Assembly: GCA_029552745.1 (NCBI GenBank)
Contig: JAKPDK010000182.1
Location: 1-64,000, forward strand
Source of the DNA: Candidatus Hydrogenedentota bacterium
GTDB lineage: Bacteria > Hydrogenedentota > Hydrogenedentia > Hydrogenedentales > SLHB01
Reading direction: 5' to 3'
Length of the DNA stretch: 64,000 bases
Part shown: positions 1 through 64,000 of the stretch, one piece after another
Layout of the letters: every line of letters begins with the position of its first letter
How positions within the stretch are numbered: position 1 is the stretch's first letter
The notes under the pieces: model-generated
Database searches by the model: none
Told to the model about the DNA's origin: nothing
The model's input: only the letters and a program-made list of their open reading frames with translations
Translations under genes and position numbers: made by a program

Positions 1-1353
1 CACCTGGAGGGCGTTGTGTTCTACGCGGGCGTGTGTCACCAGGTCGAACTTGCCATCCTCCGAATCAAACTCATGCCGAATACGACAAGTTTCACCGGAG
101 GATTCGTCGATAACCCGAACCGATTGAAATTCGTCATTTAACGATTTTCCCAAAGCGCGGAGTACGAATCCCGTGAAGCCGATTTCTTTATCTTCATTTC
201 GGAAAGCGATATACGCGTTTAGCGCGCCGCGGGTACCTGTCTGCCACAGGACATCGTATTGAGCGTTTTCGATAGATACCTTTCCAAGCATTCGCGCGGA
301 AGCGGGAGGTTGTGCGGTGTGCCGTTCGGGGTTGCCGGTAATTAGAGTGGGTTCAGCCCAGAAACAGCCGTCGCACGTGGTATCGTTTGCGGGACCCGGA
401 TGGGCTTCGAACTGGAGGCGAATGTCTTTTCCCGCAAAGGCGCTCAGATCCGCGGATGCGTCTTCCCATGCTTTTGTTTGGGTATGTTTTTCGAACACAA
501 TTTCACCGAGCTGGGCATCAGGCGCATCCCAGGGTGCGACTCGAATGCGAAAGGTGACGCCGTCACTCGCGGGTTCCCCTCGTTCTGATTGATGATCGCG
601 TATCGCGTTGGCAAATTGGAGACGCAGCGGCGTTTGAAGGGGCAGGTGTAGGGGGAACTCCAGAATTACGGCGCCGCAATACCCACTGTACCATGCGGGA
701 TGCATGGTGATTGCGCGGCGTTCTGTGCCTCGGACGACGGGTTCGTCCAGGTGGGCGACAGCGCGACTGATGTCGTGAGTGCCTTGCCAGCCTATCGGCA
801 TGAGGGTGTCTACGCGGTCTTGGTTGCAGATCAACACCCGAAACGTCCGAAGATTTTGAAGAGTTATGGAGGTGTTTTCGGGGATGGAGTACGGGCGCCA
901 AGGGCGTTGAGGTTCCTTCATCTTTTCAGTCGGAAAACCACTCGTTTCAAAGATGAGAATCGGGTGGAGGACCTTTTTTTCTCCATTAAGTTGAAATTCA
1001 ATATAGCCATGCAGGGGATAGTGGGCGTTGTAACATGTTGCGGGCGCCATCACCGTGAACGGTGCGTTCGTTTCGGCATTGGGTTCGACCTGAAACGTCA
1101 CCGTATCGCCGGGCTCTATTTGCCAACCATCAATGCCCATTAAACGCATTGTGCCCGAGACGATCTCCGACCCAGCATTCTTAACTCGCACCATGGCTTG
1201 AAAAGGTATGTTTGACGGCTCCACTTTGTTGGGTCCCTCAATGGAGGCATGAAGAGGAGGTACGTCATCTTCTGGCGCGTCGAACGCTGGTGCTGGAAGC
1301 GGCGCAACAAGAAAAGACAATGTTGTTACTACCAGTAGGATGGACTTGCCCAT
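1..1353 (-). CDS. Secreted hypothetical protein, C-terminus cut by window edge
   Basis: An open frame runs on the minus strand from an ATG at 1353 to the left edge without a stop, so about 451 codons of the N-terminal part are visible. A GAGGAG ribosome site sits just upstream of the ATG. Residues 1-20 (MGKSILLVVTTLSFLVAPLP) look like a signal peptide, so the protein is probably exported. Residues about 30-110 read as an immunoglobulin-like/CARDB-type beta-sandwich (alternating strands, 'VRVKNAGSEIVSG', 'VEPNAETNAPFTV'). The following part has further beta-rich stretches resembling galactose-binding modules, with no catalytic motif that I recognise. It is divergently oriented to the pectate-lyase-like gene at 1477, so a shared intergenic promoter region is possible. 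A carbohydrate-related role is inferred from context only. Confidence 0.75.
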   Translation of the reverse strand, partial: MGKSILLVVTTLSFLVAPLPAPAFDAPEDDVPPLHASIEGPNKVEPSNIPFQAMVRVKNAGSEIVSGTMRLMGIDGWQIEPGDTVTFQVEPNAETNAPFTVMAPATCYNAHYPLHGYIEFQLNGEKKVLHPILIFETSGFPTEKMKEPQRPWRPYSIPENTSITLQNLRTFRVLICNQDRVDTLMPIGWQGTHDISRAVAHLDEPVVRGTERRAITMHPAWYSGYCGAVILEFPLHLPLQTPLRLQFANAIRDHQSERGEPASDGVTFRIRVAPWDAPDAQLGEIVFEKHTQTKAWEDASADLSAFAGKDIRLQFEAHPGPANDTTCDGCFWAEPTLITGNPERHTAQPPASARMLGKVSIENAQYDVLWQTGTRGALNAYIAFRNEDKEIGFTGFVLRALGKSLNDEFQSVRVIDESSGETCRIRHEFDSEDGKFDLVTHARVEHNALQV

Positions 1354-1476
1354 GATACCAACTCCTCTACAACTGAGTTGTTTGCGCTTTGTATGGTTTA
1401 GGGTGAATTCTTGTTGCAATCATAAGTAAAATGCCGAAGATATATCTAGTGGGTTCAACGAGAAAGGCGGTGGCAT

Positions 1477-3225
1477 ATGTTGTTTGTACTTTTGGCTTTG
1501 ACTGCCTCAGCTTCTAGCGGGGAGTGGAACGTTTTGGATTACGGTGCCGTGGGCGACGGTCAGACTGATTGTACGGCGCCGTTTCAAAAGGCGCTAGACG
1601 CCGCGGCGGCAGCGGGTGGCGGCACGGTGTTGGTGCCTGCGGGTCATTATCGGATCAACGGTGTATTGTCCATTCCGGGAGCCGTGACGTTGAAAGGCAC
1701 GTTTCATGTGCCGCCAACAGATCAACGGGAAGGGCGGCCAAAACTTGACGGGTCTGTGTTGCTCGCCTTTGCGGGTAGGGGTAATCCAGAAGGGGAACCG
1801 TTCATTCGGTTGGCAGGAAGTATGGCAACGATTGCCGGGTTCACCATCACCTACCCGGAATGGCGAGAGGAAGACGTACCCCCCGTTCCGTATCCCCCGA
1901 CGATTTATGCAAACGGCGTCGTGAACAATGGGATTTTAGACTGTCTGTTGTTGAACTCTTACGAGGGAATTGTTTTGCAGGATGCCGCTCGTTTTTTGGT
2001 GCGCAACGTGTATGGGTATCCGAGCAAGCGGGGGCTCTACGTAGACAGTTGTTATGATATTGGCAGAGTCGAGAACTGCCATTTTTGGCCATTTGGAACG
2101 GTGTATGATCCCAAAAAACCGTATGCGGCGTGGGTAAATCAGAACGGCGTGGCGTTTGAATTTGCCCGTACGGATTGGCAGTACGTAACGAATACCTTCT
2201 GTTTCGGTTACGGGGTAGGGTATAAGTTTTCGACAAGCAAGACCGGCAGTTGCAACGGCAATTTCGTAGGCATCGGCGCTGATTGCTGCACCCGTGCGGT
2301 GCTCGTAGATACGGCGCCAGGTGCGATCGACCTGCTCATTGTAAATGGAGAATTTGTGGGGAAATGGGGCAGTGCGGATTCTGTCGGCGTTGAGATTGTG
2401 GGCAAAAGTACGGGACGAGTGAGCCTCACCAACTGTGCCTTCTGGGGACCGCTGGATCGGTGCATTTGGCAACGTGCCCTTCAAGGGAATGTTGCGGCGA
2501 CGGCGTGCGGATTTCTTTCGTGGGATGAGGGCGGAGAAGACTCGCCAGCGGTGCAGATTGATGGTGGCAAGGCGATATTGCAAGGAAACTCCTTTGATCG
2601 GGACGGTTTGCATGTTCGTGTAGGAGATAAGGTGGATTCGGTGATATTGATAGGCAATCAAGCCGGCGATGGTTTCAACGTGGAGAATCATGCCGGAAAA
2701 CGCACCCAGATGGTGGCGAACGAAGCCGGGTTGATCACGTGGCCGCGGGGTTCCAAACGGAACTATCGAGTCGATATCGGCGCGCCGGGCGATAGCACAT
2801 TCCTGCGCGGGTTTTATGGCCGTGAGGGCGGCGGTTTTTGGGGCGAAGACGCCACGATGCGGTGGGGAGGCGTCAAACCGCGGCTGAGGCTTCCGGTGGA
2901 AAAGGGGAAGACCTACGTGATGAAACTCCATTTATTTATGCCGGAACACGCGGTTGCGCCCGACATGGGCATTTACTTGGGCGATATAAAGTTGGCTGAT
3001 CTTCCCTCCACGCGGGGTATTGCGGAGGTGGTTGCCACGATTCCCCCGCAGAAGAGTGACATGGTGGAGTTGCAACTGAGAGCCAAGGTATGGCGTCCTA
3101 GCGAAGTGGAAGGGACCGGAGACGCGCGTGCGCTTACGGTAGCTCTTCGACGCGTGGAAATGACCAGTGGGAGACCGCAATCGAAGGTGTACAGTGCCAA
3201 CGATGGGGAATGGAAACAGCGATAG
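1477..3225 (+). CDS. Secreted right-handed beta-helix protein, pectate lyase superfamily
   Basis: The 582-residue protein has a short hydrophobic N-terminus (residues 1-15) consistent with export. It opens with 'YGAVGDGQTD' at about residues 22-31, the hallmark start of Pectate_lyase_3-type parallel beta-helix proteins such as polygalacturonase-like and phage-tailspike-like enzymes. The next 350 residues are Asn/Gly-rich, irregular beta-helix coils ('VVNNGILDCLLLNSYEGIVL'). The last 140 residues, from about residue 440, look like a separate beta-sandwich, possibly carbohydrate-binding. An AAAGGCGG ribosome site precedes the ATG. The gene converges on the GH5-like gene ending at 3243. Substrate and lytic activity cannot be deduced; the fold assignment is firm, the enzyme activity is not. 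Confidence 0.8.
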   Translation: MLFVLLALTASASSGEWNVLDYGAVGDGQTDCTAPFQKALDAAAAAGGGTVLVPAGHYRINGVLSIPGAVTLKGTFHVPPTDQREGRPKLDGSVLLAFAGRGNPEGEPFIRLAGSMATIAGFTITYPEWREEDVPPVPYPPTIYANGVVNNGILDCLLLNSYEGIVLQDAARFLVRNVYGYPSKRGLYVDSCYDIGRVENCHFWPFGTVYDPKKPYAAWVNQNGVAFEFARTDWQYVTNTFCFGYGVGYKFSTSKTGSCNGNFVGIGADCCTRAVLVDTAPGAIDLLIVNGEFVGKWGSADSVGVEIVGKSTGRVSLTNCAFWGPLDRCIWQRALQGNVAATACGFLSWDEGGEDSPAVQIDGGKAILQGNSFDRDGLHVRVGDKVDSVILIGNQAGDGFNVENHAGKRTQMVANEAGLITWPRGSKRNYRVDIGAPGDSTFLRGFYGREGGGFWGEDATMRWGGVKPRLRLPVEKGKTYVMKLHLFMPEHAVAPDMGIYLGDIKLADLPSTRGIAEVVATIPPQKSDMVELQLRAKVWRPSEVEGTGDARALTVALRRVEMTSGRPQSKVYSANDGEWKQR

Positions 3226-3242
3226 AATGTGCCGAAACGCCG

Positions 3243-5342
3243 CTAGTGTTGGTGTATCCAGCGGTCGTATTCTGCGCGGATATCGTCGGCACTGACAAAC
3301 GGCTTCACAAGTAAGCGGGCTTTATAGCCGTACGTCTTCCCGACTACCGGATTTCTGATGACATACTGCCAGTCCCATGCGGGGCTATGTGGATCGGGGT
3401 TGTTATCTTCGTTGGTGATGAAATTCCAGAGGGCAAACCGGATGGAGTCGGTCTGGTCGAACATCATGACATAGGCAAGCGTGTCATCTGTTGTCGTTGG
3501 GTCGCCGTCTCCGTCCACTAGCCCGTAATAGAAAGGCAGCACGAACGTTTTGGACGGATCTTCCACAAGGTTCAGGGTGTCGGCGCCGTCTTCGTACGGA
3601 AGTGGAGCCGTGGCGCTATAGGCAATCGTGCCTTGTTCGAATCCCGTTGTTGTGTCTTCCCCGAATGTTACCCAGCCTTCGGAATCCTTGGAACGGCCAT
3701 AGAAATAGATTTTTCTATCTCGAGCGTGGTTTATGTAGCTTGCCCACATGAACACGACGTAACCCAGCGGGAACTCCTCGCGCGTGGGGGTACAGCGAAA
3801 CTCTATGTCGATGCTGTTTTCTTCGACGAGCGTGTATTCCATGCGGCATTCCATCCCCCAGGTGGAATTTTCGGCAGGCCAGCGCAATACGGCGGATCGC
3901 TCGGACGTTCTTTCAACGAGGCAGGGGTCTTTGCGTGGGCTAAATCGGGATCGGTCGCGGTCTTTGGTGGTGCCGTTGAAGATGTGCTCCAAGTTTAGGC
4001 CGACGGCGTCGCCGCGGAAGAGGTTTTCTCCGGGGTAGGCTTCATGACACAACGGGTTGAAGCCGTTGCCTTGTCTGTCTTGATTGGCGAGATTATCTAA
4101 CAACCTGCCGTTGAGGTTGTTTCCCGCCAACTCCGCGTGATGGGTGCCATCAGCCAACAAGGCGAGACGGCGGTTGGTTTGACCCAAGGCGTCAAGTTGC
4201 CAACTTCTATGATTTGTGAGCGAGATGTTGATATCGGCTTCTTGAGACGGCAGGTCGTAGTTCCACAACGCGGCAAGGGGCACGCCAGAGCGTTCGATGG
4301 CTGCCAGTTGGGCACAAATCTCACGGCGCGCTTTTGTCCTGCCGCCGTTCTTCTCGTCGTCGGGAGAGCCAAATTCGCCGACAAACAGGGCTTTCTGAGC
4401 CATGCGGGCAGCCTTTAAGGTTTCTTGAAGAATAGTCTCGTAGGAGATAAGCGGCGCACCGAAGCGCATGTGCCGATCAAATGGATACATATGCACCGAG
4501 ATCAGATTAAAGGGGTCTGGAGTAACATCTATCAGATTTTGTTGGAATTGTTCTTTGGAGTCTTGTTGCCACCCTTTCTTATGTCTTAAATGCTCTGCGG
4601 ATGGACGGGGTAGGCTGTGCCCTGTTGTGATCGGGCGTACTTTGTCATACTGACGTACGGCTTCAGCGAAGAGACGACTAGCCACCACGATCATGTCGTG
4701 TGTTAAATCATCGGCTTCGGAGCGACTGCTGGGGGTGCCGAGATCGGGGTATACCCAGGGGCGGTGATTTTCGGCGTTGGGCAGATCGGCTTCCAGACTG
4801 TATTCGTTTCCTAATTCCCATGCCCATATCGCGGGTGAGCCGGCATAGCGCGTGACAATATCGCGAACATATTGGCGCATGAACTGGATCGTTTTGCTTT
4901 CGGGATTTGCCCATTGATTGCGCGGCTCCTGTACGAGATCCGACACCGTGGCGTTGTACCAAAAGAGACTAGGTATCATGCCCATCTGATTTTCTTCCGC
5001 GGCGCGTATGACGTCGTCCAAAAGACGAAAATATTCCTCTTTGTTGTCCAAATAAAGACGCCAGTCTTTGGGCCAAAACCCGCATGCCATGAATCGCACA
5101 AAAGGTATGCCGCGCTTCTTTAACTCGGCGAAACCTTCTCGATAACTGGTGTCGCTAGGGTTTTCCAGTCTTCGACTGAACGCGCTGAAAAAGTTGATGC
5201 CGACGGCGCGTACCGGTTTGCCATCCAGAAGCAGGTTGCCAGCGTTGTCTACTTGAAGTCGTGGGGAGACAGATGGGGACGATTCGGGAGGTGGTATGTT
5301 GACACCTAACAGTGAGGCACAGATGAAGATCCAACTGTTCAT
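3243..5342 (-). CDS. GH5-like (cellulase-superfamily) glycoside hydrolase
   Basis: The 699-residue protein has a short hydrophobic N-terminus (MNSWIFICASLLGV) that may be a signal peptide or lipoprotein-like leader. Residues about 25-350 form a TIM-barrel hydrolase of the GH5/clan A type. 'NLLLDGKPVRAVGINFF' is the usual strand 1, 'WAWELGNEYS' supplies the putative acid/base Glu180 after strand 4, and 'LFVGEFGS' supplies the putative nucleophile Glu323 after strand 7. The remaining 350 residues are beta-rich and may be an accessory domain. The ATG overlaps the stop of rimO by four bases, so the two are probably co-transcribed, although functionally unrelated. The specific substrate (mannan, glucan or other) is not visible. 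Confidence 0.8.
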   Translation of the reverse strand: MNSWIFICASLLGVNIPPPESSPSVSPRLQVDNAGNLLLDGKPVRAVGINFFSAFSRRLENPSDTSYREGFAELKKRGIPFVRFMACGFWPKDWRLYLDNKEEYFRLLDDVIRAAEENQMGMIPSLFWYNATVSDLVQEPRNQWANPESKTIQFMRQYVRDIVTRYAGSPAIWAWELGNEYSLEADLPNAENHRPWVYPDLGTPSSRSEADDLTHDMIVVASRLFAEAVRQYDKVRPITTGHSLPRPSAEHLRHKKGWQQDSKEQFQQNLIDVTPDPFNLISVHMYPFDRHMRFGAPLISYETILQETLKAARMAQKALFVGEFGSPDDEKNGGRTKARREICAQLAAIERSGVPLAALWNYDLPSQEADINISLTNHRSWQLDALGQTNRRLALLADGTHHAELAGNNLNGRLLDNLANQDRQGNGFNPLCHEAYPGENLFRGDAVGLNLEHIFNGTTKDRDRSRFSPRKDPCLVERTSERSAVLRWPAENSTWGMECRMEYTLVEENSIDIEFRCTPTREEFPLGYVVFMWASYINHARDRKIYFYGRSKDSEGWVTFGEDTTTGFEQGTIAYSATAPLPYEDGADTLNLVEDPSKTFVLPFYYGLVDGDGDPTTTDDTLAYVMMFDQTDSIRFALWNFITNEDNNPDPHSPAWDWQYVIRNPVVGKTYGYKARLLVKPFVSADDIRAEYDRWIHQH

Positions 5343-6694
5343 GGTTTTTGCCTTTCCGATTTCTCTGAGGGCACAGCATAAATATCATACACATCGGCAT
5401 TTGTAATCTGAACGTCGATAAACTCCCCTAACGCCAACGGTTTCTCACTTGTTACATAGACGAGGCCGTCCACTTCAGGCGCTTCCGCGGCACTTCGTGT
5501 CACGTACATCTGCAAGTCTTTGTCGAAATCTTCCACCAGCACCTGTGTACGAGAGCCGACTCGGGACGCGCAGAACGCTGCCGAAATTTCGGCTTGCAGA
5601 CTCATGACGGTGTCCCAACGGCGTTGACGCGTGACACGGCGAACTTGTTTCGGGAAATTCGCTGCGGGTGTGCCTTCTTCGGGAGAATAAATGAACGCCC
5701 CTAGCCGTTCAAAACGCAGACGTTCCATCGCTTGTAGCATGTTTCGGTGTGCTCGCGGAGATTCGCCGGGAAAACCCACAAGCATGGTTGTGCGCAAGAC
5801 AATTCCGGGCATCGCCGAACGCACTTTGGAGACAACTTCTTCGGGATTGAGCTTGCCGAAGGGGCGCCCCATTCGTTCCAATACCTCGGGGTCGAAATGC
5901 TGAAATGGGATATCGAGATAAGGAACGATCTTGGGTTCCGTTGCCATCACCTCTAAAAGTGGGTCGGTTATACCGTGCGGATAACAATACAGCAGTCGGA
6001 TCCAAAAGGTTCCCGACAAGGAGCAGAGGTCTTTGAGTAAATGGGGCAGACGATACGATTTCCATTGGTCGATTCCGTAGCCGGCTATGTCCTGCGCGAC
6101 AAGGTTGAGTTCTCGAACGCCTTGAGCAAGTAGCTGCTGGGCTTCTCTCAAGAGGGTATGGGGAGGGATACTTTGGTAGGCGCCCTTCATGATCGGAATC
6201 GAGCAGAAGGTGCAGGCGTGGTTGCAGCCGTCCGCAATTTTTAGGAACGCATAGGGTCTGGTGTCCAGGCGTTGACGGGGCAGGGCGCCGCGGAAACTAG
6301 TGCGAGGAACTGGACGGACTAGGGTGTGATGTGTCTTTTCTGCAAGGATCATAGCCGCAAGCTGTTTCATTTGTCCGACGCCAACGATTCCGTCGATTTG
6401 GGGGACTTCTGTTGAGAGATCGTTGGCGTAGCGCTGGGACAGGCAACCCATAATGTACAACCTTTTAGGATTTCCCAAGGTTTCTTTCGCTTGCGCCAGC
6501 TCGAGGATTTTGTCGATAGATTCTACTTTCGCATCAGCGATGAACCCACAGGTGACGACCACGGCCGCATCCAACGGCATTGTTAAGGGTGGCTCAGCGA
6601 TGACCTCACAACCTTTTTCTGCTAATATACCGGCGAGATATTCCGCATCTACCGTGTTTTTGTCGCAGCCTAATATGAATATACCGATGACCAT
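5339..6694 (-). CDS. rimO: Ribosomal protein S12 (aspartate C3) methylthiotransferase RimO
   Basis: RimO is a cytoplasmic radical SAM enzyme that adds a methylthio group to an aspartate of ribosomal protein S12. The 451-residue protein has the full architecture. An N-terminal UPF0004 domain has cluster cysteines Cys10 ('ILGCDKN'), Cys49 and Cys84. A radical SAM domain carries CNHACTFC (Cys157, 161, 164), and a C-terminal TRAM domain starts at about residue 375. The 'LGCDKN' N-terminus and length match RimO better than MiaB. The start at 6694 is the first ATG of the frame and leaves about 80 bases to the divergent prepilin gene. Its stop overlaps the ATG of the downstream GH5-like gene. Confidence 0.92.
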   Translation of the reverse strand: MVIGIFILGCDKNTVDAEYLAGILAEKGCEVIAEPPLTMPLDAAVVVTCGFIADAKVESIDKILELAQAKETLGNPKRLYIMGCLSQRYANDLSTEVPQIDGIVGVGQMKQLAAMILAEKTHHTLVRPVPRTSFRGALPRQRLDTRPYAFLKIADGCNHACTFCSIPIMKGAYQSIPPHTLLREAQQLLAQGVRELNLVAQDIAGYGIDQWKSYRLPHLLKDLCSLSGTFWIRLLYCYPHGITDPLLEVMATEPKIVPYLDIPFQHFDPEVLERMGRPFGKLNPEEVVSKVRSAMPGIVLRTTMLVGFPGESPRAHRNMLQAMERLRFERLGAFIYSPEEGTPAANFPKQVRRVTRQRRWDTVMSLQAEISAAFCASRVGSRTQVLVEDFDKDLQMYVTRSAAEAPEVDGLVYVTSEKPLALGEFIDVQITNADVYDIYAVPSEKSERQKP

Positions 6695-6801
6695 TTCTTA
6701 ATCTTTTGTTGAGATTGTTTTACCGAAGAACAAAAAATTTGCCCAATCCTAGTGCAAATCATAAATGAAAGGATATGCAAAAACATCCTTTGGAAATCGA
6801 C

Positions 6802-7752
6802 ATGAAACAAGTTCTCGAAAACACTGCGGCACATAAAACCAAAAGACACAGACAGCGAAGTGGTTTTACGTTAATCGAACTGCTCGTCGTTATTGCGATT
6901 GTCGCGATTCTTGCGGCGCTTCTTTTGCCGGCACTGAGTCGGGCGCGCGAAGCGGCACGGCGCGCCGCATGCCAAAACAATCTCCGCCAACTCGGATTGG
7001 CACTGCAGATGTACGCCGGTGAAAACCGGGAAAGATATCCCCACCGGCAAATGTGGCGGTTGTTGCCGGGAGGCGGCAGGGCATTGCATCCCGACATGAT
7101 GTTCAACGGTCCCGCCATGATCCCGGAGTATATTGCTGATTACAACGTCATCTGGTGTCCTTCGTGGTCGGCGACACCGGATCCGATGGCGCGATACGAC
7201 GGCGAAAAGGGAAATCGCAACGGAAAACTGGAACCGGAGGAGATCGGTCAGGAACCGTATCACTATACGGGTTGGCTTATTATGGATGATGTAAACATCC
7301 TGGGACCCTTGGTGGGAACGGTTGGTACGGAGCCTGATGGCCGCCATGCGGAAGCCGAGTTTCTCCAGACGCCTTGGGGGGAATTGGCGCAAGCCAACGT
7401 CGCATCTCAGGGTGCTGCGAGTGATTCCGATTTTACGGTTTCGCCGATCTTTTACGGTACGCAAGCTGGGGGTGGCAACACGTTTCGGCGACTCCGCGCG
7501 GGGATTGAACGGTTTTTGATTACGGATGTGAACAATCCGGCGGCGTCGGCAACGAGCAGTTCCCGCATACCGCTCATGTGGGATCATGTGACTTTGAAGG
7601 TGATCGACTTTTCACATGCGCCGGGAGGTGGAAACGTGCTGTATCTGGATTGCCACGTGGAGTTTCTCCGCTATCCAGGGGCGCGGTTTCCCATGACGGT
7701 GGACAGTGCCCGAACGTTGGGCCGCTATAACCGTCCTTTCGATGGGTTCTGA
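6802..7752 (+). CDS. Type II/IV prepilin-like protein (DUF1559-type, H-X-DG-like end)
   Basis: This is a secreted pseudopilin-like protein. After a short basic leader it has the prepilin peptidase motif G|FTLIEL at about residues 21-26, followed by a continuous hydrophobic helix and then '[20 protein letters not shown]'. That pattern is typical of the large DUF1559-like prepilin families of Planctomycetes, Lentisphaerae and relatives. Near the C-terminus '[16 protein letters not shown]' corresponds to the usual 'FLDGHVEF' signature. I chose the ATG at 6802 because GGA lies about 7 bases upstream; the upstream in-frame ATG at 6775 has AAAGGA only one base away. Partner machinery (pilB, pilT) is encoded at 18-21 kb. 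Cys replaces Gly in the DGH motif. Confidence 0.85.
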
Positions 7753-7754
7753 GA

Positions 7755-8909
7755 TCAACCGAATACTTCGCGCATGCGGTCGCAATAATATCGAACGTTG
7801 TCCCAGATGGAATCGGGCGCCAGGCGATGGTCGGGGCAAGGGATATAGCCGCCCAATTCCACCAGAGGTTTCAGCCGTTCGATTTCCGCATCCACCGCCG
7901 CTCGATCGCGGGTGAAGACGACTTTGTTCATGCCGCCGACGCCGCGTAATTCTTTCCCGTATTGTTCGCGCCAAGGTTTGATACTGGCGTTCCAAGTTCC
8001 AACCTCGATAGGAAACATGGTGTTGACTCCGTTCTTCAACCAGATCGGCACGAGGGCGTCAATGCAACCGTCACAATCTAAGGAGACGATATGGAGTCCG
8101 TATTGGTGCACGAGATCCGTGATGCGTTTGTAGTGAGGTCCGACTTTTTCTTCAAAAACGGATGGGATAACGAGCGGTCCGTTTTTGAAACAGATGTCTT
8201 CCCAGAAGTGGGCGAAGTCGAATTTGGCGCCACTCTCCAATACGGTCTTGGTGCAGCGGTAACACAATTCCCCCACGGTGTCGATGATTTCCGTGAACAG
8301 GGTATCATCTTCCGCGAATAAGTAACTGGCACCCGTAACGCCCAGCATGTTACGGATAGTGCCAAAAAGGCTTCCACAATGGAGTCCATACAAATAGTCG
8401 CGTTCATTTTTCTGCAGAAATTCCAGACCGCCCTTGTCCCATCGCACCATTTTGTCATTGACCCGCACCATGCCATGCGTAATTCGCTCGTCGGTGTATT
8501 GCAGGCGATGGCGATAGTGCGTTTCCCAGGATGTGCGGTCTTTCAGTAGGTGGTCAATCTCGGCGGGGATCGAGCCGGCGCCTGGATGCTCCAAGACGAT
8601 TACCCCGTCGCCGTTTCGCACCTTCCGCGAACCGTCCGGCAATTCTTCCACGACCTCGCGCTCAAACCCGGGGAGCAAATGCGTATTGGTGTGAAACACG
8701 GAATAGTAGTTGAAATCGAAGCCCAATTTTTCGCTGATAATGGCGTCTGTGGGATTGCCGTCAGCCCACATTTCCGCCTCCGTGGGGGTTAGGTGCCCTT
8801 CGGCAGCCCACTTGTCAAGGGTTTCCCGCCAGAATCCGAAATGAACAATCGGCAAGCGGTCATAGGGTTGATAGTTCAGTACAGCCAGGGCGCGTTCGCG
8901 GTGGGTCAT
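7755..8909 (-). CDS. Uroporphyrinogen decarboxylase (URO-D)-like protein
   Basis: The 384-residue protein belongs to the URO-D superfamily, which includes HemE and the corrinoid methyltransferases of the MtaA/MtbA/CmuA type. Supporting stretches are 'MTHRERALAVLNYQPYDRLPIVHFGFW' in pattern at the N-terminus (typical of URO-D-like paralogues rather than HemE), 'FWEDICFKNGPLVIPSVFEE' in the middle and 'GLHIVSLDCDGCIDALVP' towards the end. The start at 8909 has a perfect GGAGG site 8 bases upstream; the longer frame begins at 8954. There is no haem gene nearby, and copies like this are common next to sugar-metabolism genes, so a role in methyl transfer or an unknown small-molecule reaction is more likely than haem synthesis. 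It ends three bases from the convergent prepilin gene. Confidence 0.8.
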   Translation of the reverse strand: MTHRERALAVLNYQPYDRLPIVHFGFWRETLDKWAAEGHLTPTEAEMWADGNPTDAIISEKLGFDFNYYSVFHTNTHLLPGFEREVVEELPDGSRKVRNGDGVIVLEHPGAGSIPAEIDHLLKDRTSWETHYRHRLQYTDERITHGMVRVNDKMVRWDKGGLEFLQKNERDYLYGLHCGSLFGTIRNMLGVTGASYLFAEDDTLFTEIIDTVGELCYRCTKTVLESGAKFDFAHFWEDICFKNGPLVIPSVFEEKVGPHYKRITDLVHQYGLHIVSLDCDGCIDALVPIWLKNGVNTMFPIEVGTWNASIKPWREQYGKELRGVGGMNKVVFTRDRAAVDAEIERLKPLVELGGYIPCPDHRLAPDSIWDNVRYYCDRMREVFG

Positions 8910-9172
8910 GGTTTGATCCTCCGTAAGAATTCCTTTCATGGAAAGATGGAACATCCTATCGCATATGTTTTCAGGGAAACAATTCGGTGGAACCGCCCCG
9001 TACCTTTGGTGCTTTGACTACGTCCCCTAGCGCTGCGTTCCTCACCCTCTCATTGTGAGGAGTGACCGCAGGCACGACGCGGCAATCTCCTTAGGAAATC
9101 GGAGCAAAACCCGGAGGAGGGACAGGGCACAAGGCTACGGCGCTCTAATATCCCCGCGCCTTCGCCGTAGGG

Positions 9173-9188
9173 GCGAGGCATGCCTCGC
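9173..9188. repeat. Perfect palindrome GCGAGGCATGCCTCGC
   Basis: A 16-base perfect palindrome preceded by GTAGGG. The same sequence occurs at 40518-40533, and a related GTAGGGCG...CGCCCCTAC hairpin lies at 40616-40644. It behaves as a dispersed, REP-like intergenic hairpin. Confidence 0.7.
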
Positions 9189-9212
9189 TCGTCTTACCCT
9201 GCATTTATGGTT

Positions 9213-9349
9213 GTCATTGCAAGGAGCGAGTCTTCGAAGCGACGAAGCAATCCCCTCAACCGCGTAGCGCAAGAGAACCCTGGGCATGGTCATCCCCGAA
9301 ATTCCGAGGAGATTGCCACGTGGTGCCTGCCGGCACTCCTCGCAATGAC
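9213..9349 (-). repeat. GTCATTGCGAGG-type inverted-repeat element, copy 1
   Basis: A 137-base element starts with GTCATTGCAAGGAGCGAG and ends with CACTCCTCGCAATGAC, so its ends are inverted repeats. Internally it has a 'GACGAAGCAATCCCCT' module and, inverted, an 'AGGAGATTGCCACGTGGTGCCTG' module. It is the same element as copies 2, 4 and 5, in the opposite orientation to copies 2 and 5. Such elements are widespread, non-coding, REP/MITE-like intergenic repeats. No transposase lies beside it. Confidence 0.75.
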
Positions 9350-9611
9350 AACGGGGGAGACGTAGCGCAAGAGAACAAGAGGTAAAGCAGAGTTTGGGGT
9401 TATCTCCAATTCCTAAGGGGATTGCCACGTCGCTTCGAACACGCGCTCCTCACAAGGACAGTTGGGTCCTAGAGTCCGTAGGATATAGATATGGACAAGC
9501 CCCGCATGCGACGTTGTCAAGTAATTGGTATAGGCGCGTACCTGAAGCCATTCGTACGTGGTTTCAGGCACGCGCCGTTTTGCTGAGAAGTCGTGTGTCC
9601 TTGCAAGCGAT

Positions 9612-10445
9612 TTAGCAGAATTGTTCTAGGAATGCGGCGCCGCGCATGAAGCCTTCTTCCACGCTTTGTGTGCCATCTTCGTGTTCGATGCTAAGGACGC
9701 CATCATAACCCACGGCGCGTAAATGGCTGATGTATTCTCCCCAGTTGATGTTGCCGAATCCCGGAATAACGTAACGCCACCATCCACCGGCATAGATACC
9801 CACGTGTGCCCGTTTTGCCTTATCGACGAGGGTGTCTTTGGCATGGGTGTGGAAAATGCGTTTGCCAAACATGGCAACCGGCAAGAGATGGTCACATTCC
9901 TGATGGTAAAGGTGGGAGGGGTCGTAGTTGAGACCGAAGTTTTCGTCGGGGATGGCTTCAAAAAGGCATTCGAAGGTATCGATACCTTGGAGGCAAGTGG
10001 CAAACCAATTCTCAATGGCGATATTGATTTTTTTCTTTCGGGCATGTTCGAGGATGGGTTTGAACGCTTTCGGTAGAACCTTTTTGATCGTTTCAATCTT
10101 TGTCATTCCTTCTGCGGGAAATCCAGCCAGCATGCATACCGTAGAGACTCCGAGTGCTGCAGCCGCGTCGATGGTTTTCTTCGCATGCGCTTGAACCGCC
10201 TTGGTATGTTTCGGATTGGCGATCTGGGCGTCGTAATAGGCGAGACTGGAGATTTCTAAGCTCCGCTCTTCCAACATTTTTCGGATTTCTTTGGCGCGCG
10301 CGGGTGTGAGTTTTGCCGGGTCAATGTGCTTGCTCCCGGGTCCGGCAATAACTTCGAGGCATGGGATCATGGCTTCTTCGGCGAAATCCAGTACCTCTTC
10401 CAGCGGCAGTTTGCCCATGGGGGCGGTCAACATTCCAACTTTCAT
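9612..10445 (-). CDS. Sugar phosphate isomerase/epimerase-like TIM-barrel protein
   Basis: The 277-residue protein belongs to the AP endonuclease family 2 / xylose isomerase-like TIM-barrel family. It begins 'MKVGMLTAPMGKLPLEEV', has 'NIAIENWFA' and 'NFGLNYDPSHLYHQECD' (metal-binding Glu and Asp/His positions of this family) and ends with 'GYDGVLSIEHEDG', the usual last barrel strand with a metal-ligand Glu. The start at 10445 has AGGAGC 6 bases upstream; the frame extends to 10637 but with no comparable site. It lies 38 bases downstream of the dehydrogenase gene on the same strand, so the pair probably forms an operon converting a sugar or polyol. The substrate is unknown. Confidence 0.85.
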   Translation of the reverse strand: MKVGMLTAPMGKLPLEEVLDFAEEAMIPCLEVIAGPGSKHIDPAKLTPARAKEIRKMLEERSLEISSLAYYDAQIANPKHTKAVQAHAKKTIDAAAALGVSTVCMLAGFPAEGMTKIETIKKVLPKAFKPILEHARKKKINIAIENWFATCLQGIDTFECLFEAIPDENFGLNYDPSHLYHQECDHLLPVAMFGKRIFHTHAKDTLVDKAKRAHVGIYAGGWWRYVIPGFGNINWGEYISHLRAVGYDGVLSIEHEDGTQSVEEGFMRGAAFLEQFC

Positions 10446-10483
10446 ATATCGCTCCTTTTTTGTCTGTGCCTTTCGGCGCCTTT

Positions 10484-11431
10484 CTACATGTGAACAATAA
10501 CTTTCATGGCATCGGGTTGTGCCGCTCGCTGAAACGCTTGCACGGCATGTTCGATGCCGAAAATCTCCGTGATCAGGGGCCGGACTTCGACAATGCCCAC
10601 GGCGAGTGCGTCCAAAGCAGGTCGAAAGGGGCCACACCGCGACCCGACGATTTTGATTTCTTGGATTACTGGGATACTCATTGCGAGCTCATGGGTTCCC
10701 GCGACGGTGGTCTTCAGGACTATTGTGCCTTCCGGACGGACTAGTTCCATAGCGCGCGTTAACCCTTCTTTGGAGCCGGTCGCTTCGACAACAACGTCCG
10801 CACCGGGCTCGACGGGTTCGTCATAGAGCATACAAGGGATACCGAGTCGGCGCAGGAGTTCCACCTTGGATTCATGTTTGCCCACACACTGGACTCGCTT
10901 GGTCTTCAGCCAAATAACTTGGGCGACGAGTTGCGCTAATTTGCCGTCGCCCAGAATTAATACGCGATGTTCGCCCGTAATTTGGGTCTGCTCGAGTATC
11001 CGAAATGCCGCTGCCAAAGGTTCTGTAAAGACGGCGACGTCGTCGCGGATGGAGTTAGGTACCAAGTGCAGGTTGTTGACGGGGAGTGTAAGAAACTCCG
11101 CGAATGCCCCGTTGCGATTTTGGATCCCCAGTACGCTCCGGTTGGGACAGTGACGTGGCATCTCGAGTCGGCAATAGGTGCAGACACCGCAGGGGCAATT
11201 GATTTCCCCTACCACCCGTTTCCCTACCCAGTATTCGTCGGGGGATTTTTCTACAATGCCGACAAATTCATGCCCTGGGATCCCTGTAAACTTCATATAA
11301 CCTTTCGTAATCTCCAGGTCGGTATTGCAGATTCCTGCCGCAAGGACGCGGATCAACGCCTCGCCTTTTTGGGGTTGTGGCACGGGAACATCGTCCAGCC
11401 GCAACTCACTATCAAACCACAGGGCACGCAT
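10484..11431 (-). CDS. Zinc-dependent alcohol/polyol dehydrogenase (MDR family)
   Basis: The 315-residue cytoplasmic oxidoreductase has the medium-chain dehydrogenase architecture. A GroES-like domain has the catalytic zinc Cys in 'AAGICNTDLEI' and His/Glu in 'PGHEFVGIVE'. The structural-zinc loop has four cysteines ('CPCGVCTYCRLEMPRHC'). A Rossmann domain follows, with 'VLILGDGKLAQLVAQV'. The start at 11431 is preceded by GGAGG six bases upstream. It precedes and is probably co-transcribed with the TIM-barrel isomerase at 9612-10445. Close relatives are threonine or sorbitol dehydrogenase-like; the substrate cannot be read from sequence. Confidence 0.87.
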   Translation of the reverse strand: MRALWFDSELRLDDVPVPQPQKGEALIRVLAAGICNTDLEITKGYMKFTGIPGHEFVGIVEKSPDEYWVGKRVVGEINCPCGVCTYCRLEMPRHCPNRSVLGIQNRNGAFAEFLTLPVNNLHLVPNSIRDDVAVFTEPLAAAFRILEQTQITGEHRVLILGDGKLAQLVAQVIWLKTKRVQCVGKHESKVELLRRLGIPCMLYDEPVEPGADVVVEATGSKEGLTRAMELVRPEGTIVLKTTVAGTHELAMSIPVIQEIKIVGSRCGPFRPALDALAVGIVEVRPLITEIFGIEHAVQAFQRAAQPDAMKVIVHM

Positions 11432-11526
11432 AGTCAACCTCCACAGGAAACCCGAATGAATTATTCAACACTACTCGCGCTGAAGAATCAAGAAGATGTA
11501 TTCCTTCAGTACGGTTGGGTCTTATT

Positions 11527-11590
11527 ATTATGTTGGGTTGAGGCATTGAAGAAAGGATTTTCTATGAAAGTCATTAAGCGAAAGACACAG
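11527..11590 (+). repeat. Dispersed intergenic repeat, paired with 52364-52424
   Basis: The stretch shares the order TTATGTTGG, CATTGAAGA, AGGATTTTC, AAAG, TATTAAG-like blocks and GAAAG with 52364-52424 at most positions. Both copies are intergenic and non-coding. The 52 kb copy is joined upstream to a CCTTTGGCGCTTTTT element, which suggests that the two blocks belong to one longer repeat. Confidence 0.55.
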
Positions 11591-11695
11591 ATGCGGGACA
11601 CCCAGAGGTACGTTTGAGTCCATTGCGCACCTGTTTGACCATTCGGATTACTGGTTGTTCCGTATTACGTACCCTTGTGCTGCGTCCGTCACCGT

Positions 11696-11838
11696 GTCAT
11701 TGCGAGGGGTGCCGGGAGGCACGACGTGGCAATCCCCTCAAGCTTTCGGAAATGCCTTAAGCTTCGCATTGCGCCCTCTTGCGCTGCGCGGTTGAGGGGA
11801 TTGCTTCGTCGCTTCGCAGACTCGCTCCTCGCAATGAC
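11696..11838 (+). repeat. GTCATTGCGAGG-type inverted-repeat element, copy 2 (143 bp)
   Basis: The element begins GTCATTGCGAGGGGTGCC and ends CTCGCTCCTCGCAATGAC, so the ends form an inverted repeat. Internal modules are 'GGCACGACGTGGCAATCCCCT' in pattern, then 'GCGCTGCGCGGTTGAGG' and 'GATTGCTTCGTCGCTTCG'. The copy at 44783-44925 has the same orientation, the same order and exactly the same length of 143 bases, with variation in the middle. Confidence 0.8.
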
Positions 11839-11982
11839 AACAGGCCGTATAAGCGTAGGTCTATCTCCTCGATGCACTGGCAACGTTTGAGATCCTATGC
11901 AGAAGACACCGTGGGTTTCGAATATGATAGTCTTATGGGGTTGGCTTCTACGCAGTTTATGCCCGAAAGAGGAGTACTTTTG

Positions 11983-13089
11983 ATGGAAGGTCCAAGGCCT
12001 GTACGAGTAGAAGAACTACCATCGTTGAGCGAACTTGTTGACACGGTGTTTACGCCGGGCAGGCGGGGCGAGATGTTTCGCTGGTTTCCGTTGTTTTTGT
12101 CCGAATATAACGCGGAAAACCTATTCGTTTTTGTCGATCAAGGTAGGGTGGTGAGTCACGTGGGGGTGGCGCTTAACCGAGCAAGTATCGGGGGCTGCGC
12201 TGTTGGAGTGGCTTGTGTTGGTGCGGTTGCCACTTACGAGGAGTATCGAGGGCGAGGACTCGCTTCGGAACTGATGCACGCCGCTATTCGTCACGCGGAC
12301 GCGCGGGGCTCGGATTTTATGATGATTTCCGGCGGACGCGGGCTCTACCGTCGCTTGGGGGCTGCGGACGTGGGTTATGAATACCGAGCGGAAGTGGGTC
12401 TAGATGTTGCGAACAAGATGGCGTTAGACCAAGTGGCTCTTTTGCCTTGTTCGGAGGAGGATCTTGACATGTGCGCCCGCTGTTACAATCAGAAAGCCGC
12501 GCATTTTGTGCGATCGCCCTTCGAGTGGTCGGTTTTCCTTAATGAACGCGTCTGTGGGTGTTCGGACATAGACATGTGGCGTGTGGACTACCGGGGGATA
12601 GGGTGTGGGTATTGGGTAGTGCGCCGAGAATGTAAGGAGGGACGATTAGAAGTGATGGAATTTGGCGGGGATGCTGTGGCGTTGAGCGCTTCGTTATTCC
12701 GTTTGTTGTCTCATTATGCGGCAGACAGGGCGTCTATTCACTTGCAGGAGCATGATAAAGTCTTGAGAATGATCTTGCTTGATGCGGGCGCAATCCTTGC
12801 TGATGCGAGCGCATCGGGTACGTATCTCCTTTTGAATTTTTCGAGGTTGATGGAGCGACTGGTTCCGTTTTTCGAGAGTCGTGTCGGGAGAAAAGCGGCG
12901 GAACAGTTGCGCTATGCGGAACAAGACGACGTTTACACCATTCAGTGTTGGGAAGAAACATTGCGGATAGAAGGGAAAACTGCGCTGATGGAATCTCTTT
13001 TTGGGAATCGCAATCGGGGCAACTTGGGTGGTGTCTTCGACAAGTTATTTCCCGTGCCTGCGTTGTGGTACGGTTTGAACTACGTGTAA
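11983..13089 (+). CDS. Eis-like GNAT-family N-acetyltransferase
   Basis: The 368-residue protein has an N-terminal GNAT domain with the acetyl-CoA loop in 'VATYEEYRGRGLASELMHAAI'. A second GNAT-like region follows from about residue 160. The C-terminal 100 residues resemble the SCP2-like domain of Eis-family aminoglycoside/lysine acetyltransferases. I chose the ATG at 11983 because AGAGGAG lies 8 bases upstream, and because the 68 residues upstream of it derive partly from an intergenic repeat. It is followed 12 bases later by the MTA phosphorylase gene, so the two are likely co-transcribed. The acyl acceptor is unknown. Confidence 0.8.
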   Translation: MEGPRPVRVEELPSLSELVDTVFTPGRRGEMFRWFPLFLSEYNAENLFVFVDQGRVVSHVGVALNRASIGGCAVGVACVGAVATYEEYRGRGLASELMHAAIRHADARGSDFMMISGGRGLYRRLGAADVGYEYRAEVGLDVANKMALDQVALLPCSEEDLDMCARCYNQKAAHFVRSPFEWSVFLNERVCGCSDIDMWRVDYRGIGCGYWVVRRECKEGRLEVMEFGGDAVALSASLFRLLSHYAADRASIHLQEHDKVLRMILLDAGAILADASASGTYLLLNFSRLMERLVPFFESRVGRKAAEQLRYAEQDDVYTIQCWEETLRIEGKTALMESLFGNRNRGNLGGVFDKLFPVPALWYGLNYV

Positions 13090-13101
13090 AGGGACGGATG
13101 T

Positions 13102-13992
13102 ATGGAGAAGATACACAAGAAACCTTTGTTCGGTGTGATTGGTGGCAGCGGCCTTTATGAGATCAAAGCACTGACAAACCGTCGGTGGGTGCATGTAGAC
13201 TCGCCATTTGGGGCTGCATCGGACGACCTATTGTTTGGAGAGTTGCATGGCGAAGAGATCGTGTTCTTGCCGAGGCATGGACGCGGACATCGTATTCCCC
13301 CAAGTCGGATCAATTATCGTGCGAATATCGACGTGTTGAAACGGGTGGGGGTTGAATCCATAGTTTCCGTGAGTGCGGTCGGTTCGTTGAAAGAGGACTT
13401 GCACCCGGGGGATTTTGTGCTAGTGGACCAATTCATTGATCGCACGTTTGCCCGGGAAAAATCCTTCTTTGATGTGGGGTTGGTTGCCCATGTGTCTATG
13501 GCGCAGCCGGTGTGTTCCTTTTTGGGAAATGCGCTGGCAAAGGCGGCGGAAGGACTCGGTATGCGTTTTGTGCGTGGGGGCACGTACTTGACGATGGAGG
13601 GGCCGCAGTTCTCGACTCGGGCGGAATCTTTGTTGTACCGGCAATGGGGTTGCGATGTGATAGGTATGACCAACATGCCGGAAGCCAAGCTAGCGCGAGA
13701 AGCCGAACTGTGTTACGCGACGGTAGCCATGGTGACAGATTATGACTGTTGGCACGAGAGTCATGAAGCGGTGTCCGTCGATCAAATTGTTGCTGTGTTG
13801 CGAAGGAATGCGGAACATGCGGGTGCGCTTATCGTCAACCTGGTGGAGGTATTGAAATCATGCGCGGACACGTGCGTTGCCGGTTGTCGGTCGGCATTGG
13901 ACAACGCGATTATCACTCCTCCTGAGGCACGTGATCCGGAAATGGTGAAGAAATTGGATGCGGTAGCGGGACGCGTGTTGCGGCGAGGATAA
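13102..13992 (+). CDS. mtnP: S-methyl-5'-thioadenosine phosphorylase
   Basis: This purine nucleoside phosphorylase-family enzyme cleaves methylthioadenosine to adenine and methylthioribose-1-phosphate in methionine salvage. At 296 residues it matches the family. Diagnostic segments are 'GVIGGSGLYEI' (phosphate-binding loop), 'FLPRHGRGHRIPPSRINYRA', 'SVSAVGSLKEDL', 'MEGPQFSTRAES', 'GMTNMPEAKLAREAE' and 'VTDYDCWHE'. The last two motifs favour MTAP over ordinary purine nucleoside phosphorylase. It follows the Eis-like gene by 12 bases and converges on the UbiA-family gene. No other methionine-salvage gene is in the window. Confidence 0.92.
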   Translation: MEKIHKKPLFGVIGGSGLYEIKALTNRRWVHVDSPFGAASDDLLFGELHGEEIVFLPRHGRGHRIPPSRINYRANIDVLKRVGVESIVSVSAVGSLKEDLHPGDFVLVDQFIDRTFAREKSFFDVGLVAHVSMAQPVCSFLGNALAKAAEGLGMRFVRGGTYLTMEGPQFSTRAESLLYRQWGCDVIGMTNMPEAKLAREAELCYATVAMVTDYDCWHESHEAVSVDQIVAVLRRNAEHAGALIVNLVEVLKSCADTCVAGCRSALDNAIITPPEARDPEMVKKLDAVAGRVLRRG

Positions 13993-14023
13993 CAAGGAGT
14001 TCCGAACACAAGCCGTCGCGGAT

Positions 14024-14986
14024 TTACCAGGGGAGTCCCTTTGCCAAATGTTCGCCGAAGTAAATAATTAAAAGACATGATCCAACCCACAGAGCCACTG
14101 TTAGTAAAAGAGGGACGTCGGTTAGGAGCGCTCGCGAAGGGTTTCCTCCGCCTTGTCGATGATAGGCCAGGTAAAGGTAACGAAACATGCCGTACAGGAC
14201 GAAGGGAACGGTGGCGACGAGCAGACGGGTGTGGAAAACGGACACGGTACGTTCGTCAACGGTGTACAGGATGTAACATACGACCGTTGCAGCGGTCACG
14301 ATGCTGATCATTTGGTCCAGGAACCCGATGCTGTAATGTTCAAGGACGCGCCGGTGGTTCACTGCGTTGTCTTCCAACGCGATGACTTCAAAGCGTCGCT
14401 TGGCAAACCCCAGAAAGAGGGAGATGTTCATGGTACAAAGTAGCAGCCAATACGAAGGGGGTACCTCGGTTGCTGCGGCGCCCGCGAAAATACGCAAAAG
14501 GAATCCCACAGCGATAAACATGACATCCAAAATGACGATGTGTTTGAAAAACATGCTGTAAAGCGTGTTGATAGCCAAGTACACCGCGATGATACCTGCC
14601 GTTTCAATGGACACGAGCGAAGCGCTTAACACGACAGACAGGATCGCTAGACCATTTGCCGCAAGTACCGCTGTGTGTATGGGGATTTCGCCGGAAGCCA
14701 GCGGCCGAAGCCGTTTTTCCGGGTGGAGTTTATCTTCTTCGAGGTCGAGTATGTCGTTAAAGAGGTAGGTGGCACTTGATGCGAGACAGAACGCGACAAA
14801 GGTATAGGTTGTTGCCATCAATTGATGAGGTTGGGTGATTTCTTTGGCGAAGACAGGCGCCGCAAAGACAAACCCGTTTTTAATCCATTGGTGTATGCGG
14901 AGCGCTTTGATCAACGCCCGCCAAGTTTGTCGTTTTGTCGTCCTGTGTTTGACCCGATGTGGGGCTGTTTTTTGTCTCTTGTTCAT
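14024..14986 (-). CDS. UbiA-family prenyltransferase, decaprenyl-phosphate phosphoribosyltransferase type
   Basis: The 320-residue integral membrane protein has about eight to nine hydrophobic segments. The first catalytic Asp-rich motif is 'NDILDLEEDKLHPEKRLRPL' (NDxxDxxxD), followed by 'RPLASGEI'. The second Asp motif region is replaced by 'VILDVMFIAVGFLLRIFAG'. This pattern, with 'ALRIHQWIKNGFVFAAPVFA' near the N-terminus, is typical of UbiA members that transfer phosphoribose from PRPP to a polyprenyl phosphate, rather than of quinone biosynthesis enzymes. It lies 60 bases downstream of the PilR-like gene on the same strand. A role in building a ribose/arabinose-containing surface glycan is an inference. 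Confidence 0.82.
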   Translation of the reverse strand: MNKRQKTAPHRVKHRTTKRQTWRALIKALRIHQWIKNGFVFAAPVFAKEITQPHQLMATTYTFVAFCLASSATYLFNDILDLEEDKLHPEKRLRPLASGEIPIHTAVLAANGLAILSVVLSASLVSIETAGIIAVYLAINTLYSMFFKHIVILDVMFIAVGFLLRIFAGAAATEVPPSYWLLLCTMNISLFLGFAKRRFEVIALEDNAVNHRRVLEHYSIGFLDQMISIVTAATVVCYILYTVDERTVSVFHTRLLVATVPFVLYGMFRYLYLAYHRQGGGNPSRALLTDVPLLLTVALWVGSCLLIIYFGEHLAKGLPW

Positions 14987-15046
14987 GGTTTCGACAATTA
15001 TCGCGAATTTTTTGAGTTCTTCTGTTTGCGCAACCTGTTTTATGAT

Positions 15047-16441
15047 TTACTTCTCGAGACCATATTTCTGCAAACGGTACCGGAAGGAACGCGGAGACAG
15101 CCGAAGTAGTTCTGCCGCTCTTTTCTGGGAGAAGCGGGTGCGCTCCAGCGCCTGTTTGATTAGGCGCGTTTCTAATTCAGCCACGTACGCCTCGAGATCG
15201 AGACCCTCCTCGGGCAATTCTTTCAACACGTCATCCGGCGCGGCAACGTGGTGTTGGATGTGTTTGGGGAGATCCATCAGTTCGATTTGCTGGCCCGAAC
15301 ATAGGGCTACGGCACGTTCAATAACGTTTTCCAGTTCGCGCACGTTCCCAGGCCAGGTGAATGACCGCAGGGCCTGTTCCGCTTCTGGAGAAACTTGAAG
15401 AGGCGGCCGGTTCATTTTCGCGGCATGCTGAATGATGAAATGGCGCACGAGTAACGGAATATCTTCGGCACGTTCGCGCAACGGTGGGACGACGATGGGA
15501 ATGACATTCAGTCGGTAATAAAGGTCTTCGCGAAACGTATTATTGCGCACCATTTCTTCCAAATTGCGGTTGGTGGCGGAGATGATCCGCACGTTCACCG
15601 GAATGGGCGCTGTGCCGCCGACAGGCAAGACCAGCCCATTGTCGAGCACCCGCAGGAGTTTTACTTGTAAGTTCAGCGGCATTTCACCGATTTCGTCCAG
15701 AAAAAGGGTACCGCCGTTGGCAACCACAAACAGTCCATCTTTGTCTTCTACGGCGCCGGTAAAAGCCCCCTTTTTGTAGCCGAATAATTCGCTTTCTAGC
15801 AGATTTTCGGGAAATGCCCCGCAATTGACCGCCACAAACGGTTTTTCCGCGCGGTCGCTTAGTCCGTGAATGGCGCGGGCTACGAGTTCTTTTCCAGTAC
15901 CGCTTTCACCATGAATAGCGACGGTGCTGGGGACGGTGGCGACACGCCGTATCATGTCACGGACTTCTTCCATCGCGCGGCTTTTTCCAATCAAGTTGTC
16001 GAGTTTTCCGCGCAGGGCTTGATCTTTTCGTAGGGCGATGTTTTCGCGGATGAGATTACGTTTTTCGATAGCTCGGCCTACTACCAAACGCATTTCTTCA
16101 TTCTTGAACGGTTTGAGGATGTAATCCGCAGCGCCTTGTTTCATGGCTTCGATGGCAGTTTCCACGGAACCATATGCCGTGATCATGATGGTAGGCACAG
16201 CGGGTTCGTTTTCATGTATCCAACGGAGAAGATGCATGCCGGCATCTCGTTGAGCGCCGAATCGCAGATCGGTGATTACACAGTCAAAATGGCTGCCTTG
16301 TAACAGCTCCTTTGCAGCATGAATGTCAGCGGCGGTGAGAACTTCATACCCTTCGTTGCCGAGCACGATCTCCAGCAATTCCCGCATTCCCGCTTCATCG
16401 TCCGCGACAAGCACTCGGGGACGCGGCTGATGGTTGGTCAT
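15047..16441 (-). CDS. pilR: Sigma-54-dependent response regulator, PilR/NtrC family
   Basis: The 464-residue regulator has three domains in order. A receiver domain carries the phospho-acceptor Asp58 in 'CVITDLRF'. An AAA+ sigma-54 activation domain has Walker A 'GESGTGKELVARAIH' and 'GAFTGA', which contacts sigma-54. A Fis-type HTH sits at the C-terminus ('FSQKRAAELLRLSPRSFRYR'). It starts six bases after the histidine kinase stop, so the two are a cognate pair. The genes upstream are pilT and pilB, which supports the PilS/PilR assignment (control of type IV pilin transcription); the exact target promoters are not visible. Confidence 0.85.
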   Translation of the reverse strand: MTNHQPRPRVLVADDEAGMRELLEIVLGNEGYEVLTAADIHAAKELLQGSHFDCVITDLRFGAQRDAGMHLLRWIHENEPAVPTIMITAYGSVETAIEAMKQGAADYILKPFKNEEMRLVVGRAIEKRNLIRENIALRKDQALRGKLDNLIGKSRAMEEVRDMIRRVATVPSTVAIHGESGTGKELVARAIHGLSDRAEKPFVAVNCGAFPENLLESELFGYKKGAFTGAVEDKDGLFVVANGGTLFLDEIGEMPLNLQVKLLRVLDNGLVLPVGGTAPIPVNVRIISATNRNLEEMVRNNTFREDLYYRLNVIPIVVPPLRERAEDIPLLVRHFIIQHAAKMNRPPLQVSPEAEQALRSFTWPGNVRELENVIERAVALCSGQQIELMDLPKHIQHHVAAPDDVLKELPEEGLDLEAYVAELETRLIKQALERTRFSQKRAAELLRLSPRSFRYRLQKYGLEK

Positions 16442-16447
16442 AAGGCA

Positions 16448-18043
16448 TTACTCCTCTGAGCGCACGGCAGGGAGGCGAACCGTGAATGACGCGCCGCCGG
16501 TTGGTCGTGATGCCACATAGATAGCACCGTCGTGTGCCGTGACGATTCTCATGCAAACGGCGAGTCCCATTCCCACTCCCGACTGCTTTGTTGTGTAAAA
16601 AGGCTCAAAGATTCGGGTTATTTGGTCGGGCGGTATTCCGGGCCCCTCATCATCAAACCGTATGGAAACAGACACGGGGTCGCGCACGATAGCCACGGTA
16701 AGCCGTCCTCCCTGTTCCATCGCTTCTATGGCGTTCTTGCCAATATTATAGAAAACTTGTTTCAATTGCGATCGATCTCCTGACACGGCGCAACCGTGAG
16801 GACATGGCAGCATGGTTATTTCGATGTTTGGGTGGCTATGGCATTCACGGCTCAGGAGTTCACAGACTTCCCGCACGACTTCGCAGACCGGAAACGGCGT
16901 GCGCTCCACGTGTGGTTCGCGGGCAAAATCCAAAAACTGGCTGATGATGTGATTTAGATGATCGGATTCCCGCACGGCGATCTCGATAAGACGGCGTTGT
17001 TGTTCAGGGGAAACCGAAGAAGAACGTATTTCTTCCATGGCGCCTCGTATGGCGGCGATGGGATTGCGGATTTCGTGCGCCAGTCCAGCTGCGAGTTCGC
17101 CGACAGCAGCGAGCCGATCGTGGCGTTGAAGTTCTTCGCGCATTTGGGTCAGTTCCGTCAAATCAGAGAAGGATACAATGAGGCCGGTTAGATTACCTCG
17201 TCTGCCGAAAAGGCAGCTGGTACTTAACCCTAGGGTCTTCGTTTTGTTCTCACCGATTCGGGCGGCAAACTCATAACGGGTGAAATCACGCCGCGTGCGC
17301 AACGCGGTGATGACGGGACATTCGTCGCCGTTCACTTTTTGTATGATGTTCTCGACAGGCTGGCCGACGGCCGCGCCTTCGGGTATTTCCAAGATCCGCG
17401 CGGCGGCTTTGTTTTGTACCAGAATGCATCCTTCGGGATCGACGATAATGAAGCCGTTGTTCATGTTATCCAGGATTTCGTGTTGGAACTCCTGCAAACG
17501 GTTCAGCCGCATGTTCCAATAGCCACTGATAGTCGTGGTGAGGTAGTAGGCAAGGGTTTGTACGAGCAAGGCATATCCGGCGTTCAGGGGAAATCCGCGA
17601 TTCGCTTCGATGACAAACTCTATACCCATGAAAAGGGTGGCTAGGGTGGCGAAGACGAATCCCTGTGCAATACCCAGTAACAAACCTGCTTCCAGGATGA
17701 CAACGACAAAGAGGAAGGTGAAAAGACTGTCTGCGCCGCCGGTGGAGTTGACAGTTGCGGCAACTATCCCAAAGTCGATGAGCATTTGTCCCCAGGTGAG
17801 AAGCGGCGATACGGGAGACTCCCGGCGCAGAAGGAAAAGATACAGAACGCAGCTGAAAATCCCGAAGAAGTAGAATGCGGTCAAAAACGGGATGAGGAGT
17901 GGGTCTACCCCTTTCGGCAGGACGTTCACGCCCACAGCAATGACTACGAGTACGACGATGCGGATGGCACCGACGTACCAGAGCCAAGCGGTGGATCGCT
18001 CGGCGGAGAAACGTGACCTTTCTTTTTGATGGAGTATGTTCAC
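16448..18043 (-). CDS. pilS: Membrane sensor histidine kinase, PilS-like
   Basis: The 531-residue kinase has six hydrophobic segments between residues 20 and 175, a PAS domain at about 185-300 ('MNNGFIIVDPEGCIL'), and a HisKA dimerisation helix with phospho-accepting His323 in 'GLAHEIRNPIAAIRGAM'. A HATPase domain follows, with N-box 'FYNIGKNAIEAM', 'FDDEGPGIPP' and 'TTKQSGVGMGLAV'. The topology of a six-helix membrane sensor followed by PAS, plus the location between pilT and a PilR-like regulator, supports PilS. Its start overlaps the pilT stop by four bases (ATGA), indicating translational coupling. Confidence 0.85.
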   Translation of the reverse strand: MNILHQKERSRFSAERSTAWLWYVGAIRIVVLVVIAVGVNVLPKGVDPLLIPFLTAFYFFGIFSCVLYLFLLRRESPVSPLLTWGQMLIDFGIVAATVNSTGGADSLFTFLFVVVILEAGLLLGIAQGFVFATLATLFMGIEFVIEANRGFPLNAGYALLVQTLAYYLTTTISGYWNMRLNRLQEFQHEILDNMNNGFIIVDPEGCILVQNKAAARILEIPEGAAVGQPVENIIQKVNGDECPVITALRTRRDFTRYEFAARIGENKTKTLGLSTSCLFGRRGNLTGLIVSFSDLTELTQMREELQRHDRLAAVGELAAGLAHEIRNPIAAIRGAMEEIRSSSVSPEQQRRLIEIAVRESDHLNHIISQFLDFAREPHVERTPFPVCEVVREVCELLSRECHSHPNIEITMLPCPHGCAVSGDRSQLKQVFYNIGKNAIEAMEQGGRLTVAIVRDPVSVSIRFDDEGPGIPPDQITRIFEPFYTTKQSGVGMGLAVCMRIVTAHDGAIYVASRPTGGASFTVRLPAVRSEE

Positions 18044-19107
18044 TCCCCGCGTTCCAACATGCGCTGGAGGTCTTCAGGGTCGTGCGTACTCTTGAAAGCC
18101 GTATCCAGCGTGATGAGATTACGTCGCACTAACCGATACAACGACTTGTTCATGGTCATCATATCTTCGCCGCCGATCTGGATGAGCGTGGGGATTTGGT
18201 GGAGATTGTCTTCGCGAATATTGGAGCGAATAGCGGCGTTGGGCACCATAACCTCAAGCGCGGGCACCCGTCCCCGTCCATCGGCACGAGGCAGCAGCTG
18301 TTGCACGACTACTCCTTCCAGTACCAAGGAGAGCTGGGTACGTACTTGAGCTTGCTGGTTTGCGGGAAATACGTCCACGATACGGTTGATGGTTTGCGTG
18401 GCGTCGTTGGTGTGAAGCGTAGCGAATACAAGGTGTCCGGTTTCAGCGGCGGTGAGAGCGGTTGCGATGGTTTCATAGTCACGCATTTCGCCGATGAGAA
18501 TGACGTCGGGGTCTTGCCGTAGCACATGACGCAGCGCGGCGGCAAAGGATTTTGTGTCAGAATTCACTTCACGTTGATTAATCAAGGATTTTTTGTGGGA
18601 ATGAAGATATTCAATCGGGTCTTCGACGGTGATGATATGTACACTTCGCTCGCGGTTGATCTTGTCAATAATGGCAGCGAGTGTTGTAGATTTGCCACTA
18701 CCGGTCGGGCCGCATACGAGGACAAGCCCGATGGGACGGTAGGCGAAGTCCGCGACCACCCGCGGCAAGCCAAGTTCTTGGAACGAACGAATTTCAAACG
18801 GGATAGCTCGAAAAGCCGCTGCAACTGAGCCCCGGTCTCTGTATACGTTCAGACGGAACCGACTGAGTCCCGCGATACCAAAAGACATATCGCACTCTTT
18901 TTCGGTTTCAAAGGTGGCGATCTGTTCTTCTTTCATTACACTGTAGACAAGGTCCTGTGTTTGGTCCGGGGTCAAACGGTCATAGCCAGGTAAAGGTTCC
19001 AGGGTTCCGTGTATACGCACCATGGGAGGTACGCCCACCGAGATATGCAGATCGCTGGCGCCCAGCTCGATCATTCTTGAGAGCATTTCTTTGATGTTCA
19101 GTTCCAT
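18040..19107 (-). CDS. pilT: Type IV pilus retraction ATPase PilT
   Basis: The 355-residue secretion-superfamily ATPase powers pilus depolymerisation. It has the N-terminal PilT signature 'SDLHISVGVPPMVRIHG', Walker A 'GPTGSGKSTTLAAIID', Asp box 'VEDPIEYLH', Walker B-type 'DVILIGEMRDYETI' and His box 'TGHLVFATLHTND'. AIRAEL-type C-terminal features are replaced by 'NAAIRSNIRE'. The chosen ATG at 19107 has GGGAGG about 5 bases upstream; the frame could extend to 19158. It lies 89 bases after pilB and overlaps pilS. A second PilT homologue is at 41115-42203. Confidence 0.9.
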   Translation of the reverse strand: MELNIKEMLSRMIELGASDLHISVGVPPMVRIHGTLEPLPGYDRLTPDQTQDLVYSVMKEEQIATFETEKECDMSFGIAGLSRFRLNVYRDRGSVAAAFRAIPFEIRSFQELGLPRVVADFAYRPIGLVLVCGPTGSGKSTTLAAIIDKINRERSVHIITVEDPIEYLHSHKKSLINQREVNSDTKSFAAALRHVLRQDPDVILIGEMRDYETIATALTAAETGHLVFATLHTNDATQTINRIVDVFPANQQAQVRTQLSLVLEGVVVQQLLPRADGRGRVPALEVMVPNAAIRSNIREDNLHQIPTLIQIGGEDMMTMNKSLYRLVRRNLITLDTAFKSTHDPEDLQRMLERGE

Positions 19108-19195
19108 ACTCCCTCCCTTGTCCGTTTGGTGTGTTTCGTCATTCTCTTGATTTGTCACGGTCTTGGAGCGGTTTGCAACTTTCGTACTGTTTTGG

Positions 19196-20941
19196 TCAAT
19201 CCGCCGGGGAAATACGCAGTACTTCTTCGATGGTAGTGAGTCCTGCCGCCGCTTTCGCCAGAGCGTTTTGACGCAAGGTTGCCATGCCGCATTTCATCGC
19301 GACGCGTTTGATCTCTGCTGCGGGCGCCCGTCTCATCACCAGGTCCTGGAGTTCAGGATAGTTGGGCATTGCCTCAATTACCGCCAGACGGCCTTTATAG
19401 CCGGTGTTGTTGCAGCGTTGGCACCCTCTACCACGGGCAAACTGCGGCGGGGGAGCGCCTTCGGGTTGGCGGAACTGAATCCGGTCGAGTACTTCCTGCG
19501 GCACGCGTACTGGCTGTTTGCACTCGGGGCAGATGCGACGAGCCAAACGCTGAGCCGCAGCCAGTGCCACGGACGACTGTACCAGGAAAGGTTCCAAGCC
19601 CATATCGATGAGCCGCGTGAAGACACTGGCGGCATCATTCGTATGTAAGGTACTCAATACCAGGTGTCCGGTCAAGGCAGCTTTCACAGCGATATCTGCG
19701 GTTTCTTCGTCGCGGATTTCGCCGACCATGATGACGTCAGGGTCTTGGCGCAAGATACTGCGGAGGCCTGCAGCAAAAGTCAATCCTACTTCTGGATTGA
19801 CTTGCACTTGATTGACTCCGAACAGTTCGTATTCGACGGGGTCTTCGACGGTAATGATGTTGCGATGGATTTCGTTCAATTTATGTAATGCGCTGTACAG
19901 GGTGGTGGTTTTTCCGCTGCCAGTAGGTCCCGTCAACAGGATCATCCCAAAGGGCAGTTTCAAGGCATCTTTGAAGGCAGCCATGGGCTGCGGTTCGAAA
20001 CCCAAGGCATCGAGATCCAAGGTCAGGGCGCTTTTATCCAAAATACGCATCACAATCTTTTCACCGTAATAGCACGGCAGAAATGAGATACGGAAGTCGA
20101 TGTCGTGTCCACGGCAGCGCACGCGGAAGCGGCCGTCTTGAGGGACACGCCGCTCGGAAATATCCAGATTACTCATGATTTTCAATCGGCAGGTGACCGC
20201 TTGTTGGTCTTTTTTGGCGATAGGGCGGAGCTCTTCCAAGGCGCCGTCCACCCGGTATCGTACGCGGATATGTTTTTCGAACGGTTCGATGTGGATATCG
20301 CTTGCCCCCATGTCTATGGCGCGCAACAAGATACGGTTCACCAGTTGGATGATGGGGGCTTCGGCAGCGCCGGCAACGGCACCGGTGATCTCTTCTTCAA
20401 GGTCCTGTTTTTCTTCGACCGTTTCTACTGACTCCGCGTCCAGCGGTTTTTCGTCTTCCTCGGGTATTTCGGGTCGGTAGCAACGCTCGATGGCTTCTTT
20501 CAGTTCAGAGGCGAAAGCCACCACGGGTTTAATCTCGTAATTGGTTAAGCCTTTCAGTAGACGGAGGTCATCAAAGGCGCGCAAGTTTTGGGGGTCTGCC
20601 ATGGCAAGCGTCAGAACGCCGCTTGATACACCATTATTGGTTACAGACTGAACGGATACTGGGAGCATTTGATGCTGGCGCGCAAGATTTTCGGGCACCA
20701 TCTGCAGCACTTCTTTTGTGATGTGGCATCGGCTGACGCGAATGTGCGGAATATCGAGTTGCTCCACGAAAGTCAGCACGAGTTTTTCCTCGTCGATGTA
20801 GTTTTTCTCCAACAGCACATTTACCAGGCTTTGTCGCGTGGCACGCTGGATAGCAAGGCACTCGGTCAGCTGTTCTTGCGTTATGAGCCCTTGTTCGAGC
20901 AAAACCTCACCGAGACTCCGTCGGGATGTCTTAATCGGCAT
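19196..20941 (-). CDS. pilB: Type IV pilus assembly ATPase PilB
   Basis: The 581-residue extension ATPase begins with a MshEN/GspE-N domain (about residues 6-140; 'SLGEVLLEQGLITQEQL' and a second, less perfect repeat). The ATPase core follows with 'GASDIHIEPFEKHIRVRYR', Walker A 'GPTGSGKTTTLYSALH', 'VEDPVEYELFGVNQVQVN', Walker B region 'DVIMVGEIRDEETA' and 'TGHLVLSTLHTND'. The zinc-binding loop has CPEC and CQRC. Start choice is uncertain: AAAGGA lies 9 bases before 20941, while the frame also opens at 20959/20965. MshEN domains bind cyclic-di-GMP in characterised relatives. Gene order pilB-pilT-pilS-pilR suggests one operon. Confidence 0.9.
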   Translation of the reverse strand: MPIKTSRRSLGEVLLEQGLITQEQLTECLAIQRATRQSLVNVLLEKNYIDEEKLVLTFVEQLDIPHIRVSRCHITKEVLQMVPENLARQHQMLPVSVQSVTNNGVSSGVLTLAMADPQNLRAFDDLRLLKGLTNYEIKPVVAFASELKEAIERCYRPEIPEEDEKPLDAESVETVEEKQDLEEEITGAVAGAAEAPIIQLVNRILLRAIDMGASDIHIEPFEKHIRVRYRVDGALEELRPIAKKDQQAVTCRLKIMSNLDISERRVPQDGRFRVRCRGHDIDFRISFLPCYYGEKIVMRILDKSALTLDLDALGFEPQPMAAFKDALKLPFGMILLTGPTGSGKTTTLYSALHKLNEIHRNIITVEDPVEYELFGVNQVQVNPEVGLTFAAGLRSILRQDPDVIMVGEIRDEETADIAVKAALTGHLVLSTLHTNDAASVFTRLIDMGLEPFLVQSSVALAAAQRLARRICPECKQPVRVPQEVLDRIQFRQPEGAPPPQFARGRGCQRCNNTGYKGRLAVIEAMPNYPELQDLVMRRAPAAEIKRVAMKCGMATLRQNALAKAAAGLTTIEEVLRISPAD

Positions 20942-21048
20942 CGACCCAGTTCCTTTCATTGTCACCGTCCCCTGTTATGTCCCCACGGTTTTGTGCGTCC
21001 AGTTTATCCTTAACGAGTTTCGTTTTCTAACTGAAAAACTGTCCTTAT

Positions 21049-21076
21049 TTATTATCGCACATTTTTGTTACAGCAA
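21049..21076 (-). promoter_or_regulatory. Candidate sigma-70-type promoter before pilB
   Basis: On the minus strand TTGCTG and TAATAA are separated by 16 bases, about 110 bases upstream of the pilB start. It is a moderate match and would allow pilB-pilT-pilS-pilR to be expressed separately from the MshEN-DnaA gene. Confidence 0.4.
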
Positions 21077-21120
21077 GAAGTCTTTGTGCGAAATCGTGCG
21101 TTCAGAAATAAGTCCACGTT

Positions 21121-23286
21121 TCAGTCCTCTATCCCGAGATGCGCCAGAATCTCCGTTACGAGTTCTGCGGTGACTTCCTGTCCGACGAGTTCGGCAAAAG
21201 CGATAACCTTTCGGAGGGAACCAGTCATTTTGCGCACGTCGGAAGTGACACGAGTAGCAATGAGGGTAAGAATCTCATCGTTGATGGTTATATCGGCTTC
21301 TTTGGCATAGTGTCGTAGTATTTTGAGTCGGGTGTCCCAATCTGGGGGATGCAGACAGGCGACGATGCCGCTGGCAAAACGGGAAACCAGACGTTTTTCG
21401 AGTTGGCCGAGTCGGTCCGGGGGATTGTCAGCAGCGATGATAATTTGTCGGTTTTCTTGGTAAAGCGCGTTGAAGATGTGGAAGAACTCTTCTTGAGCTT
21501 CAATTCTTCCGCCTAGAAACTGAATATCATCGAGGATCAACACGTCCCAGCGACAATACGCTTCGCGGAATGGTTCGAGGGCGTGTTCCTCAAGTGCAGT
21601 CATCAGTTTTCGTGCGAAACGGCTCGCCGAAACGTACCCGACGTTTTTGGAATCATCGGCTTCTACGATGGCGTTGCCGATGGCGTTGACCAAATGGGTC
21701 TTTCCGAGCCCCACCTCGCCGTACAGAAAAAACGGGTTGTATTTTTCGCCGGGATGCTCGGCAACAGCGCGCGCAAGTTGAACAGTGAACACGTTTGGTT
21801 TCGCCACGAAAAAGGATTCGAAGGTATACCCGGGTAGGGGTAATTCGGAATCCAGGGCGGCTTGGATGCGTTCATCAAGACGCAGTTTTAATCCAGGTCC
21901 CTCGATGGCTTCCAAGGCATCGCTTTCTGCCTTTCCGAGTAGAGCGGCGGCTTGTTTTGCTTTTTTGGGAGATGTCAGCCTTGTCCGCTGAAGTCCGCGT
22001 TTCACGTTTTCGGTCACGGCGGCGGTTTCGGCTTGGTCTGCAGCGCGTTTGGCTTCTTGTTCAGCCCGCGCTGCGGCTTCCTGGGCTTGGCGGGCAATGG
22101 CAAGAATCTGGGTTGTTTGGTCTTTTTGTGCCGCTAAGACGGCTTCGACGGCGGCTTGAGCGGCTTGAGCGGCTTGGGTTGCTGCTTGCGTCAATTCCGC
22201 AAGGCGACGGTTTTCCTCTTCGGGAATGTCGGGTTTGGTTGTCACGGAGACAGGTGTTGCAGCCTGTTGCGCGCGGAGGATTTGTGCCGCTTCCGAAATG
22301 GCTTCGCGCACGGCGTCGTGGACGCTCGCGCGCATGATTGCCGCCAACTCCTCTACCGAAGGACCCGGCTCACGGGGTTCGGGAACGGGTGCCAGGGGCA
22401 CAGAGGAAAGCACAGTTTGAAGGGTTTGCTGGATCGTTTCCTGGGTAGCTTCACGGATGGTGCGGGCGAAGTCTTCGGGGGAAAAGGGGGAGCGCTCTTC
22501 GGGGCGAGACGTGAGTTGGTCGCTGATCGCCTCTTTTACGTGGTCTTTTACGGCTTTTCCTACCTCCTGAGAGACAGTCTCCGCCGTGGCAATTCTAGGT
22601 TCGCCTTGCTCCGTTGGTGCAATAGGCTCTTCAATAGGTTCCACCGGGGTGGGCGGTGATTCCGAAGATGCCGCCGCGGGTTTTGGAGCCGTGCTAAATC
22701 CCAGGCTCGACATCGATACTTCGTCTTGAGAGACCTCTTGACGTTTGAACAGTTTCTGTGTGACTTGGTAAAAGTGCTGCCATTCGCAAAGGATGGGCTT
22801 GACCTTATAGTCGGGACAAGCATTTCGGACCTGATTGATAGCGTCGATGTCCAGCGGGTCGACCATAGCCACGGTGAGGATTCGTCCCAGTCGGTCGATG
22901 GGCAGCACGCCATATTTTAGGCATACATCTTCGGGAATGCTGGACAAAATCTCCGGCGCGATCTGATAGTCGAGCAAGTTAATATGTGGGATGCGGCACT
23001 GGCGCACCAAAAACGACATCAAGGTTTCTTGAGTGATAAATCCGAGCTCGACTAGCGCTTGCCCCAAAAATCCGCCATGCTCTTTTTGTCGGGCTAAGCC
23101 ACGTTGGACTTGTTCTTGGGTCAACATGCCAGCGTGAACCAACAGTTCGCCGAGACGTAACCGTGCTGCAAGCGCAGCGGGATTTTGTGCGGGCTGGTCT
23201 GTTGGGACTTTCGGCGAGGAAACGGACTCGTTCGGGACAGATTCGCCGGCTTGAGGTCCCTCTTCTTTGGCTCTTCTAAATAACAT
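21121..23286 (-). CDS. MshEN (c-di-GMP-binding-type) domain fused to DnaA AAA+ ATPase domain
   Basis: The 721-residue protein has an unusual layout. Residues about 42-180 are a MshEN/PilB-N domain with two tandem motifs ('RLGELLVHAGMLTQEQV' and 'FLGQALVELGFITQETL', each ending in a conserved Gln). Residues about 180-360 are Pro/Glu-rich and likely disordered. About 360-480 is an Ala/Gln/Glu-rich coiled coil. Residues 482-721 are a DnaA domain III ATPase: 'LPGYTFESFFVAKPN', Walker A 'GEVGLGKTH' (523-531), Walker B 'DVLILDDIQFLGG' (Asp586/587), putative Arg finger in 'RLVSRF', and sensor II region 'SDVRKMTGSLRKV'. It stops there, so the DnaA domain IV helix-turn-helix that binds DnaA boxes is absent. 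It lies just upstream of pilB, whose N-terminal domain is of the same type. Function unknown. Confidence 0.88.
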   Translation of the reverse strand: MLFRRAKEEGPQAGESVPNESVSSPKVPTDQPAQNPAALAARLRLGELLVHAGMLTQEQVQRGLARQKEHGGFLGQALVELGFITQETLMSFLVRQCRIPHINLLDYQIAPEILSSIPEDVCLKYGVLPIDRLGRILTVAMVDPLDIDAINQVRNACPDYKVKPILCEWQHFYQVTQKLFKRQEVSQDEVSMSSLGFSTAPKPAAASSESPPTPVEPIEEPIAPTEQGEPRIATAETVSQEVGKAVKDHVKEAISDQLTSRPEERSPFSPEDFARTIREATQETIQQTLQTVLSSVPLAPVPEPREPGPSVEELAAIMRASVHDAVREAISEAAQILRAQQAATPVSVTTKPDIPEEENRRLAELTQAATQAAQAAQAAVEAVLAAQKDQTTQILAIARQAQEAAARAEQEAKRAADQAETAAVTENVKRGLQRTRLTSPKKAKQAAALLGKAESDALEAIEGPGLKLRLDERIQAALDSELPLPGYTFESFFVAKPNVFTVQLARAVAEHPGEKYNPFFLYGEVGLGKTHLVNAIGNAIVEADDSKNVGYVSASRFARKLMTALEEHALEPFREAYCRWDVLILDDIQFLGGRIEAQEEFFHIFNALYQENRQIIIAADNPPDRLGQLEKRLVSRFASGIVACLHPPDWDTRLKILRHYAKEADITINDEILTLIATRVTSDVRKMTGSLRKVIAFAELVGQEVTAELVTEILAHLGIED

Positions 23287-23378
23287 AAATCCGCGTGGGT
23301 TTCCCGACTATTTTTCCATCCCCCTTGGTCATTCTTCTCCCAGACTCTCCATATCCTACCCCGTTATTCCTCTCTGGG

Positions 23379-23407
23379 ATTGTAACACCCGCCGAACAAG
23401 CCGTCAA
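23379..23407 (-). promoter_or_regulatory. Sigma-70-type promoter for the MshEN-DnaA gene
   Basis: On the minus strand TTGACG and TACAAT are separated by exactly 17 bases, about 90 bases upstream of the start codon at 23286. This is a strong match to the consensus. Confidence 0.7.
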
Positions 23408-23611
23408 GTAATTACCCCTTGATAAATCTTTTCCGTAGAATATGTTATCTTTTTCTTGCGGGGACAAGTCCCCTGGTGCGGATTCGCTAAGAACCTTTGG
23501 TGCTGCATGAATCCGCCGGGCGTGCTACCGCCTATAGGGTTGTTTGATACGATACCCGAGCACGTTTCCTATGTTATTCTGTTGTGACTTGACCACCGTT
23601 GCGGTTAAATA

Positions 23612-23640
23612 TTGACAAGATTTCGGTAGTGTGGTAATCT
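23612..23640 (+). promoter_or_regulatory. Sigma-70-type promoter for the 23702-25213 genes
   Basis: TTGACA and TAATCT are separated by 17 bases, about 60 bases upstream of the ATG at 23702. It is well placed to drive the TIGR04073-type gene and the two that follow it. Confidence 0.7.
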
Positions 23641-23701
23641 GTAAAGGCTTGGAACATACTGAACGCGGCGTTTTGCCGCAGTTTATGGAGGTCCGAAGGG
23701 G

Positions 23702-24085
23702 ATGAGAGACACAATTTGGACACGCGTGATAGCTTGTGTTTTGATGGCTGCCCTTATTTTGCCGGTGGCAGCTATCGCTCAAGAACGACTAACCTATGAC
23801 CCGGAGGACGAAATCCCCGCGGCGACGGGCGTAGAACGCGCGTTGACGAAGTTGGGACGTGGTCTTTCCAACGTAATGTTTGGTTGGGCGGAGATTCCGG
23901 TGACGTTTGACAAGAAGCTAAAACAGGGCAAACCATTGGGCTACTTGTTGGGTGTAGTGCCGGTTTTGGGAACTGCCCGTGCGGTAATGCGCACGACCAC
24001 AGGTGTGTTCGAAGCGGTGACGTTTCCTTTCTCGGATCGGGACGTAAATTACGAGCCCATTCTTGAACCCGAATTCTTGTTCTGA
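23702..24085 (+). CDS. Exosortase system-associated protein, TIGR04073-type
   Basis: The 127-residue exported protein has a signal peptide at residues 1-26 (hydrophobic core 'VIACVLMAALILPVAAIA'). The mature part has 'KLGRGLSNVMFGWAEIP', 'GKPLGYLLGVVPVLGTARAV' and 'GVFEAVTFPF'. These match the TIGR04073 family, which is found in bacteria with PEP-CTERM/exosortase systems and has no assigned biochemical role. It has a GGAGG ribosome site and its own promoter. It is followed 6 bases later by the 87-residue gene. No exosortase is encoded in this window. Confidence 0.82.
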   Translation: MRDTIWTRVIACVLMAALILPVAAIAQERLTYDPEDEIPAATGVERALTKLGRGLSNVMFGWAEIPVTFDKKLKQGKPLGYLLGVVPVLGTARAVMRTTTGVFEAVTFPFSDRDVNYEPILEPEFLF

Positions 24086-24091
24086 CCTCGT

Positions 24092-24355
24092 ATGAAATGG
24101 GCGCGTCAGGGCGAAGCGGTGGTGAGTTCCGCACGGCTGGTTGACGGTGCGCCAGTGCGTGTTGTCTTAATAGGTCCTCGGAACAATCCGAAAGGGGCTG
24201 CGGTAGTGGTGCCTTCCCAAGGTCCCGAAAAGGTTAAAACGTTGCGATTGGACGAGGCGTTAGACCGGTTTACTCCCCAAGATGTGGTGGAAATCCTTTG
24301 TATGCAGGAACGTTTTTTTGGCGCAAGCGGATTAAGTGTCCCAACCATACATTGA
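24092..24355 (+). CDS. Conserved-looking hypothetical protein (87 residues)
   Basis: I do not recognise this protein. It is short, with no signal peptide or membrane helix. It reads as alternating strands followed by helices ('GAPVRVVLIGPRNNPKG', 'KVKTLRLDEALDRFTPQDVVEIL') and has a single Cys. Tight packing between the TIGR04073-type gene (6 bases upstream) and the HDOD gene (6 bases downstream) argues that it is real and co-transcribed. No strong ribosome site precedes the ATG, so translation may depend on coupling with the upstream gene. Confidence 0.55.
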   Translation: MKWARQGEAVVSSARLVDGAPVRVVLIGPRNNPKGAAVVVPSQGPEKVKTLRLDEALDRFTPQDVVEILCMQERFFGASGLSVPTIH

Positions 24356-24361
24356 GTAAAC

Positions 24362-25213
24362 GTGATTCAACCGCACGAAATCGATCTACTGCTGGAAGAG
24401 ATTGTCACTCTTCCGAGTGTCCCTCAGACCTTGGCTCGGATTACGCAAATGATGTCCAAGCCGGATGTTTCGTTGGCGGAAGTGAGTAAAGTCGTTTCGA
24501 CCGATCCTTCCATCGCTCTGAAGACGTTGCGCCTTGTCAATTCGGCGCTCTACGGACTCCGCAACAAGGTGGTATCTGTCGATCACGCGGTTGCGATGTT
24601 GGGACTAGATGTCATTCGCAATCTTGTGTTGACGGCGACCGTATTTGACACGTTTAAGCGGGGCTCGGAATGTCTTTTGACGCACAGTGTGGCGTGCGGC
24701 GTCGCTTTGCGTGCTGTGGCAATTGAGACAAATTTCGTTAATCCCTCCGATATCGACGGCGTTTTTGTGTTTGGTTTGCTCCATGATGTTGGGAAGATCA
24801 TTTTCCATGAATTTCTTCCTGAGGAAACTACCAAAGCCGAGGAGGTCAGCCGAGAACGTCAGATACCCATGTTTCAGGCGGAACGTGAAATCATCGGATG
24901 TGACCATGCAGAAATGGGCGCCCGACTGGCGCTGACGTGGCAGTTGCCGGACGAACTAGTGCATGCTGTGGGTTATCATCATTTCCCTAGCTCCTGTAAA
25001 GATGAAAAAGCACGACAGCGCGCGGCGATGCTATCTATTGCTGACGTAATTTGTTGGGCGTCCGGTTTGGCTTCTGTGCCGGATGTGCCCGTGACAGTTC
25101 CTGCCGAAACTTGGGATTTGGTCGGGATTCGTTCGCGGAATATTCCGTCGATTCTGGATAGGTTCTTTAATTCCATGCCAGAAATGCGCGAGTTACTCGA
25201 GATCGCCAGATAG
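24362..25213 (+). CDS. HDOD-domain signalling protein
   Basis: The 283-residue cytoplasmic protein is an HDOD domain, a catalytically altered HD-superfamily domain used in signalling, often near pilus, chemotaxis and c-di-GMP genes. Typical segments are 'LPSVPQTLARITQMM', 'VSKVVSTDPSIALKTLRLVNSALYG', 'AMLGLDVIRNLVLTA', 'GLLHDVGKIIFHEF' and 'DHAEMGARLALTWQLPD'. An HD pair remains in 'LLHDVGKI'. The start is GTG at 24362, directly after the preceding stop. It belongs with the two small genes upstream and is separated by 67 bases from recF. Confidence 0.85.
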   Translation: MIQPHEIDLLLEEIVTLPSVPQTLARITQMMSKPDVSLAEVSKVVSTDPSIALKTLRLVNSALYGLRNKVVSVDHAVAMLGLDVIRNLVLTATVFDTFKRGSECLLTHSVACGVALRAVAIETNFVNPSDIDGVFVFGLLHDVGKIIFHEFLPEETTKAEEVSRERQIPMFQAEREIIGCDHAEMGARLALTWQLPDELVHAVGYHHFPSSCKDEKARQRAAMLSIADVICWASGLASVPDVPVTVPAETWDLVGIRSRNIPSILDRFFNSMPEMRELLEIAR

Positions 25214-25280
25214 CCTGTCCTTGTGACTCCGTGTTACAATACCCGCTGTTGTAATTCCGTTCTTTTCATGCGAGAGCCTC

Positions 25281-26354
25281 ATGCAGCTAACCCGATTAAT
25301 ATGTTCTGGTTTTCGGTGTTTAAAAGATTTGAGTTTTCAGCCGGGTCCGGGGTTGAACCTAATCGTTGGGGCAAACGCCCAAGGTAAGACATCACTTCTG
25401 GAATCGCTGCTGTATGTGGCTACCGCCCGAAGTCATCGCACGACCCAGGATGTTGAACTTGTGCAATACGGCGGGCAAGGGTTTCGGATTGCGGCATGGG
25501 TAGAACGTAGGACGCGGCCTGTGGTGATTGAAGCGGCATATTACAATGGCGCAAAACGATTTCGGGTCAATGGTATTCCTCAGTCGCGGGTGAGCGACAT
25601 TTTGGGGAAAATCAATGTCGTGTCGTTTTTTGCGGAAGATGTCGCTTTGGTGCGAGGTGCGGCATCACAACGGCGCCGTTTGTTGGATATCGAATTGTCA
25701 AAAGTGTATCCCCAATACCTGCGATCGTTGCAACAGTATCGACAGGTGTTACGTCAACGTAACGAGGTACTCCGTAAAAAACCGATGAAACCGGAGGAGC
25801 TTATAACGTGGGACGTGCAGCTAGTCGCCTATGCGCAAGTGCTCATGGAACATAGGGCGTCGTTTGTTCGCCGGTTGACGGATACCGCCGAGGCTTATTA
25901 TGCGCGCATCGCGGGCGAAGGGGAGTCGCTCACCCTTGCTTACCGTCCTGATATCCGTTCTGATATGAACTTTGGTGAAGTGATCGCTCTGGCTCGGGAG
26001 ACGGACCAGAAACAGGGCATGACAACACGGGGACCGCATCGAGACGATGTGGACATCTTAATAAATGCCAAGCCGGCGCGGCAGTTTGCTTCGCAAGGGC
26101 AGCAACGGAGCGCGGCACTGGCGATCAAACTGGCCACGGCGGACTGGGTGCAGGAGGCAACGGAAGAAGACCCGATCCTTGCGCTGGACGACGTCTTTTC
26201 GGAACTTGACCCCGACCGCGCGTCGAGGTTGCTGGAGACGTTATCCCCGCACCGACAGTCCTTGATTACTTCTACAGACGGATTGGTGGACAGACTTCCC
26301 GCGGAGAACCGGAAAATGTTCTGGATGGAAGGGGGCCGACTTGAAGAAAAATAA
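25281..26354 (+). CDS. recF: DNA replication and repair protein RecF
   Basis: RecF is an SMC-like ATPase that helps load RecA at gaps in DNA. The 357-residue protein has Walker A 'GANAQGKTSLLES' (residues about 30-42), an ABC-type signature region 'FASQGQQRSAALAIKLA', and Walker B 'ILALDDVFSELD'. Length and motifs match RecF. It is followed by the DUF721 gene, which overlaps it by 14 bases, then gyrB and gyrA. This is the standard order of the replication-initiation neighbourhood, but without dnaA and dnaN immediately upstream. Confidence 0.93.
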   Translation: MQLTRLICSGFRCLKDLSFQPGPGLNLIVGANAQGKTSLLESLLYVATARSHRTTQDVELVQYGGQGFRIAAWVERRTRPVVIEAAYYNGAKRFRVNGIPQSRVSDILGKINVVSFFAEDVALVRGAASQRRRLLDIELSKVYPQYLRSLQQYRQVLRQRNEVLRKKPMKPEELITWDVQLVAYAQVLMEHRASFVRRLTDTAEAYYARIAGEGESLTLAYRPDIRSDMNFGEVIALARETDQKQGMTTRGPHRDDVDILINAKPARQFASQGQQRSAALAIKLATADWVQEATEEDPILALDDVFSELDPDRASRLLETLSPHRQSLITSTDGLVDRLPAENRKMFWMEGGRLEEK

Positions 26355-26673
26355 ACCACAATCTGTCCAGGAAATTCTCTCCGAGCTAAAGAAAAAGTCT
26401 GAGATAGGACTGCAGCTGGAGTATGCGCAGATTTGGGAAGAGTGGGAGTCCCTTGTGGGCGTACATCTCGCGCGTCATAGCCACCCGATGACCGTGAAAG
26501 AGGGAGTGCTCTATGTTCATGCGGAAAGTTCTCCTTGGATGCACAAACTGGCTTATGAGAAGTGGAATATCCTTAAGCGTATCAATAAGTTAGCGAATAA
26601 AGAGTTGGTGTCGGACTTGTATATTCAATTGGAGCCGGATTCTGACCCGACGACTCCACAATATGGTGCGTAA
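26341..26673 (+). CDS. DUF721 / DciA-like protein
   Basis: The 110-residue protein belongs to the DUF721 family. Some members (DciA) assist loading of the replicative helicase DnaB in bacteria that lack DnaC/DnaI-type loaders. The core 'IWEEWESLVGVHLARHSHP' then 'KEGVLYVHAESSPWMHKLAYEKWNIL' in pattern is characteristic. The start codon appears to be TTG at 26341, overlapping recF by 14 bases, which suggests translational coupling; no ATG lies nearby. The gene lies in the conventional recF-DUF721-gyrB context. Confidence 0.85.
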   Translation: MKKNKPQSVQEILSELKKKSEIGLQLEYAQIWEEWESLVGVHLARHSHPMTVKEGVLYVHAESSPWMHKLAYEKWNILKRINKLANKELVSDLYIQLEPDSDPTTPQYGA

Positions 26674-26711
26674 ATGCCCCAGACAAAACTCTAAATATTG
26701 GGTTTTGCTCC

Positions 26712-26740
26712 TTGTTTTGAACTCGCCAATTTGATATACT
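26712..26740 (+). promoter_or_regulatory. Candidate promoter for gyrB
   Basis: TTGTTT and TATACT are separated by 17 bases, 40 bases upstream of the gyrB ATG. The -10 element is good and the -35 element is moderate. It would allow gyrB to be transcribed separately from recF. Confidence 0.5.
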
Positions 26741-26751
26741 ATCCTTAATAA

Positions 26752-29208
<2,457 letters not shown>

Positions 29209-29268
29209 TCCCAATTGGAACATGACAAGCTTGCATTGAGTATTCGACCCGTTGGAGCCCACTAACCC

Positions 29269-31797
29269 ATGGATGCACAAAAAGAACATATTGTTCCTGT
29301 AGCCATCGAGCAGGAGCTCAAGACGTCGTTTCTTGATTATTCGATGAGCGTGATCGTCAGCCGCGCATTGCCCGATGTGCGTGATGGCTTGAAACCGGTA
29401 CAGCGGCGCATTCTCTACACGATGCACGAATTGGGGCTCGTGCACAATAAAGGGTTTCGGAAGTCCGCGGCGGTCGTGGGCGATACGATGGGGAAATATC
29501 ATCCTCATGGGGACCAAGCCATCTATGACACGTTGGTGCGCATGGCGCAAGACTGGAGTTTTCGCTATCCGCTAATTGATGGTCAAGGGAACTTTGGTTC
29601 CGTCGACGGCGACAGCCCTGCGGCGATGCGGTATACGGAAGTGCGCATGGCGCCGATTACGGCGGAAATGCTTGCCGATATCGAAAAGCAGACCGTCGAT
29701 ATGCAGGACAACTACGACGGTCGTTTGCAGGAGCCAAAGGTGTTGCCGGCGGCGGTGCCGAACTTGCTCGTGAATGGCTCTCAAGGCATCGCAGTCGGCA
29801 TGGCGACCAGCTGCCCACCTCATAATTTGAATGAAGTATGCGACGCGATTGTGCACCTGATAGACAATCCGGATGCAGAGACTCGCGACTTGATGCGGTT
29901 CATTAAGGGACCGGATTTTCCCACGGGTGCCATTATTTACGGTACGGAGGGTCTTGCAGAGGCATATGCCACGGGTCGGGGCAAGGTGCAAGTACGGGCG
30001 CGTGCAATCACGGAATTCGACAAAGCTAGCGGCAAGGATCGCATTGTTATTACGGAAATCCCCTATCAGGTGAACAAATCGCGGTTGATCGAGAGCATCG
30101 CGGAACTCGTCAAAAACAAGGAAGTGGAAGGCATTACCGATCTCCGCGATGAATCTGATCGCGAAGGTATGCGTATAGTCATCGAGATACGCAAAGGGGA
30201 TGAACCCCAGGTGATTCTCAATCAATTGTACGCGCGAACCCAGCTTCAGGATACGTTCAGTATCCTGATGTTGGCGCTGGTCAACAACGTGCCGCGGGTG
30301 TTGTCACTGGTGGAGATGATTCGGTATTTCATCGAACACCGAATCGAGATCGTGCGGCGTCGTACGGAATATGACCTGCGCCAAGCCGAAGAACGATCCC
30401 ATATCGTTGAAGGGTTGCTACGCGCCATTGATCACATTGACGAAATTATCGCGATCATTCGGGCGTCAGCGGATGTCGACGTTGCCCGCGAGAATTTGAA
30501 AAATCGTTTTGGGTTTAGTGATGCCCAAGCCAATGCGATTCTTGCGATGCGGTTGCGGCGGTTGACGGGCCTGGAACGGGAGGAGCTGGAAAAAGAGTAC
30601 CAGGATTTGCTGAAGCAAATTGAACGCTTCAAGATGATCCTTTCGAGTCGTCGTACGATTCTTGCCGAAGTTCGCCGCGAAATTCTTGAGATAAAACAAA
30701 AATACGGTGATGACCGACGGACAGAGATTCTGGGGGAAGCGGGCGAGTTCCGTATTGAAGATTTTGTTGCTGACGAGGAAATGGTGGTGACGGTTTCGAA
30801 CGCCGGGTATATCAAACGGGTGCCCGTGAGTTCGTATCGTAAACAGCGACGCGGCGGACGGGGTGTCACGGGAGCGGATACAAAAGAAGAAGACTTCATT
30901 CGTGATTTGTTTGTGGCTTCGGCGCATCAGTTTCTCCTATTTTTCACCAACAAAGGTCAGGTGTACTGGCGGAAGGTGCACGAACTTCCGAAAGGGACGC
31001 GTACGGCGCGCGGACGGGCCATAGTGAACGTGCTGGACCTTAGCGGCGACGAACGTGTCACGGCATGTCTGCCTGTTCGAGATCTCAACGAGGAAGGCAA
31101 GTTTGTGTTCATGGTGACACGCAAAGGGATCGTGAAGAAGACGGAGCTCACAGCGTTCAGCAATCCGCGGTCGAAGGGTATCCGTGCGATCGATCTCGAA
31201 AAAGATGACGAACTGGTTGATATTCAAATCACGTCCGGTCGAGATAACATTCTCCTTGCTACGCGGCGCGGTATGGCGATTCGTTTTCCGGAAACCGATG
31301 TTCGACCCATGGGGCGGTCTGCCCAGGGCGTTATCGGAATTCGACTCGAGAAAGATGATTATGTCATAGGGACCTCGATTGCGCACGACGATATGACCGT
31401 GCTCAGTGTTACGGAAAATGGTTTTGGTAAACGCACGCGTGCGGAGGAGTACCGCGTGCAGCATCGTGGCGGGCACGGCATCATCAATATCAAGACGACG
31501 GACCGCAACGGCAATGTTGTGGGCATGCTCACGGTGGACGACGACGATGAAATCGTAGTGGTGAGCACGGACGGCGTCGTGATCCGCTTGGCGGTGCGCG
31601 ATATACGCACTATCGGCCGTAATACCCAAGGCGTGAAAATAATGGTACCTAATCCAGGAGCTAAGGTGAGCGCGGTGGCGCGGGCTGTCGGTGAGCGCAA
31701 GGAGGACAAGACCACGGGGGCGATGTCCGACAATGATTCCTCAACTGAAAGCGACGACGAACCCATCTCTGACGATAGCAGCGACCCGGATGCATAA
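29269..31797 (+). CDS. gyrA: DNA gyrase subunit A
   Basis: GyrA is the DNA-breakage subunit. The 842-residue protein has the catalytic Tyr122 in '[13 protein letters not shown]', the six-bladed C-terminal DNA-wrapping domain, and the gyrase-specific GyrA box in '[11 protein letters not shown]', which distinguishes it from ParC. In the quinolone-resistance region the sequence is '[17 protein letters not shown]', so residue 83 (same numbering as in E. coli) is Gln instead of the usual Ser/Thr/Ala, while Asp87 is conserved. The C-terminus is a Ser/Asp-rich acidic tail. It is co-directional with gyrB. Confidence 0.96.
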
Positions 31798-31837
31798 GAA
31801 TTTAGCGGCTTAACGCGTAGGCGAGATATCCGAGCGA

Positions 31838-31892
31838 ATTCCCGAGGGGATTGCCACGTCGTGCTTGACGGCACTTCTCCCAAGGACAAGAA
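31838..31892 (-). repeat. Half copy of the GTCATTGCGAGG-type repeat, copy 3
   Basis: The stretch from 'CCCGAGGGGATTGCCACG' through 'GGCACTTCTCCCAAGGACAAG' is one arm of the element found complete at 11696 and 44783. It lies just after gyrA and before the promoter of the next operon. Confidence 0.6.
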
Positions 31893-31918
31893 CGATATTG
31901 GACGGATACTGAAAGTCT

Positions 31919-31946
31919 TGTCTGTGGGGATTTTTGTGTTATGATG
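31919..31946 (+). promoter_or_regulatory. Promoter of the Cys-tail/radical SAM operon
   Basis: TTGTCT and TATGAT are separated by 16 bases, about 38 bases upstream of the ATG at 31984. It is a reasonable sigma-70-type match and indicates that the three genes at 31984-35916 form their own transcription unit. Confidence 0.55.
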
Positions 31947-31983
31947 TCGGAGGGAAGTACGACTGGTTGCGAGGGTGCCGCGT

Positions 31984-33552
31984 ATGAAGACACGTCTCCT
32001 GGGCTTGCTGTACGTTGGGGCGATTTTGCTGTGTGTTTGTCTGTCGGCTTCCAGTGCGGGGGATTTCCGCTGGGTGGAAGTGGATGTCTCGTTGCGGCCG
32101 GACTATAAGGCGACGGTGACGTACAGCGTATGCTTGTGTTCTCTCGGAAACTTGCATGGTTTTTATTTTGAAGGTGTAGAAGAAGAACCAATTTTCGATA
32201 CTTCCTCCGCGGTTGCATGGTACAACAACAATCGTTCCAGCGTGCCGTTAGAGATCAAGCGCGTTGACTCGAAGACGTGGGACATTGTGTTGGCGGGAGG
32301 ACGGGCAATCGATTCGGGGGATGTGATTTACAAGTTTACGTATGCCGCGGACTTGGGCGCGTCGGGACATTTGGGGGTGACTCAATCTGAATTTGGTCCG
32401 CTGGTGTATTTTGACTGGGCGCCGGTTCAGTGGGACTCGCCTTTGGAACATTATACAGTGCGCGTCTATTACCCCATCGAATGCCAAGCGGGGGAAATGA
32501 CTATTGCAGACATGGATGCTTTTGGGTTTCGTACCGAACGTTTCATGAACGATCAGTGCCTGATTTCGTATTACGGCCAGGAACAGAACGGGAAGAACTG
32601 GCTTGCGGTGCGTTTGCATCGGGACACCGTTCCGCAAAGGTATCATTTCCGTATACAACAATACATCGACGCGAAATACTTTCAGCCGAGAGAAGTCTCA
32701 CGGGGGATCGGTGGGGCATTATCGCAGATGACTTCGACTCGTTTGTCTTACGTTCCCATTCTTCTCTTTGGGTTTATCGTTATTTTCTTACTCTTTTTCA
32801 TTGTCTTGACGAAACACCGGTCTTTGATCAAGGCGCGAGACGGGCTGGATGAGATTCAGTGGGCTCGGAATGACTGGATCCCGCCGCGCATTGAGGTTTC
32901 GTCTTTTCGTAAAGAAGGCAAAATTGCTGAGTTGGACATTTATGAGGCATGTATTCTTTGTGAGGTTCCTTTTGGGGACGTCTTGAGTGCGATTGTGACA
33001 AGGCTGGAGTCTCTCGGCGCGATTGAAGTAGTTTCTAAGAACCCGTTTCGTTCTCGCGCCTTGCAAGCACATCCGAACTTGCCGAACGAGTATGAGCAAG
33101 CGTTTTTTCAATTTGTCGAGGGAGACGGGGAATTAAGCGAATCGGAAATGGCGGAGATTTTTCGCACCCTCTGTGATAATTTGCAGCGGAAGGCATGGGA
33201 CAGCGACCTGGACGCCACCCGGGCGCATTATCAGGAAATGGTGGATCAGTTGTTTTCGCCAACGCTGGAGCAGCAGGAGGAGGTTGGCGAGCGGCGGGTG
33301 GAACCTGTGGTCGTTTTGGGACACAGTTGGCACCGTTACCCCTATTATTATCGCACTTCTTTCAGCAGTGATTTACATCGGATGACGTACTCCAGTTTCT
33401 TACAATCCAACTATTGTTTCCAGGGGTGTTTCACGCATTCTGCGTGTCACGATGCATGTCATTCTGCGTGTCATTCGGCTTGTCACAGCGCGTGTCATTC
33501 GGCTTGTCACTCTGCCTGTCACAGTGCCTGTGTCAGCGGGGGTTCCCATTGA
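31984..33552 (+). CDS. DUF2207-like membrane protein with C-terminal (Cys-His-Ser-Ala)n tail; candidate radical SAM substrate
   Basis: The 522-residue protein has a signal peptide (1-24), an extracytoplasmic beta-rich DUF2207-like domain (about 28-245), one membrane helix (about 255-277) and a cytoplasmic part (278-522). The cytoplasmic part ends in a Cys-rich tail: Cys478, Cys482, then Cys488, 492, 496, 500, 504, 508, 512 and 516 at exact four-residue spacing, as eight tetrads His-Ser/Asp-Ala-Cys, closing with VSGGSH. The His, Ser and Ala codons vary between repeats, so the pattern is kept at protein level. The predicted topology puts the tail in the cytoplasm, where the radical SAM/SPASM enzyme encoded 8 bases downstream could reach it. 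The ATG at 31984 is preferred over GTG at 31975. The DUF2207 assignment is by pattern. A metal-binding tail is the main alternative. Confidence 0.87.
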   Translation: MKTRLLGLLYVGAILLCVCLSASSAGDFRWVEVDVSLRPDYKATVTYSVCLCSLGNLHGFYFEGVEEEPIFDTSSAVAWYNNNRSSVPLEIKRVDSKTWDIVLAGGRAIDSGDVIYKFTYAADLGASGHLGVTQSEFGPLVYFDWAPVQWDSPLEHYTVRVYYPIECQAGEMTIADMDAFGFRTERFMNDQCLISYYGQEQNGKNWLAVRLHRDTVPQRYHFRIQQYIDAKYFQPREVSRGIGGALSQMTSTRLSYVPILLFGFIVIFLLFFIVLTKHRSLIKARDGLDEIQWARNDWIPPRIEVSSFRKEGKIAELDIYEACILCEVPFGDVLSAIVTRLESLGAIEVVSKNPFRSRALQAHPNLPNEYEQAFFQFVEGDGELSESEMAEIFRTLCDNLQRKAWDSDLDATRAHYQEMVDQLFSPTLEQQEEVGERRVEPVVVLGHSWHRYPYYYRTSFSSDLHRMTYSSFLQSNYCFQGCFTHSACHDACHSACHSACHSACHSACHSACHSACVSGGSH

Positions 33553-33560
33553 GGCGTGGT

Positions 33561-34937
33561 ATGAAATCGGGCAAGAACGGAGAATTGCCTTTGAAACGAG
33601 ATGAGCGCTATCCGCTTGAATGGATAGATGATTATGTCAAGTCAATTCGGCCGTTTGTCCATGTTCGGCGGCGGGATAACTTATTGATCAAGATACCCAA
33701 CGAGGCGTTCAAATTAAACGAAAGCGGTGTGCAGATTTTGTTGCGGCTTTTTTCAGGCGAACCGATCATGACCTTGTGGCGTTCCTTCGGGGGTGATGAG
33801 GTTGTTCAGCGGGATCTGTATCACTTCTTTATTGCCTTGAAACAGGCGCTTCAGGGATGTCTTAACGAACAGGCACCACCGCAGGGGGCCGTGATACAGC
33901 CATTTACGCTGGGGTTCAGTGCACTCCCCATTCTAAGTGAAGTCGCGCTTACGTACCGGTGCAACTTGCGGTGCCGTTTTTGCTACGCCGGGTGTGGGAA
34001 AGGCAGCGCGAGTGCTTTGCCGGAGATGAGTACCGATGAGGTGAAACGGGTGTTACGTTGTATTCGCGAGGACGCCGATGTGCCGAGCGTTAGTTTCACG
34101 GGCGGTGAGCCGACGCTTCGTGACGATCTCGAGCATCTTGTTACGTTTGCGCGGCGCGAGTTACAGATGCATGTGAATCTGATCACGAATGGGACGCGGA
34201 TTGACGCCCAGCGGGCAGTGGCGCTTGCGGAAGCGGGATTGAACAGTGCGCAAGTGAGTCTTGAAGCCCCGTGCGAGGAAGTGCATGACCGTTTGACGGG
34301 TGTGCCCGGTTCGTTTCTACGAGCGCTGGAATGTATCCGCTGTTTGCAGGAGGTTGGTATTCGGGTTCATACCAATACGACGCTCACCCGAGCCAACCTG
34401 GAGCATGCCTCGGCAATGCCAGCGTTTGTCCATTCCCTGGGCTTATCGCGGTTTTCGATGAATTTGATGATTCCTGCGGGTGTGGATAGACAGGACATTG
34501 CGCTTTTAAGTTTGCGGTACAGGGAGATCGGGGAACACGTGCTACGTATCAAAAAGGCGGCAGAACAGGAGCGCGTGGAGTTCATGTGGTACTCGCCGAC
34601 GCCGGTCTGCCTATTTAATCCGGTGGCGTACCGATTGGGTAATAAAGGCTGTGCTGCGTGTGACGGCTTGTTGTCGGTTTCGCCAACGGGGGGTGTATTG
34701 CCCTGTTCCAGCTGGCACGAACCCGTGGGCAATCTATTGGAAGAACCGTTTGAGGAGGTATGGCAGTCTGCGCGGGCTTGCATGATCCGTTCCAAAAGGG
34801 AGGCGCCGCGGGTTTGTCGTACGTGTGATGATTTTGCGGTATGTCAGGGTGCGTGTCCTTTGTATTGGCACGAGTTTGGTTGTGAGGAATTGGTAGGGCT
34901 GCAGGAGGGGCTTTGTCATGCTGTTGCCGGCACCTGA
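33561..34937 (+). CDS. Radical SAM/SPASM enzyme with N-terminal PqqD-like recognition region
   Basis: The 458-residue enzyme has three parts. Residues about 35-100 ('LLIKIPNEAFKLNESGVQIL') resemble PqqD, the RiPP recognition element. The radical SAM core has CNLRCRFC (Cys134, 138, 141) and 'SFTGGEPTL'. The SPASM-type C-terminus has Cys364, 367, 382, 419, 422, 428, 432 and probably 441 or 452 as auxiliary-cluster ligands. SPASM enzymes with a fused recognition domain typically modify ribosomal peptides, often making thioether or carbon-carbon cross-links. The ATG at 33561 has GAGG six bases upstream and lies 8 bases after the stop of the Cys-tail gene; an upstream extension to 33414 is only a shadow of that repeat. 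It overlaps the next gene by 20 bases. Confidence 0.92.
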   Translation: MKSGKNGELPLKRDERYPLEWIDDYVKSIRPFVHVRRRDNLLIKIPNEAFKLNESGVQILLRLFSGEPIMTLWRSFGGDEVVQRDLYHFFIALKQALQGCLNEQAPPQGAVIQPFTLGFSALPILSEVALTYRCNLRCRFCYAGCGKGSASALPEMSTDEVKRVLRCIREDADVPSVSFTGGEPTLRDDLEHLVTFARRELQMHVNLITNGTRIDAQRAVALAEAGLNSAQVSLEAPCEEVHDRLTGVPGSFLRALECIRCLQEVGIRVHTNTTLTRANLEHASAMPAFVHSLGLSRFSMNLMIPAGVDRQDIALLSLRYREIGEHVLRIKKAAEQERVEFMWYSPTPVCLFNPVAYRLGNKGCAACDGLLSVSPTGGVLPCSSWHEPVGNLLEEPFEEVWQSARACMIRSKREAPRVCRTCDDFAVCQGACPLYWHEFGCEELVGLQEGLCHAVAGT

Positions 34938-35916
34938 ACGACGTGGAGAACTGCATTTTTATGTGGCAAAAAGCCTGCCGTATGCCTTGCGTTTGGGCAT
35001 CGCCTTTTTTCTGATTACCGCCGGTTGGGGGGTGCAGTATTTCTTTTTAGAGCGAGGTCCGTGGTGGATTGGTTTGTTGGGAGTGGCTTTGGGGGTTGCG
35101 CTCTTGTTGGTTCGTGGGTTTGACAATACGGTGCCTCGGCGGGCGCCGTCGGAGGAGTGGAAACCGGTGCGCCGAAGCGAGGTGGAACGGATCATCGAAC
35201 TTAACGTGAAACAACGGAAATGGGACCAAGCGGCTATCGATATAACAAATGCGCGGGGCTTTTTTTCGCTGGTGCTGTTGACGATTCTGCTTGCGGTGAT
35301 AGGCTATTTTCTTTTGAAGAACATCATGCCAAGTATCCGGGATCGGCATCTTCATATTGTGGGGGCAAATCTTGCGGTGATGTTGTTGCCATTTTGGTTG
35401 ACAGGGATTCGGTTCACCCTGAAAAACGACCGCTTGATCGTGAAAGCCAAGATGCTCTTGAGGCTGGAGGATGTGTTCAACAGCTTGCTGCATCAGCCGG
35501 GCGAGGTTTTTCAATACCAGATGGTCACCGCCCCCGTGAAAAAAGGGCAAGGGGAAGTGCCTGCTGATATCAAGGCGATTGTGCAATTTCAAGAGGGTCC
35601 TTCGGAATTTTTGGGCATTCAAATGCAAATCGCCATCAACAGTGTACAGGGTTCCGATTATCCCTACTTTTATTGTGTGTTGGTGGCAAGGGCGGCTTTT
35701 GGGCGAATCACGGCGAAGCAGCTTCCGCCGCCACAGAAGAATGTCGTCTTGGAACCTTCCCAAGATGGAGACGTTGTGATTATGGTAATTCGCCAGAAAA
35801 CAACCAAGAATTCCGGATATCATACGAATCAAAAAGTGGCGCAGGCGATTTTCAACTATTCACTTCGTGCGGCACGGCAATTAATTAGTTCTTCCCCTGT
35901 GGCGGACAAGAAGTGA
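34918..35916 (+). CDS. Four-helix membrane protein of the Cys-tail/radical SAM operon
   Basis: I do not recognise a family. The 332-residue protein has two hydrophobic hairpins: helices at about 20-43 and 48-66, then about 114-134 and 147-166. After that comes a 160-residue soluble region of mixed alpha/beta ('RFTLKNDRLIVKAKMLLRLEDV', 'IKAIVQFQEGPSEFLGIQMQI'). It has no catalytic motif or Cys cluster. The start overlaps the radical SAM gene by 20 bases and has GGAGG upstream, so the two are translationally coupled. A role as a membrane partner, transporter-like factor or anchor for the modified protein is an inference from operon position only. Confidence 0.82.
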   Translation: MLLPAPERRGELHFYVAKSLPYALRLGIAFFLITAGWGVQYFFLERGPWWIGLLGVALGVALLLVRGFDNTVPRRAPSEEWKPVRRSEVERIIELNVKQRKWDQAAIDITNARGFFSLVLLTILLAVIGYFLLKNIMPSIRDRHLHIVGANLAVMLLPFWLTGIRFTLKNDRLIVKAKMLLRLEDVFNSLLHQPGEVFQYQMVTAPVKKGQGEVPADIKAIVQFQEGPSEFLGIQMQIAINSVQGSDYPYFYCVLVARAAFGRITAKQLPPPQKNVVLEPSQDGDVVIMVIRQKTTKNSGYHTNQKVAQAIFNYSLRAARQLISSSPVADKK

Positions 35917-35966
35917 CGGAGCGCTTCCAATCTCTTTTCTGATGACAGGGCTTATCGTTCTTCGTA

Positions 35967-38504
35967 TTACGGCTTCGGGGGTTTCGGAAAACGAACGGGT
36001 GCGCCTTGCGTTTGGGTGAGCACCACCTGCAAAGGTTCTTGGATATTCAGAGATGACTCAAACTGGATTTCGAGCAATTTTTCCTTGCCATCATTACCAA
36101 AACGCTTTGTGAAACGGCTACATCCCTCGGGACCTTTTGTTTGAATCTGGACGTCCATGACTTCGCGAGGGACGCGGAGTACTAAGGTGCTAATGGTGAT
36201 TGGGCTATCGAAAGAGACATTGATATGTTGACGATAAATCCCTTGCTCGTCGCGTTCGACAAAGCGAAACCACCCGAAACTTATGGGGGTGAAAAGCGGG
36301 GTATCCAGGGAATGGACCCCCAACGGCAGATGAGGCCTTAACCACAGTTCTTGGTCAGGAACGTTGAGGACAAATCCTTGTAGGGCGAACAACACGTGCC
36401 AGACCGATGGGGCGCTCATGTGGCGGTCGTTGCCCCAGCCTCGTGCAGTGTCGTTAACGAGATCCCACCAAAGGGGTTGGTTAAATGTTCTCCCATGCCG
36501 GACGTGCAAGGTATTGTAAGTTTTCTCGACAGAATGGAGGCCTCGATCGGGCATTCCCCGTGTGATTTCCAAACACGCGTAATGGGTGATATGAAATGCG
36601 GGCCACGATGCCACGGCTTTGCCTTGTTCATGGCATAAGAAGATGGCGTTCAAGGCACGTTCGATATGGTTAACCGGCAACAAAACGCCCAAACCTAGGA
36701 AATCTGCATACCATTGTCCTGCCAATTGGCCGCTAACGCAGCCATGAGGAGCAGGCTCGTCGGGGGATGTTTCGCCGACGGCGTTGTCGTGGAAGAAGTA
36801 GTATCCCCCTTTTTCATTCCATAATCGCCGTTCGAAATTTGTGACCGCTTTATGAAGGAGTTGTTCACACCACTCGGCCTCTTGCGTCATACCGAGGAGA
36901 CGAGTCAATTCGGCATACGCGCGAATTGCGGCGAGCCAGATCGAACCCGAGTAGCTATCCAATCCGTAGAATTTCCAGTTGTCATAGGTGGTGCGGAAGC
37001 CTTTGACTTCGGGGAGGCCGTCATCGTTCGAATCTTTGTCCAGGATGTATTGCATCACCCTCTTCAACCGGGGATATAGCTTTCGCATGTCGGCGAGGCG
37101 CCCGGTCATGTGATAATCCCGATAGACCATAAGGATGAACTTTGCGTTTAGGTCGAGCAGTTCGCCGCCTTCATCGCAAAGTTCGGGCTGATGGACAGCC
37201 AATCGTCCCAGATATCGATAAAGTCTTCCGGGCGCATTGGGGGGGTCTGCCAACGCGAATTGTTCCAGTTCGGAAAACGCAAGTTTGGGGAAGAAAAGTA
37301 ACGTGGCGATGGAACTATGAAATCGGCGGTCTAAAGCGCCGGTGCGAGGGTCTTCGGGCGTCTCAAACATGGCGAACTTGCCATCTTTGGTGTAGAGGGT
37401 ATTGGTGCTAAACACGTAATTGTTGTTGATGAGCATTCGATTGAGCCAACGGGGTAGGGAAGAAGCCTGAAAGCACCCGTGCCAGCGCTCGAGGGCTTGG
37501 AAATAATACCGATGGTATTTTAGGGCGCGTTCTGCCACTTCTCGGGCATCTCGGAAAAAGGCTGTGTACCGGTTGCCCTGGTCATATTCTCCGACGACAA
37601 AACGCGGACAGAACCAGCTCAAAGCGAATACGATGCGCCGGGTTCTTTCTCCTGGCAATGCAAACGAACAACACAAAGCGGCGGAATGTGCCGAAGGGTT
37701 GGCATCGATGGTATTGTCGAAGCCGCCGTTGTCGCGGAACTGCTCCCAGAAGTTTCGCACGGCTTCCTGATCTGTCTCATTCCAGCCGAGCACGGATACG
37801 TGGACATCGTTTTCAAACGGGGTCAGCAGACAATAATTCCCTTGTGCGTTGTCAGTCCAATTGCCGAACATCCCAAACTCCACGCCGACAATCGGCGGAG
37901 GAGGGGTCGCTTTATCTTGCTTGTTGGGCGGAGGGTCCGCGGAAGGGGCGGTCAGGACTCGTATTTCGCCCCGTTCTATGGGCTGTTGAAGACGGGTGCA
38001 ACCGCAGAGGTTTTCCCAATTGAAGACGAGGGCGGTTTCTGCCACGTATTCCGTTCGATTCTGCACCTCGACATAAAACAGAACGACGGGAAGGATGGCG
38101 GCATCCAGGTCGTAAGGGATGACGGGCGAAAACGCCGTCCAACGGATTTCCACGGGAGATTGGGGGTCTTGGAATCGGTAGTCGGCGCGCGGATATGTGC
38201 CGCGCCATGCCATTTGTTCTACCGGAGTGAAAACGGGCGCAATACCGGCAGCATCAAAAGGTACATCGGAGTCTGCTTGAAGAAAACGCACGGCAACGCG
38301 ACCCCGTACTGCCGTTCGAACCGCAAGGAAACTTCCGCGCGCAACCGGGATACGCAGGTCTGCCGTGCGGTTATTGTTGATAGTGATGTTCCGGAACCGG
38401 CCGTCTCGTCCCATTTCCAAAGAACCGGCTCCGACACCGCCCAAAGGCACGCCTGCATTCATTGCGGCGGCAATTCGTGCTTGCCAGCGTTCCTCGTTGC
38501 TCAT
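35967..38504 (-). CDS. GH116-like glucosylceramidase/beta-glucosidase family protein
   Basis: The 845-residue protein has the two-domain layout of GH116 (non-lysosomal glucosylceramidase/DUF608 type). The N-terminal beta-sandwich opens with 'AGVPLGGVGAGSLEMGRDGRFRN', the classic start of this family. The C-terminal (alpha/alpha)6 barrel contains 'LPEVKGFRTTYDNWKFYG' and 'YSGSIWLAAIRAYAEL'; the Asp in TYD is the expected acid/base. No signal peptide is evident, so it may be cytoplasmic. It converges with the operon ending at 35916 and is 29 bases downstream of rimI. Substrate is not visible. Confidence 0.85.
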   Translation of the reverse strand: MSNEERWQARIAAAMNAGVPLGGVGAGSLEMGRDGRFRNITINNNRTADLRIPVARGSFLAVRTAVRGRVAVRFLQADSDVPFDAAGIAPVFTPVEQMAWRGTYPRADYRFQDPQSPVEIRWTAFSPVIPYDLDAAILPVVLFYVEVQNRTEYVAETALVFNWENLCGCTRLQQPIERGEIRVLTAPSADPPPNKQDKATPPPPIVGVEFGMFGNWTDNAQGNYCLLTPFENDVHVSVLGWNETDQEAVRNFWEQFRDNGGFDNTIDANPSAHSAALCCSFALPGERTRRIVFALSWFCPRFVVGEYDQGNRYTAFFRDAREVAERALKYHRYYFQALERWHGCFQASSLPRWLNRMLINNNYVFSTNTLYTKDGKFAMFETPEDPRTGALDRRFHSSIATLLFFPKLAFSELEQFALADPPNAPGRLYRYLGRLAVHQPELCDEGGELLDLNAKFILMVYRDYHMTGRLADMRKLYPRLKRVMQYILDKDSNDDGLPEVKGFRTTYDNWKFYGLDSYSGSIWLAAIRAYAELTRLLGMTQEAEWCEQLLHKAVTNFERRLWNEKGGYYFFHDNAVGETSPDEPAPHGCVSGQLAGQWYADFLGLGVLLPVNHIERALNAIFLCHEQGKAVASWPAFHITHYACLEITRGMPDRGLHSVEKTYNTLHVRHGRTFNQPLWWDLVNDTARGWGNDRHMSAPSVWHVLFALQGFVLNVPDQELWLRPHLPLGVHSLDTPLFTPISFGWFRFVERDEQGIYRQHINVSFDSPITISTLVLRVPREVMDVQIQTKGPEGCSRFTKRFGNDGKEKLLEIQFESSLNIQEPLQVVLTQTQGAPVRFPKPPKP

Positions 38505-38533
38505 GCTGGAGTTGTGTCAAATTCTGTTTGGGT

Positions 38534-39010
38534 TTATTGTTCCGGGCTGGAAACAGGCAATTGTCGTCTCATTATGATCGCGTCCTCGTTGCCAAGAGAA
38601 TAATATCCTTTCCGACGTCCTGTTTCCTGAAAACCTGCCGTAAGATATAAATGCCTTGCTGGAATGTTTGATTCGCGCACCTCGAGAAAGGCATGTTTTG
38701 CGCCCAAATACGTCGCTTGTTCCAGTAAATATTGAAGTAATTTTTTTCCTAATCCTCGTCGACGGCATTCGGGCTTGACCGTTATATTCATGATTTCTGC
38801 CTCGTCCGCCGCTAGCCAAAACCCGCCGAAACCAGCGATCATTGCTGCAAGGAGCATAACATAGAAATGAGATACAGGGTTATCGAGTTCTGCGCGGAAA
38901 AGGGCTGCCGACCAGGGGTCGGGATAGGACACTTGGGCGATAGCGGTCACCTCGGAGATGTGTTGGGGGGCAAGTCTGATAAATTGTATGTCTTGCAGCG
39001 CGGAATTCAT
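38534..39010 (-). CDS. rimI: Ribosomal-protein-alanine N-acetyltransferase RimI
   Basis: The 158-residue GNAT enzyme has the acetyl-CoA loop 'NITVKPECRRRGLGKKLLQ', followed by 'AFLEVRESNIPARHLYLTAGF', which is typical of RimI (N-terminal acetylation of ribosomal protein S18, or N-alpha acetylation in general). Its start overlaps the tsaB stop by four bases. The tsaB-rimI pairing is a widely conserved operon and supports the assignment. Confidence 0.88.
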   Translation of the reverse strand: MNSALQDIQFIRLAPQHISEVTAIAQVSYPDPWSAALFRAELDNPVSHFYVMLLAAMIAGFGGFWLAADEAEIMNITVKPECRRRGLGKKLLQYLLEQATYLGAKHAFLEVRESNIPARHLYLTAGFQETGRRKGYYSLGNEDAIIMRRQLPVSSPEQ

Positions 39011-39750
39011 GGTGTCTTTCGGGCATGCATTTCTTCGGCTTGAGATTTTCTCAGATAAATCGGAGCGATGAGGATGCCTTCGTCTGATGGGGCTTGTGGT
39101 TTGTAGAGTGAAAATGCCTCGCGCGCAATCGCAGAAGCCCTCGGCACGGCGTGTTCTTCGGATACAAAATACGCCTGTGGGAAACGTTGACGGATGGCGT
39201 CGCGATATAGTCGAGTGCCGTTACCCATAAAAAAGAGTGGGGCAGCTGTATGCTCGATTTGATCAAGCAGTTTCCCGATGGGACACACCAGGTCGGGTGT
39301 GAGTTTGGTTCGGTGTCCGGCTTCGTACCGGTAAATGGCGCCAAATACTTCTTGCATTCTCGCGTCCAAGATGGGGCAGACCCAGCCTTCCACAAATGTG
39401 CCTAGCCGCGTCATTGCGTCCAGCGTGGGTACGCCGACCAATGGCAATTTTGTTGCAGCAGCCAAGCCCTTCCACGCCGCTAAGCCTACACGCAAGCCTG
39501 TGAAGGAACCTGGACCAATGGATACGGCTAACAAACGGATTGTTTCCAACGGACAACCGCTCTGGCAAAGGAGGGTGTCGAGCAGCGAGAGCAATTTTTC
39601 GGTGTGAGAACGAAAACAATCGAGTGTGATTTCGCCGAGAAGATTCATCGGTACTCGGGCTTTTGAGGGGTTCGGTTCCTCAGGATCGAGAAACTCGAAA
39701 ACCCCGAGCGAGAGGATCTCGGTGCTGGTGTCAACCGCCAAAATCTTCAT
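39007..39750 (-). CDS. tsaB: tRNA threonylcarbamoyladenosine biosynthesis protein TsaB
   Basis: TsaB is the inactive paralogue partner of TsaD in t6A37 tRNA modification. The 247-residue protein has the ASKHA N-terminus 'ILAVDTSTEILSLGV', 'LLAVSIGPGSFTGLRVGLAAWKGLA' in pattern and 'VCPILDARMQEVFGAIY', all family hallmarks. It lies directly upstream of rimI with a four-base overlap. Confidence 0.92.
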   Translation of the reverse strand: MKILAVDTSTEILSLGVFEFLDPEEPNPSKARVPMNLLGEITLDCFRSHTEKLLSLLDTLLCQSGCPLETIRLLAVSIGPGSFTGLRVGLAAWKGLAAATKLPLVGVPTLDAMTRLGTFVEGWVCPILDARMQEVFGAIYRYEAGHRTKLTPDLVCPIGKLLDQIEHTAAPLFFMGNGTRLYRDAIRQRFPQAYFVSEEHAVPRASAIAREAFSLYKPQAPSDEGILIAPIYLRKSQAEEMHARKTP

Positions 39751-39855
39751 TTATTTGTCACTTTGTTTAGAAAAGGTCAACGCGGTATTCACCTTCTGGA
39801 ACACATGTTATAAATGTAGCCACTATTGAAGGTTGTCTTGTCGCAGAACACGCTC

Positions 39856-40239
39856 TCAACCCAATTCCTGAGGCGGCTCTGAAACATTGCTGAGGGGGGA
39901 CGACGGAGGGATGATATCCTCGGGGCGGTCTTTTCCCTCATCGGAAACGTTGGCAGCGTTGCCGGCAATAAGTTGTTTCATTAGTTTGCCCGGACGAAAC
40001 GTTACCACGCGCCGTTTGGGTACGGGCACCTGATCACCGGTTCGAGGGTTTCGCCCCATTCGCGATGCGCGCGTTTTGACTTCAAACACACCGAAATCCC
40101 GAAGCTCCCACCGCAACCCTTGTTCCAGAGCGCTGCTGAGTGTGGCAAACATCGCCTCGACGATTCGAGCGACGTCCGCTTGCGGAATCCCTGTCTTCTC
40201 TGTTACTCGAAGCACCAAATCACGTTTTGTCACCGTCAC
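39856..40239 (-). CDS. HU/IHF-family DNA-binding protein with C-terminal extension
   Basis: The protein of about 127 residues is a nucleoid-associated HU/IHF homologue. It has 'TVTKRDLVLRVTEKTGIPQADV' in pattern at the start, 'LRDFGVFEVKTRASRMGRNPRTGD' in pattern (the DNA-contacting arm with GRNPRTG) and 'VVTFRPGKLMKQLI'. The last 30-35 residues are an acidic, Pro/Ser-rich tail not usual for HU. I prefer GTG at 40239 as start because a strong GGAGGA site lies 9 bases upstream and the family begins at this position. The frame also allows ATG at 40296 or 40308, which would add up to 23 residues. A good promoter lies at 40331-40360. Confidence 0.85.
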   Translation of the reverse strand: MTVTKRDLVLRVTEKTGIPQADVARIVEAMFATLSSALEQGLRWELRDFGVFEVKTRASRMGRNPRTGDQVPVPKRRVVTFRPGKLMKQLIAGNAANVSDEGKDRPEDIIPPSSPLSNVSEPPQELG

Positions 40240-40330
40240 GGGTTCAGTTCCTCCCCGCCGATCCGATAAGTTTGAGCTCGGCTCTGCCTCCAACATAAAA
40301 GCCCTCATGTATTGACGTTACCGCAGAGCC

Positions 40331-40360
40331 ATTATAGGAATTGCAAACAAATTGATGCAA
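40331..40360 (-). promoter_or_regulatory. Promoter of the HU/IHF gene
   Basis: On the minus strand TTGCAT and a perfect TATAAT are separated by 18 bases. A transcript would begin about 15 bases before the ATG at 40308 and about 85 bases before the preferred GTG at 40239. Confidence 0.65.
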
Positions 40361-40377
40361 GAAAATGGATTCGTCCC

Positions 40378-40410
40378 GTGCCTTTGGTGCTTTTCTTGTC
40401 GGACAAGGAC
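40378..40410 (+). repeat. CCTTTGGTGCTTTT / TTGTCGGACAAGG element
   Basis: This short intergenic element is repeated in reverse at 44974-45005 (TCCTTGTCCGACATAAAAAA then GTGCCTAAGGTAC). Partial copies occur at 9000, 23491 and 52347. Each copy lies between genes and none is coding. Confidence 0.6.
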
Positions 40411-40517
40411 TTCAGGATGTGAAAATCTACTAAGGACCGAAGACAAAGTTCCATTCGTCAGTCCTTTGTAGGGGCGCACTGCTGTGCTCCCTTTTATCCC
40501 CGACATTCCCCGTAGGG

Positions 40518-40533
40518 GCGAGGCATGCCTCGC
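40518..40533. repeat. Perfect palindrome GCGAGGCATGCCTCGC, second copy
   Basis: It is identical to the palindrome at 9173-9188, again preceded by GTAGGG. It is part of the dispersed hairpin family in this genome. Confidence 0.7.
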
Positions 40534-40615
40534 AATGACATCGGGGGGTGTTACGCGAGCGGCTGTCGTGCTTGGTTTTCTTCCAGTCTTCTCCGTGGGG
40601 GCAAGGGATTCATGA

Positions 40616-40651
40616 GTAGGGCGACCACAGGGGGTCGCCCCTACGTTTTTT
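40616..40651 (+). repeat. GTAGGGCG...CGCCCCTAC hairpin followed by a T-run
   Basis: The arms GTAGGGCGACC and GGTCGCCCCTAC pair with one bulge around a short loop and are followed by TTTTTT. It has terminator shape, but no gene on the plus strand ends before it, so it is listed as a dispersed hairpin repeat. Confidence 0.55.
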
Positions 40652-40684
40652 AGGATACCCCTTTTTTACCATGCCCGCCTTACT

Positions 40685-40834
40685 GTTATTGTGAGGAGCG
40701 AGTCTGCGAGGCGACGACGCAATCCCCTCAACTTTTGTAGGGGCGCACTGCTGTGCGCCCTATCCCGACTCCGGGTTTCCCCCTGACATCCGAGGGGATT
40801 GCCATGTCGTGCCTGCGGCACTTTTCGCAATGAC
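40685..40834 (-). repeat. GTCATTGCGAGG-type inverted-repeat element, copy 4
   Basis: The 150-base element begins GTTATTGTGAGGAGCGAG and ends CACTTTTCGCAATGAC. Its centre contains an inserted 'TAGGGGCGCACTGCTGTGC' hairpin, so it is a nested composite. Orientation is as in copy 1. Confidence 0.7.
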
Positions 40835-40913
40835 GGTGTTCGAAAGTAATCACAGTGGGACGGGGTAGAGGTACTCCTTCTTTCTTGTAGCGGCGTAATG
40901 CGGGATCAAAAAA

Positions 40914-40943
40914 TTGACTTTGGGCTACTAAGGATGATATATT
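40914..40943 (+). promoter_or_regulatory. Candidate promoter of tRNA-Asp
   Basis: TTGACT and TATATT are separated by 18 bases, about 47 bases upstream of the mature tRNA 5' end. Confidence 0.5.
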
Positions 40944-40989
40944 TTTGGCGACGGTGGTGGTTAGGAAGCCGTCATCCAGCCCCGTGTGC

Positions 40990-41067
40990 GGGGGCGTAGT
41001 TCAGCTGGTTTAGAACGCCGGCCTGTCACGCCGGAGGTCGCGAGTTCGAGTCTCGTCGCTCCCGCCA
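40990..41067 (+). tRNA. tRNA-Asp (anticodon GUC)
   Basis: A full cloverleaf is readable. The acceptor stem pairs GGGGGCG with CGCTCCC. The D arm contains AGTTCAGCTGG, and the anticodon stem CCGGC/GCCGG has loop CTGTCAC, giving anticodon GTC at 41025-41027. The T arm has TTCGAGT, then discriminator G at 41064 and an encoded CCA at 41065-41067. No neighbouring tRNA lies beside it; the second PilT gene follows on the other strand. Confidence 0.95.
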
Positions 41068-41114
41068 TTTCTTCTCTAAGCCTTAATTCCCACAGCGTTG
41101 GTGTTGGCGCTTTC

Positions 41115-42203
41115 TTAGTCGGTGGGAGGCGTGAAGGGGATGTGTGCCCCTTGAAAATAACGCATGAGATCGTCTTTGTCGACGGCTTTGCGATAAGCTT
41201 CTGCCGGGTCAATGACATCTTCTTTTACTAATCTAGTGAGTTCTTCGTTCAGCAAGGTCATACCTTCTTTTTTGCCAGTTTGCATGATGGTCATGATCTG
41301 GCTCGTTTTGGATTCGCGGATTAATGCCGAGACTGCTGGTGTGACGACGAGGACTTCATAAACGCCGACGCGTCCGCCTCCTTTTTTCTTCAGCAGATTT
41401 TGGGCGACGACGCCTTTCAACGTGTCAGCAAGCATCAGGCGGATTTGACCCTGTTGCTCGTAAGGGAACTGGTCAATAAGGCGGTTTACTGTAGAAATAG
41501 CCGTGGTCGTGTGCAACGTGCCGAAGACTAAGTGCCCCGTCTCAGCCGTCTCGATGGCGATATGGGTTGTCTCCAAGTCCCGCATTTCGCCCACCAGAAC
41601 GATGTCGGGATCTTCGCGCAGGGCAGCCCGCAGGGCAGCCTTGAAACTTTGGGTGTGGGAATAGACCTCGCGTTGGTTGACGAGACAACGTTTGTTGGGA
41701 TGTACGAACTCGATTGGATCTTCGATGGTAATGATGTGGTCGTTTCGGGTGGCGTTGATATAGTCGATCATCGCGGCGAGGGTGGTCGATTTTCCTGAAC
41801 CGGTGGGTCCTGTGACGAGGACGAGTCCTTTGGTCAGGTTGCAGAACTTCTTGATGCTTTCCGGTAGTCCCAATTGTTCGAAGGTGAGGATTTTGGTTGG
41901 GATGACGCGAAAGACAGCCCCAATACCTTTATGGTCTCGAAAGACATTGACGCGAAATCTTCCCACTTCGGGTAATTCATAGGCAAAGTCTGTATCATTG
42001 CGTTCGTTAAATTCTGCCTCATTTTTCGGGGGCATGATCTCATAGAGGAGCGTCTTGGCAGTCTGTTCGGATATGGGTTCTTCATTACGTAATGCTACTA
42101 GGCCGCCATCGATACGGAGGATGGGGCGACAACCCGTGGAGTAATGGAGGTCGGAAGCTTTGTGTTCTACAACGAGCCGCAGGTATTTGTCGATTTGTGG
42201 CAT
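41115..42203 (-). CDS. Second PilT-family retraction ATPase
   Basis: The 362-residue ATPase resembles PilT/PilU. It has 'ASDLHYSTGCRPILRIDGG', Walker A 'GPTGSGKSTTLAAMIDYIN', Asp box 'IEDPIEFVHPNKR', 'DIVLVGEMRDLETTHIAIETAETGH' in pattern and 'LVFGTLHTTTAISTVNRLIDQF'. It differs throughout from the PilT at 18040-19107, so it is an old paralogue and not a recent copy. A GGGAGG site lies close upstream of the ATG. It follows two small ORFs on the same strand. It may be a PilU-like accessory retraction motor. Confidence 0.88.
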   Translation of the reverse strand: MPQIDKYLRLVVEHKASDLHYSTGCRPILRIDGGLVALRNEEPISEQTAKTLLYEIMPPKNEAEFNERNDTDFAYELPEVGRFRVNVFRDHKGIGAVFRVIPTKILTFEQLGLPESIKKFCNLTKGLVLVTGPTGSGKSTTLAAMIDYINATRNDHIITIEDPIEFVHPNKRCLVNQREVYSHTQSFKAALRAALREDPDIVLVGEMRDLETTHIAIETAETGHLVFGTLHTTTAISTVNRLIDQFPYEQQGQIRLMLADTLKGVVAQNLLKKKGGGRVGVYEVLVVTPAVSALIRESKTSQIMTIMQTGKKEGMTLLNEELTRLVKEDVIDPAEAYRKAVDKDDLMRYFQGAHIPFTPPTD

Positions 42204-42222
42204 TTAAGGATCCTCCCACTCA

Positions 42223-42405
42223 TTACAGGATGATGTTCCAACATAGCACGTCTTTACAACGAGAGCAACCAATGCGTGTGGTCGATCCACCAGACTCACG
42301 GGTCCCCCGGTTCGATGCAAAAAATACGCCCCTTCTTCCGGGCACGTAGGGACGCAATTCGGGCGATACTTCATCGGGTACTGCGCACCAACGCCCTAAT
42401 ACCAA
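42223..42405 (-). CDS. Possible small protein (60 residues) between the 61-residue gene and pilT2
   Basis: This short frame appears to start at a TTG that overlaps the stop of the 61-residue gene and ends 19 bases before the second PilT gene. The product has a CSRCKDVLC motif near its C-terminus and no recognised domain. Tight packing in the same orientation is the only support. It may instead be a degraded or non-coding spacer. Confidence 0.35.
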   Translation of the reverse strand: MVLGRWCAVPDEVSPELRPYVPGRRGVFFASNRGTRESGGSTTRIGCSRCKDVLCWNIIL

Positions 42406-42581
42406 ATGGACGTCACCACAACGGGCTCTTGGCTAAGCGTTTCGCGATGATGTTCCGTGCAGAAGCACTGGCTCACCATCTTGGGCTCAACACGGTGGGA
42501 CTCCATCCACTGGTTAATCGTATCGTCCATCTGTTTGAGCCCTTCCATGGTTACTTTGCCGACAAATGTTTGGACGCGCAT
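42396..42581 (-). CDS. Small conserved-looking hypothetical protein (61 residues)
   Basis: The product begins MRVQTFVGKVTMEGLKQMDD and ends 'EEPVVVTSIWY'-like ('SQEPVVVTSIWY'). It is compact, with one amphipathic helix and two strands, and Cys-containing 'SQCFCTEHHRE'. The ATG at 42581 has GGGAGG seven bases upstream, a strong site, while the longer frame to 42641 lacks one. A TATACT -10-like box lies at about 42660-42665 upstream. I do not know its function; it may be co-transcribed with the second PilT gene. Confidence 0.65.
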   Translation of the reverse strand: MRVQTFVGKVTMEGLKQMDDTINQWMESHRVEPKMVSQCFCTEHHRETLSQEPVVVTSIWY

Positions 42582-42770
42582 GGCTGAACCTCCCCTTGCT
42601 TGCTCTGCAGTACCCGGTAGCCGATTTGCTGGATGAAACATATCTTTACCTTCACTGCTAGTATATCACAAATTTACACATTTCTAATAGATGTCTTTTT
42701 TTTCCTTTTGGGAAGGACGGGCGCCTTTATGAGAACCATGCCGGCACGAATCAAAGAATTGTTGCGATTC

Positions 42771-44015
42771 CTATAACAAGACCTCTGCGCCCTTGCCTTG
42801 CGCGATCAGGGACGTATAATGATCCAGCTCTTTTTGTACTTCGGGGTCGGTCAGGTCGATGGTTTTCTTCCGTTCCGCCGACATGTACGCCGCTTGGCAG
42901 AGTTTGGTGATCTCACAGCCGTATTCCCAGGTCAATTTGGCGTCACGTCCAGCGCGGAAAGACGCTACTGCATCCTCGAGTTCATCCACGTAACCGTACA
43001 GATCGGCTTCGTTGGGCTGAACGGGTAGCAGTCCGCGGGTGGCAGTGGCTTTTTCGAGCGCTTGTTCGGCATTGGCGACAGCTTCGGCGGCTGCATCGGC
43101 GATAAAGATTTCAAGAGGCGACCGCAGCGAATTGATTTCGAACGCGTATCCGGGACCGAGTCCATCCATGTAGAGCCGTAGTCCTTGCTTGTCAAACATC
43201 CAGGAATTGGTGAACTGCCCTTTTACTTTTTGGCCCGTTTCGGGATTTTGAAACGTGACGATCCCGGTGGCAAAATCCTCCGCAGGAGTTTTGGCGTAAT
43301 CCACCCCGGTGCGTTCCAGTAACTGTTTGCGATAAACGGGCTGTCCCCATTTCAATAAGGCGGTTTCCGCATTGACCGCCACGGGTTTCATAAAGTTGAT
43401 TGGTTTTTCGGGAGGTGTCAGTGCAAACCAATTGACGGCGATACTGTGGCATGCCATGTCGGATAGTACGCCGCCGCCTTGTCGAGTCGGATCCCAGAAC
43501 CAGGGTTCGTGGGGTCCTCCGTGTTCCTCGCTGCTGCGAACAAGTGACAAGGGTCCCATCGCACGCTGTACACGTTCCAGTTGTTTGAGTGCGGCTTTCA
43601 CGGTCTTCATATGAATTTGGTTTTCGAAGTATGCCGTGGGTACACCAGCGTCTTGTCCCAGCCGTACGATTTCCTTTGCTTCTGCCACAGTTCGTCCCAA
43701 GGGCTTTTCGCAAATGATGCCTTTTAAATTGGCGCCTTTTTTGACGGCATCTACCACGGCGCCGATGATGTCCAGCCGTACGTAATTGGGCACAAACACC
43801 GCTACGGCATCGCAATGGTTACACAGTTCGGCTATGTTGGGGAAGACCTTGCAGTCGCCCACGCCGGTTTCCTTTGCAAAAGCGGCGAGTTCTTCGGCGC
43901 CTTTCAAAGCACATACGCCTGCCAGTTCTGCATCACGTACCATACGTAACGCGACCGCTTGAAACCGTGCAATGAATCCCGCCCCGATAAAACCGAGTTT
44001 GAACTTTTCAGCCAT
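42771..44015 (-). CDS. Gfo/Idh/MocA-family oxidoreductase
   Basis: The 414-residue cytoplasmic NAD(P)-dependent dehydrogenase has an N-terminal Rossmann fold ('KLGFIGAGFIARFQAVAL'), the 'ICEKPLGRTVAEAKEIV' motif with the catalytic-region Lys of the EKP signature, and a C-terminal alpha/beta domain with 'GGGVLSDMACHSIAVNWFAL'. Start at 44015 has GGAGG 8 bases upstream; the frame extends to 44057. Family members oxidise sugars or inositols; the substrate is not visible. It stands alone, with repeats upstream. Confidence 0.88.
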   Translation of the reverse strand: MAEKFKLGFIGAGFIARFQAVALRMVRDAELAGVCALKGAEELAAFAKETGVGDCKVFPNIAELCNHCDAVAVFVPNYVRLDIIGAVVDAVKKGANLKGIICEKPLGRTVAEAKEIVRLGQDAGVPTAYFENQIHMKTVKAALKQLERVQRAMGPLSLVRSSEEHGGPHEPWFWDPTRQGGGVLSDMACHSIAVNWFALTPPEKPINFMKPVAVNAETALLKWGQPVYRKQLLERTGVDYAKTPAEDFATGIVTFQNPETGQKVKGQFTNSWMFDKQGLRLYMDGLGPGYAFEINSLRSPLEIFIADAAAEAVANAEQALEKATATRGLLPVQPNEADLYGYVDELEDAVASFRAGRDAKLTWEYGCEITKLCQAAYMSAERKKTIDLTDPEVQKELDHYTSLIAQGKGAEVLL

Positions 44016-44336
44016 CGTCTTGTCCTCCGTTTGTTGACATCTTCTTAGTATGGACATTACCGCGGATGTTTGTTGTCACATGTCTGAAGCTAGCCTTGCT
44101 ATTTAGTAAACCATACCAAAAGTGAAACTGCAAACCGTTGGTCAAAAATATGCCCGCGCACAGTAGCTTTGATTAGTGGGACAAACTTCTCCGATATGGG
44201 CAGAAAGACCTTTTTTGACGCTAACAGCAGAAATCGTTTTAGTTCCGCGTTAAAGAAGTAGAGGCGGGTTCCAAACCCGCCCCAAAACAACGCTCCGGCA
44301 CCAATAACTAGGGAAGGAGATGGGAAAAACTGCTCT

Positions 44337-44597
44337 CTACGCGCGCAAATCTATATGCAGGGGAACATCCAAATGCTTCTCACCCAAAAACTTGATAATT
44401 AGAGCCAGCATGGCTTGTCTGTCATTGATAGCCGTCCGGGCAAGGGCTTCGCCCACTTCGCTTGTCGAGGAAAAAGGTGGGGTGAGGACACTCGGCTGCG
44501 AAGTGGGCGGGGGAGTGAAGCGTGGTGGGCGACTAATCGCATCACTCCCCAAAAATGTCGGTTCAACAGATGCTTGTACTATGGGGTGAACCGTCAT
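44337..44597 (-). CDS. Possible small hypothetical protein (86 residues)
   Basis: The frame has an ATG at 44597 with AAGGA 9 bases upstream. The product is Pro/Ser/Thr-rich in its first half and has an amphipathic helical second half ('NDRQAMLALIIKFLGEKHLD'). No family is recognised and both neighbours are far away. It may be a real small gene, a remnant or chance. Confidence 0.35.
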   Translation of the reverse strand: MTVHPIVQASVEPTFLGSDAISRPPRFTPPPTSQPSVLTPPFSSTSEVGEALARTAINDRQAMLALIIKFLGEKHLDVPLHIDLRA

Positions 44598-44782
44598 ACC
44601 TTGCCATCCTTGGCGTTGTTGCCCTACAGGGTTGCCGTCCTTGGTTTCCCTTACGCTTCATATTATCGTCAACCTGACGAAAATCTTGAGCGGTGAGAAA
44701 AATCTGGCTGACCGGTTCAGGTATTCGCGGATCTTATGCCCCTGACCTCATCCTTCGTGCGTTTGCGTTGCATTTCCGCGCT

Positions 44783-44925
44783 GTCATTGCGAGGAGTGCC
44801 GTTAGGCACGACGTGGCAATTCCCTGGGGAATTGGAAAGAAGCGCCGCCTCAGCACGGGGTACATTTGCGCTGCGCGGTTGAGGGGATTGCTTCGTCGCT
44901 TCGAAGACTCGCTCCTCGCAATGAC
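44783..44925 (+). repeat. GTCATTGCGAGG-type inverted-repeat element, copy 5 (143 bp)
   Basis: It begins GTCATTGCGAGGAGTGCC and ends CTCGCTCCTCGCAATGAC. Order of modules, orientation and length (143 bases) equal those of copy 2 at 11696-11838, with differences concentrated in the middle. Confidence 0.8.
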
Positions 44926-44973
44926 AACCAGGGGCATCGTCTTCAGCCTGTAGTAGGTTTTGCCCTCCTCATT

Positions 44974-45005
44974 TCCTTGTCCGACATAAAAAAGTGCCTA
45001 AGGTA
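44974..45005 (-). repeat. CCTTTGGTGCTTTT / TTGTCGGACAAGG element, inverted copy
   Basis: Its reverse complement reads GTACCTTAGGCACTTTTTTA then TGTCGGACAAGGA, matching the copy at 40378-40410 with a few changes. Confidence 0.6.
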
Positions 45006-45023
45006 CTGGACTAATACAAAGAA

Positions 45024-45052
45024 TTGACATAAAGGGGCTTAACGTATAAAAT
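45024..45052 (+). promoter_or_regulatory. Promoter of tRNA-Cys (and tRNA-Leu)
   Basis: TTGACA and TAAAAT are separated by 17 bases, with the tRNA-Cys 5' end 17 bases after the -10 box. It is a strong stable-RNA-type promoter and could drive both tRNAs. Confidence 0.7.
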
Positions 45053-45068
45053 GTTAGTGTTTTGAAGA

Positions 45069-45144
45069 GGCGGCATAGCCAAGCTGGTAAGGCAATGGTT
45101 TGCAAAACCATGTACCCCCGGTTCGAGTCCGGGTGCCGCCTCCA
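45069..45144 (+). tRNA. tRNA-Cys (anticodon GCA)
   Basis: The acceptor stem pairs GGCGGCA with TGCCGCC. The anticodon stem TGGTT/AACCA has loop TTGCAAA, giving GCA at 45102-45104. The T arm has TTCGAGT, discriminator T at 45141 and an encoded CCA at 45142-45144. It lies 62 bases before tRNA-Leu. Confidence 0.95.
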
Positions 45145-45206
45145 TAACATTTGAATGCCGAGCCGCCGATTTGTTGTATGGTCATGGTGGGAATGGGTGT
45201 GGCGGC

Positions 45207-45291
45207 GGGCGAGTGGTGGAACGGAATACACGGCGGACTTAAAATCCGCTGCCCACAAGGCTTGAGGGTTCGAATCCCTCCTCGCCCACCA
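45207..45291 (+). tRNA. tRNA-Leu (anticodon UAA)
   Basis: This is a class II tRNA with a long variable arm. The acceptor stem pairs GGGCGAG with CTCGCCC. The anticodon stem GCGGA/TCCGC has loop CTTAAAA with TAA at 45240-45242. The variable arm is GCCCACAAGGCTT. The T arm GAGGG-TTCGAAT-CCCTC is followed by discriminator A at 45288 and an encoded CCA. Confidence 0.95.
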
Positions 45292-45419
45292 GTGAACAGT
45301 TGGAATGGCAGGGGGGCCTGGCTACCCGGAGCAGCGGGTGTAACGAAGGGATATGAAGATAAAATACCGTGGCAACAGGGATAGCGCCGGGCGGGGCTTG
45401 TGCAGACGGGGAAAGAGCT

Positions 45420-46388
45420 ATGGCGAAAATCCTTATTGTGGAAGATGATGAGATTCTGGCGAGCTCGTTGGAGATGTTGCTGCAGCATGCAGGGCATGAA
45501 TGCCGCACGCTGAGAAATGGTCTGGAAGTTCTGGAGACGGCGCGGGTTTTTAAGCCAGATTTGTTATTGTTAGACATCATGTTGCCTAACGGTGTTTGTG
45601 GGTTTGAGGTGTGCCGCCGAATTCGACGGGATCCGGAGCTTTATACATTGCCCATTTTGGCTTTATCGGCGATGTCTCATGAGGAAGAAGTGGCGCACGG
45701 GCTAGCCCAAGGTGCCGATGATTTTGTGACAAAACCTTTTGAGCACCAGAATCTTTTGCGCCGGATAGATATGTTGCTTGAGATTCACGCTTCTTCCGAA
45801 GGGATCGACAGCCTGACAGGGCTTCCCAGTCCGGACATCATTCGCCATGAGGTGCAGCGGCGGGTGAGCGGACGAGAAAAATTTGCTATGGTCTGTGCAG
45901 AACTTACGGGTTTGCGGGAACTGAGCCGCACGTATGGCAATGAGGCGCGTTCTCGGGTAATCAGACACTTTGCCCGGATTTTGCAGCACAGCGGGGAGAA
46001 GATGGAGTCTGCGGGGGTTTTTGTCGGTCACATGGGGGGTGGGTATTTTATTTGTTTGTTGGAAGTCGGCGCGGTTGCCACGTTTTGTAAGCTGGTGCAG
46101 CGATATTGGCAAGAGGCTTCGAAGAAACTCTTCGGCGACGGTACAACTCTGGGTGAGTTTTATAAAGGCGGACAGGTCGCCGATCTGAATGTGCCGCGGG
46201 TGTTGCTCTGTGCGACAGCGACTGAAGGGGCGGCGTCTGATTCTGCGAAGGGGCTGTTTGAGACGCTTGCCCAGTTGCGAACGAAGGCGTTGAGTTCCAA
46301 TGTTACAGGATATTTTCTTGATCAGCGCTGCGGATGTTTAGGGGCGACGTCTTCCGGAGAGTCGAGCCGTCGGACGCCTTCATTGTGA
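45420..46388 (+). CDS. Response regulator with degenerate GGDEF-like domain
   Basis: The 322-residue protein has a CheY-like receiver domain (about 1-120) with acidic pocket 'VEDDE', phospho-acceptor Asp in 'LLLLDIMLPNG' and Lys in 'FVTKPF'. A GGDEF-type fold follows from 'DSLTGLPSPDIIRHEV'. The active-site position reads 'GHMGGGYFICLLE', that is GGGYF in place of GG(D/E)EF, so diguanylate cyclase activity is unlikely. Such domains can act as nucleotide receptors or scaffolds. The start at 45420 has GGGGA upstream; the longer frame overlaps the tRNA-Leu flank. It stands alone, 128 bases after tRNA-Leu. Confidence 0.83.
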   Translation: MAKILIVEDDEILASSLEMLLQHAGHECRTLRNGLEVLETARVFKPDLLLLDIMLPNGVCGFEVCRRIRRDPELYTLPILALSAMSHEEEVAHGLAQGADDFVTKPFEHQNLLRRIDMLLEIHASSEGIDSLTGLPSPDIIRHEVQRRVSGREKFAMVCAELTGLRELSRTYGNEARSRVIRHFARILQHSGEKMESAGVFVGHMGGGYFICLLEVGAVATFCKLVQRYWQEASKKLFGDGTTLGEFYKGGQVADLNVPRVLLCATATEGAASDSAKGLFETLAQLRTKALSSNVTGYFLDQRCGCLGATSSGESSRRTPSL

Positions 46389-46543
46389 GCATAAGCTGAC
46401 GAAGGGGTGCTGTTCTGTACAGGCGACATTTTCCGCAAGTTATCAGATTCACGGTGCACGGGTGAGGTCGCCCTCTTCGATTAAGGTAATTCTTGCCATT
46501 TTGGGCTACGGTGCGTTTTTCGTCTCTACACTTGGGAGTTGAC

Positions 46544-49500
46544 ATGACTGCAGGACGCATTTGGCGGGGCGTGGCTGTCTGCATGACACTGATGTGTACG
46601 GCTTATGGCGCTTCAAAACCGTCCATTTATCTCGGTGTTTCCTGTTCGGATATTGAACGGCAAGCCGCCACGGAACTTCAACGGTTTTTGTACGAAGCCG
46701 GTTCGGTTCTTTTACCGATCAAGAGTGTGGACGCGGTAGAGGACACGACATCGGGTTTTGTATTAGGTACGCCTGAGACATTGCCCGCGTTGCCGGAGTC
46801 GTGGCCATTTGGCTTGGAGATACCGCAACATGATGGGTACGTGCTGTGTACTCTAAAGCAGAAGCCTCCTTTATTGGTCATCGCTGCTCTTACCGCTCGC
46901 GGGGTACAGAATGGTGTTTTCGGTTTCTTGGAAAAAGCTGGTTTTGGTTTTTATTTGAGTGGCGACACCTTGCCGTCGGCGAAAAGCATTTCCGCGCTGT
47001 TGAATTCAATGCCTGATTGGCGCGAGTCGCATTCGCCCATTTTTGCAGTGAGAGGGGCGCTTCCTTGGCTTGACAAATTTTGTGGTGCGGCGACGTGGAG
47101 CGCGGCAGATTACCGCCATTGGGTTGATCAATTGGTTCGTATGAGATACAACCTTATGGTTTTTCATCTTTCAGAACAAGACCCGTTCGCCGCGTATGAC
47201 TCCTCCCTTAATTTTCCCCAAGAGCTGCATACGCAGAAATTGGCAGACGGCCAAAAGAGTGGAGCACCAGCAAGCGGTGTTTTATCTGCTGCGCGGGATT
47301 TGTTTGAACGGCGGAATGAACTTTATCGGAATGCTCAGGAGGACTTACGCCAGGCGTTGGCTTATGCCAAAATGAGGGGTAGGGCTACAGGGATCGGGTT
47401 GGAAGTCACCGGAGATCCCTTTGAACCGCGTGTCCAACACGATTTGGAGACGCGAGTGAAGACGCTGCTTGCCTCGTATCCGCAACTGGACTATCTGTGG
47501 CTTTGGCAGCCGGAGCACTACGCACTGCAATATCCCCCTGATCCGCCGAGGGATTCTCTGTTACGAAGCTACAGAGATCGTTGGGCTTCGCAATTGCAAG
47601 GAGTCGGTGACGCTTCGCGCCGGTTGGAAGCCGTTCGCTTGGTAGCATTTGCTTTGCAAGTGAACCGACTGCTGGAGGCATATAGGCCGGACGTGCGGTT
47701 AGTAGTGGCAGGTTGGGGAAGTCGTGAGACGGCCGGGTTTGGCAGTTATCTGGCTTTTCTGGACAAGCTGCTTCCGAAGGATGTGGTCTTAACTGCGGTG
47801 GATAGTTTGCCAGCGAGTCCTGTCATCGGGGATGTTTTTGAGAAGGTTTCGCGGGAACGTGAGAAGTGGCCGGTTCTGGCGTTGGAGTACGACGGGGACC
47901 TTTGGATGCCCCAGCCAAACGCATATGAGATTGGGGGGGCTTGTCGGGATACTTGGGTCAAGGGTTGTCCGGGCGTCATAGCTCTTCATTGGCGGGTGCG
48001 TGACCCGGAAGAATCCGCTGCGTATGTGTCGCGCTTTGCTTGGAATCCCGACCTCTCTATTGAGGATTTTTATAGACGGTATGTGCGTGACGTGTATGGT
48101 GAAAGCTTTGAAAAGGACCTATTCCCGGTCTTATTAGATCTTCAGCAATTAGGCTATCGGTGGGTGGGGGGTCTGGGTCAAAACGAATCAGGAGTCTTTG
48201 CTTGGACACCCGGAGAGAAACATAAGGTCGATCAGTTGAACCAAGCAAGTTTTAAGCTTCGTAATTTGTCTAAAGCGCCAAGCCTGGCACAATCCATTAC
48301 GCAGATTTCATTCAAAGCGATAGGCGGCAAGATCAACACGCCGATGTCCGTCAATGCGCCACCAGCCCTTGCTGACTTGCTAGCATATATTGATTTTGTT
48401 CTGGCGTACGACCGTGCGGCAAATGATTTTCGCAGTGGCGGCGCGCTGGATGAACTCTTGTCCGCGGAGCGCTCTGAGGAGGCGCGGACGCTCGTTCAAA
48501 ATTCGTCGCTTTTACCGGCATTTCGTCTATACGCCTCTCGGATACGCAACAAGAGCGAGCTGGGAGTATTGACTTCTTTGATTACACGCACGACGGCAGA
48601 TCTCCGGTCTCGGTTGTCGCTGGAACCAGAAGAGGAGTTGTTCGGTGTTTTACAAGATACCGAGAAAAAAGAGACTCCAGAATTGCATGTTCTTCCGGAT
48701 CGGGTTTTGGTTACGGGGGTTCCTTTGGAAGATTTGCGCGTGGTGATGCGTGTTCGGCCTGCGGGCAAGAAACTTTACGATAAGATTCCCTTGAAACCCC
48801 TCACGGACGGTGTATTTGAAAGGCCGACGCAACTGGAAATTTTCACCGAAGGCACGGTGTATGAGTACGGATTCGAAGTATTGGATGGCACCTCCCCTGT
48901 GGTGGTTTGGCCCACTGGATTTCCTAAGAAGGCTGCTGTGGAGGTGGCATGGAGTGTGAAACCTCTGTCGGTGCAGGAGCCTGCGAAGCCGGTTTCGGTT
49001 CAACCACCTGTTCCCAAGATAACGGTCATCCCGGATCGGTATGCAATCCAATTGAGTTGGAAGCCTCAAGAAGGTGTTGCTTATACCTTATATCGAGAAG
49101 CGGAACGTTTGGGCACAGTATTTGATGGGTGGTTTGAGGATACGAATCCGCTTTCGGGTACCACCGTACGTTACACGGTAGAGGCGCGGCATCTTTCTTC
49201 CGGTAATTCCGCTGTGCGGATGGAGAGTGTTGACATTCCTGAGTTACCGTTGCCCGAACCGCCCAGAAATGTTTCCCTTACGACGCGGGGGCCCTACGCG
49301 ATCTTGTACTGGGACAGTGATTCGCCTATTGCTGCGGAGTACCTTGTTGCCCGTTATGACGCAAAGCGCAACAGAGAAGCGGAGAAACGTGTCCCGGCAT
49401 GTTATGGACACCGCTTGAGCATGGCAGATTTGGTTCAGTCGAATCATACCTACGCTTATACGATTGCTGGGGTGACTCCTGACGGGCGTGTGGGGCAGCC

Positions 49501-50116
49501 GTCTCCTATGGCGGGTATTGTCGTCTCTCTGGAACGTCCCAAACCGCGAATCGACATTTCGACCAATGAACCGGGTTTCCTTCAAGGGTTGGCGGAGTTG
49601 GCGGAACAGGGAATCGTGATCGGCGGTAAAGGCTGGGCGGACTTACCCAAGCAGCAAAACTGGAACAGAGCAGACGAGTTGACGCTGTTTGTAAGTGTGA
49701 AACCGGAAGACTTAAACGGGGTACCAGTGTTGATTTGCAAAGGGCCCTGGCAGCAACCCGCGTTCTACTTGCAGGTTATTGAAGGCAAGCTCCGTTTTTA
49801 TCTTGCAGGCGTGGGGACTCTTGACGCCGGTAGGTTGACAGTCGGCAAATGGCAGCACATCACGGCGACATTCGGCCAAGATGAAATGAGTCTGTTCCTC
49901 GATGGTCGACTGGTCGGACGTCGGCGTGCGGCATCGCCGGGTTCGGGAACAGCCCAAGTGCCTATGGTGGGGAGATATGAACAGCCGGATGAGGCGTTTA
50001 CGGTACGTGGTCTTATTGATGAGGTGCGGCTGTACGAATCTGCCCTGACGCCGGAAGAAATCGCTGATCTCGTTGCTGCGAGCGTGGCGCCCGATGCCGC
50101 CCCGTCTACGCCCTAA
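46544..50116 (+). CDS. Large secreted glycosidase-like protein with FN3 and LamG domains
   Basis: The 1190-residue protein has a signal peptide (residues about 1-22). An N-terminal alpha-glucuronidase/GH20-like alpha/beta domain follows (about 25-160; 'IYLGVSCSDIERQAATELQR', 'LLVIAALTARGVQNGVFGFL'). Next are a TIM-barrel-like region (about 170-560; 'WVDQLVRMRYNLMVFHLSEQ'), a helical region, two fibronectin-III-like domains (about 820-1010) and a C-terminal LamG/concanavalin-like domain with 'KWQHITATFGQDEMSLFLDG' and 'IDEVRLYESALTPEEI'. GGGAG lies 5 bases before the ATG. It is likely a surface or periplasmic glycan-degrading or binding protein. Catalytic residues were not identified. Confidence 0.78.
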   Translation: MTAGRIWRGVAVCMTLMCTAYGASKPSIYLGVSCSDIERQAATELQRFLYEAGSVLLPIKSVDAVEDTTSGFVLGTPETLPALPESWPFGLEIPQHDGYVLCTLKQKPPLLVIAALTARGVQNGVFGFLEKAGFGFYLSGDTLPSAKSISALLNSMPDWRESHSPIFAVRGALPWLDKFCGAATWSAADYRHWVDQLVRMRYNLMVFHLSEQDPFAAYDSSLNFPQELHTQKLADGQKSGAPASGVLSAARDLFERRNELYRNAQEDLRQALAYAKMRGRATGIGLEVTGDPFEPRVQHDLETRVKTLLASYPQLDYLWLWQPEHYALQYPPDPPRDSLLRSYRDRWASQLQGVGDASRRLEAVRLVAFALQVNRLLEAYRPDVRLVVAGWGSRETAGFGSYLAFLDKLLPKDVVLTAVDSLPASPVIGDVFEKVSREREKWPVLALEYDGDLWMPQPNAYEIGGACRDTWVKGCPGVIALHWRVRDPEESAAYVSRFAWNPDLSIEDFYRRYVRDVYGESFEKDLFPVLLDLQQLGYRWVGGLGQNESGVFAWTPGEKHKVDQLNQASFKLRNLSKAPSLAQSITQISFKAIGGKINTPMSVNAPPALADLLAYIDFVLAYDRAANDFRSGGALDELLSAERSEEARTLVQNSSLLPAFRLYASRIRNKSELGVLTSLITRTTADLRSRLSLEPEEELFGVLQDTEKKETPELHVLPDRVLVTGVPLEDLRVVMRVRPAGKKLYDKIPLKPLTDGVFERPTQLEIFTEGTVYEYGFEVLDGTSPVVVWPTGFPKKAAVEVAWSVKPLSVQEPAKPVSVQPPVPKITVIPDRYAIQLSWKPQEGVAYTLYREAERLGTVFDGWFEDTNPLSGTTVRYTVEARHLSSGNSAVRMESVDIPELPLPEPPRNVSLTTRGPYAILYWDSDSPIAAEYLVARYDAKRNREAEKRVPACYGHRLSMADLVQSNHTYAYTIAGVTPDGRVGQPSPMAGIVVSLERPKPRIDISTNEPGFLQGLAELAEQGIVIGGKGWADLPKQQNWNRADELTLFVSVKPEDLNGVPVLICKGPWQQPAFYLQVIEGKLRFYLAGVGTLDAGRLTVGKWQHITATFGQDEMSLFLDGRLVGRRRAASPGSGTAQVPMVGRYEQPDEAFTVRGLIDEVRLYESALTPEEIADLVAASVAPDAAPSTP

Positions 50117-50155
50117 TGTTCGGCGCGAAACTGGTATATCCCGCTGGAGAATGAG

Positions 50156-51223
50156 ATGCGTGTCGGCGTCAACACGTTGTTTTTGATTCCCGGAGAAGTT
50201 GGCGGGTCTGAAACCGTCACCCGGAATCTTGTGTCCGCGCTTCGAACCGTAGCTCCGGAATTGGAACTTCTCCTATTTACGAACAAAGAAAACGACGCTA
50301 CCTTCACGGATTATTCGCGAGTGTGTCTAAATGTCTTTGCGCGAAATCGGGCGTCGCGCGTAATTGCGGAACAAACGAGTTTGGTGCGCCAGGCGTCCCG
50401 TGCTCGCGTGGATGTACTGCTGTCGTTGGGTTATACCGCTCCGCTTTATACACCCTTTCCTCAAGCGGTGATGATTTACGATGCCCAATTCGTGGCGCAT
50501 CCTGAAGATTTTCCCATGTTTTCTCGGATGGTGCAGCGGGTTATTATTCCGTATGCGGCACGGCGGGCAAACGTTGTTCTGACAGGCAGCCACTTCGCCA
50601 AACAAGAAATCGTCCAACGGCTGGGGGTGCCGGAAAAGTCCGTTGAGGTGGTACCTTTTGGCATATCCCCGGTTTTTTCTCCTGCTGAAAAAGACCAAGA
50701 ATCCGGTGCGCCCTACTTGCTTTGTGTTTGCAACGCCTATCCGCACAAGAACCTCGCGCGTTTTGTGCGTGTGTTTCAGAGCTTATCACGAGAAATCCCA
50801 CATCAATTGATCATCGTGGGGAAATCCGGCGCGGGCGAACCGCCTCCAATCCCTCGGGTGGAAAGACGTCAACAGGTCACTCTTTCAGAACTTGTCAATC
50901 TGTACCGCGGCTGCGAGCTTTTTGTTCTGCCGTCATTGTACGAAGGGTTTGGTTTCCCCGTGTTAGAAGCGATGGCTTGCGGGGCAAGGGTAGTGGCGGC
51001 ACGGTCAGGCTCGCTGCCGGAAGTAGCCGGCGATGCCGCTACCTATTTCGATCCTACGGACGAACACGATATGGCAAACGCTATTCGGACTGCTTTGGAA
51101 GAATCTTCGGACACACGCACTCGTTATCGCACCAAAGGATTCCAGCAAGCTGCTTCCTATACGTGGGAAGCTACCGCAGCGCGTGTGACAGAAATCCTCA
51201 AAGGGATTGTCGCGCTCGAGTGA
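50156..51223 (+). CDS. Family 4 glycosyltransferase
   Basis: The 355-residue GT-B enzyme begins 'MRVGVNTLFLIPGEVGGSET', with a Gly-rich acceptor/donor loop. It has 'VLTGSHFAKQEIVQRLGVPE', 'VVPFGISPVF', and the GT4 nucleotide-sugar motif 'LPSLYEGFGFPVLEAMACGA', where the two Glu of the EX7E pattern are visible. GGAG lies six bases upstream of the ATG. It is tail-to-tail with the GDP-mannose 3,5-epimerase gene, so both may feed surface glycan synthesis; donor and acceptor are unknown. Confidence 0.88.
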   Translation: MRVGVNTLFLIPGEVGGSETVTRNLVSALRTVAPELELLLFTNKENDATFTDYSRVCLNVFARNRASRVIAEQTSLVRQASRARVDVLLSLGYTAPLYTPFPQAVMIYDAQFVAHPEDFPMFSRMVQRVIIPYAARRANVVLTGSHFAKQEIVQRLGVPEKSVEVVPFGISPVFSPAEKDQESGAPYLLCVCNAYPHKNLARFVRVFQSLSREIPHQLIIVGKSGAGEPPPIPRVERRQQVTLSELVNLYRGCELFVLPSLYEGFGFPVLEAMACGARVVAARSGSLPEVAGDAATYFDPTDEHDMANAIRTALEESSDTRTRYRTKGFQQAASYTWEATAARVTEILKGIVALE

Positions 51224-51280
51224 TTCTGAGTATATGTCTCCGATCTCAACCGAGAGGTTTTTGTGTAATAGCGGCAAAAA

Positions 51281-52249
51281 CTACGCCTTGAGCCGTCCGG
51301 TTTTTATAAGTTCTCCGCGAATCCACTCGTAGGTTACACGTAAGCCTTCTTCAAGGGATATCTGTGGCTCCCATTTTAGGACCTGACGTAGCAACGAGTT
51401 ATCGCTGTTACGTCCGCGTACCCCTAAGGGCCGATTTAACTCATGACGCAGACGAATCTTTTTCCCTGCGATAGCAGCCACCATGTAGGCGAGTTCGTCG
51501 ATGGTGACCATTCGGTCTTGGCCAAGGTTTAACGGATCGTGAAAGTCGCTATCCATCAAGCGCATTAGCCCTTCGACGCAATCGTCGATGTAACAGAAAC
51601 TTCGGGTCTGTTTGCCGTCGCCCCACACTTCGATTTCGCCGCCGTCTTCTACCAAGGCGATTTTGCGGCACATGGCAGCGGGGGCTTTCTCGCGACCACC
51701 ATCATACGTGCCGAGCGGACCAAATATGTTATGAAACCGGACGATACGAGTGTCTAACCCGAAGTCCTCACGATAATGCCGGCAGGTACGTTCCATATAC
51801 AGTTTTTCCCACCCATAGCCGTCCTCTGCGTCGGCAGGATAGGCGTCCGATTCCTTCAAAGGCGTCACATCGGCTTCTTTTTGCTTATATCCGGGATAGA
51901 TACAAGCACTGGAGGTAAACAAAAACCTCTTGACGCCGTTAATGCGTGCCGCCTCAATCGTGTGAATGTTAATCATCGTGTTGTCGCGGACGATCACTCC
52001 TTTGAAATTCTCAATGAACCCGATGCCTCCCATGTTTGCCGCGAGATGAAAAACTCGGTCGACGGCTCGAGTGGCTTGGAGAGCACAATCAAACCGCCGC
52101 AGATCGAGCAATTCAAATTCGTCCGCTGCTGTCGGTTCAAATTCCGGCTCTTTAATATCAACCCCGCGAACCCAGTGTCCTTCTTTCTTCAAGGCTTTGA
52201 CAAGATGATGGCCAATAAACCCGCCTGCACCAGTAACCAGAATTTTCAT
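51281..52249 (-). CDS. GDP-mannose 3,5-epimerase-like NAD-dependent epimerase
   Basis: The 322-residue short-chain dehydrogenase/reductase-type enzyme has the NAD loop 'VTGAGGFIGHHLVKAL' and catalytic Tyr/Lys in 'YGWEKLYMER'. Many stretches match the plant GDP-D-mannose 3',5'-epimerase pattern: 'HLAANMGGIGFIENF', 'SSACIYPGYKQ', 'LKESDAYPADAEDGYGWEK', 'RFHNIFGPLGTYDGGREKAP', 'WGDGKQTRSFCYIDDCVEG' and 'GVRGRNSDNSLL'. That enzyme makes GDP-L-galactose (plants) or related heptose nucleotides. The substrate assignment comes from recalled similarity and was not searched. Confidence 0.85.
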   Translation of the reverse strand: MKILVTGAGGFIGHHLVKALKKEGHWVRGVDIKEPEFEPTAADEFELLDLRRFDCALQATRAVDRVFHLAANMGGIGFIENFKGVIVRDNTMINIHTIEAARINGVKRFLFTSSACIYPGYKQKEADVTPLKESDAYPADAEDGYGWEKLYMERTCRHYREDFGLDTRIVRFHNIFGPLGTYDGGREKAPAAMCRKIALVEDGGEIEVWGDGKQTRSFCYIDDCVEGLMRLMDSDFHDPLNLGQDRMVTIDELAYMVAAIAGKKIRLRHELNRPLGVRGRNSDNSLLRQVLKWEPQISLEEGLRVTYEWIRGELIKTGRLKA

Positions 52250-52346
52250 AGTCTAGACCTCCCGTCTGAGTAATGTCCTGCGCCAATTGACAGCAGTGTG
52301 AGTATACACTATATTCAGGCAAAACGAAACCCTGAGTATAAGTCCA

Positions 52347-52424
52347 GTACCTTTGGCGCTTTTTGTTATGTTGGATGAGCAATTGAAGAGAGGATTTTCC
52401 ATAAAGGTTATTAAGGGAAAGGCG
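52347..52424 (+). repeat. Composite of the CCTTTGG element and the 11527-type repeat
   Basis: GTACCTTTGGCGCTTTTTGT (52347 on) joins directly to the block shared with 11527-11590 (TTATGTTGG, CAATTGAAGA, AGGATTTTC, AAGG, TATTAAG and GAAAG). It lies in the 228-base gap between divergent genes. Confidence 0.55.
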
Positions 52425-52477
52425 CTGACGCACATTTGGCGATTGCGGGGGTACCATGAAATGAAATCGAGAGCATA

Positions 52478-54127
52478 TTGAAGCGTATGGGACAGTTGAT
52501 TTGGTCGGCAATTTGGTTATCTGTCGCTGGGTTTGGGGCTCCGCAGAATCCGCCTGGTTTTCGGATAGGCATGGAGTTGCCCTCCCAAGTGCCTGTGCCG
52601 AAGGTTGTGGAGAGTTTTCTCCAGGACGTGGGGGTCAATTACGTCGGGTTTTATGTGTCTAACGCCGCACATGAAGACCTCACCGCACCGAACACAGTGT
52701 CCGAAATAGTGGCTATGTGTCAGCGATTAGGGCTGTCATTCACGTTGGATTGTCACCATCGGAATCCGCGTCCTGAAAGTATTCGTGCGGCAGCTGGTGC
52801 AGGGGATTTGTTCGAAGGTGTGGTGATAGATGAGCTGACACATATCCGGTTACTTTATCCAGAATTCAGTCCGCCCGACCCCGATGAACTGCTCGCCGAC
52901 GTAGCAAAGTTTCATGACCTGATGACGGCTTACGACCAGACGATGGTAGGGCTCGTCCGCCTGAAACGGCGGTTCTCGGAACTGGGTGTGCCCCAGGTTG
53001 TTGCCACGGAAGTATGGCCCACTCTGCTCCATGCGGCGGCACGTGCCGGAATGACGCCATGCCCAAAAATCTGCAAGGAGTTTTATTCGCCCGTCAGTCT
53101 TGCCGTCGGGCTGGGGGCCGCCCTCCAGTATGACCGCGATTTATGGGTGGATGTAGATATGTGGTACTTTACGACGGTCCCCGGGCATAGTCCCGACGAA
53201 GTGCGTGCAAATCTGATGTTGGCGTATTGGTTAGGCGCCGACCTTGTTTATTTGGAAGGGTGTGGATATAACTTGTTACCCGCAGGTAAACAGGGCTTTC
53301 CTTTTTCTTTGATGATTCCGACGACTCCCGAGTGTTACCAACTCACGCCGCATGGGAAGATGCTAAAAGAGTTTTGTTCGGACTATTTGCCTACACATCC
53401 TCGTCCGTACACGTTTCGGGAACTGAAGCCTTCCATCGCAATCATACGGTTTGATGATACGGACGTAGGTCAAAAGGCGTGGGGCGTAGACCGCTTGTAT
53501 GGGGCTGCGCAGCTCATGTCCGACCGCGATACAGCGGCGTGGCTTGCCCTCTGGAACGTCCTCACCTGGGGAAAAACCGGGACAGACGGTATCGCTTGGT
53601 TCAAGACTTCCGTGCCCCATCCCGCAGACAACCCCGACTACCACGTGCGAGTGACACCGTCCTATCTGACAGAACCCGCCTGTAACGCTCACACCTTTTT
53701 TGTTCCTCTGAATAATGTCGTGGTCTTTGACCATCTAGTGACCTACCGAAAATTGAAAGGTATACCGCTTTTGTTTCTTGTGGGGAAATATGTAAGCGAC
53801 GAAACAATGGAAGCCGTGCGACGATGTGTGGCAGAAGGAGCGATATGCGTTGCTTGGGGGCCTCTGGCGGCTTCAAAAGGTTTTTCTTCGCGGCACGGTG
53901 GGGTGCGAGTCATAAAACAGGGGCGGGGTAAATTTGTACTGACCGACGACTTCGAGTCGCGAGACACCATCCGTCATTTCCGGCGATTTTTGGGGAGATC
54001 GGATGAAATTCGTTACCGTTTCGGGACTCACACGGTCGTGTTAAAGCGTATCACGGACAACACGGTGGATGTACGCGTGACTGGCGACGCAGAAACAGTT
54101 CTTCAGCACAGCGGCAAAGATCAATAA
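52478..54127 (+). CDS. Secreted TIM-barrel-like hypothetical protein
   Basis: The 549-residue protein has a signal-like N-terminus. The TTG start at 52478 gives MKRMGQLIWSAIWLSVAGFG with a basic n-region, while ATG at 52487 would lose the basic residues; ribosome sites are weak for both. Residues about 25-320 look like a glycosidase-type TIM barrel ('NYVGFYVSNA', 'LSFTLDCHHRNP', 'FEGVVIDELTHI', 'DLWVDVDMWYFTT', 'DLVYLEGCGYN'). The 200 C-terminal residues resemble a GATase-like/beta-sandwich region ('VRRCVAEGAICVAWGPLAAS'). I recognise no named family. The neighbour pair of glycan genes suggests a polysaccharide role. Confidence 0.72.
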   Translation: MKRMGQLIWSAIWLSVAGFGAPQNPPGFRIGMELPSQVPVPKVVESFLQDVGVNYVGFYVSNAAHEDLTAPNTVSEIVAMCQRLGLSFTLDCHHRNPRPESIRAAAGAGDLFEGVVIDELTHIRLLYPEFSPPDPDELLADVAKFHDLMTAYDQTMVGLVRLKRRFSELGVPQVVATEVWPTLLHAAARAGMTPCPKICKEFYSPVSLAVGLGAALQYDRDLWVDVDMWYFTTVPGHSPDEVRANLMLAYWLGADLVYLEGCGYNLLPAGKQGFPFSLMIPTTPECYQLTPHGKMLKEFCSDYLPTHPRPYTFRELKPSIAIIRFDDTDVGQKAWGVDRLYGAAQLMSDRDTAAWLALWNVLTWGKTGTDGIAWFKTSVPHPADNPDYHVRVTPSYLTEPACNAHTFFVPLNNVVVFDHLVTYRKLKGIPLLFLVGKYVSDETMEAVRRCVAEGAICVAWGPLAASKGFSSRHGGVRVIKQGRGKFVLTDDFESRDTIRHFRRFLGRSDEIRYRFGTHTVVLKRITDNTVDVRVTGDAETVLQHSGKDQ

Positions 54128-54406
54128 CGACCCCACGGTTTGGTGTGACATCAGTAAATTGCACCCTTTCGCATTTCTCACAGACAAAAAATGAGATTTG
54201 CCTTACTACCTTGCGTTCCTTTCAACCAATCACGAACCAGATTGCCCCATCGTATTTCGAATCAGATTGCTCCATCGTCCTGGAGAATCTTACCGAAGTG
54301 ACCTTTCGCAGCAACAGGTTGCTTACCGGTTCGGGCATTCTATGGGGTATCGTTGAGAGTAAGGGATTGGAAGAGGGGAGGTTTTTATAAGGGGAGAAAA
54401 AAGTGC

Positions 54407-54435
54407 TTGACAAAGCGGGGCAAATCGCATATAAT
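54407..54435 (+). promoter_or_regulatory. Consensus sigma-70 promoter of the Rrf2-hcp unit
   Basis: Perfect TTGACA and TATAAT hexamers are separated by exactly 17 bases, the strongest promoter in the window. The start point would be near 54442, inside the adjacent inverted repeat, so repression by steric blocking is plausible. Confidence 0.85.
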
Positions 54436-54443
54436 ATATCTAG

Positions 54444-54465
54444 GATATACAAGATATCGTATATC
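54444..54465 (+). promoter_or_regulatory. Inverted-repeat operator, likely Rrf2 binding site
   Basis: GATATAC and GTATATC form a perfect 7-base inverted repeat around an 8-base spacer, directly after the -10 box and overlapping the expected transcription start. The encoded Rrf2-type regulator begins 12 bases later, which suggests autoregulation. Confidence 0.7.
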
Positions 54466-54476
54466 GGAGTTTTGCG

Positions 54477-54941
54477 ATGTTGACGAAGACGACGGAGACG
54501 GCGATACAGATATTGGTCTTTCTCGGGTTGTATGACGAGAGGGAACCGGTTTCACCGAATGATCTTGCCCGACATTTGAAAACGTCTCCCTCGTATACGG
54601 CGAAGATAACGGGGATGTTGGTGAAAGCGGATCTCTTGAAGGCCGTGCGGGGTTCACGGGGCGGGGTGGTTTTGGCGCGGGCGCCTCAGGAGATTACGTT
54701 GTTGGCGGTGGTTGAGGCGTGTCAAGGGCGTATTTTGGGTGATTATTGTGATGGTGCTGGGGAAATACATCAGGTGTGTGCGTATCATCAGGCGATGAAA
54801 GAAGCTCATGATGCGATACTTGGTGTGATGCAGAAGTGGACGATAGCGGATTTGGTGAAAAAGCCGTTGCCATCGGAGGAAATCCGGTCGTCGGTGAATT
54901 GTCGGATGGCGGTGGTTTGCTGTAGCCATTCGTTGGGATAA
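54477..54941 (+). CDS. Rrf2-family transcriptional regulator (NsrR/IscR-like)
   Basis: The 154-residue regulator has a winged-helix N-terminus ('TETAIQILVFLGLYD', 'SPNDLARHLKTSPSYTAKITGMLVKADLL' in pattern, then 'RGSRGGVVLARAP', the Rrf2 wing). The cluster-binding segment has Cys82, Cys91 and Cys101, and three further Cys lie at 142, 148 and 149. Rrf2 proteins with three such Cys commonly sense nitric oxide or redox state by an iron-sulfur cluster. GGAG lies 7 bases before the ATG. It is probably co-transcribed with hcp 83 bases downstream and is likely its regulator. Confidence 0.87.
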   Translation: MLTKTTETAIQILVFLGLYDEREPVSPNDLARHLKTSPSYTAKITGMLVKADLLKAVRGSRGGVVLARAPQEITLLAVVEACQGRILGDYCDGAGEIHQVCAYHQAMKEAHDAILGVMQKWTIADLVKKPLPSEEIRSSVNCRMAVVCCSHSLG

Positions 54942-55023
54942 GGATACGTTTTTGGGAGAAAAGTTGAGGAATTGGTAACAAAAGGTGCGGCTTTGCCGCA
55001 AAATCAGATAAGGAGGATATGAT

Positions 55024-56328
55024 ATGGAGTCCATGTATTGCGATCAATGTGAACAAACCCGAGAGGGTACCGGATGCGTCGGTGAGGTCGGCGTATGCGG
55101 AAAGAATGCAGATGTGGAGTCTCTTCAGAAGACTCTGCTCTATGGTGTGAAGGGGATGTGCGCGTATAAGCACCATGCGCGTCGTTTGGGCAAGACAGAC
55201 CCTGAAGTGGATGCGTTTGTAGAGGATGCGCTTTTTGCGACGGTGACAAACGTGAATTTCGACATGGAGAGTTTGCTCGAACTGGTGCTGGAATGCGGGC
55301 GGATGAACCTTCGTGTAATGGAAATGTTGGATGCGGGTCATGTGGAGACGTTTGGCAAGCCGAGTCCGGTTGAAGTGACGGAAGGGATTCAAGAAGGTCC
55401 CGGTATTTTGGTGACGGGTCATGACATGGTGGATCTGCGGGATTTGTTGGAGCAGAGCAAGAATGCAGGGGTGAAGGTGTATACGCATGGGGAGATGCTT
55501 CCGGCACACATGTATCCGGGTTTACGGAAGTATCCCCATTTGGCAGGTCATTATGGTGGGGCATGGCAAAAGCAGCGGTTTGAATGGGAACGTTTCGGCG
55601 GCCCGATCTTGGCGACGACGAACTGTGTCCTGATTCCGGGTCCTGCGTTTACGTATTTGGATCGTCTGTTTACGACGCGAGTGACGGCGGTTCCTGGTGC
55701 GAAGCGGTTGAAGACCAATGATTTTACGCCGGTGATTGAGCGGGCGAAACAGATCGGCGCGCTGAATCCGACGCCTACGGTGAAACGGACGATTGGTTTT
55801 CATCACTCGGTCATTTTGGGATTGGCGGACAAGGTGGTGGAGGCAGTCAAGCAAGGGAAGATACGCCATTTCTTTGTGATAGGTGGTTGTGATGGTGCGG
55901 AACCTGGCCGGAATTATTTCTCCGAGTACGCCAAGAGTTGTCCTCCGGATTCGGTGATCTTGACGTTGGGCTGCGGAAAGTTTCGCATTCGCGAGCATGA
56001 TTATGGCACGGTGGCGGGTATTCCGCGGTTGCTGGACATGGGTCAGTGCAACGACGCATACGGGGCGATTCAAGTCGCTTTGGCGTTGGCGAAGGCGTTC
56101 AATTGTGGTGTGAATGATTTGCCGCTGACGTTGTGCATTTCTTGGTTTGAGCAGAAAGCGGTGGCGGTGTTGTTGACGCTTCTGTACTTGGGCGTCAAGG
56201 GCATTCGTCTCGGACCTGCCCTGCCGGCGTTTGTCACGCCGAACGTCTTGAAGGTTTTGGTTGATAAGTTTGACCTGAAGCCGATCGGTGTGGACCCGAA
56301 AGCGGACGTGGAAGCAGCCGTCGCGTAA
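55024..56328 (+). CDS. hcp: Hybrid cluster protein (hydroxylamine reductase), short class III-like form
   Basis: Hcp is a cytoplasmic iron-sulfur protein that reduces hydroxylamine or nitric oxide and is linked to nitrosative stress. The 434-residue protein has N-terminal cluster cysteines Cys6, 9, 18 and 25 and a hybrid-cluster domain with 'GHDMVDLRDLLEQ', 'YTHGEMLPAHMYPGLRKYPH', 'LATTNCVLIPG', 'VIGGCDGAEPGRNYF', 'TLGCGKFR' and 'ISWFEQKAVAVLLTLLYLGVKGIRLGP' in pattern. It is about 110 residues shorter than the usual 540-550, because one of the two N-terminal helical bundles is absent. AGGAGG at 55011-55016 is a strong ribosome site. The Rrf2 gene upstream is its likely regulator, and a terminator follows. 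Confidence 0.93.
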   Translation: MESMYCDQCEQTREGTGCVGEVGVCGKNADVESLQKTLLYGVKGMCAYKHHARRLGKTDPEVDAFVEDALFATVTNVNFDMESLLELVLECGRMNLRVMEMLDAGHVETFGKPSPVEVTEGIQEGPGILVTGHDMVDLRDLLEQSKNAGVKVYTHGEMLPAHMYPGLRKYPHLAGHYGGAWQKQRFEWERFGGPILATTNCVLIPGPAFTYLDRLFTTRVTAVPGAKRLKTNDFTPVIERAKQIGALNPTPTVKRTIGFHHSVILGLADKVVEAVKQGKIRHFFVIGGCDGAEPGRNYFSEYAKSCPPDSVILTLGCGKFRIREHDYGTVAGIPRLLDMGQCNDAYGAIQVALALAKAFNCGVNDLPLTLCISWFEQKAVAVLLTLLYLGVKGIRLGPALPAFVTPNVLKVLVDKFDLKPIGVDPKADVEAAVA

Positions 56329-56339
56329 TGATTCGAGTA

Positions 56340-56378
56340 GGGCGTAGTAGGCATTAGACTACTGCGCCCTATTTTTTT
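56340..56378 (+). terminator. Rho-independent terminator after hcp
   Basis: GGGCGTAGTAG and CTACTGCGCCC pair with one mismatch around an 8-base loop, followed by TATTTTTTT. It lies 12 bases after the hcp stop. Confidence 0.85.
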
Positions 56379-56554
56379 GTTGTGTGTCTGTTTGCGAGGC
56401 TGAGTTTTGGAGTGGTGTCTGGTTCGGTTTGTCGTGTGGGATAGCGCCTCCGCAATTGAATGAAAGGCTATGGTTGGATTAGTTTAATAAGGTTGGCTGA
56501 GTGACTTGTGGTTTGGTTTTGGTGCCCCAAACAGTTTTATGATGTCGAACTGAC

Positions 56555-57634
56555 ATGACTAAACAGGTGCATGGTGAACGCGAGGAGGTGATCTCGAAAA
56601 GAGGGGAACCACTCAAGATTCTCATCATTCGTTTGAGTGCTATTGGGGATGTGGTGCGGGCGTTGATGATACTTCATATTCTACGGGGGGCGTTTCCGGA
56701 CGCGCGGTTAGATTGGGTTGTGGAGCCGAAATCGGCGGCGGTCGTCGAGGGTCACCCGTATTTAAGCGAATTATTGGTGTTTGAGCGCGGTCGAGGGGTG
56801 TGGGGTTCTTTGAAGTCTTTCTTTGAGTTGTGCCGGCGGATACGTGCCAATCGTTACGACATTGTCGTGGATGCTCATGGGATTTTGAAAAGCGGTTTGA
56901 TGACGTTGTTTTCTGGAGCACCTGTGCGTGTGGGTTTTGCGAGGCCGCGGAGCCAAGAGGGTAGTTATTTTTTCACCAACCGCAAGGTACGCTTGCCACA
57001 CCAGGGTTTGAATCGTGTGGAAGAAAACTTAGCCCTTTGTGGGGCACTGGTGGACAATCCGAAGTGGACGGGTGTAACGATATTTGTGCCGTGGGAAACC
57101 CAACATCGGGTGGATCGGTTTTTTGACGAGACGTTTGACGGGGGGAAGGCCGTCGTAGCGGTACATCCGGCGGTGGAACGGGTGGAAAAGCAGTGGCCTG
57201 TGGAACATTTTGCACGAGCTTGCGATTTGCTGTTGGCGGATGGACGGTTTGATGTCTTGCTGACGTGGGGACCTGGGCAAAAGGCCGTTGTGGAACAAGT
57301 TGCCGATGCGATGAGGCGCAAACCGGTGATTGCTCCGGAGATGCCGGATGTGAAGCATTATGCGTGGCTTGTGCACAGGTCTAGTTTATACCTCGGGGGT
57401 GACACGGGGCCGATGCACATTGCTGCGGCGATGGGTACCCCCGCTGTGGCGATATTCGGAGGTACCGACCCGGCAAAGCATACACCTTATGGAGCGCCAA
57501 GCGAAACGCTGTATGTGAGCGATAAAGGGTTGTCTGCAAAGGAACGGCTACGGCGGGTTTCACCGGAAGCGGCTTATGACGCGTGTGTTCGGCTTTTTCA
57601 GGCGACTCGCGCGTTGAACGGCTATTACGGTTGA
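56555..57634 (+). CDS. GT9-family heptosyltransferase-like glycosyltransferase
   Basis: The 359-residue GT-B enzyme belongs to the ADP-heptose:LPS heptosyltransferase family (GT9). It has 'KILIIRLSAIGDVVRALMIL', 'DIVVDAHGILKSGLMTL', 'VVAVHPAVERVEKQWPVEHF' and 'YLGGDTGPMHIAAAMGTPAVAIFGGTDP' in pattern, of which the last is the family's donor-binding signature. It probably adds a heptose or related sugar to lipopolysaccharide on the cytoplasmic face of the membrane. The start has no strong ribosome site. Its stop overlaps the convergent WecA-like gene by ten bases. Confidence 0.88.
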   Translation: MTKQVHGEREEVISKRGEPLKILIIRLSAIGDVVRALMILHILRGAFPDARLDWVVEPKSAAVVEGHPYLSELLVFERGRGVWGSLKSFFELCRRIRANRYDIVVDAHGILKSGLMTLFSGAPVRVGFARPRSQEGSYFFTNRKVRLPHQGLNRVEENLALCGALVDNPKWTGVTIFVPWETQHRVDRFFDETFDGGKAVVAVHPAVERVEKQWPVEHFARACDLLLADGRFDVLLTWGPGQKAVVEQVADAMRRKPVIAPEMPDVKHYAWLVHRSSLYLGGDTGPMHIAAAMGTPAVAIFGGTDPAKHTPYGAPSETLYVSDKGLSAKERLRRVSPEAAYDACVRLFQATRALNGYYG

Positions 57635-58698
57635 TGGTTTCGGTGGTGGTGTGCCACGGCCATAAGCACAAAGGTTATAGCGACGATGGCGATGCCTTGC
57701 ATCAGCGCCAAAGCACTCTCCCAGGGCATACGACTGTTATGCAGTAATAATCCGGCTATGCCCAAGCAGCAGGTAAGTAGGTAAATGAACGCGACCGATT
57801 GGCGCTGCGTAAAACCGATGTGGCACAAACGATGGGACAGATGGTCTTGCGCACAGTATTCGACAATGGCGCGTAGAGTCCGAGTTTCGCCACGATAGAT
57901 GCGTGCGATTAAGACGTAGATGAAATCGAGAATCGGCACTCCTAGGATTAAAACCGGGATTGTTGCGGCAATGACGCGGTTCTCTGCCCATTCGCCCATG
58001 ACTCCCAGCGCCGCCAAGGTAAATCCTAGGAAAAAGCTTCCCGAGTCCCCCATAAAAATCCTTGCGGGATGGACGTTGAACGCCAAAAAGCCCAACACGG
58101 CCCCCATTAAGCCTACTGACAGGAGACCGAACCACGACAGACTGTTTTCTCTGCCGATGTCAATGTACTTCATGAGGGCGATGGCAAAGAACATAGCGGA
58201 GACAATAAACGCGACCCCACCTGCCAGTCCGTCCATATTGTCAAGGGCATTGAATGCACTGGTCACGCCGACGATCCACAACAAAGTGAGCATCAAGTCC
58301 AGAGAGACGTAGCCGGTTAGCTTAAGGCGCAAGCCGAAATACGACATGACAAAGGTTACGACTATCAACGTAGCCAATTTGAGTACTGCGGGAACCCCGC
58401 CACGGAAATCGTCGATGGCGCCCACTACAAGGCACAGGAAAGCGCCGGCGAGCAAGCCTTTCATGGGATTGTCGCGGTAATTGGGGAACAAAACGGCTAT
58501 TGCGAAGGCGAGAAAAATGACGATACCACCGGCACGCGGGGTCGGTTTTCTGTGAAGTTTCTTTTCATCTAGTTTGTCGACCACGCCGAGTCGGCGAAAG
58601 ATCATCTCAGCAAACGGCATCAAGACGATGGAAAGGGCGAGACTAATAAAAAAGACTTGGATATACGTTCTGGGCCAGTAAGATGCTAATGGGATCAT
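57625..58698 (-). CDS. WecA/TagO/MraY-like polyprenyl-phosphate sugar-phosphate transferase
   Basis: The 357-residue membrane protein has about ten to eleven helices. Family motifs are 'KLHRKPTPRAGG', 'VVGAIDDFRGG', 'NALDNMDGLAGG', 'NVHPARIFMGDSGSFFLGF' and the cytoplasmic His-rich loop 'CAQDHLSHRL'. It transfers a sugar-1-phosphate (usually GlcNAc-1-P) from UDP-sugar to undecaprenyl phosphate, starting O-antigen or other surface glycan synthesis. The absence of MurNAc-pentapeptide-specific features and the overlap with a GT9 gene favour WecA over MraY. Start site signal is weak. Confidence 0.87.
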   Translation of the reverse strand: MIPLASYWPRTYIQVFFISLALSIVLMPFAEMIFRRLGVVDKLDEKKLHRKPTPRAGGIVIFLAFAIAVLFPNYRDNPMKGLLAGAFLCLVVGAIDDFRGGVPAVLKLATLIVVTFVMSYFGLRLKLTGYVSLDLMLTLLWIVGVTSAFNALDNMDGLAGGVAFIVSAMFFAIALMKYIDIGRENSLSWFGLLSVGLMGAVLGFLAFNVHPARIFMGDSGSFFLGFTLAALGVMGEWAENRVIAATIPVLILGVPILDFIYVLIARIYRGETRTLRAIVEYCAQDHLSHRLCHIGFTQRQSVAFIYLLTCCLGIAGLLLHNSRMPWESALALMQGIAIVAITFVLMAVAHHHRNHQP

Positions 58699-59078
58699 GA
58701 GTTTTTCTTTGCTCTACTGCGTATTATTGGGGGACATATTACCTTGCGGCATTTATGGGAGCAAATGGGTGCCCCGAAGTGATATCTCATGCTGTGCGTG
58801 GACCTCATTTCAAAGGGGCGGCGATTGTGGAAATGTTCCCGCTGTTCCTGTAGGAAACGGGAGCCACGCCGTGTCGAAAGTCTGCCGAGGTTGAGTAGCG
58901 CATAACGTCAAGGGGTTGTTACCGGCAAATTCCTGACGGCATTGCCGCGTCAGTTATGCAGAGATCTTCGACATGACTGTATCCTGACACCAGGAGAGGG
59001 AACTAGGGGAACTCACTTTGGAAATGGTAGACTTATGTTTTTAAGTTCTGTGTCATGTTTGGGTTGGGAGGAGCGAAG
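58699..59078. other. Intergenic region, no feature recognised
   Basis: Some 380 bases between divergent genes. I see no gene and no strong promoter pair or hairpin. The ribosome site GGAGGA for the 59079 gene lies at its right end. Confidence 0.5.
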
Positions 59079-61988
59079 ATGAATGTTATAAGTTTGGTAT
59101 TGACGCCGATGGTCCTTTACACAGCCTCGTTAGAAGACATCCGTTCTACCCAGGGAGAGTCCCCTCGGGGTGGGTCTGTGCGGTACGTCACGGTTCAGCT
59201 TCCGGACCCGGTGAATCATCCGGACTACCAGCGGCGTCACGTTCAGCCCCCGTCCTGGGCTACATTCGGCCACCGCACGCATTTCGTTGCTTTGCGCGGG
59301 TTTGCGATTGAGAATAATCGGATCGTCCGGTTTTCACAGGAGATGGACAAATACACAAAACAGTTTGATTTAGGCGATGTGTTATGGCCTTCCTATCCGA
59401 TTATCTTTGCCGAAAACTTGGATGAACTTGTGGCGGAGATAAAAAAGAGGGGTTTGTTTTTATTTGATATTTGGGGCTATGTGCCGGGTTCAGGACCGGG
59501 TGATTACTGGATGCAGTTTAAGCCGAAACGCGAAGTGTTTGATCTTTTGGAACGTGAGCTAGGGGATCACTGGTTGGGGATGGACATAGGGGAACAGGAC
59601 GGCCGATATATAGGGGGATATGCCTCTCAAGTGCACCGCGCTTCGCTCGATCGGTTTGAAGCATATCTTGCCTTTCAGCGGCACTTTGAGTTTATGGCGA
59701 ACGAACTGGGTAACCGTTTATCGACGCTCGTTTCTTTGAATTATGGCCACTATTTTTTGAAGGAAGGTTTGTATACCAGTATCGGAGCGGAAACCGCCCA
59801 AGCGCTACCAAATAGTCAAGTCTATTATGCCTTTATTCGTGGGGCAGGTAAGCAATACGGGGTGCCGTGGTTCGGTAATGCCTCTGTATGGAATCGCTGG
59901 GGGTGGAAGACCTATGACGGGTCGGACCCTAAAGCCAATCCCCCTTATGGCCCTGAAGAAGGCACGAGTTTGAGCTTACTCAAGCGTCTCATCTATAGCC
60001 ACATCCTGTATAACTCCTTGTTTGTAGGTTTTGAGTCCGGTTGGTTCCAAGGAGACCACCTGAGCCCCATCGGCAAGATTCAGCGGTCAGCGCACGAATG
60101 GGCTAAAGCGACCGGGACGCCAGGCGTCATGCAAACTCCTATTGCCTTCATGACGGATTTTTTTGCAGGCTGGACATTTCCTAGGCACTTGTACACCGAA
60201 GACGTTTATCGCGTGTGGGGCATTCAACCCTATGGTCCAGGTGATTACTGGCTCGATGCGCTCCTCAGTATGACCTATCCGGGGTATCAGGATGCGTCGT
60301 ATTTTCACGATGAACGTGGCTTTTTGGTCCCCACGCCTTATGGCGACATCGTGGACTGTCTGTTGAGCGATGCCGAACCGTGGTTGCTGCAGCAATATGC
60401 GACGATTGTCTTGGCGGGTGAGGTTTCTGGCGGTGCCGAACTACGGGATAAACTCGAGCATTACGTGCAGAACGGTGGCACCTTGATTATTACGGGCGGC
60501 AACCTCGCGCGATTTTCTGCCCCGATATGTGGTGTGTCTGCGGCATCGCAGTCTCTGCGGATACCCGCCGACGCAAAAGTGCACGTCGGTAACGTTTCTG
60601 TAACCGAAGAACACTCGTTTGATGTCCATCCGCTTTTGTTTTCCAAAGAAATCGGTACAGTGCTTGCCCGGTGGCGTCGCACGCCTTTGTGTGTAGAGCA
60701 GCCCTATGGGAAAGGGAGAATTCGGGTTTTTGCGGCGGCGTATGGGATGAACGCGGAGCCTTTGGTACAAGATATTCCGAACAAGGTTGAACAGGAATTG
60801 CCAAAGCCTTTTGTGATGCTCCGGCACGTTCGCGCGGTGTTAGACGACACGTTTCGTGCACAGATGCTTTTCGATGTCGGCAACGAGTTGATGTGGGTGG
60901 TATGCCGTAGAGATCGAGGCGAATATACGGTCGGCATATTTAACCCCACACTGGAGCAGAAGCCTTTTTCCCTTATCTCTCACTGCGGCGACATAGAGTC
61001 GGTACAGGAGTTGCCGTTAGACCAATCTGAGAAGAGCGCCGTCGGGTACTTGCCCAAAGGGCACGAGCATGCTCCGATAGGCACTAACGATTCCGGCACG
61101 ATTGCAGGTGCCGACGTCCGGATATTTTCCGTGAAGGTGAGGGAAGAACACGTTCTAGCGTTGCCTCCACCTTCAGCGCCCGCGCGACAAAAGGAGAGAA
61201 TTCTTTCACTAGATGCAGGACGTAATCTCAAGGAACAGATCCTTGCCCGACCCACGTTTTTTGAGCATTTTGATGGTGTTCTCGTCGATTGGAAGTACGT
61301 GGTAGTGCGAGAGCCGCGCGTGCTTCAGGCGGAGGCAGGTTGGCTGCGCCGGCAAGGGGTGCGCGTTTATGTTGACCTCACGTCGGGCATCAACTTATAT
61401 CCAGATTTACGTTTGGTGAATAACAGTGAAGAAGATTACAAAGAAAGTTTGAAGGTCATTGAGAACGTATTGGACAAGATGGTGGTTTTGGGATCACAGG
61501 ACCTAATTCTTTCTCTACATCGTCAGCCTGAGAACAGTTTTACTCGTGAACAGACCATGATGTCATTCGAAGAGACGCTGAAGAAGATTTGCACCGATGC
61601 GGCTTCTCGGAACATCACGGTCTATTTGCGTGAGACGCAGAAGTTTTACTTGCCCTCGAAGGAACTTTTTGTGTTGCTACGTCGTACCGGGGCTACGAAT
61701 CTCTTTCTTGCGATGTCCTTGGCGGCATGGAGTGAAGACGGGTTGGATGTGTCTGAACAAGACTTGCCTTTGATTGGCTTGTGGCTTTTGGCTTCGTCCG
61801 AGCGCGATGCCGCGGGCAAGATATGGACGGTGCACGCGCCGGCGGCGAAGCGCGGAGAGCCGTCGAGATTAGTTTCTCTGTTACGTACAAAACCATCTAT
61901 TCCGGTAGTGTTTGATGGTGTTTATGGGAATGCAGACGAAGAGTATTATGAGTCGGTTTTTCTGGACGACCTGATGAAGCAATTGTGA
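59079..61988 (+). CDS. Large secreted TIM-barrel/GATase-like hypothetical protein
   Basis: The 969-residue protein has a short hydrophobic N-terminus (MNVISLVLTPMVLYTA), so it is probably exported. The first half resembles a glycosidase-like TIM barrel ('SYPIIFAENLDELVAEIKKR', 'DHWLGMDIGEQDGRY', 'LIYSHILYNSLFVGFESGWF'). Around residues 430-560 there is a GATase1-like segment ('LQQYATIVLAGEVSGGAE', 'YVQNGGTLIITGG') like the trimerisation domain of beta-galactosidases. The C-terminal 250 residues form another TIM-like region. GGAGGA precedes the ATG at 59079; the frame extends to 59055. No named family is recognised. The oligogalacturonate-lyase-like gene follows by 21 bases. Confidence 0.75.
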   Translation: MNVISLVLTPMVLYTASLEDIRSTQGESPRGGSVRYVTVQLPDPVNHPDYQRRHVQPPSWATFGHRTHFVALRGFAIENNRIVRFSQEMDKYTKQFDLGDVLWPSYPIIFAENLDELVAEIKKRGLFLFDIWGYVPGSGPGDYWMQFKPKREVFDLLERELGDHWLGMDIGEQDGRYIGGYASQVHRASLDRFEAYLAFQRHFEFMANELGNRLSTLVSLNYGHYFLKEGLYTSIGAETAQALPNSQVYYAFIRGAGKQYGVPWFGNASVWNRWGWKTYDGSDPKANPPYGPEEGTSLSLLKRLIYSHILYNSLFVGFESGWFQGDHLSPIGKIQRSAHEWAKATGTPGVMQTPIAFMTDFFAGWTFPRHLYTEDVYRVWGIQPYGPGDYWLDALLSMTYPGYQDASYFHDERGFLVPTPYGDIVDCLLSDAEPWLLQQYATIVLAGEVSGGAELRDKLEHYVQNGGTLIITGGNLARFSAPICGVSAASQSLRIPADAKVHVGNVSVTEEHSFDVHPLLFSKEIGTVLARWRRTPLCVEQPYGKGRIRVFAAAYGMNAEPLVQDIPNKVEQELPKPFVMLRHVRAVLDDTFRAQMLFDVGNELMWVVCRRDRGEYTVGIFNPTLEQKPFSLISHCGDIESVQELPLDQSEKSAVGYLPKGHEHAPIGTNDSGTIAGADVRIFSVKVREEHVLALPPPSAPARQKERILSLDAGRNLKEQILARPTFFEHFDGVLVDWKYVVVREPRVLQAEAGWLRRQGVRVYVDLTSGINLYPDLRLVNNSEEDYKESLKVIENVLDKMVVLGSQDLILSLHRQPENSFTREQTMMSFEETLKKICTDAASRNITVYLRETQKFYLPSKELFVLLRRTGATNLFLAMSLAAWSEDGLDVSEQDLPLIGLWLLASSERDAAGKIWTVHAPAAKRGEPSRLVSLLRTKPSIPVVFDGVYGNADEEYYESVFLDDLMKQL

Positions 61989-62009
61989 AATAGCACGAAG
62001 GAGATTTCT

Positions 62010-63200
62010 ATGTTCATCGTCTTTTCTGTATCCGTATTCTTTGCTGCAGGAATGGATGCGCCGGAAGCTGTTGCCACGGCTACGTTCGACGTACCTGTCT
62101 TACCACCGGAACATGTGCGCGTGACAGACGAGAAGACGGGTGCGTCATTGGTGTTCGTCACTTCGGACCCCGCACCGGACAATAATCTTTATTTTCATGA
62201 GCGCTCTTGGCTGTGTGATGAATCGTTGTTGTTATTCACGTCGCAACGTGACGAAGGCGGTCTCATGGGATACATCATGGCGACGGGAGAACTGGTGCGG
62301 TTTACTACTCCGGAGGGGGGACTTGGCGGCGCCACGGCCGATGTGAAACGTCCGGTGTTTTATGCGTTACGTGGACGTGAGGTGTTGGAAGTCATGCCCA
62401 AGCTCGAATTGTCAGCGGATCCCGCCGTACGTTCTAAGGTTTCGATTACGGTGCGTCGGATTGCACGTATTCCGGAAGGGCATACAACTTCTTTGAATGG
62501 CAACTGTGATGGTACGCGCCTTTCGGTTGGAATCACGTCGTCTGGTGATCCGGCGGTACCGTCGATTTTTACGATTGACGTGACTACTGGGGAAACGCGC
62601 GAGGTGTGTCGTCTATCCGAGCCGCCGGGGTACGGGGGTCATGTTCAGTGGAGTCACGATGATCCGAATTTGTTGAGTTTTGCGGGACGGGAACAGCGAT
62701 TGATGGTTGTAGACGTGCGGGACGGCGTCCCTCGAAATGTTTACAAGGCACGGGAGGATGAATTGGTAACTCATGAAAGTTGGTGGGTAAATCATCACAT
62801 GTTGTTTTGTGGCGGTACACATCCGAAACCTACAGAAGACAGTCATGTCAAGGTGTTGGACTTAAACACGGGCATTGTTCGTGTGGTAGGAGCGGGTGCT
62901 TGGTGGGAAGGCGCCATGCCATCGGAACTTGCGAAAGTGAATTGGTGGCATGCTTCCGGGAGTGATGATGGACGATGGGTTGCGGCAGACAATTGGCATG
63001 GGGACATCATGCTGTTTGAGGGCAAAACGACGCGGCCGCGCTTGTTGACGCAGGGGCACCGGACTTATGGGAAAGGCGCCCATCCTCATGTTGGCTGGGA
63101 CCGGAGTGGGAAAGCCGTGGTGTTTGCGTCCGAAAAACACGGCAATCCAGATGTCTGTATTGCGTATATCCCGGAATCATGGCAAAAAGAAAATCCGTGA
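62010..63200 (+). CDS. Oligogalacturonate lyase-like (PL22-type) seven-bladed beta-propeller
   Basis: The 396-residue protein has a signal-like N-terminus (residues about 1-13) and repeated beta-propeller blades: 'LLFTSQRDEGGLMGYIMATGEL', 'FTIDVTTGETREVC', 'HVQWSHDDPNLLSF' and 'HASGSDDGRWVAADNWHGDI'. These match the oligogalacturonate lyase/TolB-like propeller family, which breaks short pectin fragments; the 'NWWHASGSDDGRWV' stretch corresponds to the metal-site region of PL22. It follows the 59079 gene by 21 bases and likely forms an operon with it. Enzymatic activity is inferred, not shown. Confidence 0.8.
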   Translation: MFIVFSVSVFFAAGMDAPEAVATATFDVPVLPPEHVRVTDEKTGASLVFVTSDPAPDNNLYFHERSWLCDESLLLFTSQRDEGGLMGYIMATGELVRFTTPEGGLGGATADVKRPVFYALRGREVLEVMPKLELSADPAVRSKVSITVRRIARIPEGHTTSLNGNCDGTRLSVGITSSGDPAVPSIFTIDVTTGETREVCRLSEPPGYGGHVQWSHDDPNLLSFAGREQRLMVVDVRDGVPRNVYKAREDELVTHESWWVNHHMLFCGGTHPKPTEDSHVKVLDLNTGIVRVVGAGAWWEGAMPSELAKVNWWHASGSDDGRWVAADNWHGDIMLFEGKTTRPRLLTQGHRTYGKGAHPHVGWDRSGKAVVFASEKHGNPDVCIAYIPESWQKENP

Positions 63201-63226
63201 GTTCTCGAGATCACAAAAGAGAAGAA

Positions 63227-63255
63227 AGCCCTTTCTCGCGGGAAAGGGCTTTTTT
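63227..63255 (+). terminator. Rho-independent terminator after the PL22-like gene
   Basis: AGCCCTTTC and GAAAGGGCT form a perfect 9-base stem around a 6-base loop, followed by six T. It lies 26 bases after the stop at 63200, between two convergent genes. Confidence 0.85.
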
Positions 63256-63271
63256 ACGTTAAGTAGCATTT

Positions 63272-64000
63272 TTATTTTTTTAACAACCAGACTTCAGCGA
63301 CTTGGCACCCTCGACCTTCAATAAGGTTCCACGAAAGTTCCAGTGAGCCGTCCTTTGTGGCGTCTGTGGGGATGTCAAACTCGACGGGCTCAATGGGGTT
63401 GGGTTGAGGCATAGGACCATGGATCTCGAAGGTGCCATCTGCAGTGAGTTTCATAGTGGCGCGGAAGCGCCCCGCGTAAGTAACGCGCAATTTGTAGGCA
63501 GCGTTTGGATCAAGGTTGTCATATTTCACAATCAACGGTGTTCCAAAGAGAGTTTGTGCCTGATCCTGCCACGAAAGCCGCATGGATGAAGTGGAATACT
63601 CGCATTGAGGTGATTGAACGTATCCGGGATCTTCTTCCCAAGATTTTTGTTTCACCAAGTGCGGCTGCTTTTGTGGATTGCCCAAATCATCATAGAACCC
63701 GCCTTCACCAGGGTTTTCCCAGTTGAGCACTTTTTCTAAAAGCTCTTTTTGGGTGGCTTCGTTGCGGGCAACGAGGATGTTTTGGAATTGTTTTTCAAGC
63801 CAAGGGCGATCGTTTAGGGGTTGGTCGAGCCAGTCCAAGACAGCGCCTCGTTCGGAGTTCTTTGCCAAGAAGGGTTCCTTTACACTCAGTTGGAAGCCGA
63901 TGCTGTCCAGCAGCTGGCGCCCGAGCGTCTCGATGTGTTTTCTGAATTCGGCACCCGGCGGGGCGTCATCCAGCGCGGCAAGTTCTGCGCCGGCTTGATT
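63272..64000 (-). CDS. C-terminal part of a hypothetical protein, start beyond window edge
   Basis: The minus-strand frame is open from the right edge to a stop at 63272, so about 243 codons of the C-terminus are visible; an internal TTG at 63868 is not the true start. The last 100 residues ('YKLRVTYAGRFRATMKLTAD', 'DGSLELSWNLIEGRGCQVAEVWLLKK' in pattern) look like a beta-sandwich, possibly carbohydrate-binding. The first part is helical ('DDAPPGAEFRKHIETLGRQLL'). I recognise no family. It converges on the PL22-like gene. Confidence 0.7.
   Translation of the reverse strand, partial: NQAGAELAALDDAPPGAEFRKHIETLGRQLLDSIGFQLSVKEPFLAKNSERGAVLDWLDQPLNDRPWLEKQFQNILVARNEATQKELLEKVLNWENPGEGGFYDDLGNPQKQPHLVKQKSWEEDPGYVQSPQCEYSTSSMRLSWQDQAQTLFGTPLIVKYDNLDPNAAYKLRVTYAGRFRATMKLTADGTFEIHGPMPQPNPIEPVEFDIPTDATKDGSLELSWNLIEGRGCQVAEVWLLKK

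Follow-up and report, generated by a model that had tools for sequence, protein, structure and literature searches.

The window analysed here, a 64,000-nucleotide stretch of a Hydrogenedentota genome, carries on its minus strand (21121..23286) a single uninterrupted open frame of 721 amino acids, in which an N-terminal MshEN domain (residues 44-183) is joined by a helical linker (residues 235-435) to a complete DnaA domain III (residues 471-721), an arrangement conserved in the phylum. A sequence-only reading of this DNA had placed the gene at the correct coordinates; the strand, which it left unstated, is minus. A candidate sigma-70-like promoter (TTGACG-17-TACAAT; 23379..23407, minus strand), recognized by pattern only, reads into the fusion gene; it matches 10 of the 12 consensus positions and has TG ahead of its second hexamer, in a scan that gave 6 sites where 1.4 were expected. 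A gene for a TIGR04073 exosortase-associated protein (23702-24085, plus strand) runs divergently from the fusion gene. The next gene downstream is pilB, encoding the type IV pilus extension ATPase (19196..20965, minus strand; T2SSE, 462.9 bits; TIGR02538, 656.8 bits against a cut-off of 675.65), and it is followed on the same strand by genes for a pilT-type retraction ATPase (18040..19158; T2SSE; same order in relatives), a PilS-like sensor kinase (16448..18043; HisKA, HATPase_c, PAS and a weak 6TM_PilS match) and a PilR-like sigma-54 response regulator (15047..16441; Response_reg, Sigma54_activat and HTH_8), giving the order fusion, pilB, pilT, pilS, pilR. Homologues of PilM are also encoded in this genome. 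Elsewhere in the window, a 525-aa protein (31975-33552, plus strand) with no Pfam or NCBIfam match and a repeated His-Cys tail (CHSACHSACHSAC...) adjoins a radical SAM/SPASM protein (33561-34937, plus strand); the two look like a peptide-modification pair.

The N-terminal part of the fusion protein is classed by sequence as an MshEN domain, for which binding of c-di-GMP is predicted. The NCBIfam model c-di-GMP_motif (NF053729; 60.8 bits, cut-off 38) spans residues 44-96 (22999..23157, minus strand), and Pfam MshEN (PF05157; 65.7 bits, cut-off 23.1) matches residues 98-183 within the C-terminal part of the domain (residues 97-183; 22738..22998, minus strand), where the pLDDT of the AlphaFold model is mostly >90. 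Motif I reads RLGELLVHAGMLTQEQVQRGLARQ and retains the R, L, G, G and Q of the RLG...Q pattern; column counts across the fusion family (R in 22, G in 25 and Q in 21 of 27 proteins) keep it near the published MshEN consensus (PMC5013675). Motif II reads FLGQALVELGFITQETLMSFLVRQ and begins with F, not R: the position of the guanine-stacking R38 is occupied by Phe in 24 and Tyr in 3 of the 27 fusions, with G40 and Q61 each kept in 23/27. The pair of MshEN motifs claimed by the sequence-only reading is covered by NF053729, and the second of them lacks its first Arg. The same reading had proposed an ATPase controlled by a second messenger; this is plausible but, with a key guanine-contacting residue replaced in all members, unproven. 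An aromatic residue at the start of motif II might itself stack on guanine, and on the sequence as it stands we consider it rather probable that the fusion binds c-di-GMP.

The PilB proteins of the phylum depart further at motif II, with S, N, T or G at the R38 position and P, A, Q or V at the G40 position in 43/43 sequences; they nonetheless pass the NF053729 cut-off with 41-53 bits. In the GSPII-A domain of Thermus PilF, Ser and Ala at these two positions contribute to the loss of c-di-GMP binding, and a Thermus construct with Ser at the R38 position loses binding altogether (PMC12002112). By this comparison, the phylum's PilB is probably a poor binder of c-di-GMP and the fusion an uncertain one. 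With motif II of PilB degenerate, as in PilF GSPII-A, it could be the fusion that senses c-di-GMP for the motor. Eleven GGDEF matches above cut-off were found in the window genome. Other MshEN proteins of the phylum, fused to GGDEF, cNMP-binding or HDOD domains, differ from the fusion in having another output domain and in not being located at the pilB position; those of the GGDEF and cNMP types have MshEN domains whose aligned part is ~34-50% identical to that of the fusion, and they carry the same Phe in motif II. The proteins that combine MshEN with a cNMP-binding domain (~440-475 aa, in several genomes: L083 2111-3454, minus strand; L084 2700-4076, plus; L085 2059-3375, minus; L086 2685-4052, plus; L089 2245-3669, minus) possibly integrate c-di-GMP and cAMP; MshEN-PAS-GGDEF proteins adjoin NtrC-type regulators (L081 1821-3728, minus strand; L082 1732-3438, plus); and the window genome has three MshEN-HDOD proteins, recognized by Pfam (L102) or by blastp (L103 and L106).

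The linker is predicted by AlphaFold to form three short helices (residues 235-259, 270-295 and 311-343; 22258..22584, minus strand) and an 80-residue helix (residues 356-435; 21982..22221, minus strand), with moderate pLDDT (~55-80). Only in the last of these does a 3.5-residue periodicity exceed that of shuffled sequences (p ~0.01), so that the long coiled coil described earlier is retained as a possible coiled coil in helix 356-435 and is not extended to the other three, which are short and show no such periodicity. The linkers of relatives carry a repeated unit with the consensus DPEELAEAIRESVAGAMQEALATLMVQLR. With matches counted above 4 bits, an HMM of this repeat has 0-6 matches per protein in relatives and top scores of 40-50 bits in several, scores in the seed proteins being inflated by the drawing of seeds from the same linkers; the window protein has one match (~residues 311-331, 17.3 bits), and 135 shuffled linkers gave 3 matches with a maximum of 8.6 bits. 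Open-frame length ranges from 601 to 1204 aa among the fusions, and this variation lies almost wholly in the linker.

The C-terminal domain (residues 471-721; 21124..21876, minus strand) is a DnaA domain III by its Pfam match (Bac_DnaA, PF00308; residues 487-642, 186 bits, cut-off 23), by its AlphaFold model (pLDDT 90.7) and by its best PDB matches, which are DnaA domain III structures (Z 29.6-30.6; Hda ~20, DnaC 19); PDB-sequence scores are 266 bits for DnaA versus 59 bits for Hda. It scores 297.5 bits with the DnaA equivalog model TIGR00362, below the cut-off of 343.9. Residues of 26 fusions were compared with those of 38 DnaA sequences in E. coli numbering, the key residues of the E. coli DnaA sequence used landing at their published positions. 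All four regions named in the sequence-only reading are present: Walker A (GEVGLGKTHL, residues 523-532; 21691..21720), whose K529 corresponds to K178 and is Lys in 26/26 fusions and 38/38 DnaA; Walker B (LILDD, residues 583-587; 21526..21540), whose D586 and D587 are common to DnaA; the Arg finger R636 (R285; 21379..21381), Arg in 26/26; and the sensor II residue R685 (R334; 21232..21234), likewise Arg in 26/26, all on the minus strand. Thus K178, D235, R285 and R334 are retained in every fusion, as is D236, and R281 of box VII in 25/26. E. coli DnaA binds single-stranded DNA through V211 and R245 and makes DnaA-DnaA contacts through R227, K243 and L290 (PMC5742627). In the fusions, V211 of the H motif becomes mostly A, S, G or K; the basic-motif position R245, which aligns with E596 of the window protein (21499..21501, minus strand), is Glu in 25 and Asp in 1, versus Ala, Arg, Ser or Lys in most DnaA; R227, K243 and L290 become C, R and I; and NVRELEGAL of DnaA reads DVRKMTGSL. 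Because the catalytic and Arg-finger residues are kept and those for single-stranded DNA are changed, the fusion is expected to have kept ATP hydrolysis and Arg-finger pairing but not DNA binding. ATP-dependent self-assembly of the fusion is likely.

The observation that the protein ends where domain IV would start was confirmed: Bac_DnaA_C is absent from the fusion and present in the DnaA of the same genome, and all 27 aligned homologues stop at the same point, after the lid. Phylogenetic analysis groups the fusions in a single clade (support 100), which has a stem length of 1.0 substitutions per site and falls outside the DnaA clade of the phylum, with deeper placement lacking clear support; this separate clade on a long stem rules out a recent copy of the genome's own DnaA.

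The distribution of the fusion was surveyed in 68 genomes of the phylum, all belonging to one order (searches by class and by phylum give the same set). The DnaA-like domain is present in one copy each in 54/68; with a profile of the fusion AAA+ domain (A1), 52 genomes have matches at E <= 1e-85 and two (G002 and G023) at ~1e-80, and ordinary DnaA, detected in nearly all fusion genomes, scores lower (~1e-69 to 1e-80). As the sequence-only reading had suggested, the same domain pair was sought in other genomes and was found throughout the phylum and across many of its families, with a single frame in the ~36 genomes inspected; a full DnaA is also encoded in nearly all of the genomes with a fusion. 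A frame error joining two genes is refuted by the single frame in those ~36 genomes; the two halves are not consistently separate, and a chance origin is rejected because genomes across the phylum share this frame and order of domains. Mean column identity of the AAA+ domain across the phylum is 73%. Three genomes (G001, G015 and G057) are too incomplete for the presence of the fusion to be judged. At the locus upstream of pilB in G035 (L145 4703-6628, minus strand), MshEN and linker are kept and the DnaA-like domain is lost, and one genus (g37: G048 and G054) keeps pilB-pilT-pilS-pilR with no fusion; therefore the fusion is not indispensable.

Only ordinary DnaA was found in ~735 genomes of three other phyla, at thresholds under which not every DnaA registers; the sample comprises 246 Planctomycetota, 297 genomes from a phylum to which a 'Deltaproteobacteria' genome belongs, and 192 from a phylum with small genomes. 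Restriction of the fusion to one phylum is not established thereby. The long frames in G409 and G630 encode ordinary, domain IV-containing DnaA preceded by a 5' extension that is non-coding; a further frame (L075, 660 aa) was read in part. A contig search with P0001, reaching close relatives only, returned nothing but DnaA-like stretches, and no paper on an MshEN-DnaA architecture was found in the literature searched. In the window genome, a normal DnaA (DnaA_N, Bac_DnaA and Bac_DnaA_C) is encoded on another contig (G000:C109), and recF, a DUF721-like gene, gyrB and gyrA are clustered in the window (25281-31797, plus strand) without dnaA or dnaN. Another contig of the same genome, G000:C95, encodes a 362-aa protein (L003 895-1980, minus strand) in which a divergent DnaA-like AAA+ domain (53 bits) is accompanied by a long, charged C-terminal part resembling a coiled coil. 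A second DnaA in G025 (L128 723-2078, plus strand; G025:C732) groups with that of E. coli in the tree; it lies on a 3.1-kb contig and is probably contamination.

The earlier suggestion that the ATPase was recruited to the pilus machine is supported: in 40/40 genomes whose contig extends past the fusion, the gene that follows on the same strand is pilB, which in most cases overlaps the fusion or lies no more than 150 bp away. The adjoining pilB is 47% identical in G025 and is split into two frames in G017. The order fusion-pilB-pilT-pilS-pilR recurs in several families: the first four genes are found in L091, L093-L096, L098-L100, L146-L149, L151 and L153, and a pilR-like gene is next wherever the locus is long enough. 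Fourteen genomes have no strong DnaA-domain match, and pilB was checked in 15 genomes, nearly all of them without a full fusion match. Four (G032, G069, G070 and G072) have no fusion and no such pilB, only paralogues of ~42-44% identity, the fusion thus being missing where such a pilB is missing; in G018, G027, G045 and G019, pilB is at a contig end, where the presence of the fusion is not judgeable. The link of the fusion to the pilus is strong, and adjacency to pilB shows association, not direct contact.

A different reading of the gene is as a replication regulator of the Hda type, whose AAA+ domain would pair with DnaA through the Arg finger and set the level of DnaA-ATP in response to c-di-GMP, so that the cell cycle would be tied to life on surfaces. 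Like Hda, the fusion has domain III without domain IV, and it keeps the Arg finger; moreover, the window genome has three Bac_DnaA matches, the third of which (362 aa) is not Hda-like, and no separate Hda was seen there. However, the fusion is much closer to DnaA than to Hda in both sequence and fold (266 versus 59 bits; Z ~30 versus 20); it scores 97.7 bits with the Hda model TIGR03420, below the cut-off of 194.8; the DnaA interface residues R227, K243 and L290 are changed; and the gene is in the pil cluster wherever this can be checked. Inspection by eye found no QLxL[FP] clamp motif in the fusion. The proposal that pilus signalling is linked to replication is not supported either, since no fusion gene adjoining dnaA was seen, loss of the pil cluster takes the fusion with it and leaves DnaA in place, and the fusion has no domain IV and has the single-stranded-DNA residues of DnaA replaced. 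A replication role of the fusion is unlikely, and regulation in the manner of Hda is improbable. A role in DNA uptake, in which the DnaA-like module would handle single-stranded DNA imported through the pilus, could appeal to the binding of single-stranded DNA by DnaA and to the fact that type IV pili can serve competence, but with domain IV absent, V211 changed to A, S, G or K and an acidic residue at the R245 position in 26/26 fusions, it is very improbable.

As a polar landmark or scaffold, the fusion would form ATP-dependent DnaA-like filaments that mark sites of pilus assembly, with MshEN as a tether, so that PilB is placed, not remodelled. This is in keeping with the head-to-tail oligomers that DnaA domain III forms through its Arg finger (PMC5742627), an Arg that the fusion keeps, and with the long helical spacer of variable length; we regard it as possible and not probable, and on its own it does not account for the retention of all of the ATP-hydrolysis residues. 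That the fusion is a lineage-specific assembly artefact or neutral join with no specific role might be argued from the loss of the AAA+ part in G035 and the genus without the gene, but is contradicted by conservation: the fusion is present in many families, reads as a single frame in the ~36 genomes inspected, averages 73% column identity over the AAA+ domain and retains the catalytic residues. This reading has a negligible chance of being correct.

The best reading of these sequences is that the fusion is an ATP-switching, probably c-di-GMP-sensing accessory factor, not a replication regulator. A role at the pilus is highly likely; that the fusion is a dedicated accessory protein of the extension motor PilB is a reasonably good prospect, and direct action on PilB is favoured by a narrow margin. 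MshEN would sense c-di-GMP and, in the manner of the PilB N-terminal domain, dock at the base of the pilus; the AAA+ module would form ATP-dependent oligomers through the Arg finger; and together they would place, load or gate the PilB hexamer. In a more specific and doubtful version, a DnaA-type AAA+ domain removed from replication would load or remodel a ring-shaped secretion motor under gating by c-di-GMP. Comparable to DnaC-type relatives in their loading of the DnaB ring, it would open the PilB hexamer, place it or seat it at the base of the pilus. Without its DNA-binding parts, an ATPase of the replication type appears to have been put to use again in the control of surface pili. To our knowledge, the characterised ATPases of the DnaA clade (DnaA, Hda, DnaC/DnaI and IstB) all act on nucleic acids or replication machinery. 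If the accessory-factor reading is true, the association of a catalytically intact DnaA domain III with a pilus motor throughout a phylum would be a rare instance of this module at work in another setting and a new mode of PilB control in this lineage, and would suggest that c-di-GMP sensing has moved from PilB, with its degenerate second motif, to a separate ATPase.

Compared with known systems, the fusion shares with DnaA domain III the same AAA+ fold (Z 30.6 and 40% identity to 8btg_C), Walker A and B, R281, R285 and R334, but differs from DnaA in lacking domains I and IV, in the changes at V211, R227, K243, R245 and L290 and in its location in a pil operon. Hda works with DnaA and the clamp, and DnaC acts on the DnaB ring; these proteins and DnaI are, like the fusion, AAA+ modules of the DnaA clade without the DnaA-box-binding domain, but their similarity to the fusion in sequence and fold is far lower than that of DnaA. 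With the MshEN domains of MshE, PilB, PilF and NfrB (T2SSE_N/GSPII), the fusion shares a pair of 24-residue motifs with a 5-residue spacing ahead of MshEN_C; unlike them, it has Phe or Tyr for the first Arg of motif II in all members, and its output is a DnaA-type ATPase in place of a secretion ATPase, no match to the T2SSE catalytic domain (PF00437) being found in the fusion protein. In Pseudomonas and Xanthomonas, FimX has a role similar to the one proposed here. FimX responds to c-di-GMP and, as a partner of PilB, influences the polar placement and the activity of that motor (PMC11656802). The parts are unrelated, as the fusion has no REC, PAS, GGDEF, EAL or PilZ domain, and the likeness to FimX and PilZ proteins is one of analogy, not membership. 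By that analogy FimX is the nearest functional counterpart, and what the fusion brings to the comparison is its genetic linkage to pilB.

Follow-up and report, generated by a model that had tools for sequence, protein, structure and literature searches.

The tightly packed genes for a membrane protein, a radical SAM/SPASM enzyme, and a further membrane protein (gene 3), all on the forward strand of the window (the whole stretch of 64,000 nucleotides analyzed here), probably constitute one cassette, in which an RRE-guided, RiPP-like maturase would modify the C-terminal Cys-repeat tail of the first protein in place, on the cytoplasmic side of the membrane. It is very likely that the tail is the substrate of the enzyme, judging from conservation, genetic co-occurrence, and domain make-up. 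A sequence-only reading of the same DNA had already proposed the tail as substrate, and the co-occurrence with the enzyme, together with the recognition domain and the RiPP-maturase fold of the latter, supported that proposal. The positions of the features are listed in Table 1. The ATG of the enzyme gene at 33561 lies 8 bases past the stop codon of the membrane protein gene, and gene 3 overlaps the enzyme gene by 20 bases. Genes read as gyrB and gyrA are located 5' of the cassette, and a GH116-type glycosidase gene lies 3' of it in convergent orientation.

Table 1. Positions of the cassette features in the window and of the sister cassettes in their own loci.
Feature	Position	Strand	Remark
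DUF2207-like membrane protein, 522 aa	31984..33552	+	ATG 31984, stop 33550-33552
Membrane protein, N-terminal parts: signal peptide; beta-sandwich ectodomain, residues 26-235; one TM, residues ~257-275			
Membrane protein, parts after the TM: cytoplasmic domain (winged-helix-like and helical), then a disordered linker and the Cys-repeat tail			
C-terminal tail, residues 478-522, CFQGCFTHSACHDAC(HSAC)6VSGGSH	33415..33549	+	Proposed enzyme substrate
C(HxAC)7 core, eight Cys (C488-C516) spaced exactly four residues apart	33445..33531	+	Universal tail core
Radical SAM/SPASM enzyme, 458 aa, N-terminal RRE	33561..34937	+	Pfam, fold model
RRE (PqqD-like), beta3-alpha3, residues 18-94 of the modelled sequence	33621..33851	+	
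Radical SAM core, CNLRCRFC (CX3CX2C)	33948..34385	+	Three Cys invariant in 27/27
SPASM domain	34650..34829	+	Cys invariant in 27/27 except C364, which is at least 90% conserved
Gene 3, 332 aa, integral membrane protein, two hydrophobic hairpins and conserved C-terminal soluble domain	34918..35916	+	
Sister cassettes	L082 4725-8076; L083 6965-10270; L084 5234-8471; L085 3444-7125		

The membrane proteins and the constraint on the tail

The label "DUF2207-like" given to the membrane protein by the sequence-only reading was upheld through its relatives: of 25 family members, 15 matched the N-terminal DUF2207 domain (PF09972) of Pfam with E<=1, the best of them at 1e-8, and the window protein itself gave no such match. 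Most members have an N-terminal signal-like segment and a single strong transmembrane segment near residues 257-300, as judged by hydropathy. Hydropathy and charge analysis of family members further revealed a net positive charge directly after the transmembrane segment, suggesting that the C-terminus is inside and the tail on the cytoplasmic side. In this topology, which was predicted from hydropathy only, the tail would face the same compartment as the enzyme, in agreement with the cytoplasmic location predicted earlier. In a fold search, approximately 225 residues of the membrane protein matched M1 aminopeptidases (ERAP1-like; ERAP1 and LTA4H), and matches to chains of human oligosaccharyltransferase/translocon complexes were also obtained; no function was assigned from either. 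Both sets of matches are probably accounted for by positions 32059-32688 of the window, the region of the beta-sandwich ectodomain.

Gene 3 had been described as a coupled four-helix membrane gene, which fits its overlap with the enzyme gene and the three to four hydrophobic segments, in two groups, found by hydropathy. Its product belongs to no Pfam or NCBIfam family. At one Fischerbacteria locus (L051, 10976-12902) gene 3 is duplicated in tandem.

The tail contains ten Cys, at residues 478, 482, 488, 492, 496, 500, 504, 508, 512, and 516, of which the last eight are spaced exactly four residues apart, as had been claimed. Relatives were recruited with two ectodomain peptides, LHGFYFEG and WDIVLAG, and not with the tail or the enzyme. 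A peptide scan of approximately 85,000 species genomes yielded 46 loci, three of which (L075, L078, and L081) lacked the tail, being partial matches without the C-terminus, and were left out. C(HxAC)nVSxxH formed the C-terminal end in all 43 loci that keep the C-terminus, as it does in the window. The repeat number n was 7 in 23 sequences (window included), 8 in 19, 2 in one, and 3 in one (L079); the latter, with three HxAC units only, may be real or an assembly effect. H, A, and C were invariant in the units and x was variable (S 221, D 64, G 32, and N 1), and the first unit was HDAC in 43 of 44 sequences (the 43 loci and the window).

The mean pairwise identity in a 25-sequence alignment was 88.5% for the tail, against 44.5% for the ectodomain, 37.9% for the cytoplasmic domain, and 22.6% for the linker before the tail. 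Ser codons were mixed (TCN and AGY). Most arrays contained five to eight distinct DNA units, and in the window six different DNA sequences encode the seven HxAC units. The inter-locus identity of the tail and the mixed codons ruled out a chance array or a recent DNA repeat, and the mixed codons suggested that selection acts on the peptide and not on a young DNA repeat. The model gave the tail pLDDT values of 33-44, a very low confidence of the kind that a segment would show if it were disordered or modified, and the tail is probably disordered. Strong constraint is thus found on a segment that is modelled at low confidence.

Distribution of the cassette and its sister

By record title, about 10 phyla are represented among the 43 loci, with titles naming Hydrogenedentota, Kiritimatiellae, Lentisphaerae, Verrucomicrobia, Omnitrophota, Elusimicrobia, Armatimonadota, Fischerbacteria, Gemmatimonadales, Desulfobacteria, Spirochaetes, and Gammaproteobacteria. 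The named records are all metagenome assemblies, and some of the titles are clearly unreliable; L041, titled "Nitrospiraceae", shares its tail with a contig of G010, a genome of the window's family. The enzyme gene was located immediately 3' of the membrane protein gene in 43/43 loci, and gene 3 followed the enzyme gene in 41 of the 43 under a strict score threshold. Among 68 genomes of the phylum, the enzyme was detected (E<1e-160) in six, with patchy presence across genera, and the DNA pattern for HxACHxACHxAC in exactly the same six; the tail never occurred without the enzyme, and none of the other 62 genomes carried the pair. The chance of such a coincidence would be about 1 in 109 million if the genomes were independent, but they are related and the counts are non-independent. 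The search for further genomes with a Cys-repeat tail beside a SPASM gene, suggested by the sequence-only reading, thus led to 43 loci in about 10 phyla, and a lack of co-occurrence of tail and enzyme, named there beforehand as a refutation, was not seen in the loci or in the genomes.

The pairwise distances of the three cassette proteins correlated at 0.89-0.92. The enzyme tree broadly followed the phyla; some of its groups were mixed (for example, Desulfobacteria, Gammaproteobacteria, and Gemmatimonadales), and it is compatible with some horizontal transfer. One 1015-aa ORF (L073, 310-3354) had the appearance of a natural fusion of membrane protein and enzyme; reading in all three frames revealed a frameshift and showed that a short tail, ACHSACHSACVSGRSH, is encoded in a different frame, and the ORF is probably the result of a deletion or an assembly error, not a fusion. 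In Elusimicrobia-type loci (L046, L048, L050, L054-L058, L060-L065, L077, and L079), gene 3 is followed by genes similar to those for a NifU-type Fe-S scaffold and a cysteine desulfurase, and an ACT-domain-like gene lies divergently 5' of the cassette. The NifU/NifS adjacency was not taken as a functional link, being confined to these loci, and may be inherited gene order.

A sister cassette was detected in four genomes of the window's family. In it, a homologous enzyme gene precedes the gene for a homologous membrane protein whose C-terminal end reads CACACAGCACACACAGGGR; one CA unit is missing from one of the four tails. The sister enzymes share 35-37% identity with that of the window and scored 264-290 bits against the family profile, and the sister membrane proteins scored 49-61 bits, in the cytoplasmic domain. 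The sister tail pattern, membrane protein, and enzyme occurred in exactly the same 4 of the 68 genomes, and in none of the other 64. The sister tail contains no His at all; only Ala and Cys recur, with some Gly. No match to gene 3 was found in the sister cassettes; instead, a gene located 5' of the sister cassette encodes a small membrane protein that is zinc-ribbon-like and contains the CxxC motif twice (L083, 6681-7076). A homologous enzyme thus accompanies a different Cys repeat, so that tail type and enzyme type change together, as would be expected of a substrate and its maturase.

The enzyme and the chemistry proposed for the tail

The sequence-only reading had placed a radical SAM/SPASM gene with a PqqD-like N-terminal region directly downstream of the membrane protein gene; the coordinates and the Pfam matches of the window enzyme (Radical_SAM, 2.8e-28; SPASM, 6.6e-10) agreed with this placement. 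All 27 aligned members matched both families, and nine of the 27 also matched PqqD (PF05402; best 8.8e-5). An AlphaFold2 model (pLDDT 87.5, pTM 0.89), whose sequence begins at base 33570, showed a beta-beta-beta-alpha-alpha-alpha element at residues 18-94 (pLDDT mostly >90), followed by the barrel and the SPASM domain, so that the PqqD-like region proved to be real by both profile and fold. The RRE region alone gave only noise when compared with PDB sequences; the PqqD profile and the fold decided the assignment. The best structural matches in the PDB, both over the whole chain, were SuiB bound to its precursor SuiA (E 2e-17), with an alignment covering almost the whole enzyme, and SkfB, which was also the best PDB sequence match. 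The enzyme therefore carries the CX3CX2C core, the SPASM Cys pattern, and the N-terminal PqqD-like element of RRE-containing radical SAM/SPASM peptide maturases, and its resemblance to a peptide (RiPP) maturase is supported by the recognition domain and the RiPP-maturase fold.

Enzyme and tail would also be adjacent and co-inherited if they shared a pathway and the one did not modify the other. We considered it improbable that the tail serves, unmodified, as a Cys/His arm for binding metal or Fe-S, akin to metallothionein, with the enzyme acting on another target, such as gene 3 or a small molecule of the pathway. Soft metals would be bound by a strictly alternating series of eight Cys and no fewer than eight His, the unit His is invariant, which thioether chemistry alone does not demand, and genes resembling the NifU-type scaffold and cysteine desulfurase lie downstream in Elusimicrobia. 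However, such neighbors are restricted to the Elusimicrobia-type loci, none of the 68 genomes has the tail but not the enzyme, the enzyme has a peptide-recognition domain and a RiPP-maturase fold, and the sister cassette retains the enzyme even though its tail has no His.

If the tail is the substrate, as we favor, the predicted topology would place the beta-sandwich of the inserted membrane protein on the outer side of the membrane and leave the C-terminus in the cytoplasm. The RRE would then dock a part of the cytoplasmic segment, and a SAM-derived radical, together with the SPASM clusters, would modify the CHxA repeats one after another. The most likely products would be in-line Cys thioether cross-links within or between neighboring units; we hold this assignment tentatively, at slightly under an even chance. 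As H, A, and C are invariant while x is free, x is suggested not to be the acceptor, and the invariant Ala or His would be the likelier one. SPASM enzymes that act on Cys-containing peptides often form thioethers, as reported for PapB (PMC9413430) and sactisynthases (PMC8172795), and SkfB, the closest PDB sequence, is of this kind. Against a thioether, x varies (S, D, G, and N) and offers no obvious acceptor set, and the tail has neither the CX3D/E motif of PapA nor the opposing half of hairpin sactipeptides. The enzyme might instead modify the tail by another chemistry, such as Cys-His or C-C cross-links, epimerization, or Cys oxidation or decarboxylation, a possibility of lesser but real weight to which the invariance of H, A, and C against a variable x and the sister tail with only Ala and Cys recurring, and some Gly, both lend some support. 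SuiB, the nearest fold, forms a C-C bond.

The modified tail would stay attached and form a rigid Cys/His element of altered chemistry at the cytoplasmic face of the membrane. A role of this element in metal or redox binding, or in sensing coupled to the ectodomain, is speculative; gene 3 would be a membrane partner. Modification on the intact protein appears likely. Maturation as a classical RiPP, in which the tail is modified, cut off, and exported and the membrane protein serves as a very long leader, would account for a distinct C-terminal module placed after a variable linker, like a core peptide after its leader. It is nevertheless improbable: no peptidase or peptide exporter was recognized among the genes recurring beside the cassette, which argues against release of the tail, and the recurrent neighbors are confined to Elusimicrobia-type loci. 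Moreover, a diffusible peptide under ecological selection should vary, whereas the tail is nearly invariant across about 10 phyla, and the ectodomain and the cytoplasmic domain are conserved as functional folds.

Relation to known systems and significance

Cys-repeat targets of radical SAM enzymes are already represented in NCBIfam, by TIGR04117 and TIGR04340, and Cys tails have a precedent in the MNIO/TIGR04222 proteins; none of these families was matched at its curated cut-off. TIGR04117 (Syntroph_Cxxx, a Cys-Xaa-Xaa-Xaa repeat radical SAM target), with its maturase TIGR04119 (CXXX_matur), likewise has a four-residue Cys register, but it is a 98-position model, whereas the repeat described here is fused to a membrane protein of approximately 520 aa. 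Weak TIGR04117 matches were obtained in 17 of 25 members, confined to the repeat in the members shown singly, and the best reached 23.5 bits against a cut-off of 50; over the phylum genomes the profile gave no match anywhere, controls included, so that this search carries no weight. TIGR04119 was not detected in the genome of the window, even with a threshold of E<=10. The system of TIGR04340 (rSAM_ACGX) also employs a radical SAM/SPASM enzyme and has, by its name, a four-residue repeat with Ala before Cys. It differs in that no Gly follows Cys in the present tail, and the window enzyme scored 81.7 bits against a cut-off of 400.

TIGR04222 membrane proteins bear a C-terminal, Cys-containing, low-complexity tail, the putative substrate of an adjacent MNIO (DUF692) maturase, and these tails are predicted to be periplasmic (PMC12452194). 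The likeness lies in a membrane protein with a C-terminal Cys tail and a maturase gene next to it. The maturase of the present cassette is, however, a radical SAM/SPASM enzyme and not an MNIO, the tail is predicted to be cytoplasmic and not periplasmic, and its repeat is strict and nearly invariant, in contrast to variable, Ser/Gly-rich tails. In 12 of 25 members TIGR04222 weakly matched a stretch within the cytoplasmic domain (best E 5e-6); the scores shown singly, 11.1 bits for the window protein and 23.3 bits for L048, lie below the cut-off of 43 bits. MNIO (PF05114) was absent from five of the six tail-bearing genomes (G000, G010, G012, G041, and G043). The sixth, G008, carries two MNIO genes (C143:8837-9619 and C6:50950-51732), on contigs other than that of the cassette.

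The enzyme agrees with SuiB and SkfB in domain order and in fold; the known substrates of SkfB, SuiB, and PapB are, however, small free precursor peptides, whereas the proposed substrate here is the tail of an integral membrane protein. PapB joins Cys to Asp or Glu acceptors in a CX3D/E motif (PMC9413430), and such acceptors are absent from most tail units: the units read CHxAC with x mostly S, and D, where present, stands at Cys+2 and not at Cys+4. Among the papers searched, none named the combination of a membrane-protein Cys-repeat tail with a radical SAM/SPASM enzyme. What sets the cassette apart would be RiPP-type radical SAM chemistry directed at the tail of a membrane protein.

RiPP-type radical SAM enzymes are known for small secreted peptides. 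The present tail is near-identical from Hydrogenedentota to Elusimicrobia and Gammaproteobacteria, while the remaining protein shares 30-45% identity, and this difference points to a chemical structure that is fixed and has a role in the cell. The cassette offers a compact, testable two-gene pair of substrate and enzyme, and would widen the RiPP logic to the in-place maturation of membrane proteins, in parallel to the TIGR04222/MNIO proposal. It is conceivable, though we put it forward with reserve, that in a class of membrane proteins the radical SAM enzyme turns an invariant cytoplasmic Cys-His repeat into a prosthetic element, cross-linked and permanently attached, which would work as a metal or redox device built into the protein. 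RiPP chemistry would in that case belong to the machinery of the cell across many phyla, and the repeats would be of two or more types, among them (CHxA)n and (CA)n.

Follow-up and report, generated by a model that had tools for sequence, protein, structure and literature searches.

A three-gene bacterial cassette in which a Cys-His-Xaa-Ala-tailed membrane protein is the most likely substrate of the adjacent radical SAM/SPASM enzyme

Introduction

What is known of radical-SAM RiPP enzymes comes mostly from short peptides. The enzymes of PapA/PapB freyrasin and of other ranthipeptides and sactipeptides (SkfB, CteB, and RumMC) have a radical SAM domain, a SPASM/twitch domain, an N-terminal RRE, and Cys-motif targets. 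Known radical-SAM targets typically carry repeated Cys cores (PMC9413430), and family TIGR04117 (Cys-Xaa-Xaa-Xaa repeat radical SAM target) has a C-terminal CxxxCxxxC repeat that is annotated as a radical SAM target. Haft and Basu's His-Xaa-Ser (Hxs) system, named in PMC9062424, has a His/Ser repeat motif beside radical SAM enzymes. In the system of TIGR04222 (near_uncomplex) and MNIO (DUF692), a membrane protein whose C-terminal tail is Cys-rich and of low complexity is found beside a peptide-modifying metalloenzyme, and the tails are predicted to be periplasmic and are Ser/Gly-rich with interspersed Cys (PMC12452194). The DUF2207 (PF09972) family is composed of predicted membrane proteins with an extracytoplasmic N-terminal domain.

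The locus described here was found in a 64,000-nt stretch of Hydrogenedentota DNA (referred to as the window), and it displayed the gene organization A–B–C (Table 1), with a repeat tail of Cys-His-Xaa-Ala (CHxA) type in membrane protein A, a radical SAM/SPASM enzyme as B, and a second membrane protein as C.

Results

Gene A, the tailed membrane protein

The AlphaFold2 model of the extracytoplasmic beta domain of A matched ribophorin I/Ost1 and the N-domains of M1 aminopeptidases (Z 12–16, 2.7–3.6 Å, ~175 residues), matches that would denote fold likeness only; this domain alone was matched in the fold search with A, where the cytoplasmic part was not a separate query. Positive charges were located C-terminal to the transmembrane helix in most homologs, and the tail is predicted to be cytoplasmic and the beta domain to be outside, because A has an exported N-terminus and a single transmembrane helix. 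The modeled cytoplasmic part was composed of a helical domain, a linker, and then the tail. Among 25 relatives of A, DUF2207 matched 13 (best 6.3e-5; those listed singly scored 18–22.5 bits, under the gathering score of 24.4) and gave no match to the window copy, and TIGR04222 matched seven (best 2.7e-7, 30.5 bits), with 11.1 bits for the window copy and a cut-off of 43. The CHxA tail pattern was present in no Hydrogenedentota gene other than A.

Table 1. Features of the A–B–C locus, with positions in the window
Feature	Position	Strand	Basis
Gene A, 525-aa membrane protein: signal peptide, extracytoplasmic DUF2207-like domain, one transmembrane helix, cytoplasmic TIGR04222-like domain, and tail	31975..33552	+	ORF, 25-homolog alignment, model pLDDT 81
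Extracytoplasmic beta domain of A, aa 29-235	32059..32679	+	AlphaFold2, pLDDT mostly 91-98
Transmembrane helix of A, aa 260-278 (about)	32752..32808	+	Hydropathy, KR count; model helix 261-295
Cytoplasmic domain region of A aligned to TIGR04222, aa 316-405	32920..33189	+	Profile alignment
Eight H-x-A-C units of A (HSAC, HDAC, then six HSAC)	33436..33531	+	Codon reading, unit comparison, homologous tails
C-terminal VSGGSH of A	33532..33549	+	Tail comparison; S-G-G codons in relatives usually contain GGAGG
GAGG, a probable Shine-Dalgarno site ahead of ATG 33561 that shares bases with the stop codon of A	33551..33554	+	Sequence reading
Gene B, radical SAM/SPASM protein, presumed tail maturase	33561..34937	+	PF04055 2.8e-28, PF13186 6.6e-10
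PqqD/RRE-like N-terminal region of B (approximate)	33660..33842	+	PF05402 in relatives
CX3CX2C radical SAM cluster motif of B, C135-C142 (counted from 33558)	33960..33983	+	Cys in 22/22 relatives
SPASM cysteines of B, CX12GX4C ... CX2CX5CX3C	34650..34856	+	Profile match, conserved in relatives
Gene C, 332-aa membrane protein with conserved GYHT motif, 20-nt overlap with the end of B	34918..35916	+	Adjoins B in most loci

Codon usage and selection on the repeat tail

The repeat tail was in frame with the ORF of gene A, and thus it sits on the membrane protein and not, as an earlier note on this DNA had it, on the enzyme, which is encoded by the neighboring gene B; the repeat start at 33418 given in that note lies ~18 nt upstream of the first unit, within CFQGCFT. 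The codons were exactly as previously read: CAT/CAC for His, TCT, TCG, AGC, or AGT plus one GAT (Asp) for the x position, and GCG/GCA/GCT/GCC for Ala. Compared to the unit consensus, the eight units displayed 18 nucleotide changes and only one amino-acid change (Ser to Asp), while random placement of the same changes gave a mean of 11.6 amino-acid changes (sd 1.6), with one or fewer in 0/20,000 simulations. The units of the tail had pS 0.79 vs pN 0.14; among 66 homolog pairs, pN was 0.13 in the tail (an overestimate, since changes from TCN to AGY Ser pass via other residues) and 0.42 in the body, with tail pS being equal or higher. Mean pairwise identity was 0.93 in the core tail and 0.35 in the folded domains of A, and identity outside the tail went down to 26% among the relatives.

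All ten Cys codons of the tail region (two in CFQGC and eight in the units) were TGT, for which the earlier note had offered codon preference or constraint. TGT accounted for 61% of Cys codons in the local genes (P ~0.007 for ten of ten), and the tail Cys codons of relatives were mixed TGT/TGC or exclusively TGC; the invariance was therefore read as local preference plus chance, with no conserved constraint.

A total of 26 distinct homologous tails were found, and they contained seven (10 tails), eight (15 tails), or nine (one tail) CxxA units, with the register being kept and no frameshift; none of the relatives found had lost the register while retaining the enzyme. His was present in 198/199 units, and the constancy of Cys and Ala across tails was partly a product of how units were delimited. 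Residues at x were Ser/Asp/Asn/Ala/His/Gly/Glu; almost without exception, the final five units had Ser, and units six and seven counted from the end had Asp, Asn, or Ser. All 26 tails ended in CVSG followed by [GD][SGA][HRKE]. The control was composed of 13 unrelated CHxA arrays in viral contigs, which displayed a mean of 0.05 differences per 12-nt unit pair vs 3.0 in real tails. The claim that the pattern is under selection as amino acids, rather than being a freshly slipped DNA repeat, is supported because of (i) the synonymous/nonsynonymous counts, (ii) the 26 tails, which share one register and hardly differ in unit number, and (iii) the contrast with DNA-level repeats.

Other accounts and matches were also rejected. 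A TTG ORF (33414–34937) was gene B's frame extended back across the tail, and it was not taken as a conserved overlapping reading, because alternative frames were open in only 3–19 of 24 tails. Multihaem attachment via CX3CH was set aside on the reasoning that a four-residue unit spacing is too tight for separate haems, and no cytochrome family match was obtained. As for a viral or plasmid origin of the tail, the viral-contig matches were chance microsatellite-like arrays, and none were found in the plasmid collection. The apparent tail match in genome G978 (locus L129) was an unrelated CNSA array with the enzyme not nearby. The viral contigs that served as the slippage-repeat control (L032–L034) carried short ORFs with DNA-identical CHSA/CNSA arrays having no relation to the cassette.

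DNA-level constraint at the tail end

The reading of conservation at the protein and not the DNA level held for the repeat and failed for the VSGG codons that follow it. GGAGG was found within the Ser-Gly-Gly codons in 17/24 loci, and the first Gly codon was GGA in 15/24 loci vs 15% in the remainder of those genes (P 2e-7, related loci not being independent); in the window, the Gly codons of VSGG were GGG GGT, and GAGG was present at the stop codon instead. The tail end of A probably doubles as the ribosome-binding site of B, because B starts a few bases past the stop of A in many loci. Translational coupling of A and B is apparent, at the level of sequence, from this position and from the Shine-Dalgarno site inside the end of A.

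Genes B and C

Gene B exceeded the cut-offs of PF04055 (99.6 vs 29.5 bits) and PF13186 (39.6 vs 21.5 bits), and the last, seventh SPASM Cys was not identified in it. PF05402 (PqqD) matched 10/20 relatives of B (best 8.3e-4) and gave no match to the window copy, in which an RRE-like domain is thus only weakly indicated; when the N-terminal region of B was searched against PDB sequences, only chance matches came up. Against the NCBIfam families listed, B stayed below each curated cut-off. The solved structures nearest to B by sequence included SkfB, PqqE, and SuiB, and its likeness to these and to PapB would not fix the chemistry. In one relative (G147, L089 385–1761), B was split by one in-frame stop while the tail of A was intact, which could be a sequencing error or decay.

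Gene C displayed the conserved motifs GYHT and YPYFYCVLVA, had no match in the family libraries searched, and gave a model (pLDDT 83) with no convincing fold match; the Myxococcota loci contained a divergent form of it (hhalign probability 98.7). Genes A and C have no curated family in the window and are likely annotated as hypothetical proteins.

Cassette order, co-occurrence, and distribution

Gene B was the next gene after A for 24/26 A genes, and the remaining two were extra copies in genomes that also held an A–B pair. One locus (L093, 4548–11487) had the tandem organization A–B–C–A–C with two tailed proteins and one enzyme, and another genome (G157) carried a second A on a different contig. 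A CHxA-tailed A and a high-scoring B were found in the same 6/68 Hydrogenedentota genomes (Fisher 9e-9), and both A and B in the same 8/282 genomes of a second phylum (Fisher 1e-15), with shared ancestry uncorrected in both cases. Among 128 neighbor ORFs, only an ABC-transporter-type ATPase family recurred (three loci) beyond B, C, and the divergent Myxococcota C. In the window, gyrB- and gyrA-like genes (26755–31797) lay directly upstream of the cassette, and the relatives compared had no such recurring neighbor.

The 26 tails were distributed in at least five phyla: Hydrogenedentota, Verrucomicrobiota, Myxococcota, Pseudomonadota (Sedimenticola and another), and a small phylum with A in 6/8 genomes. 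A copy of A cut by the contig end was found in a Spirochaetes MAG. The trees of A and B displayed the same main groups with phyla mixed inside them, e.g., a Verrucomicrobiota MAG within the Hydrogenedentota group, and Sedimenticola with a Myxococcota-search genome and a small-phylum member. This agreement suggests that the cassette has been transferred as a unit or that the placements are partly binning errors, as could apply to some cross-phylum placements given that the named relatives are all metagenome-assembled genomes.

Sister cassette

A sister group (six genomes in two phyla) had a related enzyme, radical SAM/SPASM with a PqqD-like domain, beside a DUF2207/TIGR04222-like membrane protein ending in CACACAGCACACACAGGGR; the loci were L104 (G006) 2965–6273, L105, L106, L107 (G194), L109 (G163), and L030 (G020). 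The tail CACACAGCACACACAGGGR was strictly conserved, with CACAGCACACACAGGGR in one locus; it contained Cys and no His and was quite different from CHxA. The PqqD-like domain of the sister enzyme scored above the gathering score of PF05402 (26.1 vs 23.4 bits), and no gene C was seen in the sister loci. Such a pairing would be expected if a Cys tail and its maturase evolve together, and it offers the best comparative argument for the tail as the presumed target of the enzyme.

Discussion

The tail is selected at the protein level with register and count fixed, A and B are strictly linked, and the cluster-binding cysteines of B are intact. The tail of A is most likely the substrate of B. It is quite probable that A, B, and C work as one cassette and that the (CHxA)7-9-CVSGG tail of A is post-translationally modified by B, RiPP-style but on a large membrane protein. 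One transmembrane helix would anchor A with the beta domain outside and the tail in the cytoplasm within reach of B; B would bind A via its RRE-like domain and modify the tail Cys residues unit by unit, and C may be the membrane partner of the finished tail. The maturation would be RiPP-like, although the cassette shows no evident protease or exporter. Cys is probably the modified residue, by thioether or another Cys-derived linkage at four-residue spacing, with thioethers as such being perhaps the product; the invariant Ala and His of the units would be candidate acceptors. The finished tail perhaps serves metal binding or redox sensing, by analogy with bufferins and TIGR04222 proteins (PMC12452194). 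An unlikely, bolder form of this account is that B builds a covalent Cys/His ligand ladder of 7–9 units on membrane-anchored A, i.e., a metal-holding or electron-carrying protein-derived cofactor and not a secreted peptide.

It is unlikely that the tail is instead an unmodified metal-binding helix, with Cys and His stripes at i, i+4 holding Zn, Cu, Fe, or an Fe-S cluster, and that B acts elsewhere on A or on a separate substrate. The 8–10 Cys and 7–9 His per tail in a fixed register, the confinement of variation to the x position, and the single helix (489–518) drawn with very low confidence by AlphaFold2 all suit such a helix, but it leaves unexplained that B accompanied CHxA-tailed A wherever the latter occurred among 350 genomes from two phyla and that the related enzyme of the sister system is paired with a quite different Cys tail that lacks His. 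That the tail serves B or C for recognition or docking, with the modified site elsewhere on A, is highly improbable: recognition sequences are likewise strongly conserved and the homolog alignment of A has conserved residues outside the tail too, but 7–9 tandem copies with 8–10 reactive Cys are rarely needed for docking, the folded parts of A average just 35% identity, and repeated Cys cores are what known radical-SAM targets typically have (PMC9413430). The notion of a functionless repeat that arose by DNA slippage or biased gene conversion and is kept uniform in the same way is barely credible, since the DNA identity of units 4/6 and 1/3 and the equal codon identity of distant relatives in register (0.430) and shifted (0.427) are set against highly diverse synonymous positions, chance arrays that are DNA-identical, and a unit count of 7–9 across several phyla, and the equal identities are a saturation outcome, with the close pair L051/L052 matching best in register (24/28).

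If B acts on the tail of A, as favored here, radical-SAM RiPP chemistry would extend to resident membrane proteins. The cassette, being compact, spread over several phyla, and provided with a regular Cys core (7–9 CHxA), would supply a clean substrate for studying enzyme action along repeats, and the sister cassette is a built-in comparison for it.

Radical-SAM targets with Cys repeats and membrane carriers with Cys tails are both known already, and no description of their combination, or of the CHxA-tail three-gene system, was found in the family libraries and papers searched, a coverage lying mostly outside subscription papers. The extracytoplasmic N-terminal domain of A is weakly DUF2207-like, but the proteins elsewhere in the second phylum whose match is confined to DUF2207 have no CHxA-type tail, unlike A. 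A repeat motif with His and Ser beside a radical SAM enzyme is shared with the Hxs system, but the Hxs motif as named has no Cys (PMC9062424), and B matched HxsC4 only weakly (96 bits vs a cut-off of 500). The C-terminal CxxxCxxxC repeat is shared with TIGR04117, of which the 98-position model has no counterpart of the membrane parts of A; three tails matched it weakly and by the repeat alone (best 0.043, 13.9 bits; cut-off 50). Compared to the TIGR04222 system, to which A displayed only weak, sub-cut-off similarity in its cytoplasmic domain, the cassette likewise has a Cys-tailed membrane protein beside a presumed peptide-modifying metalloenzyme, but (i) the enzyme is radical SAM/SPASM and not MNIO and (ii) the tail is a strict CHxA repeat predicted to be cytoplasmic, whereas TIGR04222 tails are of the Ser/Gly-rich, predicted periplasmic kind (PMC12452194). 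The ranthipeptide and sactipeptide systems come close to the cassette in the radical SAM and SPASM domains of the enzyme, in a putative RRE-like N-terminal region, and in presumed Cys-motif targets; B scored 74 bits against the PapB family (cut-off 340), the residue four after each Cys is another Cys in the A tail and not Asp, and their precursors are short peptides, while the carrier here is a 525-aa membrane protein.
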